Program-made: the position numbers and the translations under genes
Assembly (NCBI GenBank): GCA_902555465.1
Contig: CACDSN010000003.1
Coordinates: 34,152-98,151 of the forward strand
From: an uncultured Pelagibacteraceae bacterium
GTDB lineage: Bacteria > Pseudomonadota > Alphaproteobacteria > Pelagibacterales > Pelagibacteraceae
Length of the DNA: 64,000 bases
Direction: 5' to 3'
Notes under the pieces: model-generated
What the model was told of the DNA's origin: nothing
Seen by the model: only the letters and a program-made list of their open reading frames with translations
Database searches by the model: none
Shown: piece by piece, positions 1-64,000 of the stretch
Numbering within the stretch: the first letter of the stretch is position 1
Layout of the letters: each line of letters starts with the position of its first letter

Positions 1-823
1 TAAAAATATAGATTTAGCTGAACCATCTACTCCAATTGAAATTCTAGGAATAAATGGAGCCTCGAATGCAGGAGATGATTTCTTAGTTTTATCCTCAGAA
101 AAAGAAGCAAAAAGTTTAGCTGAGGCCAGAGTAAATGAAGCTAAAGAGGGAATAAAAACTTTAAATTTCACATCAAAAGATAATGCATTTTCTCAAAAGA
201 CATCTGAAGAATTAAATATCATCGTAAAATCTGACGTTCACGGTTCATCCGAGGCAATTAAATTTGCTATACAAAATATCAAACATGATGAAGTCAAAGC
301 AAAAATATTACTCTCTGATATAGGAATGGTTACAGAAACAGATATAACTCTTGCAAAAGCATCCAATGCTTCTGTAATTGCTTTTAATGTTAAACCAAGT
401 AAAGAGGCTAAAAAATTGGCTGAACAAGAGGGTATTAAAATTGAGTCATTCAATATAATTTACGAATTAATTGATTATATTAAGAAAAAAATGTCAGGGC
501 TTTTATCTCCAGAAATTAATGAAGAAATAATAGGAACAGCTGAAGTATTAGATATATTTAAGGTTTCTAAAGTAGGTAAAGTTGCTGGATCAAAGGTTTT
601 AAATGGTGAAATTAATCAAGATTCAAATGCTAGAGTAATAAGAGATGGCACTATAATATTTAATGGGAAAGTTGGCTCTATTTTTAGAGAAAAAAATCAA
701 GTTAAGCAAGTAAATGCTGGATTGGAATGTGGTATCTCTGTTAAGGACTTTAATGATTTTCAAATTAAGGATATTATTGAGGCATATAGATCAAACATTA
801 TAGAAAGACAGATTTCATCATGA
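1..823 (+). CDS. infB: Translation initiation factor IF-2, C-terminal part (5' end outside window)
   Basis: Frame open from the window edge to TGA at 821-823; IF-2 C-terminal domain sequence (IGTAEVLDIFKVSKVGKVAGSKVLNGEI...NDFQIKDIIEAY); followed by rbfA. Confidence 0.93.
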   Translation, partial: KNIDLAEPSTPIEILGINGASNAGDDFLVLSSEKEAKSLAEARVNEAKEGIKTLNFTSKDNAFSQKTSEELNIIVKSDVHGSSEAIKFAIQNIKHDEVKAKILLSDIGMVTETDITLAKASNASVIAFNVKPSKEAKKLAEQEGIKIESFNIIYELIDYIKKKMSGLLSPEINEEIIGTAEVLDIFKVSKVGKVAGSKVLNGEINQDSNARVIRDGTIIFNGKVGSIFREKNQVKQVNAGLECGISVKDFNDFQIKDIIEAYRSNIIERQISS

Positions 824-1185
824 GTAAATTAGGAAAACCAGTTTCACAGAGACAACTAAGAGTAGGAGAAATGATTAAACAGGCATTAAGTATGATATTT
901 TTAAGAGAAGAAACAAAAATTTCTGATCTAGATACAAAATCTATAACTGTAACTGAAGTAAGAATGAGCCCAGACTTAAAAACTGCAAAAATATTTGTGA
1001 TACCTTTGGGAGGAAAAGATACGGAAAAAGTCATAGATAAATTAAAGGAATTTTCGTTTGTAATCAGAAAAGTATTATCAAAAAAAATTGTGGTAAAATT
1101 TATGCCAAAATTGTTTTTTGTAAATGATGATTCATTTGATTACGCTGAAAAAATAGAAAATTTAATTAGACAAACACAAAAATAA
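820..1185 (+). CDS. rbfA: Ribosome-binding factor A
   Basis: 121 aa; SQRQLRVGEMIKQALS...ITVTEVRMSPDLKTAKIFV; overlaps infB stop by 4 nt. Confidence 0.92.
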   Translation: MSKLGKPVSQRQLRVGEMIKQALSMIFLREETKISDLDTKSITVTEVRMSPDLKTAKIFVIPLGGKDTEKVIDKLKEFSFVIRKVLSKKIVVKFMPKLFFVNDDSFDYAEKIENLIRQTQK

Positions 1186-1195
1186 AATAGTTAAA

Positions 1196-1444
1196 ATGGA
1201 GAAAAAAATGAAAGAAATAGCTAGACATGATAAAGATACTGGCTCATCAGAAGTTCAAATATCACAATTAACTTCTAAAATTGAGAATTTATCTAATCAT
1301 ATTAAAAAATATAAAAAAGATAAACACTCATCAGTTGGATTGATTAAAGCGGTAAACAAAAGAAAGAAATTATTAGATTATTTGAAAAAAAATAAAATGG
1401 AGATGTACAAAGAAGTAATTTCGAAATTAAATTTAAGGAAATAA
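1196..1444 (+). CDS. rpsO: 30S ribosomal protein S15
   Basis: DTGSSEVQISQLTSKIENLSNHIKKYKKDKHSSVGLIKAVNKRKKLLDYLKK; slightly short N-terminus; followed by pnp. Confidence 0.93.
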   Translation: MEKKMKEIARHDKDTGSSEVQISQLTSKIENLSNHIKKYKKDKHSSVGLIKAVNKRKKLLDYLKKNKMEMYKEVISKLNLRK

Positions 1445-3517
1445 ATGTTTAAAGTAGTAAAAAAAGAAATAGAAGTAGCAGGAAAAAAAATTAGTTTAGA
1501 GACAGGAAAAATAGCAAGACAAGCTGATGGAGCAATAATTGCACAATGTGGTGAAACAATTGTTTTAGCAACAGCTGTAGGAGCAAAAAAGGTTAATCCA
1601 GATATAGATTATTTTCCTTTATCAGTAAATTATCAAGAAAAATATTATGCGGCAGGAAAAATTCCAGGGGGATATTTTAAAAGAGAGGCTAGACCAACAG
1701 AAAGTGAAACATTAATCTCAAGATTAATTGACAGACCCATTAGACCTTTGTTTCCAGAAGAATTTAAAAATGAAGTTCAAGTTCTTCCAACAGTAATTTC
1801 TTACGATAAAGAAAACGAAGCAGATATATTATCTATAATTGCTTCATCTGCAGCATTAGCGATATCGGGCATGCCTTTCTTAGGACCTGTAGGCGCCTCT
1901 AGAGTTGGTCTTGTTGGTGGAAATTATGTTTTAAACCCATCGAAATCACAGCTTAAAGATTCCAAACTAGATTTAGTTGTTGCTGGAACCAAAGATGCAG
2001 TTCTGATGGTAGAGTCAGAAGCAAGCGGTTTAACAGAAGAAGAAATGTTAAATGCAGTTAAATTTGGCCACGAAGGATTTATTCCTGTAATCAAAATGAT
2101 TGAAGATTTAGCGAAAGAATGCAAAAAATCTGACTGGGTTATTGAAAAAAAAGATCTTACCGAAGTAAAGAAAAAATTAGAGTCTGAATTTACTGAAGAT
2201 TTAAAGAAAGCTTTTTCAATAAGAGATAAACAGGAAAGATCAAATAAAATTTCTGAAATTACAGATAGAGCTAAAAAACTTTATGAGGAGAATGAGGAAA
2301 TTACAGATTTAGATGTAAATTCTGAACTTAAAAGTTTAGAAAAAACAATTGTAAGAACAGATATTCTTAAGAATAAAAATCGTATTGATGGCAGAGGTTT
2401 ATCCGATGTTAGACCAATAATGTGTGAAGTTGGAATTCTTCCTAGAGTTCATGGATCTGCATTATTTACAAGAGGAGAAACACAAGCAATAGTAACAACT
2501 ACTCTTGGTACATCAGATGATGAGCAAAAAATTGAAAGTTTAGATGGTTTGCAAAAAGAAAGATTTATGCTCCATTATAACTTTCCACCATTCTCAGTTG
2601 GAGAAACTGGTAGAATTGGAACAGGCAGAAGAGAAATAGGACACGGAAAACTTGCATGGAGAGCTATAAATTCATCATTACCATCAAAAGAAAAATTCCC
2701 TTATACGTTTAGAATAGTTTCGGAAATCACAGAGTCTAACGGTTCATCTTCAATGGCAACTGTATGTGGAACTTCACTAGCATTAATGGATGCAGGCGTA
2801 CCGATCAAAGAGCCAGTCGCAGGTATTGCAATGGGATTAATAAAAGAAGGCAATGACTTTAGTGTTTTATCAGATATTCTAGGTGATGAAGATCACTTAG
2901 GTGATATGGATTTTAAAGTTGCTGGAACCAAGGATGGAATAACATCTCTTCAAATGGATATCAAAATAAGAGGAATTACATTTGAGATAATGGAACAGGC
3001 TTTAAAACAAGCTAAAGATGGAAGAATTCATATTTTAGGTGAAATGAATAAAGCTTTATCCAAATCAAGAGATGAAGTTGGAAAACATACTCCAAAGATG
3101 GAAAAAATATCAGTAGATAAAAAAGATATAGCAACTGTTATAGGAAAAGGAGGAGCAACCATTAGAGAAATTGTTGAACTTTCCCAAGCAAAGGTTGATA
3201 TTAATGACGAAGGGGTCGTAACAGTAGCTGCGCCAGATGAAGAGTCTAGAAATAAAGCGATGCAAATGATTAAAGATCTAACAGCAAAACCAGAAATAAA
3301 CAAAATCTATAATGGAAAAGTAATGAAAATTATGGAGTTTGGTGCATTCGTTAATTTTTTAGGAAAACAAGATGGTCTTGTGCATATCTCAGAACTTGCC
3401 AATAAGAGAGTAGCCAAAGTAACTGATGTTATTAAAGAAGGAGATGAGGTTAAAGTAAAAGTTATTGGATTTGACAGAGGTAAAGTAAAACTATCAATCA
3501 AACAGGCAGCAGTTTAA
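1445..3517 (+). CDS. pnp: Polyribonucleotide nucleotidyltransferase (PNPase)
   Basis: 690 aa, two RNase PH domains, KH ([14 protein letters not shown]) and S1 ([19 protein letters not shown]) domains. Confidence 0.97.
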
Positions 3518-3521
3518 AAAA

Positions 3522-3746
3522 ATGCAAGATCAAAAAATATTGCAAATAATTGAAAATCTTAAAGGCAGAAGAAATTATGAAGAAAAAAAAGCTGCTAAAC
3601 TTGGATTTACATCATTATATGCATATTTTGAAAATAAAATAATGAAAGAAAAAGTAGCTGATGAAGAAAAGAGTAAAGAATTAGAGGAAATTCGAAGTTT
3701 TAAAGAAAGAACGAAAACTAAGAAAAAAAGTTGTAGTTGCTGCTAA
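3522..3746 (+). CDS. Small conserved-looking protein ending in KKSCSCC
   Basis: 74 aa charged ORF 4 nt after pnp stop; no family recognised. Confidence 0.6.
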   Translation: MQDQKILQIIENLKGRRNYEEKKAAKLGFTSLYAYFENKIMKEKVADEEKSKELEEIRSFKERTKTKKKSCSCC

Positions 3747-3856
3747 TTATTTTTTTTCTTTTCCCTTTTAATTTTTCTCTTCTCTTTAAGAGAAAGTTTT
3801 GCTTTTTTCATTACACTAGAATCTTTAAATGATTTTCCACTATATCTTTTAGACAT
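3743..3856 (-). CDS. 37-aa basic small protein (not in supplied ORF track)
   Basis: Reverse strand ATG at 3856 to TAG at 3743: MSKRYSGKSFKDSSVMKKAKLSLKEKRKIKREKKKNN; fills the gap before fabI start region and shares stop-codon bases with the convergent ORF. Confidence 0.45.
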   Translation of the reverse strand: MSKRYSGKSFKDSSVMKKAKLSLKEKRKIKREKKKNN

Positions 3857-3857
3857 T

Positions 3858-4643
3858 TTAAGTTATATTTTTTGGATCTGGCATTCCAACTTTGTTATAG
3901 CCAGCATCTACATAATGAATTTCACCAGTAACACCAGCAGCCAAATCACTCAAAAGATATAAAGCTGAATTACCAACATCATTAATATCTACATTTCTTT
4001 TTAAGAAGGAGTGATCCTCATTCCATTTATATAAGAATTTTGCATCTCCTATTGCAGAGGCAGCCAGGGTTTTAATTGGCCCTGCACTTATTGCATTTAC
4101 TCTAATTTGTTTAGAACCCAAATCCCTTGCAAGATATTTTACACTTGCCTCTAAAGCAGATTTACAAACTCCCATTACATTATAATTTGGGATTGCTTTT
4201 GTTGACTCATAAGTAAGCGTAATCATACTTCCATTAGGTTTCATTATTTTAACTGCTTCTCTTGCAACTTCTGTAAATGAAAAGCATGAAATAAGCATAC
4301 TCCTTAAAAAGTTTTCTCTTGATGTATTTAAATATTCACCAGATAATTCTGATTTATCTGAAAACGCTATAGCATGAACAACAAAGTCAATTTCACTCCA
4401 ATTAGATTTAATATCTTCAAATAATTTAATAACATCTTCTTTTTTTTCCACATCACAGCTGAATGTTACTTTTGAATTTAGTTTTTCAGCCAACGGTACT
4501 ACTCTTTTTTTTAAAGCATCTCCTAAATATGTGAATGCTAGTTCTGCTCCTGCCTCTGCTAATTTTTGAGAAATTCCCCATGCGATTGATCTTTCATTAG
4601 CTACACCCATTATTAAACCTTTTTTGCCCTTCATTAAGCTCAT
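3858..4643 (-). CDS. fabI: Enoyl-[acyl-carrier-protein] reductase (NADH)
   Basis: KKGLIMGVANERSIAWGISQKLAEAGAELAFTYLGDALKKRV; SDR family FabI. Confidence 0.95.
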   Translation of the reverse strand: MSLMKGKKGLIMGVANERSIAWGISQKLAEAGAELAFTYLGDALKKRVVPLAEKLNSKVTFSCDVEKKEDVIKLFEDIKSNWSEIDFVVHAIAFSDKSELSGEYLNTSRENFLRSMLISCFSFTEVAREAVKIMKPNGSMITLTYESTKAIPNYNVMGVCKSALEASVKYLARDLGSKQIRVNAISAGPIKTLAASAIGDAKFLYKWNEDHSFLKRNVDINDVGNSALYLLSDLAAGVTGEIHYVDAGYNKVGMPDPKNIT

Positions 4644-4645
4644 TT

Positions 4646-5857
4646 TTAAACCTTTTCAAAAATTAAAGACGCATTGGTCCCACCAAAACCAAAGCTATTA
4701 GACATAACTGAATTTAATTCCACATCCTTTTCAGTTTGAGTAATAATAGGGAATTTTTTAGCATCTTCATCCATATCATTTATATTTGCTGATGCGGTTA
4801 TAAAATTGTTTTTCATCATTATTAAACTATAAATAGCCTCATGAACTGATGCAGCTCCTAAAGGATGGCCAGACAGGGATTTAGTTGAGCTGATTTTAGG
4901 AATTTTAGATCCAAAAGTTTCTCCGACTGCATTTAACTCTGTAATGTCACCTACCGGTGTTGAAGTTCCATGAGTATTTAAATAATCAATTTTATTTTTT
5001 GATGTTGCGAGTGCCATTTTCATACATCTAATAGCTCCTTCACCAGATGGAGCTACCATATCATAACCATCAGAAGTTGCTCCATAACCCGTCAATTCTG
5101 CATATATTTTTGCACCTCTAGATTTTGCGTGTTCATATTCTTCAAGAACAAGAACACCCGCACCTCCAGCAATTACAAATCCATCTCTAGTTTTATCGTA
5201 TGCTCTAGAAGCTTTTTCAGGTGTATCATTATATTTTGAAGATAATGCTGTCATGGCATCAAACATAGCAGTCATCGCCCAATGAATTTCCTCACTTCCT
5301 CCTGCAAAAACAATATCTTGTTTACCCATTTGAATTAACTCCATAGAATTACCAATACAATGTCCACTAGTAGCACATGCAGAACTCATGGTGTAATTAG
5401 TTCCTTTAATTTTAAATGGAACCGCAAGTGTTGCAGATGCGGTACTAGCCATAGTTCTTGGAACAATGAAAGGACCCATTAGCTTTGGTGTTTTTGCTCT
5501 TGTTTTATCTGCGGCAAGTATAACATTTTCAATGGAAGGTCCTCCAGAACCCATAACAATCCCAGTTTTAAAATTACTTACATCTTTTTCTTCTAAGCCA
5601 GAGTCCTCGATAGCTTCTTTCATTGCTATATAATTGTAGGCAGAGCCAGAACCCATAAACCTAATTGTTTTTCTATCTATATGATCTTCAAGCTTAATAT
5701 TAGGTTTACCATGAATATGACTTTTAAGATTATGCTCCTTATATTCCTCAGAGAACGAAATTCCAGATTTTGAATTTAATAACGATTGTTTTACATCCTC
5801 TTGATTATTTCCTAGACAGGAAACTATGCCTAAACCTGTTACAACTACTCTTCTCAT
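4646..5857 (-). CDS. fabB: 3-oxoacyl-[acyl-carrier-protein] synthase I
   Basis: [18 protein letters not shown]..., active site [35 protein letters not shown]; between fabI and fabA. Confidence 0.94.
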
Positions 5858-6357
5858 TATTTAAATAATCCTACCTTTAAATTTTCTGCAGAATAAATTT
5901 TTTTTCCATCTGCTAATAATATACCATTTGCGAGGCCAACTGTAGTTTCTCCTTTAATTATTATTCTTTTCATATCTATTTCATAAGTGGCTTTTTTAAC
6001 ATTTTTTAGAACTTCTCCAGTAAATTTAACCGTACTTACGCCTAAAGCTCTTCCTCTACCAGGATTTCCAAGCCATCCAAGATAAAATCCAACTAATTGC
6101 CACATCGCATCCAAACCTAAACATCCTGGCATAACTGGATCCTCTTTAAAGTGACAATTAAAAAACCATAAATCATCTTTAATATCCAACTCAGCTTTAA
6201 TTAATCCTTTTTTATATGTTCCAGTATTTTCACTAATTTCAGTAATTCTGTCAAACATCAGCATTGGAGGAAGGGGTAATTTTGCATTTCCTGGGCCAAA
6301 TAATCCACCTTCTCCGCAGTGAATTAACTCATCGTAGGTATAGGAGTTTTTTTTCAT
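5857..6357 (-). CDS. fabA: 3-hydroxydecanoyl-ACP dehydratase/isomerase
   Basis: [11 protein letters not shown]..., [31 protein letters not shown], FabA signature. Confidence 0.95.
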
Positions 6358-6404
6358 AAAAGTTTAACCTTAATACTTGATTTCAAGCAATTATAACATT
6401 ACTA

Positions 6405-6424
6405 TAGTTTAGAATAATTATAAA
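6405..6424. promoter_or_regulatory. Candidate Fur-family (Irr/PerR-like) operator, copy 1
   Basis: TAGTTTAGAATAATTATAAA; reverse complement TTTATAATTATTCTAAACTA matches the copy at 6846-6865 at 19/20 positions; lies 2 nt before the irr-like ATG and in the fabA/irr divergent gap. Confidence 0.65.
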
Positions 6425-6426
6425 GT

Positions 6427-6852
6427 ATGACAAAAGCTGAGACAAATTTCTTAGTAAAATTAAGAAGTTCTGGGTTAAGACCAACAAAGCAAAGAATTAA
6501 AATTTGCGAAGTGTTGTTTAATCGAGATAAAACTTTTCATTTTTCGATAAATGATTTAACAAATATTATTCAAAATCAACACAATGAAAAAATTTCATTA
6601 GCTACCGTGTATAATACAGTACATGCATTTAAAAAAAAAGGTTACTTGAAAGAAATTAATATTGGAAACGATATGTCGTATTTTGATACAAATACAACTT
6701 CACACCATCATTTCTATGATGAGCAGACTAAAGAATTAATTGATATTAATTCTCAAGAAGTTGAAATAAAAAAGACACCAACACCTCCAAATGGAAAAAA
6801 AATTGAAGGTGTTGAAGTTACTTTTAAAATCTCAAAAAAATCTAGTTTATAA
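6427..6852 (+). CDS. irr: Fur-family transcriptional regulator, Irr-like
   Basis: LRSSGLRPTKQRIKICEVLF...ISLATVYNTVHAFKKKGYLKEI...TSHHHFYDEQTKELIDI; no CxxC zinc motifs; irr-fabA-fabB-fabI arrangement. Confidence 0.8.
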   Translation: MTKAETNFLVKLRSSGLRPTKQRIKICEVLFNRDKTFHFSINDLTNIIQNQHNEKISLATVYNTVHAFKKKGYLKEINIGNDMSYFDTNTTSHHHFYDEQTKELIDINSQEVEIKKTPTPPNGKKIEGVEVTFKISKKSSL

Positions 6853-6865
6853 TCATTCTAAACTA
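6846..6865. promoter_or_regulatory. Candidate Fur-family (Irr/PerR-like) operator, copy 2
   Basis: TTTATAATCATTCTAAACTA, overlapping the irr-like stop codon (6850-6852) and 53 nt upstream of katG ATG. Confidence 0.65.
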
Positions 6866-6884
6866 CTTGACTTTTTATATTTAA

Positions 6885-9128
<2,244 letters not shown>

Positions 9129-9143
9129 AAAAGGGACAAACTT

Positions 9144-9737
9144 ATGGCGGAAATGAGTTTTGAGGATTTTTATAAAGTACCAGACTTAAAGTTTGATATT
9201 TTTAGACTTAGAAAAGATTTAGAAAAAGTATTAGAGAGAAAAAAATTTGAATCTCCTGGAGTTACTCACTTTGGAGCAATCCCACTTAATAGAGTTCCTA
9301 ACGATAAAAGTTCAATTGAAGGGAATAATGTACGAGGTAAATACTGGACTATTGCTGACGAGACTGGAAAAGAAGTGTCTAGAGATATAGATATTGATGA
9401 ATCGAAATATACAGAACTTGTTCCAGAATTTGAGGATACTTACTTTAAAGAAGTATATAATAGCCTAAAAAATAGATTTAAATTAGGTAGAGTTAGACTT
9501 CTTTTAAAAGAACCAAGATCCACCTTAAGTTGGCATAAAGATCCAGAACCTAGACTGCACATACCCATTGTAACTAATAAAGGATGCATGATGGTTATAG
9601 AAAACGTAGCTAAACACATGCCCGCTGACGGTACAGCAACAATTACAAATAATAAAAAATTTCATAATTTTTTTAATGGTGGAGAGCAGGCGCGAGTTCA
9701 TCTTGTAGCATGTGTATTAGAGGATCCCTTTAACTAA
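9144..9737 (+). CDS. Aspartyl/asparaginyl beta-hydroxylase-like (2OG-Fe cupin fold) protein
   Basis: LLLKEPRSTLSWHKDPEPRLHIPIVTNKGC...HNFFNGGEQARVHLVACV: HxD...H pattern; 15 nt after katG. Confidence 0.6.
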   Translation: MAEMSFEDFYKVPDLKFDIFRLRKDLEKVLERKKFESPGVTHFGAIPLNRVPNDKSSIEGNNVRGKYWTIADETGKEVSRDIDIDESKYTELVPEFEDTYFKEVYNSLKNRFKLGRVRLLLKEPRSTLSWHKDPEPRLHIPIVTNKGCMMVIENVAKHMPADGTATITNNKKFHNFFNGGEQARVHLVACVLEDPFN

Positions 9738-10189
9738 TTTGGAAGTTTACCCCAAAAATTATCAAACAAGATCCACCCCTTGAGATCGACATTTGCTATT
9801 TTACACCAATTATTTTTGCATTTTTTAATCAAAATAAGCTTTCCCTTTTCAGCTAATGCGACTGGTTCAGAGAATTTAGTAGGTTTAGAAAAAATATATT
9901 GATTCTTAATTAATATAACCGAGTTAGATTTTTTTAACTGAGAAGTGTGAATCCATCCACTATTATGTTTATGATCGATTATTCTTTTAAAATTTTCTTT
10001 TTTATCAATTACTTTAATTGGTAAATATTTTTTTACATAAACATATTTAATTGGATATTCAAAACTAGGGCCAAATCTGACATTTACTTTATTATTTTTT
10101 AGCATAACAAATTCTTCAGAAAAGGAAATATTAATAGGAAAAATTAACAAAAAAAATATGAAAGAACAAATTATAATTCGCATACACAA
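9734..10189 (-). CDS. Secreted SH3-domain protein
   Basis: N-terminal signal peptide-like segment; VMLKNNKVNVRFGPSFEYPIKYVYVKKYLPIKV...GWIHTSQL bacterial SH3 pattern. Start could be 10183. Confidence 0.7.
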   Translation of the reverse strand: MCMRIIICSFIFFLLIFPINISFSEEFVMLKNNKVNVRFGPSFEYPIKYVYVKKYLPIKVIDKKENFKRIIDHKHNSGWIHTSQLKKSNSVILIKNQYIFSKPTKFSEPVALAEKGKLILIKKCKNNWCKIANVDLKGWILFDNFWGKLPN

Positions 10190-10923
10190 TTTTTAATTTT
10201 TTTAAATTTTACTATTCTTAGCTTTAAACTTAATGTATTTAAAATTAATATAGAATTCTCTAAAACATTTTTAGATCCAATTATTATTTTAATTACTTCA
10301 TTAGCTTGAAAAGATCCAACTATACTAGCAGTAGATCCAAGGATCCCTTCTTGATCACAATTTAAAATATCATCTGATGGTTTTTCCTGATAGAAACAAT
10401 TTAAACAAGCGCTTTTTTTATTTTTAAAATTAAATACAAATATATGTCCATCATATTTACTTATAGCACCAACTACCAATTTTTTTTTAAACTCAAAAGA
10501 TTTATTATTAAGTAAAAATTTTGTATCGAAATTATCAGAAGCATCAACTATTATATGATATTTTGAAATTATTTTATCTACATTTTTTTTATCTATTTTT
10601 TTTTTATAAATATTAATTTTAACTAAAGGATTAGTATTTTTCAGTTTTTGTTTTAAAACATCAACTTTATACTTATTTATATCATTTGTATTAAATAAAG
10701 TCTGCCGGTTGAGGTTTGATAGAGAAACTTTATCATAATCTATTATTCCGATTTCTCCAACTCCAGCCCTACACAATAAATCAGCAACTGGACATCCAAG
10801 TCCACCCGCACCAACTATAAACACTTTTGATAAAGAAATTTTTTTTTGTCCTAAAATTCCAATATTTTTAAGAACTATTTGACGAGAATATCTATCTATA
10901 TAATTTTTACCTACTTGACTCAT
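10171..10923 (-). CDS. HesA/MoeB/ThiF family adenylyltransferase
   Basis: RYSRQIVLKNIGILGQKKISLSKVFIVGAGGLGCPVADLLCRAGVGEIGIIDYDKVSLSNLNRQ; CLNC and CVC zinc ligands. Confidence 0.85.
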   Translation of the reverse strand: MSQVGKNYIDRYSRQIVLKNIGILGQKKISLSKVFIVGAGGLGCPVADLLCRAGVGEIGIIDYDKVSLSNLNRQTLFNTNDINKYKVDVLKQKLKNTNPLVKINIYKKKIDKKNVDKIISKYHIIVDASDNFDTKFLLNNKSFEFKKKLVVGAISKYDGHIFVFNFKNKKSACLNCFYQEKPSDDILNCDQEGILGSTASIVGSFQANEVIKIIIGSKNVLENSILILNTLSLKLRIVKFKKIKNCVCEL

Positions 10924-11357
10924 TTTCCAGTAGATCCAAAACCACCCTCACCTCTTATTGTTTCAGGAAGATCATTTACTTCTTCAAAGGCAGCTTTAAT
11001 TATTGGAACTAGAACAATTTGAGCAATTCTGTCATCGTTATTTACAGTAAATTTTTTATCACCATGATTGAATAGTATAACTTTTAATTCTCCGCGATAA
11101 TCACTATCAATTGTACCAGGAGTATTTAAGATCGAAATATTATTTTTAGCTGCCAAACCTGATCTGGGTCTTATTTGAATTTCTGTATTATTTGGTATCG
11201 CTATAGAAAGCCCTGTTGGTATTATCTCTAACTTATTAGGCATTATAGAAACAGGTTTTTCTAAAAATGCCATAATATCCATACCTGAAGATCCTTCAGT
11301 TTTATAACTTGGCAATTTTACTTTTGAATTTAGTTTTTTTACTAGGATTTTAACCAT
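10920..11357 (-). CDS. dut: dUTP diphosphatase
   Basis: PSYKTEGSSGMDIMAF, RPRSGLAAKNNISILNTPGTIDSDYRGE, GEGGFGSTGK. Confidence 0.95.
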   Translation of the reverse strand: MVKILVKKLNSKVKLPSYKTEGSSGMDIMAFLEKPVSIMPNKLEIIPTGLSIAIPNNTEIQIRPRSGLAAKNNISILNTPGTIDSDYRGELKVILFNHGDKKFTVNNDDRIAQIVLVPIIKAAFEEVNDLPETIRGEGGFGSTGK

Positions 11358-12561
11358 TTGCTCTTAGTTCGCTAGAAATTTTTTCTACCAACTCTTTAGC
11401 AATCATTTCTTTGGTATTTAAAGGAATATTTTCAATATCAACTTTATTTTTTTGGAATATTTTTATTTCATTAAAATCACTATCAAAACCTATATTTTTA
11501 TTTGATACATCATTTGCAATTATCCAATCACAGTTCTTTTCATTTAATTTTTTAATTGAATTTCTCTCTAAATTTTTCGTTTCTGCGGAAAAACCTATTA
11601 CAAGTTGTGGTCTTAATTTGTTGTGTTTAGAAGTATAATCAAGAATATCTTTCGTTTTCTCAATTTCCAAATTTTGTAGGTTTGTCTTCTTGATTTTATC
11701 ACTATTGATTTTTGTAGTTCTAAAATCTGCAACTGCAGCGGTAAATATTGCTACATCTACGGGAAGATTTTGAATAGTTTTTTCATACATTTCTTGAGCA
11801 CTATCAATATTAAAAACTTTTACACCTTCAGGTGATTTTAGATTTGTTGGACCGGAAATTAATGTTGTATCAAAACCATTTTTTTGAAGTGCATCAGCTA
11901 TAGCATAACCTTGCTTGCCTGATGATCTATTTGTAATAAATCTAACTGGATCTATAAACTCTCTGGTTGGTCCAGCTGTTACCAAAGCTTTGAACATCTT
12001 ATTTTCCTCTTTATTTTTAAAATACTCATTTATTCTAAGAGAAATATTTAAAGGTTCAGAGAATTTACCAGCACCGTATTCTCCACATGCCATTTCACCA
12101 ATTTCAGGATCTATTATTTTATAACCTGATGAAATAAGTTTTTTTAAGTTTAATTGTGTTAAATTATTTTCCCACATTCTTACATTCATTGAGGGCGCAA
12201 TAAATATATCTTTGTTTGAAGCAAGAGCTACTGTTGTTGCCAAATCTTCAGCTAATCCATAAGTTAACTGAGCTACTTTATTAGCTGTGATTGGCGCGAA
12301 TAAAACAACATCAGCCCATCTAGATAAAGATATATGATCCATTTCTGCTTCATTTTTATAATCAAACAAATCTGTATAAACTTTTTCATTTGATAGAGAG
12401 CTAACTGATAAAGGTGTTATAAATTCTAAGGCTCCTTTCGTAAGAATTGTTTTAATTTTACATTGATTTTTTTTAAATATTCTTATCAATTCTAATGATT
12501 TATAGGCAGCTATACCACCACAAATTATAAGTAAAACTTTTTTATTCTGCAAATTTTTCAT
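11350..12561 (-). CDS. coaBC: Bifunctional phosphopantothenoylcysteine decarboxylase/synthase
   Basis: KKVLLIICGGIAAYKSLELIR..., ALVTAGPTREFIDPVRFITNRSSGKQGYAIA. Confidence 0.95.
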   Translation of the reverse strand: MKNLQNKKVLLIICGGIAAYKSLELIRIFKKNQCKIKTILTKGALEFITPLSVSSLSNEKVYTDLFDYKNEAEMDHISLSRWADVVLFAPITANKVAQLTYGLAEDLATTVALASNKDIFIAPSMNVRMWENNLTQLNLKKLISSGYKIIDPEIGEMACGEYGAGKFSEPLNISLRINEYFKNKEENKMFKALVTAGPTREFIDPVRFITNRSSGKQGYAIADALQKNGFDTTLISGPTNLKSPEGVKVFNIDSAQEMYEKTIQNLPVDVAIFTAAVADFRTTKINSDKIKKTNLQNLEIEKTKDILDYTSKHNKLRPQLVIGFSAETKNLERNSIKKLNEKNCDWIIANDVSNKNIGFDSDFNEIKIFQKNKVDIENIPLNTKEMIAKELVEKISSELRANG

Positions 12562-12568
12562 TTTTAAA

Positions 12569-14131
12569 TTAAAATACTATGATCGATAAAATTACAAGAA
12601 ATAATAATCCAATAATACTTTGATTTTTAAAAGACTTAAGTTCCATTTTTTTTTCATTTAAAGAAGAATATGCATTTGAATTCTGTGGAATTTGTCCACT
12701 AGCAAGGAATGTAAGGGCTTGATTAGCTTTATCCATAACTTGAGGTAATTCAGGTAATTTCTTAATAACTTCTGAAGTATCTTTTAAGATATTTCCAATT
12801 TCAGCAATTGGATCTTTTGTTTCTTTGAGCCATTTTTCTAAAACTGGTTGTGAAATTTGCCAAATATTTGCATCTGGATCAAGTTTTCTTGCTACACCTT
12901 CAACCACTACCATAGTTTTTTGAAGTAATAACAGTTGCGGTTGTGTTTGCATATTAAATTTTTCAGTTATATCAAATAATTGTTTAAGCAATTTACCACC
13001 AGAAATATCTTTAACAGATTGACCAAATATTGGTTCACCGATTGATCTCAATGCTTGAGCAAGTTCCTCGTTGTTTACATTTTGTGGAACTAAACCTGCT
13101 GCAATATGGACTTGTGCTACTTTTTTATAATCTCTCTGAATAAATCCATAAAGAATTTCAGCTAAAAACCTTCTATTTATTTTATCTATTCTTCCCATAA
13201 TCCCAAAATCTATAAAAATTAATTGACCACTATTATCAACAAGTAAATTGCCTTGGTGCATATCTGCATGGAAGTATCCATCTCTTACTGCATGTCTTAG
13301 AAAGTGTTGAATTATATCTCTAGCTAAATTTTTAAGATTTATGCCTAATGATTTTATTTTTTCTACTTCTCTTATAGAAATTGCTTCTACCCAGTCTAAT
13401 GTAAGAACATTATCACTTGTAAGTTTCCAATAAATTTTAGGAATTTTAAATCCCGCATCATTACGTGTATTCTCATAAAATTCATTTGCTGCAGCAGCTT
13501 CAAATCTTAAATCCATTTCATGGTTTGTTATTTCTTTCAATAAAAAAACAACTTCAACTAGTTTAAGTCTTTTTGTTTTTTTTACCAAAGACTCAATAAC
13601 ATATGCTAGAAGCATTAAGGCTTCAATTTCATCATTAAATACTCTTTTGATATCTGGTCTTAAAACTTTTATTGCAACTTCTTTTAAAACTCCCTCATCT
13701 TTAATTTGCGCTTTATGAACTTGCGCAATAGATGCTGCGGCAATCGGTTCTGAAATATTTATAAAATCTTTATAATTCTCATTTCCAAGTCCAGCTTTAA
13801 TTTCATTTAGAGCTACATCTTTTGAAAACGCTGGAACTTTATCCTGAAGTATTTGCAATTGATCAGATAGTTTTTCTCCAATTATATCTGGTCTAGTTGC
13901 TAAAAATTGACCAAGTTTTATAAATGTAATACCCATGGATTCTAAAGATCTACACAATCTTTCCTCCTCAGTATGATCTTTACTTAAATTTTTTTCCCCA
14001 AATAATCCTAAAATGTTAAAAAAAATCTTGATAAGTATTGGAATTTCATAAACTTTAGAAACAATATTCAATGCATCTGAAAGTGCTAATTTTCTACCAA
14101 TTTTAAATAATGTAAATATTTTTTTTATCAT
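12569..14131 (-). CDS. ubiB: UbiB/ABC1 family ubiquinone biosynthesis kinase-like protein
   Basis: FIKLGQFLATRPDIIGEKLSDQLQILQDKVPAF; AAASIAQVHKA; YFHADMHQGNLLVDNSGQLIFIDFGIMGRI; next to ubiE. Confidence 0.94.
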   Translation of the reverse strand: MIKKIFTLFKIGRKLALSDALNIVSKVYEIPILIKIFFNILGLFGEKNLSKDHTEEERLCRSLESMGITFIKLGQFLATRPDIIGEKLSDQLQILQDKVPAFSKDVALNEIKAGLGNENYKDFINISEPIAAASIAQVHKAQIKDEGVLKEVAIKVLRPDIKRVFNDEIEALMLLAYVIESLVKKTKRLKLVEVVFLLKEITNHEMDLRFEAAAANEFYENTRNDAGFKIPKIYWKLTSDNVLTLDWVEAISIREVEKIKSLGINLKNLARDIIQHFLRHAVRDGYFHADMHQGNLLVDNSGQLIFIDFGIMGRIDKINRRFLAEILYGFIQRDYKKVAQVHIAAGLVPQNVNNEELAQALRSIGEPIFGQSVKDISGGKLLKQLFDITEKFNMQTQPQLLLLQKTMVVVEGVARKLDPDANIWQISQPVLEKWLKETKDPIAEIGNILKDTSEVIKKLPELPQVMDKANQALTFLASGQIPQNSNAYSSLNEKKMELKSFKNQSIIGLLFLVILSIIVF

Positions 14132-14835
14132 TATATTTTCCAGGCACTATGTAATGCAACAATTCCACCGTTTAAATTGTTATACTCACACTTTTCAAAT
14201 TTATTTTTTTTCATTAAATCAATAAGTTCATCTTGGTTTACAAAATCTTTGATACTTTTTATCAAGTATTCATAGGGTTTTTTATCTCCGACTACAATTT
14301 CACCAATAACAGGTATTAATTTCGAGTAATTCTGATAAACAAAATTTAAATAGTCGTTATTAATCTTGGAAAATTCAAGACAAAAAAAACACCCACCCTT
14401 TTTTAAAACTCTAAATGCTTCAGATAAAGCTTTATTTATATTTTTTGTATTTCTAAGACCAAAACTAATCACATAATAATCAAACATAGAATCTTTAAAT
14501 GGTAGTTTCTCAGCAGACGCAACTTTCCAAGATATATTTTGATAATTTTTAAGTTTATTTTTTCCCAGAGAAATCATATTTTGATTTGGGTCGACACATT
14601 CAACTTTTGACTTACCTTCAGTAGCTTCTGTAAATAATTTCGCGATATCTCCAGTGCCGCAAGCTACATCAATTAACTTTTTGTTTACTCTTGGCCTCAT
14701 AGAATATATTAATTGCTTTTTCCAGGATTTATGGACTCCTAGCGACATAATGTTATTCATTAGATCATATTTATCATAAACTTTATTAAATACGTCAGAG
14801 ACCAAGTTTTTAGTATTTTGTAGTTTTTGTTGCAT
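14131..14835 (-). CDS. ubiE: Demethylmenaquinone/ubiquinone methyltransferase
   Basis: VSDVFNKVYDKYDLMNNIMSLGVHKSWK..., LIDVACGTGDIA. ORF track start 14910 would overlap divergent mutM; M at 14835 (MQQKLQNTK) preferred. Confidence 0.92.
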   Translation of the reverse strand: MQQKLQNTKNLVSDVFNKVYDKYDLMNNIMSLGVHKSWKKQLIYSMRPRVNKKLIDVACGTGDIAKLFTEATEGKSKVECVDPNQNMISLGKNKLKNYQNISWKVASAEKLPFKDSMFDYYVISFGLRNTKNINKALSEAFRVLKKGGCFFCLEFSKINNDYLNFVYQNYSKLIPVIGEIVVGDKKPYEYLIKSIKDFVNQDELIDLMKKNKFEKCEYNNLNGGIVALHSAWKI

Positions 14836-14870
14836 TTTTATTTTTTTACCTTTTAATAATATAGTCTGAT

Positions 14871-15734
14871 ATGCCAGAATTACCAGAAGTAGAAGTTGTA
14901 AAACAGTCACTAGAAAAATATATAGTAAATAAAAATTTGCTTAAAATTATAGTCAAAAATAATAACTTAAGATTTCCCGTTCCAAAAAATCTATCAAAAA
15001 AATTATCTAATATAAAAATAAAAAAAATAAAGAGAATATCAAAATATATAGTGATAGAATTTTATAATGATCTATTTTTGATAGTACATCTAGGAATGTC
15101 AGGGACTTTACATCTAACCAAAAATATTAATTTTTTTAAAAATACAAATTTAAGTTTTTACCACTCAAAAAATTTACCAAAAAAACATAATCATATTTTT
15201 TTTAAATTTAAAAAATTTTTAATAATATATAATGATCCAAGAAGATTCGGTTTTGTAAACTTAGTAAAAGGTAAAATTAATCTAAAAAGTTATTTTAGTA
15301 AATTGGGTCCTGATCCTTTCAGTGAGGCATATAATTTTAATTATGTAAAAAAATACTTTTATAATAAGAGAAAAAATATTAAGAATATTTTATTAGATCA
15401 AAATTTTTTATCTGGTATCGGAAATATATATGCAAGTGAAATTTTAAATTATTCAAAAATAAATCCATTAAAATCTTGCAATAGGATAAATGATGAAGAA
15501 ATAACTAAAATTATTTATTATACAGTTAAAGTACTTAATCTCTCAATTAAACGAGGCGGTACAACAATTAATAACTTCCATTCTATAAAGGGAAATCAAG
15601 GCTCTTATCAGAAAGAATTTCGTGCATACGATAGAGATGGCATGGGATGCAAAAATAAATTATGTATAGGTACAATTGTAAAGATAAATATTACAAATAG
15701 ATCAACCTATATGTGTGATATTTGCCAAAAATAA
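14871..15734 (+). CDS. mutM: Formamidopyrimidine-DNA glycosylase
   Basis: MPELPEVEVVKQSLEKY N-terminus, DPRRFG, C-terminal zinc finger (C-x4-C...CDICQK). Confidence 0.95.
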   Translation: MPELPEVEVVKQSLEKYIVNKNLLKIIVKNNNLRFPVPKNLSKKLSNIKIKKIKRISKYIVIEFYNDLFLIVHLGMSGTLHLTKNINFFKNTNLSFYHSKNLPKKHNHIFFKFKKFLIIYNDPRRFGFVNLVKGKINLKSYFSKLGPDPFSEAYNFNYVKKYFYNKRKNIKNILLDQNFLSGIGNIYASEILNYSKINPLKSCNRINDEEITKIIYYTVKVLNLSIKRGGTTINNFHSIKGNQGSYQKEFRAYDRDGMGCKNKLCIGTIVKINITNRSTYMCDICQK

Positions 15735-15785
15735 TTAAAAAAAATAATTGACCATATAAACTAACCAAGTTATACAGTCGCGCTT

Positions 15786-16046
15786 ATGGCAAATACTAAA
15801 TCAGCTATTAAAACAAATAGACGAATTCATAGACAGACTTTGGTTAATAGGTCAAGAAAAAGCAGATATAAAAATGCAATTAAGAAAATTAACCTTTTGA
15901 TTGAAAAAAAAGATAAAAAAGGAGCGCTTGGTTACCTTCCCAAACTTAATTCTGAATTAATGAAGATAGCCAAGTCTGGGGTTGTAAAAAAACAAAATGC
16001 CTCAAGAAACGTATCTAGAATTACAAAAAGAATTAACTCTCTCTGA
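15786..16046 (+). CDS. rpsT: 30S ribosomal protein S20
   Basis: MANTKSAIKTNRRIHRQTLVNRSRKSRYKNAIKK. Confidence 0.95.
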   Translation: MANTKSAIKTNRRIHRQTLVNRSRKSRYKNAIKKINLLIEKKDKKGALGYLPKLNSELMKIAKSGVVKKQNASRNVSRITKRINSL

Positions 16047-16281
16047 TTGAATCAACTAGTTGTATATTATTTTCTTTTTAAGCACAAAATATATAAAAAA
16101 ATAAGTAAACAAACTTGATATAAAATTTATTTACAATTTTTTACTATAAACAAAAATTAATAATTCAATCTAAGATTTTATTTTTTTTTTAAAATTATTT
16201 TCAATTGAGGATTACATTTTTTTTTTAAAAATAAAAATTATCATTTGCATAATTTAATTATTTCAGATTAAACAATAATAG

Positions 16282-17709
16282 ATGAAAAATTCTCCTTTTA
16301 ATCAAAATTTAAATCAAAGTAACAACGAAGTTATTAACTGGGACTCAGTTAATCAGGATCTTCAAACTAAATTTGGTAAAGATGTTTTTGAAAGTTGGTT
16401 AAAAAAAATGGAACTTCTTGAAACTAATGTTGATTATCTATTAATTTCAGTTCCAACTCGATTTATTAGAGATTGGATTACATCTAGATACTTAGATAAT
16501 GTTATTCAAGTAATTAAATCACACAATAAAAATATCAGCCGTATTGAATTCAAAATAAATTCAAAACCAAGTAATTTCATTGATAAAAAAAATAAAGTTA
16601 GTTTAGAAAATCAATCTAAAATAGCAGATACTAATGTTACATTTATTAAAGATAGCTTTATTCAATACAACAGAATTGACCCAAATAAAAATTTTGAAAA
16701 TTTTATTACAGGTCAAAGTAATAGAATTGCTTATGAAGCATCAAAAAAAATCGTTGAAAATACATCCAGTTATAATCCTTTATATTTATATTCTGGTGTT
16801 GGTATGGGAAAAACTCATTTATTAAATGCAATAGGTTTAAAACTAAAATCTACCAAAAAAGTAATGTTTATATCAGCAGAGAGATTTATGTATCATTTTG
16901 TAAAATCAATCAAAGCTAATGAAATGATTAAATTTAAGGATTATTTTAGAAATACAGATGTTTTATTAATCGATGATATTCAATTTATGAATGGAAAAGA
17001 AGCATTGCAAGAGGAGTTTTTTCATACTTTTAGCGCACTTTTAGATAAAGGATCACAAATTGTACTTACATCTGATAGACCTCCTAGTAAGTTAATTAGA
17101 ATACAGGAGAGAATAAAATCTAGATTTTCAGGTGGATTAGTAGTTGATATACAAAACCCAGACTTAACTTTACGTGAGGAGATAGTGAACAAAAAATTGT
17201 CTGAGCTTAGTTTTTTAAATAAGAATAATGTTAATATTTCAAAAGAAATTCAAAAATTTATATGTTTAGAAATAAAATCAAGCATACGAGAACTTGTTGG
17301 TGCATTAAATAGAATCGTATCCTTTTCAAGAATATACAATAGGGTTCCCAATTTGTCAGAGACAAGGATAATTTTAAAAGATTTACTGGACATCCATGAG
17401 AACAAAGTAACAATTGATATTATTCAGACAATAGTTTGCAAATATTTTAAAATAAGCAAAAATGAAATGCTTTCTTCTAGAAGATCTAGATACCTTGTTA
17501 GACCAAGACAAACAGCTATATATCTTGCAAAAATGCTAACATCAAAATCCTTACCAGAAATTGGAAGATGTTTTGCGAATAGAGATCATACAACAGTAAT
17601 ACATTCTGTTAAGACGATAGAAAAACTGAGAAAAGAAGATAGTGAACTGAATCTAAAAATAGATACGCTTAAAAATAAAATATTATATAACAAAGAAGAT
17701 GAAATTTAA
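16282..17709 (+). CDS. dnaA: Chromosomal replication initiator protein DnaA
   Basis: LYLYSGVGMGKTHLLNAIG, VLLIDDIQFMNGKEALQEEFFHTFSAL, C-terminal GRCFANRDHTTVIHSVKTIEKL. Confidence 0.97.
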   Translation: MKNSPFNQNLNQSNNEVINWDSVNQDLQTKFGKDVFESWLKKMELLETNVDYLLISVPTRFIRDWITSRYLDNVIQVIKSHNKNISRIEFKINSKPSNFIDKKNKVSLENQSKIADTNVTFIKDSFIQYNRIDPNKNFENFITGQSNRIAYEASKKIVENTSSYNPLYLYSGVGMGKTHLLNAIGLKLKSTKKVMFISAERFMYHFVKSIKANEMIKFKDYFRNTDVLLIDDIQFMNGKEALQEEFFHTFSALLDKGSQIVLTSDRPPSKLIRIQERIKSRFSGGLVVDIQNPDLTLREEIVNKKLSELSFLNKNNVNISKEIQKFICLEIKSSIRELVGALNRIVSFSRIYNRVPNLSETRIILKDLLDIHENKVTIDIIQTIVCKYFKISKNEMLSSRRSRYLVRPRQTAIYLAKMLTSKSLPEIGRCFANRDHTTVIHSVKTIEKLRKEDSELNLKIDTLKNKILYNKEDEI

Positions 17710-18811
17710 TGTAAATCAAAAAGATTTGCAAAATTCTCTAAATTATTGTCAGGGAGTGATTGAAAAGAGAAGTACTTTGCAAATTTTGTCCAATGTATTA
17801 CTTCAGGCCAAAGATTCAAAGCTGAAAATTATTGCAACGGATTTGGATTTAATCTTTATACAAAATATATCTAATATTGAAATATTAGATGAAGGTGAAA
17901 CAACAACATCATGTTCAACATTGTATGATATTGTTAGAAAATTCACTAACGAAAAAAAAATAAATTTTAATTTAGTTAATGAGAATAAAATTAATTTAGA
18001 ATCAGATAAATCTACATTTAATTTAAATTGTCTTAAAGCATCAGAGTTTCCAATTACAGAGGAAAACTTTAAGGAAAATGAATTTGAGATTAATTCAAAA
18101 AGTTTACTTAAGTTATTAAATAAATGCAAGTTTTCTGTTTCTAATGATGAAACAAGACATTATTTGAGTGGAATATTTCTTCATTTGACAGATAAAGATG
18201 AAAAAAAATTTCTAACAGCTGTTGCCACTGATAGTCATAGAATGTCTATATCGAAAACTTTATTACAAGAGGAAATAAAATTCGAGCCTGTAATTCTTCC
18301 AAAAAAAACAATTTTCCAGTTATGTTCATTGCTAGAAGATTATGATGGTGGTGTAAAAATTTCTAATTTAAAATCAAAGATCAAGTTTGAATTTAATAAT
18401 ACAATATTAATGTCAAAATTAATTGATGGAAAGTTTCCAAATTATTATCAAGTCATTCCTAAAGAAAATCAAAAAAGATTAGAAATTGATTTAAAAACTT
18501 TCCTAACTTCAGTTGATAGAGTTGCTTCAGTTTCTCTAGATAAAAAAGATGGTTTAAGAATGAGTTTAGAAAAAAATAATTTAAATTTATCGGTCAATAA
18601 TAGTAATAGTGGTGAAGGTAAAGAAAGTTTGCCTGTTAATTTTGAACACGAATTAGATATAAGTTTTAATCCAAGATATTTAATTGATGTTGCATCAAAT
18701 ATGGATGGTAATAAAATTGAAATTTACCTTAAAGATTCTGCGGCTCCAGCTCTAATTAAAGATCCTTCAGATTTTGATAGTATTTTTGTTATTATGCCTA
18801 TGAAAGGTTAA
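17699..18811 (+). CDS. dnaN: DNA polymerase III beta subunit
   Basis: MKFNVNQKDLQNSLNYCQGVIEKRSTLQILSNVLLQA; ends FVIMPMKG; follows dnaA. Confidence 0.96.
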   Translation: MKFNVNQKDLQNSLNYCQGVIEKRSTLQILSNVLLQAKDSKLKIIATDLDLIFIQNISNIEILDEGETTTSCSTLYDIVRKFTNEKKINFNLVNENKINLESDKSTFNLNCLKASEFPITEENFKENEFEINSKSLLKLLNKCKFSVSNDETRHYLSGIFLHLTDKDEKKFLTAVATDSHRMSISKTLLQEEIKFEPVILPKKTIFQLCSLLEDYDGGVKISNLKSKIKFEFNNTILMSKLIDGKFPNYYQVIPKENQKRLEIDLKTFLTSVDRVASVSLDKKDGLRMSLEKNNLNLSVNNSNSGEGKESLPVNFEHELDISFNPRYLIDVASNMDGNKIEIYLKDSAAPALIKDPSDFDSIFVIMPMKG

Positions 18812-19512
18812 CGTATTCTGTCTAACTCATTATATAGATCTTCTTCAATTTTTTTTTGAAAATCCTGTGTTGTCATTCCAGCGGGAATCTGGTTTAAAAT
18901 ACTTATAGTAATAGTTTTATTTGAATTTAATCTTCCCGATTTTGGCCATACATCACCAGAATTTAGAGCGACAGGAAGACATATAAAATTCAGTTTTTCA
19001 TATATTTTTGAAACACCTTTTTTAAAAGGAATTTTATCTTCAATTAGTGTTCTTGTAGCTTGAGGAAAAATTATTAAAGGCCTTTTAGAAGATGTTGTTT
19101 CCGTGATAATTCTATCATAAAAACCTATATTCTCTTTAGTTATTTTGTCTCTATCAATTGATATAGACCCAATTTTTTTTAAATGCCAACCAAATATAGG
19201 TATTTTTAATAATTCTTTTTTTAAAATAAAAATTGGAGAATTAAAAATTGCTTGTAAAAAAAAAGTCTCAAATAAAGATTGGTGAAGTGATGCAATAAAA
19301 AAAGGTGAATTTTTTGGAATATTTTCAATACCCTTTACTACAATCTTTACTGATAGAAAAACATTTAGGCAAAAATGTATCCAGTATCCTAAAATTTTTC
19401 CGCCAATTAAGTCAATTTTTCTTGGTAAAAGCAATGCAGGCAAGAAGATTATACAAACAAAAATTGTACCAATGTAAAAAAAAAATTTAAAAATGAATTC
19501 TCTAATCATCAA
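18808..19512 (-). CDS. 1-acyl-sn-glycerol-3-phosphate acyltransferase (PlsC family)
   Basis: SPFFIASLHQSLFETFFL (HxxxxE-like H-x5-E), LIIFPQATRT. Confidence 0.8.
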   Translation of the reverse strand: MMIREFIFKFFFYIGTIFVCIIFLPALLLPRKIDLIGGKILGYWIHFCLNVFLSVKIVVKGIENIPKNSPFFIASLHQSLFETFFLQAIFNSPIFILKKELLKIPIFGWHLKKIGSISIDRDKITKENIGFYDRIITETTSSKRPLIIFPQATRTLIEDKIPFKKGVSKIYEKLNFICLPVALNSGDVWPKSGRLNSNKTITISILNQIPAGMTTQDFQKKIEEDLYNELDRIR

Positions 19513-20727
19513 TTAAATAATGCTTTCAAGACGTTCTTTTTTTCTAATCCTAAAAACTTTTGAATTTTTAATTAATACCTCGTTAGCACCAACTCTTAAA
19601 TTATAATTTGAGCTTAATACTTTGCCATACGCACCCACATCACAAATTACAATATTATCTCCCTCATCAAGTTTCTGATAAGAATTAAGCGATAAAAATT
19701 TATCTGTTGTCTCACATATGGGACCTACAAAATCATGTCTTTTGGAAACTTTCCTCTTATTTTTTTTGGTAGGTATAATTCTATGATAAGCTTTATATAA
19801 AGCTGGCCTCATTAAATCGTTCATTCCCGCATCAACTATAATAAAATTAATTTTACTTGTTTTTTTTATATAAATAATTTTCGTTAATAAGTAGCCAACA
19901 TTTCCGACTATAGATCTGCCTGGTTCAAAAATAATATTTACTTTATTTTTTTTTACAAATTTATTAATTTTATCGGAGTATTTTTTATAATTAAGTTCTT
20001 TGGAGTTTTGACCATAATTTATACCCATTCCACCTCCTAAATCTATATATTTAAAATTGAAGTTAGATTTATCTATTATTTTTTGAACAGTCTTAAGCAT
20101 TTTGAGGTACGGAATATGACTAGTAATTTGACTTCCAATATGAACACTTAAACATCTAATATTAAGATATTTAGATGTTTTGTAATAATTTATTAAATTA
20201 ATAACTTCTTTTTCTGATAAACCAAATTTATTGGAATTTTTTCCAGTTGTAATCTCTTTAATGGTATTAGCATCAACATTTGGGTTGAGACGAATTCCAA
20301 TATCAATAGTTTTATTAATCTTTTTTGCAACTTGCAAAATTGTTTCAATTTCGCTTTTTGACTCTGCATTTATCAACAGTATTTTTTTTTTTACCGCAAA
20401 GTTTATTTCATCATAAGTCTTACCAACTCCAGAAAAAACAATTTTTTTGGGATTAATTTTGGATTTAAGCGCTGCCATTAATTCGCCTTTTGACACAACA
20501 TCGGCACCAACTCCTAATCTAGCAATTTCATTTAAAATCGTTTTGTTATTATTAGATTTGACAGCAAAACATATTAGTGGATTAATCTTAATAAAATTTT
20601 TTTTAAATTTCAAAATATTTTCTTTTAATTTATTATATGAATAGCAATAAGTAGGAGACCCAAATTTTCTTATAATCCTATCAACATTAATTCTATCAAT
20701 TAGTAATTTATTTTTAGTGTAGTGCAT
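19513..20727 (-). CDS. lysA: Diaminopimelate decarboxylase
   Basis: FGSPTYCYSYNKLKENI, CFAVKSNNNKTIL, SVHIGSQI, DLGGGMGINY, GPICETTDKF. Confidence 0.95.
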   Translation of the reverse strand: MHYTKNKLLIDRINVDRIIRKFGSPTYCYSYNKLKENILKFKKNFIKINPLICFAVKSNNNKTILNEIARLGVGADVVSKGELMAALKSKINPKKIVFSGVGKTYDEINFAVKKKILLINAESKSEIETILQVAKKINKTIDIGIRLNPNVDANTIKEITTGKNSNKFGLSEKEVINLINYYKTSKYLNIRCLSVHIGSQITSHIPYLKMLKTVQKIIDKSNFNFKYIDLGGGMGINYGQNSKELNYKKYSDKINKFVKKNKVNIIFEPGRSIVGNVGYLLTKIIYIKKTSKINFIIVDAGMNDLMRPALYKAYHRIIPTKKNKRKVSKRHDFVGPICETTDKFLSLNSYQKLDEGDNIVICDVGAYGKVLSSNYNLRVGANEVLIKNSKVFRIRKKERLESII

Positions 20728-20756
20728 TAAGAGTTTTAAGTTTTAATAGTTAAATA

Positions 20757-20888
20757 TTAACTATTACTTGTTCCATAGACTTTCATTTTAATCAACCCCG
20801 ATTTTTTCTCATAAATTGGATCACTTTTTTTTCCACATGAAAGAATTGGTATTAAAACAAAGATAACAATAATTATTTTTTTAAGCAT
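20757..20888 (-). CDS. lptM: 43-aa LptM/YifL-like lipoprotein (not in ORF track)
   Basis: MLKKIIIVIFVLIPILSCGKKSDPIYEKKSGLIKMKVYGTSNS: lipobox LSCG then KKSDPxY; located between argH and lysA, a position where LptM/YifL-type lipoproteins are commonly found. Confidence 0.75.
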   Translation of the reverse strand: MLKKIIIVIFVLIPILSCGKKSDPIYEKKSGLIKMKVYGTSNS

Positions 20889-22263
20889 TTTTATATTTTT
20901 TTATCATTTTCTTTATGTTTTCAAAAGAGGTTCCACCGTAAGATTTTTTTGAATTTACTGAATTTTTTAGTTCAAAAACTTTAATTACATCATCTTTTAT
21001 ATTTGGTTCTATTTTTTTTAGTTCATCAATTGATAAATCAGATAGAAGTTTTTTATTTTTCTCGCAGTAGTTAACTATCTTTGCAGTTATTTGATACGAT
21101 TTTCTAAAGGGAAAATTGAGATTTTCTACAAAGTAGTCAGCCAAATCAGTTGCAGTTATATAACCTTTTTTTGCAAGCTTTAACATTTCGTTCTTGTTAA
21201 CTGAAAAATTCTTTAATACTTCATTCAAAACTTTAATTGAGTCAGATAGATTATCAAAAGTATCAAATACAATTTTTTTATCATCTTGAAGATCTTTAAA
21301 ATAAGATAGTGGCAATCCTTTTAGTATAGTAAGCATAGAAAATAAATTTCCATATGAATTGCTAACTTTACCTCTTAAAAATTCTAACGAATCAGGATTT
21401 TTTTTTTGGGGCATTATTGATGATCCAGTTACGATGTTGTCATTCATTGAAATTAATTTAAATGCATCTGAATTCCAGATTATAAATTCTTCAGCAAGTC
21501 TTGATATATGCATTGCACATGTTGAAGAAGCAAATAAAAAATCCAATACAAAATCTCTATCTGAAACTGTATCTATTGAATTACCAGTAGGATTATTAAA
21601 AGCTAGTTTTTTAGTTGTATAATTTCGGTCAATATTAAAAGATGTTCCAGATAATGCACATGAACCCAAAGGGTTTTCTTTTAAGTTACTAAAATTATTA
21701 TTAAATCTATTTCTGTCCCTAATAAACATTTCTACATAAGCCAAGATATAATGTGCGAATGAAATTGGTTGTGCATTTTTTAAATGTGTAAATCCAGGCA
21801 TAATAGTATAAATATTTTTTTCTGCTATTTTTAAAATGTTATTAATAGTTTGCTCCAACATTTTAATTAATTTTTTATTTGAATTTATCATCCAAATTTT
21901 TAAATCCACTAAAACCTGATCATTTCTTGATCTTGCTGTATGAATGAAGCCCGCATCTTCACCAATGAGTTCAAAAAGTTTTTTTTCAATACTCATATGG
22001 ATGTCTTCATCTTTATAATCAAATATATAATTTTTTTTGATAATTTGATTCTGTATTTTTTTTAATCCCCAGATAATCTTATTTTTAATTTTGAAATTAA
22101 TTATTTTTTGTTTGTTTAACATTTCTACATGTATAATTGATGCAAGTATATCCTCTTTAAAAAGTCTTTTATCAACGTGAATAGAACTAGAAACTTTTTG
22201 AAAAGTAGAAGTTGTATCTCCTTTAATTCTTATTCCCCAAATAGGTTTAATTTTCTTTTTCAT
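20881..22263 (-). CDS. argH: Argininosuccinate lyase
   Basis: AGFIHTARSRNDQVLVDLKIW, GSSIMPQKKNPDSLE signatures. Confidence 0.96.
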   Translation of the reverse strand: MKKKIKPIWGIRIKGDTTSTFQKVSSSIHVDKRLFKEDILASIIHVEMLNKQKIINFKIKNKIIWGLKKIQNQIIKKNYIFDYKDEDIHMSIEKKLFELIGEDAGFIHTARSRNDQVLVDLKIWMINSNKKLIKMLEQTINNILKIAEKNIYTIMPGFTHLKNAQPISFAHYILAYVEMFIRDRNRFNNNFSNLKENPLGSCALSGTSFNIDRNYTTKKLAFNNPTGNSIDTVSDRDFVLDFLFASSTCAMHISRLAEEFIIWNSDAFKLISMNDNIVTGSSIMPQKKNPDSLEFLRGKVSNSYGNLFSMLTILKGLPLSYFKDLQDDKKIVFDTFDNLSDSIKVLNEVLKNFSVNKNEMLKLAKKGYITATDLADYFVENLNFPFRKSYQITAKIVNYCEKNKKLLSDLSIDELKKIEPNIKDDVIKVFELKNSVNSKKSYGGTSFENIKKMIKKYKNA

Positions 22264-22316
22264 ATAAAATAATTATATTCAGTTGATTTAACTTATTTTT
22301 GTCAATTGATTAAGTT

Positions 22317-22514
22317 TTAATTCTTAAAAAAATAAGCAAAACCAACAAGTGCAATTATTGCTATAAATTGTAAAATAACTCTTAGTTGCATCAATTTATT
22401 CGATGCTTTTTTTGAACCACCTCTAAATAAATTAGCTATACCGAGGATTAAAACTATTGCAACTAAAAGCAGCAATGCAATAGAGACTATTTTGATTAAA
22501 GTTCCAGATAACAT
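22317..22514 (-). CDS. Small two-TM HIG1/hypoxia-induced-like membrane protein
   Basis: 65 aa, two hydrophobic segments with NKLMQLRVILQ between them. Confidence 0.65.
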   Translation of the reverse strand: MLSGTLIKIVSIALLLLVAIVLILGIANLFRGGSKKASNKLMQLRVILQFIAIIALVGFAYFFKN

Positions 22515-22560
22515 AATTTGATATATACATTAAAAGAATAAATTATAAATAAATAATATT

Positions 22561-23220
22561 ATGACATTTTGCCTAGACACAGTAATTATTCCACCAGAAA
22601 ATAATGAGCAAATTAAAAATGCAGTTATTCTACTTCATGGATATGGAGGAGATGGCAAGGATATTAGTATGTTAACACTTAATTGGAAAAGATTTTTTAA
22701 AAATACAGTTTTTATATGCCCCAATGGTCATGAAAAATGTGAAATTAATCCAATGGGATTTCAATGGTTTGATCTATCAAAACAAGATGAAGATTATATT
22801 TTGAGTCAATCTATTAAAGCTGAAAATGTATTAAAAAAATTCATAGAGGAGGTAAAGGATAAGTATCAATTATTAAATAGTAATGTTGTTTTATGTGGTT
22901 TTAGTCAGGGCTGCATGATGTCAATAAGTATCGGTGTTACAACAGAAGAAAACTTTAATTGTATAGTGGGATTTTCTGGTAAAATTATTAATGTAAATAA
23001 TCTTCAAACTAGAATAAAAAATAATAGCAAAATACTATTAATACATGGAGAACAAGATGAAATAGTCAGTTCAAATTATCTATTAGAGGCAAAAGATTTT
23101 TTCGAAAGAAAAAAGATTAATATTCAAACTAATTTAATTAAGAATTGTGGACATAATATACCAATTGAAGCATCAAGCCTAGCTTTAAATTTCATAAAAA
23201 AAAATTTAGAAATTAAATAA
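22561..23220 (+). CDS. Phospholipase/carboxylesterase family alpha/beta hydrolase
   Basis: AVILLHGYGGDGKDI, VVLCGFSQGCMMSISIG (GxSxG), ILLIHGEQDEIVSSN, NCGHNIP. Confidence 0.85.
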   Translation: MTFCLDTVIIPPENNEQIKNAVILLHGYGGDGKDISMLTLNWKRFFKNTVFICPNGHEKCEINPMGFQWFDLSKQDEDYILSQSIKAENVLKKFIEEVKDKYQLLNSNVVLCGFSQGCMMSISIGVTTEENFNCIVGFSGKIINVNNLQTRIKNNSKILLIHGEQDEIVSSNYLLEAKDFFERKKINIQTNLIKNCGHNIPIEASSLALNFIKKNLEIK

Positions 23221-23279
23221 AAATTTATATTTAATTTGTTATATTGATTTTAAAAAATATATGGGCTAAAATTATTTCC

Positions 23280-23837
23280 ATGTTAAATAATATCTCATTA
23301 GAAAAATGCCCTGCACTAGTATTGAATGCAGATTATCGACCATTAAGTTATTATCCTTTGTCATTATGGAGTTGGCAAGATTCTATTAAATCAGTTTTTT
23401 TAAATAGAGTTTCAATTGTAAGTTATTACGATAGAGTAGTAAGAAGTCCTTCATTTAGCATGAAGTTACCGAGTGTAATAGCACTTAAAGATTATATTAA
23501 ACCACTAAGAAATCCTAATTTTACTAGATTTAATGTCTTTCTAAGAGATAAATTTTCATGCCAGTATTGTGGCAGCAAAAATGAATTAACTTTTGATCAT
23601 TTGCTTCCAAGATCTAAAGGTGGAAAGACAAACTGGGAAAACGTTGTAACAGCTTGCTCAAGTTGTAATGTACAAAAAGGGGGAAGACTACTGGAAAAAT
23701 CTGGAATGAAATTATCTATAGTACCTTTTGCACCAACAACTGAAGATTTACATAAAAATGGAAAAAACTTTCCTCCAAATTTTTTACATGAGAGTTGGAT
23801 GGACTACTTGTATTGGGATGTAGAGTTAGAAAATTAA
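23280..23837 (+). CDS. HNH endonuclease-family protein
   Basis: LVLNADYRPLSYYPLSLWSWQDSI...CQYCGSKNELTFDHLLPRSKGGKTNWENVVTACSSCNVQKGGR. Start 23280 preferred over 23244. Confidence 0.85.
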   Translation: MLNNISLEKCPALVLNADYRPLSYYPLSLWSWQDSIKSVFLNRVSIVSYYDRVVRSPSFSMKLPSVIALKDYIKPLRNPNFTRFNVFLRDKFSCQYCGSKNELTFDHLLPRSKGGKTNWENVVTACSSCNVQKGGRLLEKSGMKLSIVPFAPTTEDLHKNGKNFPPNFLHESWMDYLYWDVELEN

Positions 23838-23838
23838 A

Positions 23839-24372
23839 TTAGTATTTTTCTGAAATTTTAATCGCAATTTTAGATCCAGTTTTAATTATACCGTCAAGGA
23901 ACTTATAAACACCTTCTTTTGAAGCACCTTCCTCAAACGCAATATCTTTATGGTGTAATTCATCCTCTCTAAATTTGATGATATTTTTTTTAAGCTCTAT
24001 TTCATCATCACCTAGTTGGTCAATTTGGTTTTGATAATGTTTATCAATAACTTCTTCAACAGACGCTGTACAAAGCATAGCAGCCTTTTTACCCAAAACA
24101 GTTGATCCAAATCCAAGTCCAATACCTAATAAATCCCAAACTTTCAAAAAACGGGTTGGCTTAATGTTTCTCTTATTAATTTCTTTTTCAAAATATTCAG
24201 AATGCTCTTCTTCATGAACTTTCATATCTTCAATCAATTTCTTAAGTTTTTCATCTTTATTAAATGTATTTAAAGCTAAGAGTTGCCCTTCATATATTTT
24301 AATTGCACCTCTCTCACCCGCATGATCAACACGAATAAATTCCTCTAATTTTTTTTTATCTGTTTTTTTCAT
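23839..24372 (-). CDS. coq7: COQ7-type demethoxyubiquinone hydroxylase
   Basis: RVDHAGERGAIKIYEGQL, HEEEHSEYFEKEI, DELHHKDIAFE diiron ligands. Confidence 0.92.
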   Translation of the reverse strand: MKKTDKKKLEEFIRVDHAGERGAIKIYEGQLLALNTFNKDEKLKKLIEDMKVHEEEHSEYFEKEINKRNIKPTRFLKVWDLLGIGLGFGSTVLGKKAAMLCTASVEEVIDKHYQNQIDQLGDDEIELKKNIIKFREDELHHKDIAFEEGASKEGVYKFLDGIIKTGSKIAIKISEKY

Positions 24373-24841
24373 AATATAAGTATGTAATGGTTATTAAAGT
24401 TAAAGCAATTGATAATATAAAATTTATAGTCGCAAGTGATAAACCTAAAATTCTAAAACTTACACTTTTACAATTAGGCATATAGTTATTTAGACTTTCT
24501 AATAATTCAGTTTTGTTAGTAGTATTAAGATTTTCATTTGTGCAACCCGAAAACTCAGTAAAAATATTGTTTTCAATTCCTAAATGATATCCAGAAATAA
24601 ACAAACTACTTAAAAAAGCAAAAATTAGAAGGTAGATAAATATTTTATTGCTGTAAAAAAAATATCCAAAAAAACATATAATTATAGATAAGATGTAAGG
24701 AATCCTCTGATATAAACATAGTTTGCACGCTGGTATAGATAATATATGTTCTATATATAAAGCTGATAAAATTACAAATAAACAAATTAATAATACAATA
24801 GGGAAAAAAAATTTTTTAATTCTATCAAACATTTTAAGCAA
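24356..24841 (-). CDS. dsbB: Disulfide bond formation protein B
   Basis: ILSIPACKLCLYQRIPYILSI (CxxC after TM1), second Cys pair region, four TM segments. Confidence 0.85.
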   Translation of the reverse strand: MLKMFDRIKKFFFPIVLLICLFVILSALYIEHILSIPACKLCLYQRIPYILSIIICFFGYFFYSNKIFIYLLIFAFLSSLFISGYHLGIENNIFTEFSGCTNENLNTTNKTELLESLNNYMPNCKSVSFRILGLSLATINFILSIALTLITITYLYYEKNR

Positions 24842-25442
24842 TAAAATTTACTAAAAAATTATAAACTAAATAAGCCACAATTATAGCAACTATTGCAAAA
24901 ATTATTGAAAGAGTAATCAGTTTTTTTTCAATTATTTTTTTCATTGCTGGACCAAAATTGCCAATTAAAAAAGCTATAATAAAAAATCTTAAACCCCTTG
25001 TTAATATTGAAACAATAACAAAGTAAATAATATTAAAATGTACAAAACCACTTGTAATTGTTAAAAGCTTAAAAGGAACAGGAGTAAAACCAGCTATCGC
25101 GAGAAGAGTCATCCAAGCTATAACACCTCCATCAGAGGAAACTTTATCTTTTAAAAAAGAGGTATTATCTACTCCGTAAAGTTCAAATATTTTAATTCCA
25201 ATTTCATTAAAAAAAACATATCCAATAAAATATCCCAAAATAGCACCAAGCACAGAGCCTATAGTAGCTATTAATGCAATCCTTAACCAATTTTTTGGTT
25301 TTGCGATTGTCATTGGAATAATAATTACATCCGGTGGTATTGGAAATATAAAGCTTTCAATAAAAGAAACGAAGCCTAAAAAGAATTTTGAGTTTTTACT
25401 ACCCGCAAGATTAATAGTTTTATTATAAAGTTTTCGAAGCAT
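24834..25442 (-). CDS. DedA/YqaA-family membrane protein
   Basis: FIESFIFPIPPDVIIIPMTIAKPKNWLRIALIATIGSVLGAILGYFIG. ORF-track start 25553 runs into tRNA-Leu; M at 25442 used. Confidence 0.82.
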   Translation of the reverse strand: MLRKLYNKTINLAGSKNSKFFLGFVSFIESFIFPIPPDVIIIPMTIAKPKNWLRIALIATIGSVLGAILGYFIGYVFFNEIGIKIFELYGVDNTSFLKDKVSSDGGVIAWMTLLAIAGFTPVPFKLLTITSGFVHFNIIYFVIVSILTRGLRFFIIAFLIGNFGPAMKKIIEKKLITLSIIFAIVAIIVAYLVYNFLVNFIA

Positions 25443-25500
25443 ATTTCCTTTTAATATATTAATATTTTTTATACTATTGTTAATTAATAAATGATTTCGT

Positions 25501-25587
25501 GGGTGAATGGCGGAACTGGTAGACGCGTTGGACTCAAAATCCAATGGTAGCAATACTGTGAGAGTTCGAGTCTCTCTTTGCCCACCA
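25501..25587 (+). tRNA. tRNA-Leu (anticodon CAA), CCA encoded
   Basis: Acceptor GGGTGAA/TTTGCCC, D-arm TGGCGGAACTGGTAGACG, anticodon arm TTGGA-CTCAAAA-TCCAA, variable arm, T-arm GAGAG-TTCGAGT-CTCTC. Confidence 0.95.
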
Positions 25588-25594
25588 TTAAGAT

Positions 25595-27307
25595 ATGAAT
25601 TTTAAAAAATATAATAATTTGCTTGAATTGTTTTTTGAACAATATGAAAAACAACCAAAAGATAAAATTTTTTTATCTGATTTAAAAGATAAAAATAAAA
25701 TATTTTCTTGGCATGATGTTAAATCAAAAGTTTTAAAACTTTCTAACGAAATTTCAAAAATAATTCAAAACGGTGATAGATGCTTATTAATTTCGGAAAA
25801 CAGACCAGAGTGGATGATATCTGATTTATCTATAATGTTAGCTGGTGGAATTACTGTTCCTGCTTATACTACTTACTTATCAAGAGACTATGAGTATATT
25901 ATTAATGATTGTAATCCTAGTGTAGTATTCGTTTCTAATGATGAGCAATTTAGTAAGATTAAAACTATTTGTGAAAGAAATAGTTCGATAAAAAAAATAT
26001 TTTCATTTGAAAAATTGACCTGTCTAGATGCAAATTCATATTTTAATATTGAAAAATTAACTTTAATAGAAAACCCAGGTGAGAAAATTAAAAAAGAAAT
26101 AAATATAAAACGGACAGATCCAGCCTGTATTATTTATACATCCGGAACTCAAGGGAATCCAAAGGGTGTTATTTTAAGCCATGGAGGAATACTTAGCAAT
26201 TGCGAAGGGGGTTATGAGCTACTTAAACCAATTTTAGAAAAAGAAACTAGATTTTTAACTTGGTTGCCTCTATCACATTCTTATGAACATGCGGTTCAAT
26301 TTATTCAAATTGCAGTAGGTGCAAAAGTTTTTTATGCAGAAAGCATAGATAAGTTAATTAAAAATATGTCATACTGTTCACCGCACATTATGACTGCTGT
26401 ACCTAGATTTTATCAAAATCTTTATCAGAAAATTAACTCTACTTTCAATAAAGCAACAGGATTAAAGAAAGTTTTAGTAAAAAATACAATAAATCTAGGA
26501 ACTAAAAAATTTCAAAATTTAAAACTCTCATTTTGGGAAAAGGTGATGAACTTAATTGTTGAAAAATTGGTAAGAAGTAAAATAAAAAAACAATTTGGAG
26601 GAAGTTTGAAAACCTTTGTTTCTGGTGGTGGAGCACTTGATGCAGAAATTGGTACTTTTTTAAATGCCATAGGATTACCTACATTACAGGGATACGGTCT
26701 AACAGAAACATCACCAGTTGTTAGCTGTAATCCTATAGATAATATTAGAATTGAAACTGTAGGTATACCATTTAAATGCAATGAAGTAATTATAGCTGAT
26801 GATGGTGAAATTTTAGTTAAGGGTGAAAATGTTATGCTTGGCTATTGGAATAATGAAGAAGAAACAAAAAAAGTTTTAAAAAATGGATGGCTTTACACAG
26901 GTGATATCGGCAAATTTGAGAAAAGTTATTTAAAAATAACAGATAGAAAAAAAGATATTTTGATTACACCTGGGGGAGATAATATTTCACCTTTAAAACT
27001 AGAAAATATGTTAACAAGTTTAGAAATGATAGACCAAGCAATTGTTTATGGAGATAATAAACCATATCTAGTTGCATTATTAATTTTAAATAAAGAATTT
27101 GAAGATAAAAAAGACAATTTAGAAAAAGAAATAGAAAATATAAATAAAAATCTAATGAGAGTAGAAAAAATAAAAAAATATTTCTTAATTAAAGAAAATT
27201 TTACAATTGAAAATGGAATGATGACACCAACTTTAAAACTAAAAAGATTTAAAATTATTAACAAATATAAAAAAGAATTTGAAAATTTGTATTTAAGTCT
27301 ATCTTAA
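25595..27307 (+). CDS. Long-chain acyl-CoA synthetase/AMP-binding enzyme
   Basis: CIIYTSGTQGNPKGVILSHGG, LQGYGLTETSPVVSCN, GWLYTGDIG, ITDRKKDILITPGGDNISP. Confidence 0.93.
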   Translation: MNFKKYNNLLELFFEQYEKQPKDKIFLSDLKDKNKIFSWHDVKSKVLKLSNEISKIIQNGDRCLLISENRPEWMISDLSIMLAGGITVPAYTTYLSRDYEYIINDCNPSVVFVSNDEQFSKIKTICERNSSIKKIFSFEKLTCLDANSYFNIEKLTLIENPGEKIKKEINIKRTDPACIIYTSGTQGNPKGVILSHGGILSNCEGGYELLKPILEKETRFLTWLPLSHSYEHAVQFIQIAVGAKVFYAESIDKLIKNMSYCSPHIMTAVPRFYQNLYQKINSTFNKATGLKKVLVKNTINLGTKKFQNLKLSFWEKVMNLIVEKLVRSKIKKQFGGSLKTFVSGGGALDAEIGTFLNAIGLPTLQGYGLTETSPVVSCNPIDNIRIETVGIPFKCNEVIIADDGEILVKGENVMLGYWNNEEETKKVLKNGWLYTGDIGKFEKSYLKITDRKKDILITPGGDNISPLKLENMLTSLEMIDQAIVYGDNKPYLVALLILNKEFEDKKDNLEKEIENINKNLMRVEKIKKYFLIKENFTIENGMMTPTLKLKRFKIINKYKKEFENLYLSLS

Positions 27308-27429
27308 ATTAATCGCTAAATACTTAACTTTTTTAAATTAAATTTAAAATTTAATAAATAGTTTTTTTTTAATTTTGAACAAACAAATTAATGTTTGACA
27401 TCAGTAATCAAAAAAAATAAAAAAAGAAT

Positions 27430-27480
27430 ATGAAACGAATCAAAAAGATTCGTAAATTAAAGGGAGCTAAAAATGGCTAA
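27430..27480 (+). CDS. Possible 16-aa basic leader peptide overlapping the next ORF
   Basis: ATG at 27430: MKRIKKIRKLKGAKNG, TAA at 27478-27480, overlapping the ATG at 27473. Speculative. Confidence 0.3.
   Translation: MKRIKKIRKLKGAKNG
27435..27453 (+). promoter_or_regulatory. Perfect hairpin ACGAATC-AAAAA-GATTCGT upstream of the basic micropeptide
   Basis: 7-bp perfect inverted repeat with 5-nt loop just before the AGGGAG ribosome-binding site. Confidence 0.45.
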
Positions 27481-27556
27481 AAGAAGAAAAAAAGCTGCTA
27501 AAAAGAAAACTAAGAAAAAAGCTAAGAAAAAAGCTAAAAGAAGAAGAAGAAGATAG
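27473..27556 (+). CDS. 27-aa Lys/Arg/Ala micropeptide, histone-tail-like (not in ORF track)
   Basis: MAKRRKKAAKKKTKKKAKKKAKRRRRR; good RBS (aaagggagctaaaa-ATG), TTGACA at 27395 upstream, terminator immediately downstream. Confidence 0.65.
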   Translation: MAKRRKKAAKKKTKKKAKKKAKRRRRR

Positions 27557-27578
27557 TTTAGTATTCTTTTTAACTGAT

Positions 27579-27618
27579 AACGCTTCTCATGGCGATTGCG
27601 TGGGAAGCGTTTTTTTTT
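27579..27618 (+). terminator. Rho-independent terminator
   Basis: AACGCTTCTCATG-GCGATTG-CGTGGGAAGCGTT followed by T-run: about 13-bp stem (two G-T pairs). Confidence 0.85.
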
Positions 27619-28498
27619 AGTCTATATTTTCGGGTTCAAGGGAATTATCTTCCATCTCTTCAGCCCCTAAGTCGTTGTTAACCTCAGGTTTTTTTTCAAC
27701 TTTTACTTTCTGAGCTTCGAGATTCCTTTTTAATGCTTTATCCAATTTCTTTTGTGTTTCTTCAATAGGTGTTCCAAGCACAATATTAAATTCAGATAAT
27801 AGTCTTTCATATGCCTTTTCAAATAGTTGTCTTTCACTATATGATTGGTCAATCATAAGATCATCACCTTTATTTAAATCCCTAACAACTTCTGCTAAGT
27901 CATAAATTTTTCCAGAAGAAATTTTAGCTTCATATTCTTGAGCTCTTCTACTCCACATAGATCTTTTAATTTTAGGTTTACCTTTCAAAATACTAACACA
28001 TTTATTTACTTGATTAATTGTGGCTAGTGGTCTTAAGTGGGATTGCTTATTTACTGGAACCATTCCTGTAGCTTTATCTTTTTCAAATCTTAAGAAATAT
28101 GTCTCTACCTCTATACCTCCAATACTGATTTTTTTAAATTCAGTGATTTGACCAACTCCATGTTTTGGATATACGACATATTCTTTTAATTTATAAACTT
28201 TCTTCTCAGTTTCTTGTTTCTTAATTTTTTTTATCTCTGGTTTTTGCTCATTAATTTTACTTACTCGTAAATTATCCGATTTTCCCAAGTCATTTTTATT
28301 TGGTTGTACTATATTTTTTTGTGACTGGACTTTAGTACTTGATTTCTTTTTTATCGGCTTATTTTTTTTTATTTTTTTCGGAGCCCTTGAACTAGATTTA
28401 ACTTTTTTTGAAACTACTTTTTTTACTTGTTTTTTTGTTTTATTTTTTTTTTTATTAAAGGTTTTCTTTAAAATATTTTTCAAATTTATTTTCTTCAT
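27617..28498 (-). CDS. carD: CarD-family transcriptional regulator with long Lys-rich N-terminal tail
   Basis: [50 protein letters not shown]...[13 protein letters not shown]; about 100 residues of K/S/N-rich sequence before the domain. Confidence 0.88.
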
Positions 28499-28781
28499 TT
28501 TTATATTTTTCGTTATCTATTGGTGGATCTTTCTTTTGAGATATATTTGGCCATACTTCTGAATATTTTGTGTTTATTTCTAGCCATTTTTCGTTTCCTG
28601 TTTCTGTATCCGGAACTATAGCGTTAATGGGACATTCCGGCTCACAAACGCCACAATCTATACACTCATCTGGTTTAATTACAAGCATATTTTTACCTTC
28701 ATAAAAACAGTCAACGGGACAAACTTCTACACAATCCATCAACTTACATTTTATACATTTATCATTTACCAAATATGTCAT
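28455..28781 (-). CDS. fdxA: Ferredoxin, 7Fe FdxA type
   Basis: [47 protein letters not shown]. Confidence 0.92.
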
Positions 28782-29200
28782 ATTTTATTATTTTTTATTT
28801 TTTCTTTAATATCACCCACTATTTTTTTATCTAGATAAATTAAACCCGAAAGTCGTCGCATTAGATTAGATTCATAAATATCTTCGTTTTTATCAGAGTA
28901 AATTATTGTCCATAATGCCTCAACCAGAATTATTTTTTTTTGTTCATCAAGATTTTTTGCGTCTTTAGTGTATTCTAGTATTTGATTTGTTTTTTTTTCA
29001 GCAATTTCAGCATCTTTAATTATATCATCAACACTATTTTTATTTACACCTAATTCTATTAAGGTATTTTTAATAATTCTTTTTTCTTTATCAGTATAAT
29101 TCTCATCTATTTTTGCCGCATGTATTAATAAACTGGCTATTGAAAGACTAGAAATATCCTTGTTTTGATTATCTTTTTCTTTTTTAAAAAAATTAAACAT
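28778..29200 (-). CDS. TerB-like tellurite-resistance-fold protein
   Basis: [27 protein letters not shown]...[32 protein letters not shown]. Confidence 0.75.
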
Positions 29201-31680
29201 TATTTCAAATTTAGTTCACTTAGTTTAGTAAACGGGCTATCCTTCAAGTTTATTTTTGTTTTGTTTTTATTAAAATTTTCTTTTGCTGGGATATATCTAA
29301 AATATACCTCATTATCCTTTTCATATATTTTGTAATTCATCTTTTTTAAAACCTTAATAAAATTTAACTTATTACAACCTAATAAATTTAGCATATCTGG
29401 CACAAGTTTAATCTCTCTATTTTTACTTTCATCTTGTTTATTAGAATTAAATATCATTATAAAGAGTCTTTCTAGTATATCTATCCTAACAAACATTTTC
29501 TCAAAATTTTCAAAACCACATAAAAGCATAAAATCTTTGTTTATTTTTAAATTGCTTTCATAAAAATTAAGTCCAAAAACTGGAGGATGTAGATCATAGA
29601 ATTTTTGATAAAAATTTTTCCATAATAATATTCTTAATGACACTGAACTAGGCTTAAATAGTTTATGGAGAAATATATGATAACGACCAAATTTAACTCC
29701 AACTTCTCTTAATACTTTTCTTTCTTGTTGTCCTAGATTTTTTAAAATTACTTTAATTTTTTCTCTTTTAACAACACCATTATTTTCATATAAATTATAC
29801 GCTAGTGCTCGGACGGTTGAATTATTTTCTTTTAAATTTTTTAATTTAATTAAACTTTCTAATTCTGTCTCAATTTTATTTTTGATCCATTTCTCTAAAT
29901 ATATTTTTAGTTTATTTTTATCTTTATTTTCAATCATATCATCAATAATTAATTCAATAATTGGTGATAAATAATCTTTACCTTTTTGAAGTCTAGCAAT
30001 TGGATATTCATTCCAATGAATTTTAAAATCTGGCTTTAACTCTATTAAACCAGAATAAATAATCTGATCTATTCTTTTTAATATTTCAGGCATAACAGTT
30101 TGTCTTGATGCTTTTTTAAGGGATTTTATATCTGCTTCAAGTGTATCAACCTTTAAGTCTAGCTCTAATTTTAAACCGTTTAGATTTCCTATAAATTGAT
30201 CATTTATACTAACTTTTTTGTTATCAATAATTTCAGTTTTAAATGATATATCCTGTTTTAAACCTTTAGCCAAAACACTCGCTCTTTTATCAATAAATGT
30301 TTTAGTTAATTCTTCATGTAATCTATCCGAGAGCTTATCTTCAATAAATTTTGTTCTTTCTATCCAATAATCATTATTTTCAACCCAATTAGATTTATTA
30401 GCTACATATGACCAAGTTCTGACATTAGCTATTCTATTTGAAATAGAGTCTACATTTCCCTCAGTTTTATCTAGTACTTTTAACTGATCTTTGAAATATG
30501 AATTTGGAATTTTGCCATTATTAGTTGACAAAAAACTAAATACTTTTTTTACAATTTCTAAATGTTTTCCATAACTTTTTTTTACAAAATCTGGTATTTG
30601 GCAACATTCCCATAATAACCTTAAATTTTTTTCATCATTTTTAATTTTAATTTCATTTTCATTATTAACTAAGTATTTTAAAACCTTCTCATCTTCACAT
30701 TCATTTATACGTTTTAACCAATCCATTTTAGGCTTTACTTCTAAAGATTTAATTAAATTTGAAGAATTGCTAAAATTTAACTCAGAATTTCTCCAAAAAA
30801 TAAAATTTATTTTTTCAAACTTATGATTTTCTATTAGCTCGATATCATCATTGTTAATGCTTTGAACTTCTCCTGTTACTCCAAAATTTCCATCATTCAT
30901 ATATCTGCCAGCTCTACCAGCTATTTGACCAATTTCTGCAAGATTTAACTTTCTCTGTTTTTTTCCGTCGAATTTTTTTAAATTTGAAAAATAAACATAG
31001 TTTAAGTCCATGTTTATTCCCATTCCAATTGCATCTGTGGCAACTAAATAATCTACGTCCCCAGATTGATAAAGTGATACTTGAGAATTTCTGGTCTTAG
31101 GACTTAAAGATCCCATTACTATTGCACATCCTCCTTTTTGTCTCCTCAGTAATTCTGCGATTCCATAAACCTCTTCTGCGGAAAAAGCGATTATTGCACT
31201 TTTTCTTTCTATACGTGAAATTTTTTTATGCCCTGAGTAAGATAATTTTGAATATCTTTCCTTGTTAATAAATTCTATTTCCTCACCCAGATTTGACAAT
31301 AAATTTTTCATTGTATGAGAACCCATAAACATTGTTTGCTTTTCACCTCTTAAGTTTAAAAGTCTTTCTGTAAAAATATGTCCTCTTTCATGATCACTGC
31401 ACATTTGTATTTCATCAATTGCAACGAATTCTACTTTTTTATCAATTGGCATTGACTCAACAGTACATAGAAAATATTTTGCATTTAAAGGAATTATCTT
31501 TTCCTCACCAGTTATTAGAGCAACCGATGATACATCAATTTTTTTTACTACTTTGTCGTAAACTTCTCTTGCAAGTAATCTCAAAGGAAAGCCAATCATT
31601 CCAGATTTAAAAGAAAGCATAGTTTCTATCGCTAGAAAAGTTTTTCCTGTGTTAGTTGGTCCAAGTACTGCTGTAATCAT
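29200..31680 (-). CDS. SUV3-like ATP-dependent RNA helicase
   Basis: ITAVLGPTNTGKTFLAIETMLSFKSGMIGFPLRLLAREVYDKV, FVAIDEIQMCSD, IGQIAGRAGRYMNDG. Confidence 0.88.
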   Translation of the reverse strand: MITAVLGPTNTGKTFLAIETMLSFKSGMIGFPLRLLAREVYDKVVKKIDVSSVALITGEEKIIPLNAKYFLCTVESMPIDKKVEFVAIDEIQMCSDHERGHIFTERLLNLRGEKQTMFMGSHTMKNLLSNLGEEIEFINKERYSKLSYSGHKKISRIERKSAIIAFSAEEVYGIAELLRRQKGGCAIVMGSLSPKTRNSQVSLYQSGDVDYLVATDAIGMGINMDLNYVYFSNLKKFDGKKQRKLNLAEIGQIAGRAGRYMNDGNFGVTGEVQSINNDDIELIENHKFEKINFIFWRNSELNFSNSSNLIKSLEVKPKMDWLKRINECEDEKVLKYLVNNENEIKIKNDEKNLRLLWECCQIPDFVKKSYGKHLEIVKKVFSFLSTNNGKIPNSYFKDQLKVLDKTEGNVDSISNRIANVRTWSYVANKSNWVENNDYWIERTKFIEDKLSDRLHEELTKTFIDKRASVLAKGLKQDISFKTEIIDNKKVSINDQFIGNLNGLKLELDLKVDTLEADIKSLKKASRQTVMPEILKRIDQIIYSGLIELKPDFKIHWNEYPIARLQKGKDYLSPIIELIIDDMIENKDKNKLKIYLEKWIKNKIETELESLIKLKNLKENNSTVRALAYNLYENNGVVKREKIKVILKNLGQQERKVLREVGVKFGRYHIFLHKLFKPSSVSLRILLWKNFYQKFYDLHPPVFGLNFYESNLKINKDFMLLCGFENFEKMFVRIDILERLFIMIFNSNKQDESKNREIKLVPDMLNLLGCNKLNFIKVLKKMNYKIYEKDNEVYFRYIPAKENFNKNKTKINLKDSPFTKLSELNLK

Positions 31681-31849
31681 TTTTTATTTCAACTTTTTGT
31701 GTCTAATATATTTTAACAACTATATCTAGTATCTCCAAAAGAACAAAAATAGGTTAAAAGGTGTCCGAATCATAATTATAAATGTTCTCATTTTTATAAA
31801 AAAATTATTTAATTTTAACATTAAATATTAAAATTAAAAAATATTTTAA

Positions 31850-32272
31850 TTAGCCTCCAATTCCAGCATTCGGCATTTTAAAATTTATTATTTTCCATAT
31901 ACCAGATGAAGAAGCTATAATTTTATTTTTTGATTTAATAATACAATCTAAAAAAACCAACGAATTAGTTTTTTTATTGATTGAAACAATGCCAATAATT
32001 TCATCACGATATTTTGTTGGAGATATAAATTTAATGTCTAAAGATATTGTAACGCAAGGTTTACCTTTTGCTACACTGTGAGCAGCTGTTCCTGAGCCAG
32101 CATCTATAATTGAACAAATATATCCACCATGAGTAATTCTTGCTCTATTTAGATGTATTTTTCTAATTTTTGTTTTGAATTCAAATTTATCTTTTTTAAT
32201 CTTTCGGAATAAAAGACCACCATTGTTTTTTAAAAATCCAGGCTTAGTACTTATTTGTTTAAATTTTTCCAT
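31850..32272 (-). CDS. PaaI-type hotdog thioesterase
   Basis: RITHGGYICSIIDAGSGTAAHSVAKGKPCVTISLDIKFISP. ORF-track start 32416 lies in tRNA-Arg; M at 32272 used. Confidence 0.8.
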   Translation of the reverse strand: MEKFKQISTKPGFLKNNGGLLFRKIKKDKFEFKTKIRKIHLNRARITHGGYICSIIDAGSGTAAHSVAKGKPCVTISLDIKFISPTKYRDEIIGIVSINKKTNSLVFLDCIIKSKNKIIASSSGIWKIINFKMPNAGIGG

Positions 32273-32367
32273 TATAAAATTAACGTTAAAATAAATAGCA
32301 ATAAAATAATAATTATAAAAAAGTAAATTACAGATTTTTGCAAAGATATTTTCATCAAATTCCTTTC

Positions 32368-32444
32368 TGGTACGCCTGCTAGGATTTGAACCCAGAACCT
32401 CCTGGTCCGTAGCCAAGCGCTCTATCCAATTGAGCTACAGGCGC
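32368..32444 (-). tRNA. tRNA-Arg (anticodon ACG), CCA encoded
   Basis: Reverse complement GCGCCTGTAGCTCAATTGGATAGAGCGCTTGGCTACGGACCAGGAGGTTCTGGGTTCAAATCCTAGCAGGCGTACCA; anticodon loop CTACGGA. Confidence 0.96.
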
Positions 32445-32532
32445 TTTTTAATTACAACTGGTAGTTTTTAATGTAATTATTTTTTTTATCAATTATTCTT
32501 ATTTATAGATTTAAGGTGATTTTTGAGCAAAA

Positions 32533-32560
32533 TATTTTGTATCCAGTATTTTGCATCTAG
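32533..32560. repeat. Tandem 14-bp direct repeat upstream of aceE
   Basis: TATTTTGTATCCAG immediately followed by TATTTTGCATCTAG (12/14 identical). Confidence 0.6.
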
Positions 32561-32741
32561 ATCATTTTTTGATTTGTATGTAAGGTGAGTTATTAAATAG
32601 CACCATAAATTGTTTAAAATATATCTAATTTGCATATCAATTAGTATTTAAAATATTTAGATTGTTTAAATTTTGTATTAAATATGGCCAAAAAATTACT
32701 TATTTTTTAAAAAGAGCGTATAATAAGTATAAATTGATTCA

Positions 32742-35700
32742 ATGAGCAAAAATATATTAGTTCCAGACATTGGTGATTTTGAGAACGTCGAAATCATAGA
32801 AGTATTGGTTAAACAAGGAGATGAGATAAAAATTAACGATCCGCTAATAACTCTAGAAAGTGATAAATCTAGTGTAGAGGTTCCTTCAACTGGACAAGGT
32901 ATAATTGAAAAGTTAAATGTAAAAGTTGGAGATAAAGTTTCAAAAGGTGATTTAATTTTATCAATTAATTCCCAAAATGTTGAGCCAAAGACTAATATAC
33001 CTCCATCTACAGAAAAGATTATTGAGCAAGCAGAAAAGATTTTAGAAAAAGAAAAAAGTAAGAAAGAAGAATTATCAACTGATAATAGTAAAAATTTAAG
33101 AAAACATAAAACGCAAGAAAAAGATGAAAGAATTATTGTGACAGATAGTAAAGATATAGATCCTTTAGAAACAAAGGAATGGATAGACTCTTTAAATGCT
33201 GTTGTTGATAATCTTGGAAATGAAAGGGCTCACTTTCTTTTAAGACAATTAATTGATCAGTCTTATAGAAAAGGATCCAGAATTCCATTTATACAAAACA
33301 CTCCGTATATAAATACTATACCACCTGATGAGGAAAAAAAATCTTCAGGTGATCAAAATATAGAAAGAAAAATTAGATCTTTAATTAGATGGAATGCTGC
33401 TGCAATGGTAGTAAGAGCGAATAAAAAATTTCCTGAACTTGGAGGACATATAGGTACATTTGCATCTGCAGCTACTTTGTATGATGTAGGAATGAACCAT
33501 TTTTGGAGAGCAAAGAATCATCAATTTGGTGGTGATCTAATTTATTTTCAAGGACATTCTGCACCTGGGGTATACTCCAGAGCTTTTTTAGAGGGGAGAC
33601 TTACAGAAGAGCAATTAGATAATTTTAGGCAGGAAGTTGGACCAAATGGTTTATCTTCATATCCGCATCCTTGGCTAATGCATAAGTTTTGGCAATTTCC
33701 GACAGTATCGATGGGCCTTGGCCCAATGTTAGCAATTTATCAAGCACGTTTTATGAAATATTTGATCAATCGGGGTTTAATAAAAGATGAAAATAGAAAA
33801 GTATGGGCATTCCTAGGCGATGGAGAAATGGATGAACCAGAGTCTCTTGGAGCTATTGCTCTAGCTTCCAGAGAAAATTTAGATAATTTAATATTTGTAA
33901 TTAATTGTAATTTGCAAAGACTAGATGGCCCAGTAAGAGGGAATGGAAAAATAATTCAAGAATTAGAGGGAAGTTTCAGAGGATCAGGTTGGAATGTAAT
34001 TAAAGTCATTTGGGGATCTTATTGGGATCCTTTATTAGCAAATGATAAAACTGGGTTACTTATAAAAAGAATGAATGAAGCAGTTGATGGTGAATATCAA
34101 GCCTTTAAAGCAAAAGGGGGAGCTTATGTAAGAGAGAAATTTTTTGGCAAATACCCCGAATTATCTAAATTGATTTCATCTTACAGTGACAAAGATATTT
34201 GGAGATTAAACAGAGGTGGCCATGATCCTCACAAGGTATATGCAGCATATCACAAGGCAATGGAAAATAAAGGAAGTCCTACAGTAGTTATAACAAAAAC
34301 AATTAAAGGATATGGAATGGGTAAATCAGGAGAAAGCATTAATACTACCCACCAGCAAAAAAAATTAGATGTCGATGATCTAATGTATTATAGAGATAGA
34401 TTTGATGTGCCGCTAACTGACGAACAAGTTAAGAATGTTGAATATTATAGACCAAAAGAAAATTCAGATGAAATTAAATACTTAAAAGAAAGAAGATTAA
34501 AATTAAATGGATATCTCCCAGAAAGATCTACGTTTGCAAAACCAATTAAAGCGCCACCTGAAGATATTTTTGAAGTAATGACAAAATCAACTGGTGAAAA
34601 GGAAATGTCAACAACAATGGCACTAGTTCGAATGCTGACTAATCTTTTGAGGGACAAAAATGTTGCATCAAGATTGGTTCCAATAATCCCTGATGAAGCC
34701 AGAACTTTCGGAATGGAAGGTTTTTTTCAAAAAATTGGTATATATGCCCATGAAGGTCAAAAATATGAACCTGTAGATTCGGAACAACTAAGTTCTTATA
34801 GGGAAGATAAAAAAGGACAAGTTTTAGAGGAAGGAATAACAGAAGCTGGATCAATGTCGTCTTGGATAGCAGCCGGAACATCATATACAAACCATGATAT
34901 AGAAATGATTCCTATTTATTTATTTTATTCAATGTTTGGATTTCAAAGAGTCGGGGATTTTGCATGGGCTGCAGGAGACAGTCAAGCAAGAGGTTTCTTA
35001 ATAGGTGCAACTTCAGGCAGAACAACTTTAGCTGGCGAGGGATTACAACATCAAGATGGTCACAGTCATCTCTTGTCCTCGACAATACCAAATTGTGTTT
35101 CATATGATCCAACTTTTTCATATGAATTAGCAGTTATTTTCAGAGATGGACTTAAAAGAATGCACGAAAAGAAAGAAAATATTTTTTATTATATTACAAC
35201 TATGAATGAAAACTATCCACATCCTGCAATGCCAAAAGGAAGTGAAGAAGGAATACTAAAGGGGATGTATAAAATTAGAGAATTTTCAAAATATAAAAAA
35301 ATAAAAATACAATTACTTGGTTCAGGAACAATTTTAAGAGAAATGATAGATGCTGCCGAAATGCTACAAAAAGAATATCAAATAGATAGTGATGTGTGGA
35401 GTGTAACAAGTTTTAGTGAATTGAGAAAAAATGGAATGGAAGTAGAAAGATATAATCTATTACATCCAGATAAAAAAAAGAAAAAGTCTTATATTGAAGA
35501 GTGCCTAGGAAATACTGAAGGTCCTATCTTAGCTGCTTCAGACTATATGAGATTAAATTCTGATCAAATCAGATCTTATATTAATAAAAGTTTTTACTCC
35601 TTAGGTACAGATGGTTATGGGAGGAGCGATACAAGAAAGAACTTAAGAAAATTTTTTGAGGTAGATAAAAATTATATAACAACTTATGCGTTGAGTGTTT

Positions 35701-35795
35701 TAGCAAATGAGCAATTGTTATCTTCTAAGTATGCTGTTGATGCAATAAAAAAATACAAAATAGATGCTGAAAAACCAATGCCTACTAAACTTTAA
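32742..35795 (+). CDS. aceE: Pyruvate dehydrogenase E1 (homodimeric AceE type) with N-terminal lipoyl domain
   Basis: Residues 1-78 lipoyl domain (LITLESDKSSVEVPS); from about residue 138 AceE sequence (ETKEWIDSLNAVVDNLGNERAHFLLRQLIDQSYR..., FLGDGEMDEPES, KTIKGYGMG). Confidence 0.95.
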   Translation: MSKNILVPDIGDFENVEIIEVLVKQGDEIKINDPLITLESDKSSVEVPSTGQGIIEKLNVKVGDKVSKGDLILSINSQNVEPKTNIPPSTEKIIEQAEKILEKEKSKKEELSTDNSKNLRKHKTQEKDERIIVTDSKDIDPLETKEWIDSLNAVVDNLGNERAHFLLRQLIDQSYRKGSRIPFIQNTPYINTIPPDEEKKSSGDQNIERKIRSLIRWNAAAMVVRANKKFPELGGHIGTFASAATLYDVGMNHFWRAKNHQFGGDLIYFQGHSAPGVYSRAFLEGRLTEEQLDNFRQEVGPNGLSSYPHPWLMHKFWQFPTVSMGLGPMLAIYQARFMKYLINRGLIKDENRKVWAFLGDGEMDEPESLGAIALASRENLDNLIFVINCNLQRLDGPVRGNGKIIQELEGSFRGSGWNVIKVIWGSYWDPLLANDKTGLLIKRMNEAVDGEYQAFKAKGGAYVREKFFGKYPELSKLISSYSDKDIWRLNRGGHDPHKVYAAYHKAMENKGSPTVVITKTIKGYGMGKSGESINTTHQQKKLDVDDLMYYRDRFDVPLTDEQVKNVEYYRPKENSDEIKYLKERRLKLNGYLPERSTFAKPIKAPPEDIFEVMTKSTGEKEMSTTMALVRMLTNLLRDKNVASRLVPIIPDEARTFGMEGFFQKIGIYAHEGQKYEPVDSEQLSSYREDKKGQVLEEGITEAGSMSSWIAAGTSYTNHDIEMIPIYLFYSMFGFQRVGDFAWAAGDSQARGFLIGATSGRTTLAGEGLQHQDGHSHLLSSTIPNCVSYDPTFSYELAVIFRDGLKRMHEKKENIFYYITTMNENYPHPAMPKGSEEGILKGMYKIREFSKYKKIKIQLLGSGTILREMIDAAEMLQKEYQIDSDVWSVTSFSELRKNGMEVERYNLLHPDKKKKKSYIEECLGNTEGPILAASDYMRLNSDQIRSYINKSFYSLGTDGYGRSDTRKNLRKFFEVDKNYITTYALSVLANEQLLSSKYAVDAIKKYKIDAEKPMPTKL

Positions 35796-37075
35796 TGGCT
35801 TTAATTGATATAAAAGTACCAAATATAGGAGACTTTAATGATGTAGAGATTATAGAAATATTAGTAAAAGAAGGTCAGCAAATAAATAAAAATGATTCAT
35901 TAATCACTCTTGAAAGTGATAAATCAAGTGTGGAAGTTCCATCTAATCATTCGGGCAAAATATCCAAAATAAATGTAAGAGTTGGAGATAAGGTTTCGGA
36001 GGGAGATTTAATACTTAAGATAGTATCATCCGAAAAACAGAATATAAAAAGTGATAACAAAGAAACCAGTACCACTAAAGAAAATCATAAATCACCTGAA
36101 AAAATTCAAGAAAAATCAGAGATAAGATCCAATACACAAACTATTTCTAATACAAATAAATCAGTATTAGCAAGTCCAAAAGTAAGAAAATTTGCGAGAG
36201 AACTTGGTACGGATATAAGTAAAATTTTGGGGTCTGAAAAATTTGGAAGAGTTACAGAAGAGGATGTAAAAAGTTTTGTCAAAATTGGCATAAATCAAAA
36301 ACATCTATTAAATAATAATGAAGAAAACTATAAGCCACAAATCAAAATTGAATATGAACACTCTGATTTTGGTGATATTGATGTTAAGGATATACCAAGA
36401 ATAAAAAAATTAGCAGCGCCGCATCTTGTAAATTCTTTTAATACAATCCCACACGTTACACATCATGATGAAATTGACATTACTGAAATGGAAGAATTTA
36501 GAAATTCATTAACAGATCACTTTACTGGAGAAAAACTAAAAATTACTCCACTAGCATTTATTATGAAAGCTTTAGTGGGAGCTTTAAAAGAATTTCCATC
36601 TTTTAATTCATCTATTGAAGACATGAGTAGTGGAAAAATTACTTTTAAAAAATATTTTCATATAGGTATAGCTGTAGATACTCCCAATGGTTTGATGGTT
36701 CCTAAAATAAGACATGTTGACAAAAAAAATATTCAGAATCTATCAGTAGAATTAAAAGAGGTTGCTAAAAAATGTAGAGATTTAAAAATTGATAAGAAAG
36801 AATTTTATGGAGGATCAATGACAATATCTAGTCTTGGAGGTATTGGAGGAAGTTTCTTTACACCAATTATAAATTACCCCGAGGTAGCAATATTAGGAGT
36901 TAGTAAATCAAATACAAAACAAATCTTTTTAGGAGATCGATTTACATCAAGAACTATATTGCCAATTTCTTTGTCCTATGATCATAGAATTATTGACGGT
37001 GCAGAAGCTGCCAGATTTTGTAATGAGATTAGGGATAATTTAGGTAAAAATTTTGCTTTTAAATTAGCTGTATAA
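35795..37075 (+). CDS. aceF: Pyruvate dehydrogenase E2, dihydrolipoyl acetyltransferase
   Basis: One lipoyl domain, PSBD (ASPKVRKFARELGTDISKILGS), catalytic domain ending ISLSYDHRIIDGAEAARF. Confidence 0.95.
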   Translation: MALIDIKVPNIGDFNDVEIIEILVKEGQQINKNDSLITLESDKSSVEVPSNHSGKISKINVRVGDKVSEGDLILKIVSSEKQNIKSDNKETSTTKENHKSPEKIQEKSEIRSNTQTISNTNKSVLASPKVRKFARELGTDISKILGSEKFGRVTEEDVKSFVKIGINQKHLLNNNEENYKPQIKIEYEHSDFGDIDVKDIPRIKKLAAPHLVNSFNTIPHVTHHDEIDITEMEEFRNSLTDHFTGEKLKITPLAFIMKALVGALKEFPSFNSSIEDMSSGKITFKKYFHIGIAVDTPNGLMVPKIRHVDKKNIQNLSVELKEVAKKCRDLKIDKKEFYGGSMTISSLGGIGGSFFTPIINYPEVAILGVSKSNTKQIFLGDRFTSRTILPISLSYDHRIIDGAEAARFCNEIRDNLGKNFAFKLAV

Positions 37076-37093
37076 TTATAAGTTTCGTTCTAA

Positions 37094-38002
37094 ATGTCAA
37101 AATCAATTTCTATTTTAAGTGCACTAGGATGTACCATTATATGGGGTACTACATTTATAGCCCAAGATACTGGCATGGAGTTTATCGGACCATATCTATT
37201 TAATGGTGTAAGGTTTTTTGTTGGATTTTTAGTTTTATTACCTTTTTTTTTATATTTTGAAAAAAAAAATATAAATAAGGAGTTAGTAAAAAATAGTAAT
37301 AAATTTTTTAAATATTCGTTTTTAATAGGGGTATTTTTATTTTTAGGATCTGCTTTACAACAAATATCACTTCAATTTACAGATGTTGCCAACGCTGCTT
37401 TTTTTACAATTTTTTATGTACCCATGGTTCCAATAATAGTTTTTTTTCTATTCAAAGAAAAAATTCATTGGAGTAATTGGCCTTCGATAATTTTGTGTCT
37501 TCTTGGTGGTTATTTGCTTACAAACTTTTATGATGCAACTATAAGAAAAGGAGATGCACTTGTTGTATTATGTGCTGTATTTTGGGCTCTTCATATTATT
37601 TATGTTGGAAAGGTAATTAAAAATTTTAACTTACCAATATTGATAGGCCTGATTCAAACTTTAGTTGTCTCTATATTTTCAATCATAGGCGCATTCCTTT
37701 TTGAAGAAATAAATATTGATGGAATATTTAAGCAGACATACCAAATACTTTATGCTGGGATATTATCTGGAGGATTTGCTTTTGTCTTACAAATTTATGC
37801 ACAAAAAAATATTACTCCAACCCCAGCAGCAATAATATTTTCTTTAGAAGGGGTTATTGCAACTATTGCAGCTTGGTTTTTATTAAGTCAAATACTTAAC
37901 TTAAATAATATTATTGGATGCATATTTATAATTTTAGGAGTTCTTATATCTCAAATAGTACCTGAGTTAAAAATAAATAAAGTAAAACAAAATCAAGGAT
38001 AA
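37094..38002 (+). CDS. EamA/DMT-family transporter
   Basis: About ten TM segments; GCTIIWGTTFIAQDTGMEFIGPYLFNGVRFFVGFLVLLP. Confidence 0.88.
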   Translation: MSKSISILSALGCTIIWGTTFIAQDTGMEFIGPYLFNGVRFFVGFLVLLPFFLYFEKKNINKELVKNSNKFFKYSFLIGVFLFLGSALQQISLQFTDVANAAFFTIFYVPMVPIIVFFLFKEKIHWSNWPSIILCLLGGYLLTNFYDATIRKGDALVVLCAVFWALHIIYVGKVIKNFNLPILIGLIQTLVVSIFSIIGAFLFEEINIDGIFKQTYQILYAGILSGGFAFVLQIYAQKNITPTPAAIIFSLEGVIATIAAWFLLSQILNLNNIIGCIFIILGVLISQIVPELKINKVKQNQG

Positions 38003-38734
38003 TAATACTCTGTATATAACAAAAATATTAAGTGAAAAATTTTTCGTATAAATTAAAAAATACTTAATAGTCAGATATGAAAATATATAGGAAAAAATAA
38101 TTCCTAGTATTATATTTAAATTTAGTATTTCCTCTTTTATAAATGTATTTTTTAAAGTTAAAACACTTGCCCCCAACAAAGCAGGGATAGATAAAATAAA
38201 GGATATTTTAGCAGCATCGTATCTATTAAAATTTAAAAACCTAGAGCCGGTTATTACAATTCCAGCTCTACTTGCCCCAGGTATTAAGGCTAAGATCTGA
38301 AACATCCCTATTGTAGATATATTTTTTAAATTTAAATTTCCTTCTAATGACTTAGATGCACTAAATTTATCTGCAAAATATAATAAAATTCCAAAAACTA
38401 ATGTAGACCATGCAATGATTTCAATGTTACGTAAATTTTCATAAATATTATATTCATAAAAAAAATAACCTACTATAATTAAAGGTAGCGAACCGATAAT
38501 AAGTAAATTTAATATTTTCTTATTGTTAGAAAAATCAATTAAGTCTTTCATGAAATAGTGCATGATTGCTATTAGTGAACCTAGATGTAAACTAGCATCC
38601 ATTAAAACTGAACTTTTGTAACTGTTAAAAATATCTGAGAATATAACTAAATGTGCTGATGAGCTAACCGGAATAAATTCTGAGATTCCTTGAATTAGAG
38701 ATAAAATAAGTGTTTGAAGATAAATTAATGACAT
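37967..38734 (-). CDS. uppP: Undecaprenyl-diphosphatase (BacA/UppP)
   Basis: LIQGISEFIPVSSSAHLVIFSDIF, LIPGASRAGIVITGSRFLNFNR. Confidence 0.93.
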   Translation of the reverse strand: MSLIYLQTLILSLIQGISEFIPVSSSAHLVIFSDIFNSYKSSVLMDASLHLGSLIAIMHYFMKDLIDFSNNKKILNLLIIGSLPLIIVGYFFYEYNIYENLRNIEIIAWSTLVFGILLYFADKFSASKSLEGNLNLKNISTIGMFQILALIPGASRAGIVITGSRFLNFNRYDAAKISFILSIPALLGASVLTLKNTFIKEEILNLNIILGIIFSYIFSYLTIKYFLIYTKNFSLNIFVIYRVLLSLILFYFIYF

Positions 38735-38783
38735 TAATTTTTTATTGGTAAACTATATAACTTGAATTTAAAGCAATTCGTTT

Positions 38784-38804
38784 AATGCATATTACATATG
38801 CATT
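38784..38804. promoter_or_regulatory. Perfect dyad upstream of gltD
   Basis: AATGCATAT-TAC-ATATGCATT. Confidence 0.55.
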
Positions 38805-38844
38805 TTTGTTAAAAATATTAAAAAAAAAGGGTTTTTTTTAAAAT

Positions 38845-38865
38845 AAGGTAAATAATACTTACCTT
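38845..38865. promoter_or_regulatory. Second inverted repeat upstream of gltD
   Basis: AAGGTAA-ATAATAC-TTACCTT. Confidence 0.45.
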
Positions 38866-38910
38866 TATATGCTTTTTACATCATATTTAATGATATATAA
38901 GCAGCCCACT

Positions 38911-40350
38911 ATGACAGATAGAATGCTTAAGTTTGTAAAAATAGGTCAGCAAAATCCACCTAAAAGGTCAATAGGTGAGAGAAATAGGGATTTTAACGAA
39001 ATTTATAAAGAGTTTATAGAAGAAAAAGCAAAAACTCAATCAAGCAGGTGTTCACAGTGTGGAGTTCCGTTCTGCCAAGTTCACTGTCCATTAAGTAATA
39101 ATATACCTGATTGGTTAAAATTAACTGCAGAAGGTAGATTAGAAGAGGCATATAGACTATCACAAAGTACAAATAACATGCCCGAGGTTTGTGGAAGAAT
39201 ATGTCCACAAGATAGACTGTGTGAAGGAAATTGTGTAATTGAACAATCAGGACACGGAACTGTTACAATAGGATCTGTAGAGAAATTTTTAACTGAAACT
39301 GCTTGGGAAAATAATTGGATAAAACCTATTGATGTTAAAAACGAAATTAATCAAAGTATTGGGATAATTGGAGCTGGCCCAGCAGGGTTAGCATGTGCCG
39401 AAGAATTAAGAAAAAAAAACTATAAAGTCACCATTTACGATAGGTATGACAGAGCTGGTGGTTTATTAATTTATGGAATTCCTAATTTCAAACTTGAAAA
39501 ACATGTAGTGCTAAGAAGGATTAAATATTTAAAAGATAGTGGAATTAAGTTTGTAAATAATTATGAAGTTGGAAAAGATGAATCTTTTCAAGAATTAAAA
39601 GATAAACATGATGCAATACTTATTGCAACAGGAGTTTATAAAGCGCGAGAAATAGAAATACCAGGAAGTGATTTAGGAAACATTTTTCCTGCAATGGAAT
39701 TTTTGACTACTTCAAATAAAAAAGGATTAGGAGATAAAGTTGAATTATTTGACAGTGGTATTTTAAATGCTGAAGGAAAAGATGTAGTTGTAATTGGCGG
39801 AGGGGATACTGCGATGGATTGTGTTAGAACTTCAGTTAGACAGAATGCAAAATCAGTTAAATGTTTGTATAGGAGAGATAAAGAAAATATGCCTGGATCT
39901 GCACGTGAAGTTTTAAATGCAGAGGAGGAAGGAGTGGAATTTATTTGGTTATCGAGTCCAAAAGAATTTTTAGGCAACAACAAAGTTATGAGTGTTAAGG
40001 CTTCTAAAATGAAACTAGGTGAACCAGATGAAAGTGGAAGAAGAAAACCTGTGGAAGAAAAAAACTCTGATTTTGAAATTAAAGCTGATTTGGTTATTAA
40101 AGCTTTAGGTTTTGATCCTGAAAATTTACCAGAACTATTTGGCGAAAGTAATTTAACTGTATCAAGATGGGGAACTATTAAAGCTGATTTTGATACCATG
40201 GAAACTTCAATATCAGGTGTATTTGCTGCAGGAGATATAGTTAGAGGCGCTTCATTAGTTGTATGGGCGATAAAAGATGGCAGAGATGCATCAGATAATA
40301 TTGATAAGTATTTAAAAAAAAAAATTCAATTAAAGCAAAAAGTTGCATGA
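38911..40350 (+). CDS. gltD: Glutamate synthase small subunit
   Basis: CSQCGVPFCQVHCPLSNNIPDWLKL, GIIGAGPAGLACAEELRKKNYKV. ORF track starts at 38869; M at 38911 (MTDRMLKFVKIGQ) preferred. Confidence 0.95.
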   Translation: MTDRMLKFVKIGQQNPPKRSIGERNRDFNEIYKEFIEEKAKTQSSRCSQCGVPFCQVHCPLSNNIPDWLKLTAEGRLEEAYRLSQSTNNMPEVCGRICPQDRLCEGNCVIEQSGHGTVTIGSVEKFLTETAWENNWIKPIDVKNEINQSIGIIGAGPAGLACAEELRKKNYKVTIYDRYDRAGGLLIYGIPNFKLEKHVVLRRIKYLKDSGIKFVNNYEVGKDESFQELKDKHDAILIATGVYKAREIEIPGSDLGNIFPAMEFLTTSNKKGLGDKVELFDSGILNAEGKDVVVIGGGDTAMDCVRTSVRQNAKSVKCLYRRDKENMPGSAREVLNAEEEGVEFIWLSSPKEFLGNNKVMSVKASKMKLGEPDESGRRKPVEEKNSDFEIKADLVIKALGFDPENLPELFGESNLTVSRWGTIKADFDTMETSISGVFAAGDIVRGASLVVWAIKDGRDASDNIDKYLKKKIQLKQKVA

Positions 40351-43300
40351 AGAGTTTAAGAGAAAAAAATTTAAAAAAATTAAAAGATAATCATGTTTAT
40401 AGTGAAGGCATGGAGCATGATGCCTGTGGTGTTGGTCTTGTTGTTTCAACTGAAGGTAAAAAATCAAGAAAAGTTGTCGAGTCGGGAATAGAAGCTTTAA
40501 AAGCTGTTTGGCACAGGGGCGCTATAGATGCCGATGGAAAAACAGGTGATGGTGCAGGTATACATATTGAGATACCTGTAGATTTCTTTGTAGAAAAAAT
40601 AGAAGTAACAGGTCATACACATGATAATTCTGAGCTTTGTATTGGAATGATATTTTTACCACGAAACGATTATGGTGCACAAGAGGCATGCAGAACCATA
40701 GTTGAAAGTGAGTTAACTAAAAATAACTTTAACATTTATGGTTGGAGACAAGTACCGGTAAATGCATCTGTACTTGGAGAGAAAGCAGAACTAACAAGAC
40801 CAGAAATAACTCAAATACTTTTTAAACATAATGATAAAAAACTTAAAGATAAAGAACTTAATAGAGTATTATATGAAACAAGAAGAGTAATAGAAAAAAA
40901 AACATTAACCAATCAGCTAAATGGTTTTTATATATGCTCATTTAGTTCTAAATCTATAATTTATAAAGGAATGTTCTTGGCCGAGGCTATAGATGATTTT
41001 TATCCAGACCTTAAGGATGAAAGATTTGTTTCAAGATATTCTATTTTTCATCAAAGATTTTCTACAAATACAGCACCAAGTTGGGATCTAGCTCAACCAT
41101 TTAGATCATTAGCTCATAATGGAGAAATAAATACATTAAAAGGAAATATAAATTGGATGAAAGTTCATGAACAAGAAATGCACTCTCCACTATTTAAAAA
41201 TATAGAAAATTTAAAACCTGTTATACCCTCAGGAAACTCAGACTCAGCTTCTTTAGATAATGTATTTGAACTACTTACTACATCAGGACACTCTGCTCCT
41301 TTAGCTAAGTTGATGCTTATCCCTGATGCTTGGTCAAAAAAAAGTAAAATACTTCCAAGAGAACATTTACAATTATTTAATTTTTTAAACAGTTCCATGG
41401 AGCCTTGGGATGGACCTGCTGCTATAGCAGGTACTGATAATGAATGGGCTATTGTTGCTTCTGATCGTAATGGATTAAGACCAATGAGGTATACCGTAAC
41501 AAGAGATAAACTTTTATTTGCTGGCTCAGAAACAGGAATGATTGAAATAAATGAAAAAAAAATAATTGAAAAAGGTAGATTAGGTCCTGGAGAAATTTTA
41601 GGGGTAAGAATTGAGAAAGGAAAAATTTTTAGGAATATAGAAATAAAAAATTATCTGGCCAAAGAGTATAAACATTTTAATAATCAAATAATTGATTTAG
41701 ATAAGAAATTTCCTATACAGAATGAAAAAAGTTTGTTTGAAGGTAATGCTCTTAGAGAAAGACAATATCTATTTGGTTATAGTCTTGAGGATCTAGAATT
41801 AATATTACATCCAATGGCGGAGGATGCAAAAGAAGCAACAGGATCAATGGGAGATGATACTCCATTAGCAGTTTTGTCTGATAAATATAGACCACTCTAT
41901 CATTATTTTAGGCAAAATTTTAGCCAAGTTACTAATCCTCCGATAGATTCATTACGAGAAAATAAGGTTATGAGTTTGAAAACCAGATTCGGAAATCTTG
42001 GAAATATTCTTGATTTTAATAATTTAACTGAAGAAAATATTTATGTTTTAGAAAGTCCAATACTTTCAAATACTCAATTTGATAAATTTACAAATTACTT
42101 CAAAGAAAACCTTAAAATAATTGATTGTACTTTTTCTAAAGAGCAAAGTTTAGAGCAATCTATAGATTTAATTAAAAAAGAAGCAGAAATTGCAATTAGA
42201 CAAGGTGTTAATCAGATTGTATTAACAGATAAAAATGTCTCTGACAAAAGACTTCCTATTCCAATATTACTTGCTGTAGGCGCAGTAAATACTTATTTAG
42301 TAAAGCTTAAATTAAGGGGATATGCTTCAATTAATGTCCAAACTGGTGATGCTATGGATACACATTCGTTTGCAACTATAATAGGAGTGGGTGCAACAAC
42401 AGTAAATCCATACTTAGCATTTGATAGTTTATATCAAAGATTTGATAAAAAATTATTTGGAAACTTTGAATTTGATGAATGTATAAAAAGGTACATTAAA
42501 TCAGTTAATTTAGGTTTACTTAAAATTATGTCAAAAATGGGAATCTCTGTAATAAGTTCTTATAGAGGCGGATGTAATTTTGAAACAGTTGGATTAAGTA
42601 GAACAATTGTTAATAATTTTTTTCCAGGAGTGCTTTCTAAAATTTCTGGGATAGGACTTACCGGTATTGAAAAAAAGGTTAGAAATATTCATGAAAAAGC
42701 TTTTTCAAATTCTAACAATGTTCTACCAATCGGTGGTATTTACAGATACAGAAAAACTGGAGAAACACATCAGTATCAAGGAAGATTAATTCATATGTTG
42801 CAAACAGCTGTTTCCAAAGGTTCGTATGAAATATATAAAAAGTATGCCCAAGGCATTTATGATTTGCCGCCTATAAGTTTACGTGATCTTATTGGATTTA
42901 AAGAAAAAAATTCTATAACATTAGACAAAGTTGAACCATTGGAAGAAATTTTAAAAAGATTTGGCAGCGGAAGTATGTCCCATGGCGCTTTATCAAAAGA
43001 AGCTCACGAAACCCTAGCTATTGGCATGAATAGAATTAAAGGGGCATCTTGTAGTGGAGAAGGTGGAGAAGACAATTCAAGATTTAGAGTTTTAGATAAT
43101 GGTGACACAGCAAACTCAAGAGTTAAACAAATTGCATCTGCAAGATTTGGTGTGACTATAGATTACCTAAATAATTGTAATGAGATTGAAATTAAAATTG
43201 CACAAGGAGCAAAACCTGGAGAAGGAGGTCAATTACCAGGTTTTAAAGTAACTGATGAGATAGCAAAATTAAGATACTCTACACCTGGAGTAACTTTAAT

Positions 43301-44843
43301 TTCTCCACCGCCACACCATGATATATATTCAATAGAAGATCTTGCTCAATTAATATATGACTTGAAACAAATTAACCCTAGGGCAAGAGTAGGCGTAAAA
43401 TTAGTTGCATCCTCAGGTATAGGAACAATTGCTGCTGGAGTTGCAAAAGCCAAAGCAGATATTATTTTAATCTCAGGTCATTCGGGTGGAACAGGAGCCA
43501 CACCACAAACAAGTGTTAAGTATGTAGGTATTCCATGGGAGATGGGTCTTACAGAAGCCAATCAAGTTTTAACTTTGAACAACTTAAGACATAAAGTAAC
43601 CTTAAGAACTGATGGAGGTATTAAAACAGGTAGAGATGTTGTCATAGCTGCAATGATGGGAGCTGAGGAATTTGGTGTTGCAACAACTGCACTTGTTGCA
43701 ATGGGATGTATAATGGTAAGGCAATGTCATTCAAACACCTGTCCAGTTGGTGTCTGTACTCAAGATGAAAAATTAAGAGAAAAATTTATTGGAACACCTG
43801 AAAAAGTTGTGAATTTGTTTAAATTTATTGCTTCTGAGGTAAGGGAAATTTTAGCTGAACTAGGCTTTAAAAGTCTTAATGAAATAATCGGACGAACAGA
43901 TTTGTTAAGACAAGTAAGCAAAGGCTCACCTAACTTAGATGATTTAGACCTAAATCCACTGTTTGTTCAAGCCGATCCTGGAAAAAATCCAAGATACTGT
44001 GAGAAACAAATTATAAACATTGTTCCAGATACTTTAGACCAAAAAATTTGGCCAGAAATTGAAAAAAAATTATATGAAAAAAAAGAAATTGAAAATGAAT
44101 TTTTAATTCAAAATACAAATAGAGCTGTAGGAACTAGAATTTCTTATCATCTGTATAAAAAATATGGAGATAACAATATTGATCCTGAAAGTATCAAAAT
44201 TAAATTTAAAGGGTCTGCTGGGCAATCTTTCGGAGCTTTCGCAATAAAAGGTTTGAAACTTATTTTAAAAGGCGATGCTAATGATTACGTAGCAAAAGGA
44301 TTATCTGGTGCAACAATTTCTATAAAACTTCAAGATGAAAGTAATATTGTATCTAAGGAAAATACAATTATTGGAAATACAGTTCTATATGGAGCTACAT
44401 CTGGAAACTTATTTGCAGCTGGTCAGGCGGGAGAAAGATTTGCAGTTAGAAATTCTGGAGCAACAGCCGTTATTGAAGGCTGCGGTTCTAATGGATGTGA
44501 GTATATGACTGGTGGGACAATTGTTATATTAGGAGATGTTGGAGATAATTTTGGAGCAGGAATGACTGGAGGGATGGGTTTTGTTTATGACCCAGAAAAT
44601 ATATTTCAAAATAAAGCTAATCCAGACTCTATTCTATGGCAAAAACCAGAGACCAATTATTGGATAGACGAATTGAAAAAATTATTAAAAAAACATTATG
44701 AAGAGACAAATTCACTAGTTTCAAAAAAAATAATAGAAAATTTTGATGATGAAATTATTAATTTTTATCAAGTATGTCCAAAGGAAATGCTAGATAAACT
44801 TGAAAATCCAATTACAAATAAACAGACTATTCTGGCAAGCTAG
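40347..44843 (+). CDS. gltB: Glutamate synthase large subunit
   Basis: 1498 aa; HDACGVGLVVS N-terminal glutaminase, SGHSGGTGATPQTSVKYVGIPWEMGL, CHSNTCPVGVCTQD. Confidence 0.97.
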   Translation: MKSLREKNLKKLKDNHVYSEGMEHDACGVGLVVSTEGKKSRKVVESGIEALKAVWHRGAIDADGKTGDGAGIHIEIPVDFFVEKIEVTGHTHDNSELCIGMIFLPRNDYGAQEACRTIVESELTKNNFNIYGWRQVPVNASVLGEKAELTRPEITQILFKHNDKKLKDKELNRVLYETRRVIEKKTLTNQLNGFYICSFSSKSIIYKGMFLAEAIDDFYPDLKDERFVSRYSIFHQRFSTNTAPSWDLAQPFRSLAHNGEINTLKGNINWMKVHEQEMHSPLFKNIENLKPVIPSGNSDSASLDNVFELLTTSGHSAPLAKLMLIPDAWSKKSKILPREHLQLFNFLNSSMEPWDGPAAIAGTDNEWAIVASDRNGLRPMRYTVTRDKLLFAGSETGMIEINEKKIIEKGRLGPGEILGVRIEKGKIFRNIEIKNYLAKEYKHFNNQIIDLDKKFPIQNEKSLFEGNALRERQYLFGYSLEDLELILHPMAEDAKEATGSMGDDTPLAVLSDKYRPLYHYFRQNFSQVTNPPIDSLRENKVMSLKTRFGNLGNILDFNNLTEENIYVLESPILSNTQFDKFTNYFKENLKIIDCTFSKEQSLEQSIDLIKKEAEIAIRQGVNQIVLTDKNVSDKRLPIPILLAVGAVNTYLVKLKLRGYASINVQTGDAMDTHSFATIIGVGATTVNPYLAFDSLYQRFDKKLFGNFEFDECIKRYIKSVNLGLLKIMSKMGISVISSYRGGCNFETVGLSRTIVNNFFPGVLSKISGIGLTGIEKKVRNIHEKAFSNSNNVLPIGGIYRYRKTGETHQYQGRLIHMLQTAVSKGSYEIYKKYAQGIYDLPPISLRDLIGFKEKNSITLDKVEPLEEILKRFGSGSMSHGALSKEAHETLAIGMNRIKGASCSGEGGEDNSRFRVLDNGDTANSRVKQIASARFGVTIDYLNNCNEIEIKIAQGAKPGEGGQLPGFKVTDEIAKLRYSTPGVTLISPPPHHDIYSIEDLAQLIYDLKQINPRARVGVKLVASSGIGTIAAGVAKAKADIILISGHSGGTGATPQTSVKYVGIPWEMGLTEANQVLTLNNLRHKVTLRTDGGIKTGRDVVIAAMMGAEEFGVATTALVAMGCIMVRQCHSNTCPVGVCTQDEKLREKFIGTPEKVVNLFKFIASEVREILAELGFKSLNEIIGRTDLLRQVSKGSPNLDDLDLNPLFVQADPGKNPRYCEKQIINIVPDTLDQKIWPEIEKKLYEKKEIENEFLIQNTNRAVGTRISYHLYKKYGDNNIDPESIKIKFKGSAGQSFGAFAIKGLKLILKGDANDYVAKGLSGATISIKLQDESNIVSKENTIIGNTVLYGATSGNLFAAGQAGERFAVRNSGATAVIEGCGSNGCEYMTGGTIVILGDVGDNFGAGMTGGMGFVYDPENIFQNKANPDSILWQKPETNYWIDELKKLLKKHYEETNSLVSKKIIENFDDEIINFYQVCPKEMLDKLENPITNKQTILAS

Positions 44844-44876
44844 AGCGAGTATAAGAAATCAATTTATAAGATTTTG

Positions 44877-45638
44877 CTACAAGTTTATTAATTTATTATA
44901 AATATATCCAATTTCCTTTGTTAACCTTTTTAAATTAGTTTTATTAGAAAGACTATGATCTCCTTTTTTAATAATAATTAATTTTTTTTTTGCATCTTTA
45001 AATGTTTTTATTATTTTTTTAGATATTGAAATTGGAACAATATCATCTTTTTTACCATGAAGAATAGTAAGAAAAATTTTATTATTGAATTTTTTATTAA
45101 AGAATTTATTTTTTCTCCCATCTTTAATGAGATTGTAAGAAATATTATATTCAAAACCGCTATGATTAAAAATATAAAATTTTTCTTTTACTAATTGCCT
45201 TTTAACTTTGTCAGAAAATTTTTTCCATATTAGTCTATCTAAAAATTCTGGAGCAGGGGCAATACCAACAAAAGCCACAATTTTTTCATTGAAATATTTA
45301 AACAGATTTAGGCCAATCCAACCGCCCATGCTTGATCCGACCAAAATTAATTTTTTTTTTCTTATCTTTTTATTTATTATCATTTTTGCATCCTGCGTCC
45401 AACTTGTGATTGTACCGTCTTCAAATTTTCCGTAAGATTTACCGTGCCCAGAATATTCTAATGCCAAAAATCCAATCTTATTTTTTTTACAAAATTTGTA
45501 TAATGTTTTAGGCTTATCACCCTCTATATCTGATTTAAAACCATGCAAAAAAACAACATAAATTTCACTAGATGAGGGATTTAATAAATATCTTATTTTT
45601 TTATTTTTAGAGATTTTAATAAATTTAAATTTTGCCAT
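44877..45638 (-). CDS. Alpha/beta hydrolase
   Basis: YVVFLHGFKSDIEGDKPKTLYKFCKKNKIGFLALEYSGHGKSYG, LVGSSMGGWIGLNLF. Confidence 0.85.
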   Translation of the reverse strand: MAKFKFIKISKNKKIRYLLNPSSSEIYVVFLHGFKSDIEGDKPKTLYKFCKKNKIGFLALEYSGHGKSYGKFEDGTITSWTQDAKMIINKKIRKKKLILVGSSMGGWIGLNLFKYFNEKIVAFVGIAPAPEFLDRLIWKKFSDKVKRQLVKEKFYIFNHSGFEYNISYNLIKDGRKNKFFNKKFNNKIFLTILHGKKDDIVPISISKKIIKTFKDAKKKLIIIKKGDHSLSNKTNLKRLTKEIGYIYNKLINL

Positions 45639-45679
45639 AAGTTTTACTGATAACTTATGATATTATTATAGGCATATAA

Positions 45680-46834
45680 ATGCCATCAAAAATAAAAGTT
45701 TTACAAGTTATACCCAAGCTTGGTTATGGAGGTGCAGAAACAGGTTGCTACGATATTGCACACTACCTTTATGAAAAGGATTGTGAGTCATACTTAGTAA
45801 CTAGCGGAGGAGATTTACTAAAATTTGTAGATAAAAAAAAGGTTAAAGTAATTAAACTTCCAGTTCATAGTAAAAACCCTTTATTGATTTTAATTAATGC
45901 TATCATTTTATCTTTTATTATTTTGTTTTTAAATATTGATATCGTTCATGCTAGAAGCCGAGCACCAGCTTGGTCTTGTTATTTAGCTACCAAGATCACC
46001 AGAAGAAATTTTGTTACTACATTTCATGGTACATATAATTTCCATAGTAAATTAAAAAAATTTTATAATTCAATTATGGTGAGATCAAATCTTGTAATAG
46101 CTGGATCTAATTTTATCTTTTCACATATTAAAGAAAATTATTCAGAATTTATTAACAAAAAAAAAAGACTATTAGTTATATTTAGAGGCATTAACGTAGA
46201 CTACTTCGATCAAACATCAACCATTGAAATTGACGAAATACAACTTAAAAAAAAATGGGAAATTGAAGAGAATAAAAAAATAATTTTAATGCCAGGAAGA
46301 CTTACGTCATGGAAAGGTCAAGAATTATTTATTGAAGCAATAAATTTAGTAAATATTGAGCTTGGATATACGGCTTTTTATGCTGTTCTTTTAGGTAGTG
46401 AACAGGGTAGAGATTTATATAAAAAAAAACTTATTCGTTTAAGTGAACAATATAGAATGACAAAACAATTGAAATTTATTGATAATTGTAAAAATATGGC
46501 TTTAGCTTATAAGATTTCTGATATAATTGTTTCAGCGTCAATAGAACCAGAAGCATTCGGAAGAGTGGCTGTAGAGGCTCAGTCAATGCAAAAAACAATT
46601 ATTGCCAGCAATATTGGAGGTTCGAATGAAACTATTATTGATGAAAAAACTGGTTTTTTGTTTAAGGCTGGAGACGCTAAATCTTTAAGTAAAAAAATTA
46701 TGCGGGTACTAAGTATGGATGAAACTTTATTAAAAAGTATAGGCATTGAAGGTAGAAAAAACGTGATAAAAAAATTTAATGTTGAAAAAATGTGTTTTTC
46801 TACTTATTCAGAGTATAAAAAGCTAATTAATTAA
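45680..46834 (+). CDS. GT4-family glycosyltransferase
   Basis: VIPKLGYGGAETGCYDIAHYL, IILMPGRLTSWKGQELFIEA, EAFGRVAVEAQSMQKTIIASNIGGSNETI. Confidence 0.9.
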   Translation: MPSKIKVLQVIPKLGYGGAETGCYDIAHYLYEKDCESYLVTSGGDLLKFVDKKKVKVIKLPVHSKNPLLILINAIILSFIILFLNIDIVHARSRAPAWSCYLATKITRRNFVTTFHGTYNFHSKLKKFYNSIMVRSNLVIAGSNFIFSHIKENYSEFINKKKRLLVIFRGINVDYFDQTSTIEIDEIQLKKKWEIEENKKIILMPGRLTSWKGQELFIEAINLVNIELGYTAFYAVLLGSEQGRDLYKKKLIRLSEQYRMTKQLKFIDNCKNMALAYKISDIIVSASIEPEAFGRVAVEAQSMQKTIIASNIGGSNETIIDEKTGFLFKAGDAKSLSKKIMRVLSMDETLLKSIGIEGRKNVIKKFNVEKMCFSTYSEYKKLIN

Positions 46835-48750
46835 TGTTAAATATAACTTTACCAGACGGAAATAAGCTTAACTTTGAAAAAAAAGTTACAGGTTTAGAGG
46901 TTGCAGAAAAGATTAGTAAATCGCTTTCTAAAAATGCCTTATTAATAAGTATAGATGGCAAATTAAAAGATCTTAATACGATTATTGAAAAAGATTGTTC
47001 AGTAAAAATATTTACCTCGAAAGACAAAGAAGGACTAGAAACAATCAGACATGACACTGCGCATGTTTTAGCTATGGCAGTACAAGAATTATTTCCTGGC
47101 ACTCAAGTTACTATTGGTCCAGTAATAGAAGATGGTTTTTATTACGATTTTGCAAGGAAAGAACCTTTTACAGATGATGATTTAAAAAAAATTGAAAATA
47201 AAATGAGAGAAATTGTAGAAAGAGATGAAAAGACGACAAGAGAGGTTTGGCCAAGAAAAAAAGCCATTGATCACTTCAAAAATATTGGCGAAACTTATAA
47301 AGCAGAAATAATTGAAAGCATTCCTGAAGGAGAAGAAGTTTCAATATATTTTCACGGAAAATGGCACGATCTTTGTAGGGGACCTCATTTATCTTCAACT
47401 GGAAAAATTGGTAAATTTTTTAAATTGACTAAAGTATCAGGTGCATACTGGAGAGGGGACTCAAATAATGAGATGCTCCAAAGAGTTTATGGAACAAGTT
47501 GGTCAAGCAAAAAAGATTTAGATGATTATTTAATGAGAATTGAGGAAGCAGAAAAACGTGATCATAGAAAATTAGGAAAAATAATGAATCTTTTTCATTT
47601 TAGAGAAGAAAGTCCAGGTGCTGTTTTTTGGCACGAAAAAGGATGGTCGCTATTTCAAAAACTTGTCTCATATATGAGACACAAACAGGATCAAGCGGGT
47701 TATAAAGAAATAAATACCCCCGAAATTTTAGATAGATCTCTTTGGGAAAAATCTGGTCACTGGGAAAAGTTTGGTGCAAATATGTATACTTCTGAAACAC
47801 CAGATCAAAAAATATTTGCTATCAAACCAATGAATTGTCCGGGCTGTGTTCAGGTATTCAATCAGGGTTTAAAAAGTTATAGAGATTTACCTTTTAAAAT
47901 GTCTGAATTTGGTAAAGTGCATAGATATGAACCGTCCGGTGCCTTACATGGACTTTTGAGAGTAAGAGCCTTTACGCAGGATGATGCTCATATTTTTTGC
48001 ACAGAAGATCAAATTACAGAAGAGTGTCTCTCAGTCACAAACTTAATTTTAGAAATTTATAAGGATTTAGGATTTGAAAATATTATTCTTAAATATTCAG
48101 ACAGACCAGACCTAAGAGTAGGCGATGATGCAGTGTGGGATAAATCTGAAGCTGCATTAATAAAAGCAGTTGAAGCATCAAAACTTGAATATAGTATTAA
48201 TAAAGGAGAAGGTGCTTTTTATGGTCCAAAAATTGAATTTGTTTTAAGAGATGCAATTGGAAGAGATTGGCAATGTGGAACTTTACAGGTTGATTTAAAT
48301 TTACCTGGAAGGCTAGGTGCAAGTTATGTAGATAGAGATGGATCAAAAAAAATACCTGTTATGCTTCACAGAGCTTTATTTGGATCACTTGAAAGATTTA
48401 TAGGAATATTAATTGAAAATTACGCCGGTAAATTACCTTTTTGGATTTCGCCATTACAAACTGTTGTTATTCCAATATCTGAAGATTTCAATGATTATGC
48501 TATATCAGTTCATAATAAAATTAAAAATTCAGGTATTTCCTGTGAAATAGATTTAAAAAATCATAATTTAAATTACAAAATTCGGGAACATTCTAATGCA
48601 AAAGTGCCAATGTTATTGATTTGTGGAAAAAAAGAAGTTGACTCTAATGCAGTAACTATTAGAAGATTGGATTCTAATAAACAAGAAAATATGTTAGTAA
48701 AAGAATTTATTAAACAATATACCGCTTTAAATAAAGCCCCATCAATTTAG
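46834..48750 (+). CDS. thrS: Threonyl-tRNA synthetase
   Basis: TGS domain N-terminus, RHDTAHVLAMAVQELFPGTQVTIGPVIEDGFYYDF, class II core. Confidence 0.97.
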   Translation: MLNITLPDGNKLNFEKKVTGLEVAEKISKSLSKNALLISIDGKLKDLNTIIEKDCSVKIFTSKDKEGLETIRHDTAHVLAMAVQELFPGTQVTIGPVIEDGFYYDFARKEPFTDDDLKKIENKMREIVERDEKTTREVWPRKKAIDHFKNIGETYKAEIIESIPEGEEVSIYFHGKWHDLCRGPHLSSTGKIGKFFKLTKVSGAYWRGDSNNEMLQRVYGTSWSSKKDLDDYLMRIEEAEKRDHRKLGKIMNLFHFREESPGAVFWHEKGWSLFQKLVSYMRHKQDQAGYKEINTPEILDRSLWEKSGHWEKFGANMYTSETPDQKIFAIKPMNCPGCVQVFNQGLKSYRDLPFKMSEFGKVHRYEPSGALHGLLRVRAFTQDDAHIFCTEDQITEECLSVTNLILEIYKDLGFENIILKYSDRPDLRVGDDAVWDKSEAALIKAVEASKLEYSINKGEGAFYGPKIEFVLRDAIGRDWQCGTLQVDLNLPGRLGASYVDRDGSKKIPVMLHRALFGSLERFIGILIENYAGKLPFWISPLQTVVIPISEDFNDYAISVHNKIKNSGISCEIDLKNHNLNYKIREHSNAKVPMLLICGKKEVDSNAVTIRRLDSNKQENMLVKEFIKQYTALNKAPSI

Positions 48751-49295
48751 TGTCGGACTTTAAACAAAACTTTTTTCAAAGAAGAAATAAATCTTTTGGA
48801 CCAAGATATAATAACAGAATAAATTCTTCTGAAGTTCAAGTAATTGATAGTGCTGGCGAAAATTTAGGAGTTTTAAATATACAAGATGCTATTAGTAAAG
48901 CTAAAAATGAAGGACTTGATTTAATTGAAATAGCCCCAAATACAAAACCACCAGTATGCAAAATCATGGATATTGGAAAATATAAATATGATCAACAAAA
49001 AAAAGCAAGTAAAGCAAAAAAAAATCAAAAAAAAGTAGAGCTTAAGGAAATAAAATTAAGACCAGTAACAGAGGTTCATGATTATACTTTTAAAATAAAG
49101 AATGCACAAAAATTTCTATCAAAAGGTGACAAAGTCAAGTTTACGATTAAGTTCAAAGGAAGAGAACTTCAACATGTAAATCTAGGAAATGAGTTAATGG
49201 ATAAAATCAAGTTAGATATGGAAAATGTAGGAAAAATAGAACTCCAACCTAAATTTGATGGAAAACAAATGATAATGGTAGTTCAGCCAGCATAA
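48750..49295 (+). CDS. infC: Translation initiation factor IF-3 (GTG start)
   Basis: VQVIDSAGENLGVLNIQDAISKAKNEGLDLIEIAPNTKPPVCKIMDIGKYKY. Confidence 0.96.
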   Translation: MSDFKQNFFQRRNKSFGPRYNNRINSSEVQVIDSAGENLGVLNIQDAISKAKNEGLDLIEIAPNTKPPVCKIMDIGKYKYDQQKKASKAKKNQKKVELKEIKLRPVTEVHDYTFKIKNAQKFLSKGDKVKFTIKFKGRELQHVNLGNELMDKIKLDMENVGKIELQPKFDGKQMIMVVQPA

Positions 49296-49345
49296 TTATT
49301 CTGGTTGTAAAATAGTTTGTATTTTGTATAAACCTTTAAAAAATT

Positions 49346-49552
49346 ATGCCTAAATTGAAAACAAAAAGCTCTGCAAAAAAAAGATTTAAAATTACAGCGA
49401 AAGGCAAAGTTGTCATGCCGCAAGCCGGGAAGAGACATGGCATGATTAAAAGGACTAATTCACAAATCAGAAAACAAAGAGGCACTACAATAATGTCAAA
49501 ACAAGATAGCAAGATTGTGAAATCTTATATGCCTTATAGTTTGCGAGGTTAA
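49346..49552 (+). CDS. rpmI: 50S ribosomal protein L35
   Basis: [22 protein letters not shown]. Confidence 0.96.
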
Positions 49553-49553
49553 T

Positions 49554-49910
49554 ATGGCTAGAGTAAAAAGAGGTGTAACTAGTAGAGCTAAACACAAAAA
49601 AGTTTTTAAAGCAGTTAAAGGCCAATATGGCAGAAGAAAAAATACCATAAGAGTTGCAAAACAAGCCTTTGAAAAAGCAATGCAATATGCTTACAGAGAT
49701 AGAAGAAATAAAAAAAGAGATTTTAAATCCTTATGGATCCAAAGAATCAATGCAGGAGTTAGAAGTGAGGGTTTGACATATTCAAAATTTATTAATGGAC
49801 TAAGTAAATCTGGAATTAAATTAGATAGAAAAATTTTAGCTGAAATTGCTTACGAAAATCCTCAAGCATTTAAAACAATTGTAAAAAAAGCACAAGCAGC
49901 ACTTAATTAA
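49554..49910 (+). CDS. rplT: 50S ribosomal protein L20
   Basis: [68 protein letters not shown]. Confidence 0.97.
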
Positions 49911-49957
49911 ACAATCTTCACTATTGTTTTTCTTGGTTTAAGAAATAATCTACATAA

Positions 49958-51025
49958 ATGTCCGAATTTGAAAAAAAAATTGCTGAGTATAAATCTAAAA
50001 TAAAATCCTCCTCGAAAATTGAAGAAATCGATTTATTAAGATCAGAGGTATTTGGAAAAAATGGTATAATAAATCTTGAATTTAAAAAACTTGTAGAATT
50101 ACCATTAGAAGAAAAAAAATCATTCGCAGCAAATTTAAATAAAATTAAACAAGAGTTGCAAGACATATACAAGACAAAATCAACAGAGATATTAGATAAA
50201 GATATTATCGAAAAAGTAGAAAAAGAAAAAATTGATATAACATTACCAGAAAAAGAATTTAAAATAGGTAAAGTTCACCCAGTCTCACAGGTGATAGATG
50301 AAATATCTTGTATTTTTTCAGAAATTGGATTTTCTGTTGAAGAAGGACCAGATGTGGAAAATGAGTATAACAATTTTACAGCACTCAATACTCCTGAAAA
50401 CCATCCAGCTAAAGATATGCATGATACTTTTTATTTAGACAAAGACATGAAAACTATGCTGAGAACTCATACATCCCCAGTACAAGTACGAACAATGCTT
50501 AAAGGCAAACCACCTTTTAAAATTATAGCCCCAGGCAGAACATACAGAAGCGATAGTGATCAAACTCATACTCCAATGTTTCATCAATTAGAGGGTCTCC
50601 ATATTGATAAAGGTATAAACATGGGCCATCTTAAGGGTTGTCTTAATTATTTTATTAAAGAATTCTTCGAGGTAAATAAAATTAAAATGAGATTTCGTCC
50701 AAGCCATTTTCCATTCACCGAGCCATCAGCAGAAGTAGATATAGGATACAGAATGGAAAATAATAAAATAATAATTGGTGAGGGAGATAAATGGCTTGAA
50801 ATACTTGGATGTGGGATGGTTCATCCAAATGTTTTAAAAAATTGTAAAGTTGACTCAAAAAAGTTTCAAGGATTTGCTTTTGGTATAGGTATAGACAGAT
50901 TGGCAATGTTAAAATATGGGATTAATGATTTAAGATCTTTTTTTGAATGTGATTATAGATGGTTAAATCATTATGGTTTTGATCCATTAGATGTCCCAAC
51001 GAATTATCGGGGACTAAGTAGATGA
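49958..51025 (+). CDS. pheS: Phenylalanyl-tRNA synthetase alpha subunit
   Basis: [40 protein letters not shown]. Confidence 0.97.
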
Positions 51026-53403
51026 AGTTCACAAAAGATTGGTTAAGTGATCACCTGAAAACAAAAAAAAGTGAAGAACAAATCATTGAAAAACTTAATG
51101 GAATTGGTTTAGAGGTTGAAAAAGTTGAACCAATTCAAAACGAATTTAGCGATTTTATAACTGCCAAGATATTAAAAACAAATAAACATCCCAATGCTGA
51201 TAGATTAAAATTGTGTGATGTTGATATTGGCGGCAAAGAAACTGTAAAAGTTGTTTGCGGAGCACCTAATGCTCGAGAAGGTTTATTGACTATTTACGCT
51301 CCTCCAGGCTCAACAATTCCAAAAAATCGTATGAAACTAGAAGTTTCAAAAATTAGGGGAGAAACTTCAGTCGGTATGCTTTGTTCTGAGTCAGAGTTAA
51401 AATTATCTGAAGAGTCCGAGGGGATCATTGAATTGGACCAGAAATATAATAGTAAAATTGGCAAACCATATTTTAAGAATAAAGATAATAATAATATTAT
51501 AGAGCTATCTATTACGCCAAATAGACCTGATTGTTTAGGTATAAGAGGAATTGCAAGAGATTTATTTGCGAGTGGCTTTGGCGATTTAAAAGAAATAAAA
51601 GAAAAGAAGTTCAAGCAAACTTTAAAACATAGTTTAAAAATAAAAATAGAAAAAAATAAAAATCAAGCTTGCTCAATTTTCGGAAGTTGTTGTATTAAAA
51701 ATATAACTAATAGAGAAAGTCCAAGTTGGTTAAAAGAAAGAATTTTAGCATTAGGGTTAAGACCGATCTCTGCAGTTGTTGACATAACAAATTATGTTAT
51801 GTTTGACCTAAACAGACCTCTCCATGCATATGATTTAGATAAAATTAAAAATTCAATTATAGTAAGAAACTCTAAAAAAGGAGAAAAACTAAATGCGTTA
51901 GATAATAACACATACATATTAAAAGATAATATGTGTGTGATTTCAGACGCTGAAGGTGTTCTAGGTTTGGGAGGTATAATTGGTGGCGCGAGATCTGGGA
52001 CTGAGCTAGATACTAAAAATATTTTGATTGAGTCCGCATATTTTGATCCTAGTATTACTAGAAAAACTGCAAAAGAATTGGATATAAATAGTGATGCTAA
52101 ATATAGATTCGAAAGAGGTATAGATCCTCATTCAGTTAAAGAAGGATTAAAAATGGCCGCTCAATTGATTGTTAATATATGTGGTGGTCACGTTTCAAAT
52201 TTTGACATACAAGAAACTAAAAAATTTAAAGAAAAAATAATAAATTTTGATTCAAAACTAGTTTCAAGTACAATTGGCATTAACGTTAAGGAAAAAGACA
52301 TAATTAAAATTTTAAATAAATTAGGTTTTGACTCAAAAAAAAAAGGCAAATATCTCAAAATAAAGATTCCATCTTGGAGACCAGATATATATGGTGAGAT
52401 TGATTTAGTCGAAGAAGTAATAAGAATATTAGGTTTTGACAACATTAAATCTATTGAACCAGAAAAAGTTAGATTAAAACCAACGTTGAATTTTTATCAA
52501 AAACATTTTCATTTAGCTCAGAGATCAGTAGCATCCAAGGGTTATTACGAAACTATAACATGGTCTTTTAGTGACGAAAAAATTAACAATAACTTTAAAG
52601 AAAATTTAGAAACCATAAGAATTATCAATCCTATTAGCTCAGATTTAGGAGTATTAAGAAACTCTTTGTATCCAAATTTGATTTATTACATGGAAAAAAA
52701 CTTAAATAGAGGATTTGGTAATCAATCTTTATTTGAGATTGGTCCCGTATTTACAGGTAAAAATCCAGGTGATCAGATTACAGTTGTATGCGGAATTAAA
52801 AGACAATATCAAAATGAGGAAGATTATAAAAAAAATGATCATTTAGATGTATTTGAGATTAAAAAAGACCTTATCCAAACACTCGTTGAGCTTGGTTTAG
52901 AGAAAGATGAAATTTTAGTAGAAGACAAATCACCAGCTTATTATCATCCAGGTATTTCAGGTTCAGTTTTTTCTAAAGATAGAAAATATTTATTTGCTTA
53001 TTTTGGTCAAATACACCCTAAAATAACAAATGTTTCTTATGGTTTTGAAATATTTTTAGAAAATTTAGTTAATTTTAAAAATAAAAATAAAAAAAATAAA
53101 GAAAGCTTATTATTATCAGATTACCAAAAGTCAGATAGAGACTTTGCTTTCTTGGTAAACAAAAATATAAAAGCTCAATTACTTGTAGATGCAATCCAAA
53201 GTATAGATAAGTCTCTAATAAAAAAAATTAAAATATTTGATGTTTATGAAGGCAAAAATATTCCATCAGATAAAAAATCTATTGCACTTAAAGTTACAAT
53301 TCAATCTGATCATAAAACTCTTAATGAAAACGATTTGTCAGATATTTCAAAAAGAATTATTAAATCAGTTGAGGAAAAAACCAGCGCTAAACTCAGATCC
53401 TAA
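51022..53403 (+). CDS. pheT: Phenylalanyl-tRNA synthetase beta subunit
   Basis: [14 protein letters not shown]..., [30 protein letters not shown]. Confidence 0.97.
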
Positions 53404-55211
53404 TGGATAAAATCGAAAATATTAGAAATTTTGCAATAATAGCACATATTGATCATGGGAAATCTACTATTGCTGACAGAATTATTCATAAATGTGGGGG
53501 TTTAACGGACAGAGAAATGAAAGCTCAAGTATTAGACTCAATGGATATAGAACGTGAGAGGGGTATTACAATTAAAGCTCAGACAGTAAAATTAAAATAT
53601 AAATCAAAAAACGGCAAAGAATATATTTTAAATATAATTGATACTCCAGGCCATGTTGATTTTAGTTATGAGGTAAGTAGATCGCTCTACGCATGCGAAG
53701 GCTCCATACTTATCGTTGATAGTACACAAGGAGTAGAAGCTCAAACATTAGCTAATGTTTATCAAGCCTTAGATATGAATCATGAAATAATTCCGATACT
53801 AAACAAGATAGATCTTCCAGCCTCTGATTTAGATAGAACAACAAAACAAATTGAAGATGTAATTGGAATTGAAACATCCAACGCAATTCCCTGCTCAGGC
53901 AAAACAGGTGAAGGAATTGATGATATATTAGAAAATATAGTAAATCATCTACCACCACCAAAAGGAAATAAAAATAACGTATTAAAGTGTTTACTGGTTG
54001 ATAGTTGGTATGACACTTATTTAGGAGTTGTTACTTTAGTTAGAGTTATTGATGGAAAAATTATTAAGAATATGAAAATAAAAATGATGTCAACTAATCA
54101 GGAATATGTAGTTGAAAAGGTTGGAGTTTTTACTCCCAAAGCTAAGGATGTCAACGAATTAAATACTGGAGAAATTGGTTATATTATTACTGGTATTAAA
54201 AATCTTTCTGACACAAAAGTTGGAGATACAATTTGTGAGGTTAACAAACCACTAGAAAAAGCTTTGCCTGGATTTAAACCCAGTAAACCTGTAGTTTTTT
54301 GTGGGCTATTTCCAGTAGATAGCTCAGATTATCAAAAGTTGAAAGATGGTTTAGCAAAATTACAATTAAATGATGCAAGTTTTTCATTTGAACCCGAATC
54401 GTCGTCCGCACTTGGATTAGGTTTTAGGTGTGGTTTTTTAGGTTTATTACATTTAGAGATTATTACTGAAAGACTAGAAAGGGAATTTGATATCAATTTA
54501 ATAACTACAACTCCCGGAGTAGTTTACAAAGTACATTTAAATAATGAAAAAATTTTAGAATTACAAAATCCTTCGAATTTACCCGATCCTACAATTATAA
54601 AATTTATAGAAGAACCTTGGATAAAAGCTACAATAATAACTCCAGATGAGTATCTGGGTTCAATAATTAAACTTTGTCAAGGTAAGCGTGGTATTCAAAC
54701 AAATCTTAGTTATTCTGGAAATAGAGCAGTTTTAAATTATGAAATACCGTTAAATGAGGTGGTGTTTGACTTTAATGATAGGTTAAAGTCAATGACAAGT
54801 GGTTATGCAAGTTTTGATTATGAGATGTTGGGACATAGAGAGGGTGAACTTGTTAAATTATCAATTTTAGTAAATACCGAACAAGTTGATGCATTAGCAT
54901 TGATGGTACATAAAGATTTTGCTCAAAGTATTGGAAGAGAAGTTTGTGAAAAATTAAAAGATTTAATTCCTAGACATAATTTTATGATACCAATTCAGGC
55001 AGCTATTGGTGGTAAAATTATTGCCAGGGAAACAATTAAAGGCTTTAAAAAGGATGTTTTAACCAAAATACATGGAGGAGGAGCTTTAGATAGAAAAAGA
55101 AAATTATTAGAAAAACAAAAAAAAGGTAAAGCTAGAGCAAAACAATTTGGTAAAGTTGAGATTCCCCAAGAGGCTTTTATTGGAGTTTTAAAAATTAATA
55201 AAGAAAAGTAA
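53403..55211 (+). CDS. lepA: Elongation factor 4 (LepA)
   Basis: [43 protein letters not shown]-terminal [37 protein letters not shown]. Confidence 0.97.
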
Positions 55212-55213
55212 AA

Positions 55214-56026
55214 ATGATTTATGATTGTTTTTCATATTTAGATGAAGATTTACTTTTAGATCTAAGATTAAATATTTTAAATGATTTTGTTGATTTTTTT
55301 GTAATAGTAGAAGGAAATAAAACTTGGCAAAATAATTCAAAAAAATTAAAATTTGATATTAATAAATATTCTAAGTTTAAAAATAAAATAAAATATATAA
55401 AAGTCGAAGATCTGCCAGAAGGGGAAGATCCATATAAGAGAGAAAATTATCAAAGAAATTCTATATTAAGAGGATTATCCAATGCTGATGATGAAGATAT
55501 AATTATGATTTCAGATTTAGATGAAATACCAAATCCAAAAGTTTTAAGTAATTTTAAAAAGGAAATGAAATATGCAGCTTTTAAACAAAAACATTTTTAT
55601 TATAAGTTTAATCTACAAAGCAATAATTATCCCTATTGGTATGGAACTAGAATCTGTATAAAAAAATTTCTTAAGTCACCTCAGTGGCTTAGGGATTTAA
55701 AGTTTAAAAAAAGACCTTTTTGGAGAATAGATAAATTAAGATTAAATAATATAATCGATGAGGGTGGATGGCACTTTTGTAATCTAAAAAAACCAGACCT
55801 TCTACTTTATAAATATCAAAATTTATGTGAGACAAACGACCCAATAAATTTTAAAGAAAAAATAGATAAAAAATTTCTAGATATAAATGAGATAAGTAAG
55901 AGAATTGAATTAGGAGACGACATTATTGGAAGAAAGGATAATTTTAGTAAAGTAGAATTAGATAACTCATTTCCAAATTATCTTTTAGAAAATAGAGAAA
56001 AATATCACGAATGGATACAACTATGA
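55214..56026 (+). CDS. GT17-like glycosyltransferase
   Basis: MIYDCFSYLDEDLLLDLRLNILNDFVDFFVIVEGNKTWQN, DDEDIIMISDLDEIPNP (DxD-type). Confidence 0.75.
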   Translation: MIYDCFSYLDEDLLLDLRLNILNDFVDFFVIVEGNKTWQNNSKKLKFDINKYSKFKNKIKYIKVEDLPEGEDPYKRENYQRNSILRGLSNADDEDIIMISDLDEIPNPKVLSNFKKEMKYAAFKQKHFYYKFNLQSNNYPYWYGTRICIKKFLKSPQWLRDLKFKKRPFWRIDKLRLNNIIDEGGWHFCNLKKPDLLLYKYQNLCETNDPINFKEKIDKKFLDINEISKRIELGDDIIGRKDNFSKVELDNSFPNYLLENREKYHEWIQL

Positions 56027-56761
56027 TAAAATTATATGATTTTTTGGAAAACAAACAAGATTTTCTTCAACCGAAAAAAAATTATATTTTTTATTCTTCA
56101 GCTGTTCTATTAAGTTTTCAAATACTTTGTCATCTAAATGTATATATTCAAAAATAATAATTGTATTTAAGTCACAATCATTTAAAAAATTATTCACAAT
56201 TACACCTTCGTAACCTTCAGTATCAATAAATAATAAATCTAACGTTTCGAAATGATATTTTTTTAATAACTGCTTTATAGTTGAGCAATCCACTTCTAAT
56301 TTAATTATATGTTGGTTTTTCACTCCATGTTTTAATAAATGGTTTTTATTAAATGAGGTAACCCCAGGAATATGTTCGTCATACTTGCTTAAATAATTTA
56401 GGTCAACAGTGTATAAAAATATTTTTTTACTATCTGAAGATATTGCTATGTTTTCAAATATTATATTTTTATGATTATTGTAATTTAATTTTAATTTATT
56501 AAAATATTCTTTAACAGGTTCAACTAATATTGCTCTAGTTTTATATTTTTTTAAAAATAAATTTAATTGATCAAATCTCTTTCCATCATTCGATCCAATT
56601 TGTACTACCGTTTGTACATTTTTTGAAGAGAAGATAAATTCTAAAATATTGAAAATATTTAAATATGAACCTTTTGAAATAATTCTATTATTTTTGATTA
56701 ATTTTTTTTCAACTAATTTATATCCAAACCATCCAATAATTTTATTAAATATTTTTTTCAT
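56021..56761 (-). CDS. FkbM-family methyltransferase
   Basis: VVQIGSNDGKRFDQLNLFLKKYKTRAILVEPVKEYFNKLK, LDLLFIDTEGYEGVIV. Confidence 0.82.
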   Translation of the reverse strand: MKKIFNKIIGWFGYKLVEKKLIKNNRIISKGSYLNIFNILEFIFSSKNVQTVVQIGSNDGKRFDQLNLFLKKYKTRAILVEPVKEYFNKLKLNYNNHKNIIFENIAISSDSKKIFLYTVDLNYLSKYDEHIPGVTSFNKNHLLKHGVKNQHIIKLEVDCSTIKQLLKKYHFETLDLLFIDTEGYEGVIVNNFLNDCDLNTIIIFEYIHLDDKVFENLIEQLKNKKYNFFSVEENLVCFPKNHIILS

Positions 56762-56816
56762 TTTGGTAAATATTAATTTAAATGATAATTAAAAGATATA
56801 TATTAGTAAATAAATT

Positions 56817-57662
56817 ATGTCTGACGTATATCTTTGTTCTTTTGCAAGTCCAAGTTTAGACGAGAGTGTTAAAAGATTTGAAAAAGAAGCCAAAGAATTA
56901 AATATTTACAAAAATATAAAAATATATCGTAAAAAAGACCTATCTGATGAAATTACATATAGAATTAAAAACTTTAATTACCCTGTTAAAAAAATGAGGT
57001 TGTATGGGTATGCTTGTTGGAAACCTCAAATAGTTTATAATTTTTTTAATCAAATACCTGAAAATTCTATTCTCCAATATACGGATATCGGTTGTCATTT
57101 TAATGTAAAAGGAAAGAACAGATTAAGGGAATATCTCGAATTATGTAAAAAAAATAATATATTAGTTTTTCAATACAGAATACCTGAATGGAGTCAAAAA
57201 TTTGAAAAATTAAAATTTCAACAATATTTTGAATATGAATATACCAAGGCTGATACATTTGAAGGTATGGGAATACATAATGATGCAAACTTGATGGATA
57301 CTGAGCAGATCTGGTCAGGATGTTTTTTTATTAAAAAAAATCAATATGGTAAAAGAATTTTAGAAAAATGGATAAGCCTTTCAGAAAATAATAACTTAAT
57401 TAGCGATGATTTATCTAAATCAGAAAATCATCAAAAATTTATAGAGCATAGACATGATCAAAGTATATTTTCAATAATTTGTAAAGAAGAAAAAGCATTT
57501 TCATTGAGTGCATCAGAATGTGAATGGGCTGAAAAAGAAAATAAAAGAACATGGGAGCATTTAGAAAACTTTCCAATTTTAGCCAAAAGAGATAAAAAAT
57601 TTAATGTAATTAAAAGATTTTTTAATAGACAAGTAAGAAATTTTAAAAGGTGGTTTAGATAA
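56817..57662 (+). CDS. Putative GT-A-fold glycosyltransferase/hypothetical
   Basis: 281 aa; YGYACWKPQIVYNFFNQIPENSILQYTDIGCHFN, IWSGCFFIKKN; in a glycosyltransferase cassette. Confidence 0.5.
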   Translation: MSDVYLCSFASPSLDESVKRFEKEAKELNIYKNIKIYRKKDLSDEITYRIKNFNYPVKKMRLYGYACWKPQIVYNFFNQIPENSILQYTDIGCHFNVKGKNRLREYLELCKKNNILVFQYRIPEWSQKFEKLKFQQYFEYEYTKADTFEGMGIHNDANLMDTEQIWSGCFFIKKNQYGKRILEKWISLSENNNLISDDLSKSENHQKFIEHRHDQSIFSIICKEEKAFSLSASECEWAEKENKRTWEHLENFPILAKRDKKFNVIKRFFNRQVRNFKRWFR

Positions 57663-57663
57663 T

Positions 57664-58482
57664 ATGAACAATATAGATATGTATTGTATAACTGATAAAA
57701 AAATAAATTTCTTGGAAAAACTTCCATTTTATCTAGGAGCCGTTGGTCATGATAAATTTAATGAAAAGTATATTTTATCAAATACGCAAAATAATATATA
57801 TTATAAAGAAAAAAATTATTCTGAATTAACATTTCAATATTGGTATTGGAAAAATCAATTAAAATTAAATAAAAATGAGTGGATTGGTTTTTGTCAAAAA
57901 AGACGTTTTTGGCTAAACCCAACAGCAAACATTGAAACTATTAACGAAAAAAACTATTCAGATAACCTTTTAGTAAATATTGATAAAAAATATCAACACT
58001 ATGAAAGTTTTATATGCAAACCAATTAAAGTTTCTGGAGTAAAAAAAATAAAATTATTAAAAAGGGGTTGGAAAAATATAATTAGAGAACCATCAATTCT
58101 TTATGATGAAAGTAAACAGACAATCCTATTACATTTTGATATGCATCATGGATACAATAATCTTGAAAAAGCAATTAACCTATTGGATAAAAGTGACAGC
58201 GATGAATTTTATCAATATGTTAAAAATAGAGATTATTTTAACCCACATATAATGTTTATATCTAAGCCATATGTTGCAGAAAAATGGTTCGAAACTTTAT
58301 TTCCATGGCTTGAAAGATGTGAAAATATATTCGGATTTAAAAATTTAAAGGATTATGACACAACAAGATTATATGCTTATTTGGCAGAAAGATATTTGTC
58401 TTTTTGGTTTAAAAAGTACACTAAATATTTAGAATGTCCTTATTTTACACTAAAAATTGGGAGAGATGGCCGAGCGGTTTAA
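57664..58482 (+). CDS. DUF4422-like putative glycosyltransferase; 3' end overlaps tRNA-Ser
   Basis: LPFYLGAVGHDKFNEKYILSNTQNNI...FQYWYWKNQ...WIGFCQKRRFW...HFDMHHG; C-terminal IGRDGRAV* encoded by tRNA sequence. Confidence 0.6.
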   Translation: MNNIDMYCITDKKINFLEKLPFYLGAVGHDKFNEKYILSNTQNNIYYKEKNYSELTFQYWYWKNQLKLNKNEWIGFCQKRRFWLNPTANIETINEKNYSDNLLVNIDKKYQHYESFICKPIKVSGVKKIKLLKRGWKNIIREPSILYDESKQTILLHFDMHHGYNNLEKAINLLDKSDSDEFYQYVKNRDYFNPHIMFISKPYVAEKWFETLFPWLERCENIFGFKNLKDYDTTRLYAYLAERYLSFWFKKYTKYLECPYFTLKIGRDGRAV

Positions 58483-58549
58483 GGCGCACGCTTGGAGAGC
58501 GTGTATAGGGGTAACTCTATCGTGGGTTCGAATCCCACTCTCTCCGCCA
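58460..58549 (+). tRNA. tRNA-Ser (anticodon GGA), CCA encoded
   Basis: GGAGAGATGGCCGAGCGGTTTAAGGCGCACGCTTGGAGAGCGTGTATAGGGGTAACTCTATCGTGGGTTCGAATCCCACTCTCTCCGCCA; anticodon loop TTGGAGA; long variable arm. Confidence 0.96.
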
Positions 58550-58615
58550 TTATTGGATTTTTAAAATTATATATATCTAGTGAAATATAATTCTAGATAA
58601 TATAACTATAAAAAT

Positions 58616-59374
58616 ATGAATAAATTATTTGAAGAATTCAATGCTAAAGGTTTTATAATCCTTAGAGATTTCATAAGTGATGAGAGCTTCTCTTCAGTTT
58701 GCAAAGATCTGAAAGAAGAAGTTTTAGTAGAATTTGGTAAACTTAAAAAAACTGGTGGTAGTTTAATGGGAAATTTAAACGTTTCACCCGGAGTATATGC
58801 CAAAACTATATTCCAAAAATTTAACACTCAGAAATTTCAAGAGATAATAGAACAAATATCAAGAAAAAAAATTTCAAATTTTGATGTTATTTCTGGAGGT
58901 AATTTAAATTTCCAGTATAAATATAATCAACATTTTCATACAGATAGTAAATTTAACAACAGTTTTCTAATAGTAAATGTAGTAACCGAAGATATTTATG
59001 AAGATAATGGTCCTTTAGAAATATTGCCAGGGACTCAAAAAGAAAATTTTCCATATTGGAAGATTGCTTTTAAAAAAAGTTATAAGATAATTGCTAAAAA
59101 AGGTGATTTGATAATTAGAACAAGCAATTTATGGCACAGAGGTACTAAAAATATTTCGAAAAATCCAAGACTTCTTTTGGCATATACTTTTAGAGATAAA
59201 ATTAATTTAGACGCAAAATTAGATTTTGAAGATAGAAAACTATCTATTTCAAATAATATATTTAAAACAAATCTTAAAGGAATTTTAAAAGAAAATTTTT
59301 ATACAAGATTTAGTTATATCTACATTATATATAGATTTTTAAGGTCAATAATTACTAAAAAACACTTTCATTAA
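58616..59374 (+). CDS. Phytanoyl-CoA dioxygenase (PhyH)-like 2OG-Fe oxygenase
   Basis: FNAKGFIILRDFISDESF; HFHTDS...NGPLEILPGTQ...GDLIIRTSNLWHRGTKN (HxD...H). Confidence 0.78.
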   Translation: MNKLFEEFNAKGFIILRDFISDESFSSVCKDLKEEVLVEFGKLKKTGGSLMGNLNVSPGVYAKTIFQKFNTQKFQEIIEQISRKKISNFDVISGGNLNFQYKYNQHFHTDSKFNNSFLIVNVVTEDIYEDNGPLEILPGTQKENFPYWKIAFKKSYKIIAKKGDLIIRTSNLWHRGTKNISKNPRLLLAYTFRDKINLDAKLDFEDRKLSISNNIFKTNLKGILKENFYTRFSYIYIIYRFLRSIITKKHFH

Positions 59375-59562
59375 TAGACTGAAATTAAAAATAATGAAAA
59401 ATTTTGTTTAAAAAAGTACGAATCTTAGATTTTTGTATAAAAAATATTAAAAAATTTTAATTTATGGGCTTATTTTAAAAAGTAACTTAATTTTTTTTTT
59501 TTCATCAAATTATCATTGATTATCAACGTTAATAGAACCAATGATTTTTGGATAGTTTGTGA

Positions 59563-61650
<2,088 letters not shown>

Positions 61651-62931
61651 ATGGAGTTTTTAAATAATTCTAAAAATTATTCCCTTAATAGAAAAACCTA
61701 CATAAACTTAAGATGGATAGCCTTAATTGGACAATTCGCTGCAATTAATTTAGCTGCATTAGTTTTTAATTACCAATTTTCCTTTATTAAAGCAAATACA
61801 GTCATTTTTCTTGGAGCAATAAGTAACATTTATTTAATTAGTTTTTATATAAAAAATTTATTATCTAATAGAACAGCGTTTAATTTTTTAATTATAGATA
61901 TTTTACAATTAACATTTCTTTTATATTTAACAGGGGGAATTTTAAACCCTTTCATCATATTTTTGATAATACCTAGTGTTTTTGCATCATTGAGTTTAGA
62001 AAAAAAAACTAATTATGTATTAATTTTAATTACCTTAATTAGTATTTTGTTCCTAACTTTTTTTTATGAAGAAACGTCTTTGCCTCTTCCACAAAAAGGA
62101 TCTGTTGATCAATATTTTTATTTTTCAATTCCAATATCTTTGATAATTGCACTTTTTTTTCTCAACTTCTTCGCAATAACTTTTGGTCAAGAGTCTAGCC
62201 TGAGAAAGGATGCTTTAGATAAAATTCAACAATTAATTGCAAAGGAACATGAATTAGTATCGCTCGGTGGACAAGCTGCTGCTGCTGCCCATTCTTTAGC
62301 TACACCCTTATCAACCATAAAGCTTATAACCCAGGAAATCTCAAAAGCATTAAAGGGAAACAAAGATATTGAAAAAGATATGATTTTATTGAGTGAACAG
62401 GTTGAGAGATGTAACCAAATATTAAAAAAATTAACATTGAACCCTGATATTGATGATGAATTTATCGATTATAACCTTACATTATCTAATTATTTAAATG
62501 AAATTATAAAGTCTTTTAAAAGCATTAGTAAGAAAAAATTCTTTTTGCAAATCAATCAAGATACAAACCCAATAAAATTTAAAAGATCAATAGAAATAAT
62601 ATACGGATTAAGGAATTTTATTGGAAATGCAAATAAATTTGCGAAAGAAAAAATATTTATAACTATTAAATCAGATAGTGAAATTACCGAAGTAATAATA
62701 GAGGATGATGGACAAGGCTTTCCAAAAGATATTTTAGATAAAATTGGAGAGCCCTATATAAGATCAAAAGAGAAAAATTATACAAACAAATCAGGATTAG
62801 GATTAGGAATTTTTATTGGTGGAACATTACTAGAAAGAAATTATGCTAAAATTACTTGTAGAAATTCTATCACTAGAAATGGAGCAGAAGTAATAATTAA
62901 ATGGAATAACAAAGATTTGATTGCGCTCTAG
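61651..62931 (+). CDS. regB: RegB/PrrB-like sensor histidine kinase
   Basis: TGGILNPFIIFLI (GGxxNPF quinone motif), LGGQAAAAAHSLATPLSTIKL H-box, QVERCNQILKKL redox-box Cys, ATPase domain GLGLGIFIG. Confidence 0.85.
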   Translation: MEFLNNSKNYSLNRKTYINLRWIALIGQFAAINLAALVFNYQFSFIKANTVIFLGAISNIYLISFYIKNLLSNRTAFNFLIIDILQLTFLLYLTGGILNPFIIFLIIPSVFASLSLEKKTNYVLILITLISILFLTFFYEETSLPLPQKGSVDQYFYFSIPISLIIALFFLNFFAITFGQESSLRKDALDKIQQLIAKEHELVSLGGQAAAAAHSLATPLSTIKLITQEISKALKGNKDIEKDMILLSEQVERCNQILKKLTLNPDIDDEFIDYNLTLSNYLNEIIKSFKSISKKKFFLQINQDTNPIKFKRSIEIIYGLRNFIGNANKFAKEKIFITIKSDSEITEVIIEDDGQGFPKDILDKIGEPYIRSKEKNYTNKSGLGLGIFIGGTLLERNYAKITCRNSITRNGAEVIIKWNNKDLIAL

Positions 62932-62932
62932 T

Positions 62933-64000
62933 TTAATTAAGATGTTTATTATTTTTAAATAGATTACTTAATTCGCTAATCATAACATCACCTAATTCTT
63001 GGACATCTGTAATTTTAATTGCTTTATTATAGTATCTAGAAACATCATGTCCTATACCTATAGCCAATATTTCTATATCTTCTTTGCTTTCAACAAATTT
63101 TACAACTTTTTTCAAATGTTTTTCTAAATAATCACCCGAATTTACTGAGAGAGTGGAGTCATCTACTGGGGCACCATCGGATATGACCATCAATATTTTT
63201 CTTTCCTCTTTTCTTTTTTTTAATCTATTATATGCCCACATTATAGCTTCTCCATCGATATTTTCTTTTAGAATTCCTTCTTTAAGCATAAGACCTAAAT
63301 TTTTTTTGGATTGACGCCATTGACTATCCGCACTTTTATAAATTATATGTCTTAAATCATTTAAACGACCAGGATTTTTTATTTTTCCATTTTTATTCCA
63401 CATTTCTCTTGATTTTCCTCCTTTCCAATTTTTTGTAGTAAATCCTAATATTTCTACTTTGACAGAACATCTTTCCAAAGTTCTAGATAATATATCTGCA
63501 CAGAGAGCTGCAATAGTTATTGGTCTACCTCTCATAGAGCCTGAATTATCGATTAATAAACTCACAACAGTATCTTTAAATTCAAGATCCTTTTCTTTTT
63601 TAAATGATAATGAATTATAGGGATCAATAATAATTCTAGGTAATTTCGAACTATCTAAGAGGCCTTCTTCTAAATCAAAGTCCCATGAACGATTTTGTTT
63701 TGCCATCAGTTGTCTCTGAAGTTTATTTGCCAGTTTAATTATTAAATCTTTAAAATTAATGAGTTGTTGGTCGAGATTTTTTCTTAATTTTAATATTTCT
63801 TCTGCTTGCTCTAGATTTTCTGCCTTTTCGATTTCATCAAACTTTCTTGTAAAAATTTTGTACTCATCATCACTTTTTGTGTTATTTAATTTTTGGATAA
63901 TATTTTCTGAACTTTGTTGATCACTTTCTGTATCAAATAATTGTTCCTCCATTCTAAATTCATTTACATCTAAATCAGATTCCGAGACAGATTGATTTTC
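62933..64000 (-). CDS. cobT: CobT-like VWA protein (cobaltochelatase subunit), N-terminus outside window
   Basis: [79 protein letters not shown]; frame stays open to window edge upstream of the track's M at 63952. Confidence 0.87.

Follow-up and report, generated by a model that had tools for sequence, protein, structure and literature searches.

The two nearly identical operators that bracket the irr gene in this SAR11 genome probably belong to the adjacent Irr, a Fur-family regulator that would use them to repress both itself and the catalase-peroxidase gene katG, and katG seems to occupy an exchangeable slot for peroxidase genes. Comparison of genome sequences shows that the sites are real and conserved, that they go with irr and that their target gene was exchanged; binding, repression and signal are what we infer from it. 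In the window – the whole stretch of 64,000 nucleotides that was analysed – the locus runs from fabA (divergent) through operator 1, irr, operator 2 and katG to a gene whose product has a domain resembling aspartyl/asparaginyl hydroxylases:

5857..6357, minus strand: fabA, divergent neighbour in conserved synteny (TIGR01749, 264.3 bits)
6377..6405, plus strand: weak candidate promoter of irr, TTGATT, 17 nt, TACTAT (8/12 matches)
6405..6424, minus strand: operator 1, flanked by the weak irr promoter and the start codon of irr
6408-6424, plus strand: palindromic core of operator 1, TTTAGAATAATTATAAA
6427..6852, plus strand: irr, Fur-family regulator of the Irr type, 141 aa
6846..6865 (core 6846-6862), plus strand: operator 2, upstream of the katG -35 hexamer, 4 bp away
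6867..6895, plus strand: predicted katG promoter, TTGACT, 17-nt spacer, TATATT (10/12 consensus matches)
6908-6912, plus strand: katG ribosome site, GGAGG
6918..9128, plus strand: katG, catalase-peroxidase HPI, 736 aa (TIGR00198, 1165.8 bits; cut-off 770.25)

An earlier note on this DNA had described twin sites in inverted orientation, and direct sequence comparison together with window and genome scans bears this out: the minus-strand sequence at 6405-6424 (TTTATAATTATTCTAAACTA) and the plus-strand sequence at 6846-6865 (TTTATAATCATTCTAAACTA) are identical at 19 of 20 positions. They share the 17-bp core TTTAGAATnATTATAAA, for which a whole-genome scan found exactly two perfect matches in 1.16 Mb, namely operators 1 and 2. 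When up to three mismatches are allowed, the window is matched solely at these two loci, and the near-palindromic motif makes each of them a hit on both strands; shuffled sequence leads one to expect a mean of 0.61 matches. One half of the core reads TTTAGAA and the other TTATAAA, an asymmetry that is conserved among relatives, and the distance of a single base between the core and the PerR box TTATAATnATTATAA, also claimed before, is correct.

Operator 1 lies directly downstream of the -10 element of the candidate irr promoter, which was read from the sequence and falls under the promoter-scan threshold, and it stops two bases before the irr ATG at 6427. Operator 2 covers the irr TAA (6850-6852) and ends 52 bp from the katG ATG (6918). 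This overlap had been read as an operator lying within coding sequence. In the closest relatives, five in number (L215-L219), irr ends at TAG and the site begins right after this stop codon; the overlap is thus an incidental quirk of this one genome.

The conservation of the operators was surveyed in 89 relatives with an irr locus, i.e. in 178 regions, with a site defined as a match at 14 or more of 16 positions. An equivalent of operator 1 adjoins the irr start codon in 76 of the 89, and 88 of 89 have at least one operator at the promoter of the gene that comes next, so that the suspicion that the sites might not be conserved at irr and katG orthologues clearly fails. Many target promoters carry a pair of operators: the outer one stops 4 bp short of TTGACA, the inner one covers the -10, and their centres are separated by 30-33 bp, roughly three turns of the helix. 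The spacing between the operators and TTGACA or TTGACT is constant in relatives. At katG, the window shares with five close relatives the presence of the upstream operator alone, 4 bp from the -35; the second, -10-covering operator found in many relatives is missing from this clade. At position 5 of the core, every downstream site has G (61/61 and 62/62). A simple reason for the asymmetry of the half-sites could be that the TTATAA half doubles as the -10 of the inner operator. In a divergent subgroup (G119, G026 and G009; loci L052, L061 and L058), operator 1 is missing, and a single near-symmetric site, TTTAGAATCATTCTAAT, lies upstream of the katG promoter.

Genomes that lack irr reveal with which gene the operator travels. 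Genera g2, g3 and g4 as well as genome G177 of genus g6 possess katG without irr, and in all eight irr-less genomes examined no site matching at 13 or more of 16 positions was found within 250 bp before katG. Where irr is missing, so is the operator, though katG stays; the operator therefore follows irr, not katG. G177 has lost both irr and the site, and its fabA adjoins katG directly. The irr-less relatives L329, L330, L335 and L336 carry a katG of the other lineage downstream of a gene that, judged by eye, resembles an FTR1-type iron permease. Control of fabA, considered possible in the earlier note, finds no support: no conserved fabA promoter was seen to be tied to the site, and G177 keeps fabA after the loss of irr and site. 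A minus-strand TTGTCT-17-TATAAT does overlap operator 1, but its -35 sits in the irr coding sequence, and it was rejected as a candidate.

Scans of 10 relatives with near-complete or draft genomes returned 12 exact 16-bp sites, every one of them at irr. Near matches elsewhere in the genome fall mostly inside genes and, at two mismatches, are no commoner than those of a reversed control pattern (45 versus 57). A wider regulon was rejected on these grounds, and SAR11 Irr looks, on the strength of these scans, like a single-locus regulator.

The neighbouring gene had been called Irr/Fur-like, and comparison supports this in that its product appears to be an Irr homologue of the Fur family. The protein reaches 78.4 bits against the Pfam FUR model (cut-off 23.1). 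By far its best-scoring NCBIfam models are IrrA and Irr, both under their cut-offs (135.8, cut-off 150; 123.8, cut-off 170); SAR11 Irr proteins as a group score just under the bulk of the alphaproteobacterial class. None of the PerR models is reached (64.1 for PerRA, cut-off 200; 55.4, cut-off 250; 48.9, cut-off 180). The regulator possesses H38, N63, D87, the histidines 93-95 and D106. The columns of the five PerR-type regulatory ligands show no variation among 139 Irr sequences from SAR11 and other Alphaproteobacteria, and neither do the two histidine columns of the HxH heme-binding motif, here H93-H94-H95. The GCP heme regulatory motif is absent from all SAR11 sequences and present in 2 of the 30 other Irr; it does not define the family, since the Irr proteins of R. 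sphaeroides and Brucella also lack it (PMC3413700). Asn63 in the recognition helix and Asp106 form a pair that is common to PerR and Irr, not to Fur (PMC8638967), and the genome's own Fur has Arg at the position equivalent to the Asn. Because the PerR ligands and the recognition-helix Asn are equally conserved in Irr (PMC8638967), they do not separate PerR from Irr. The predicted structure, of moderate confidence (pLDDT 75.7), resembles PerR/Fur structures and confirms the fold only.

What varies at this locus is the gene behind irr: in the 89 loci it is katG in 55, rubrerythrin in 32 and a Prx5-like peroxiredoxin in 2. Across the 121 genomes of the genus, many of them incomplete, irr was found in 110, katG in 61 and rubrerythrin in 34, none of the latter with katG; this mutual exclusion has a Fisher P of 5e-14 over the 121 genomes, uncorrected for kinship. 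In the 55 katG genomes whose junction was recovered, 41-132 bp separate irr from katG. On a tree of irr and fabA, the gene in the slot changes at least nine times, the exact number being soft given the short alignment. The slot holds two KatG lineages that are 55-60% identical to each other, and lineage A shares up to 69% identity with unrelated proteobacterial KatGs. A KatG tree sets these lineages apart; its outside sequences were picked by similarity to the window's KatG, and it therefore does not place lineage B. From these comparisons, SAR11 lineages appear to have repeatedly swapped the peroxidase gene while retaining the operators, and the presence of katG in SAR11 would come down to which peroxidase fills one Irr-controlled slot. 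The two peroxiredoxin loci (L037 and L040; the Prx5-like gene was identified by eye) have operators on both sides of the -35. After katG, the window encodes a 197-aa protein (9144-9737) with a weak match to Asp/Asn beta-hydroxylase (PF05118, 28.3 bits); homologs of it occur in 23 of 34 katG loci with enough sequence versus 0 of 38 rubrerythrin loci, and this hydroxylase-like gene seems to travel with katG.

For the ancestry of the slot we examined 30 other alphaproteobacterial Irr loci, which are the best-scoring ones and not a random draw. Rubrerythrin, 64-86% identical to that of SAR11, follows irr in 25 of the 30, and 9 of those 25 loci have an ICE-pattern site (at least 14/16) between the two genes; fabA stands divergent from irr across the SAR11 loci and in 13 of the 30. 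In family f2 of the SAR11 order, rubrerythrin has a perfect ICE, TTTAGAATnATTCTAAA, in front of it, accompanied by a distinct box of the Fur type, TTGATAATnATTATCAA. In the f2 locus L180 (likewise in L181, L182 and L184), the Fur-type box, which reads TTGATAATAATTATCAA in L180, stands near the irr stop, 6 bp ahead of the perfect ICE. This layout suggests that f2 rubrerythrin may be under double control by Fur and Irr. We read the order irr, ICE, rubrerythrin as the probable ancestral state and katG as a replacement.

Our proposal is that an Irr dimer bound at operator 1, just downstream of the irr promoter, would limit synthesis of Irr itself, and that Irr bound at operator 2, beside the katG -35 hexamer, would limit katG. 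An inactivating signal – oxidation of the metal site by peroxide, or loading with heme or iron – would free both operators, upon which KatG and its regulator would rise together. The old alphaproteobacterial layout of irr, ICE-like site and rubrerythrin would have been kept in its operator, while the peroxidase was exchanged and the regulon shrank to one locus.

The repeats might be due to chance, or arise from promoter elements and the AT-rich sequence between genes, given that the region is AT-rich and the core contains TATAAT/TATAAA, which resemble a -10. Against this, sites were observed in 164 of the 178 surveyed regions, the reversed motif in 0 of 178 and shuffled motifs in 0-4; the background rate is 2 sites in 459,148 positions, and the invariant G of the core serves no promoter element. 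Together with the window shuffles, these controls lead us to dismiss chance as having practically no probability. Another alternative assigns the sites to Fur or another Fur-family paralogue, with iron control of katG: the genome does encode Fur and a third family member, Fur directly controls katG in Magnetospirillum (PMC3251581), and the 7-1-7 palindromic layout is common to Fur boxes and the operators. Yet the core is without the GATAAT half-sites of Fur boxes, family f2 has a separate Fur-type box beside its ICE, and the Arg carried by the genome's Fur goes with Fur boxes (rule cited in PMC8638967); moreover, the operator is gone where irr is missing, and exact sites are limited to the irr locus in the genomes scanned. 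We regard control by Fur or another paralogue as very improbable, and Irr as the probable owner of the operators.

As for the mode of action, Irr can activate or repress according to the position of the ICE (review, PMC7762939). Operator 1 and the inner operator over the -10 are in repressing positions; a site upstream of the -35 is compatible with activation or repression, and the window's sole katG operator, centred at about -48, is such a site. Irr might activate katG here by recruiting RNA polymerase from upstream of the -35, with autorepression via operator 1 alone, as the retention of just the upstream operator in the window and five close relatives would allow. The same reading draws on Candidatus P. 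ubique, where mRNA of the rubrerythrin SAR11_0399 rises 1.57-fold under iron limitation (P 0.025), a condition in which apo-Irr binds DNA, and Irr protein is unchanged (PMC2864753). Conversely, an operator in the repressing position over the -10 is present in 50 of 55 katG genomes, and the upstream operator was detected in 27 of 55 and is undetectable in at least 23 of 55. We consider activation of katG rather unlikely, and repression the probable way in which Irr acts.

As to the signal, peroxide is suggested by the nature of the targets, which are peroxidases, and by the Asp/Asn pair; heme and iron are suggested by the history of the family. SAR11_0399 is presumably the irr-linked copy, because rubrerythrin is single-copy and linked to irr in the genomes examined. 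Its rise in low iron argues weakly against simple classical repression by Irr, which would set in at low iron, and would fit a PerR-like repressor dependent on Fe(II), or an activator.

Among known systems, the Irr/ICE pair of other Alphaproteobacteria (Bradyrhizobium, Rhizobium, Rhodobacter) is similar in its Irr-type protein with HxH, in its palindrome of the type TTTAGAA-n3-TTCTAAA, and in the position of irr beside rubrerythrin and fabA across the class. Its targets include the rubrerythrin-like and peroxidase genes mbfA/blr7895 and ccpA (PMC3413700), and autoregulation of Irr is reported for Brucella, going by a title cited in PMC2864753. In R. sphaeroides, the katE promoter is not bound by Irr and the effect on katE is indirect (PMC3413700). 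SAR11 differs in that one half-site is the PerR-like TTATAAA instead of TTCTAAA (perfect ICE in f2, a variant in one half in the genus), in the missing GCP motif, in exact sites at the irr locus only as opposed to a genome-wide regulon, and in katG as the target in about half of the sampled genomes. PerR of katA, ahpC and rubrerythrin (Bacillus, Leptospira) has in common with the SAR11 regulator the five ligands (H37, D85, H91, H93 and D104 in B. subtilis), the helix Asn, a box one base away and a peroxidase target, and PerR chains are the nearest solved structures; unlike PerR, the regulator lacks the CxxC zinc site, and its orthology, synteny and profile scores indicate Irr. The Fur-katG system of Magnetospirillum gryphiswaldense (PMC3251581) is likewise a case of Fur-family regulation of an alphaproteobacterial katG, but with another paralogue, box and gene order. 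As judged on a limited coverage of the literature, the operators are in kind the known Irr/ICE pair, and the conserved irr-bound peroxidase slot is a new target arrangement.

SAR11 are very abundant ocean bacteria, and hydrogen peroxide is one of the main oxidants of sunlit seawater. Tentatively, and with more reserve than for the assignment of the operators, we suggest that SAR11 Irr may have changed from a genome-wide regulator of heme and iron into a PerR-like peroxide switch of a single locus, in whose slot unrelated peroxidases – rubrerythrin, two KatG lineages and a peroxiredoxin – were swapped many times. Which bacteria retain catalase is central to ideas of shared detoxification in plankton, and for SAR11, where regulators are very few and genetic tools scarce, the locus provides a testable regulatory rule as well as a natural experiment in which regulator and operators are constant and the target enzyme varies.
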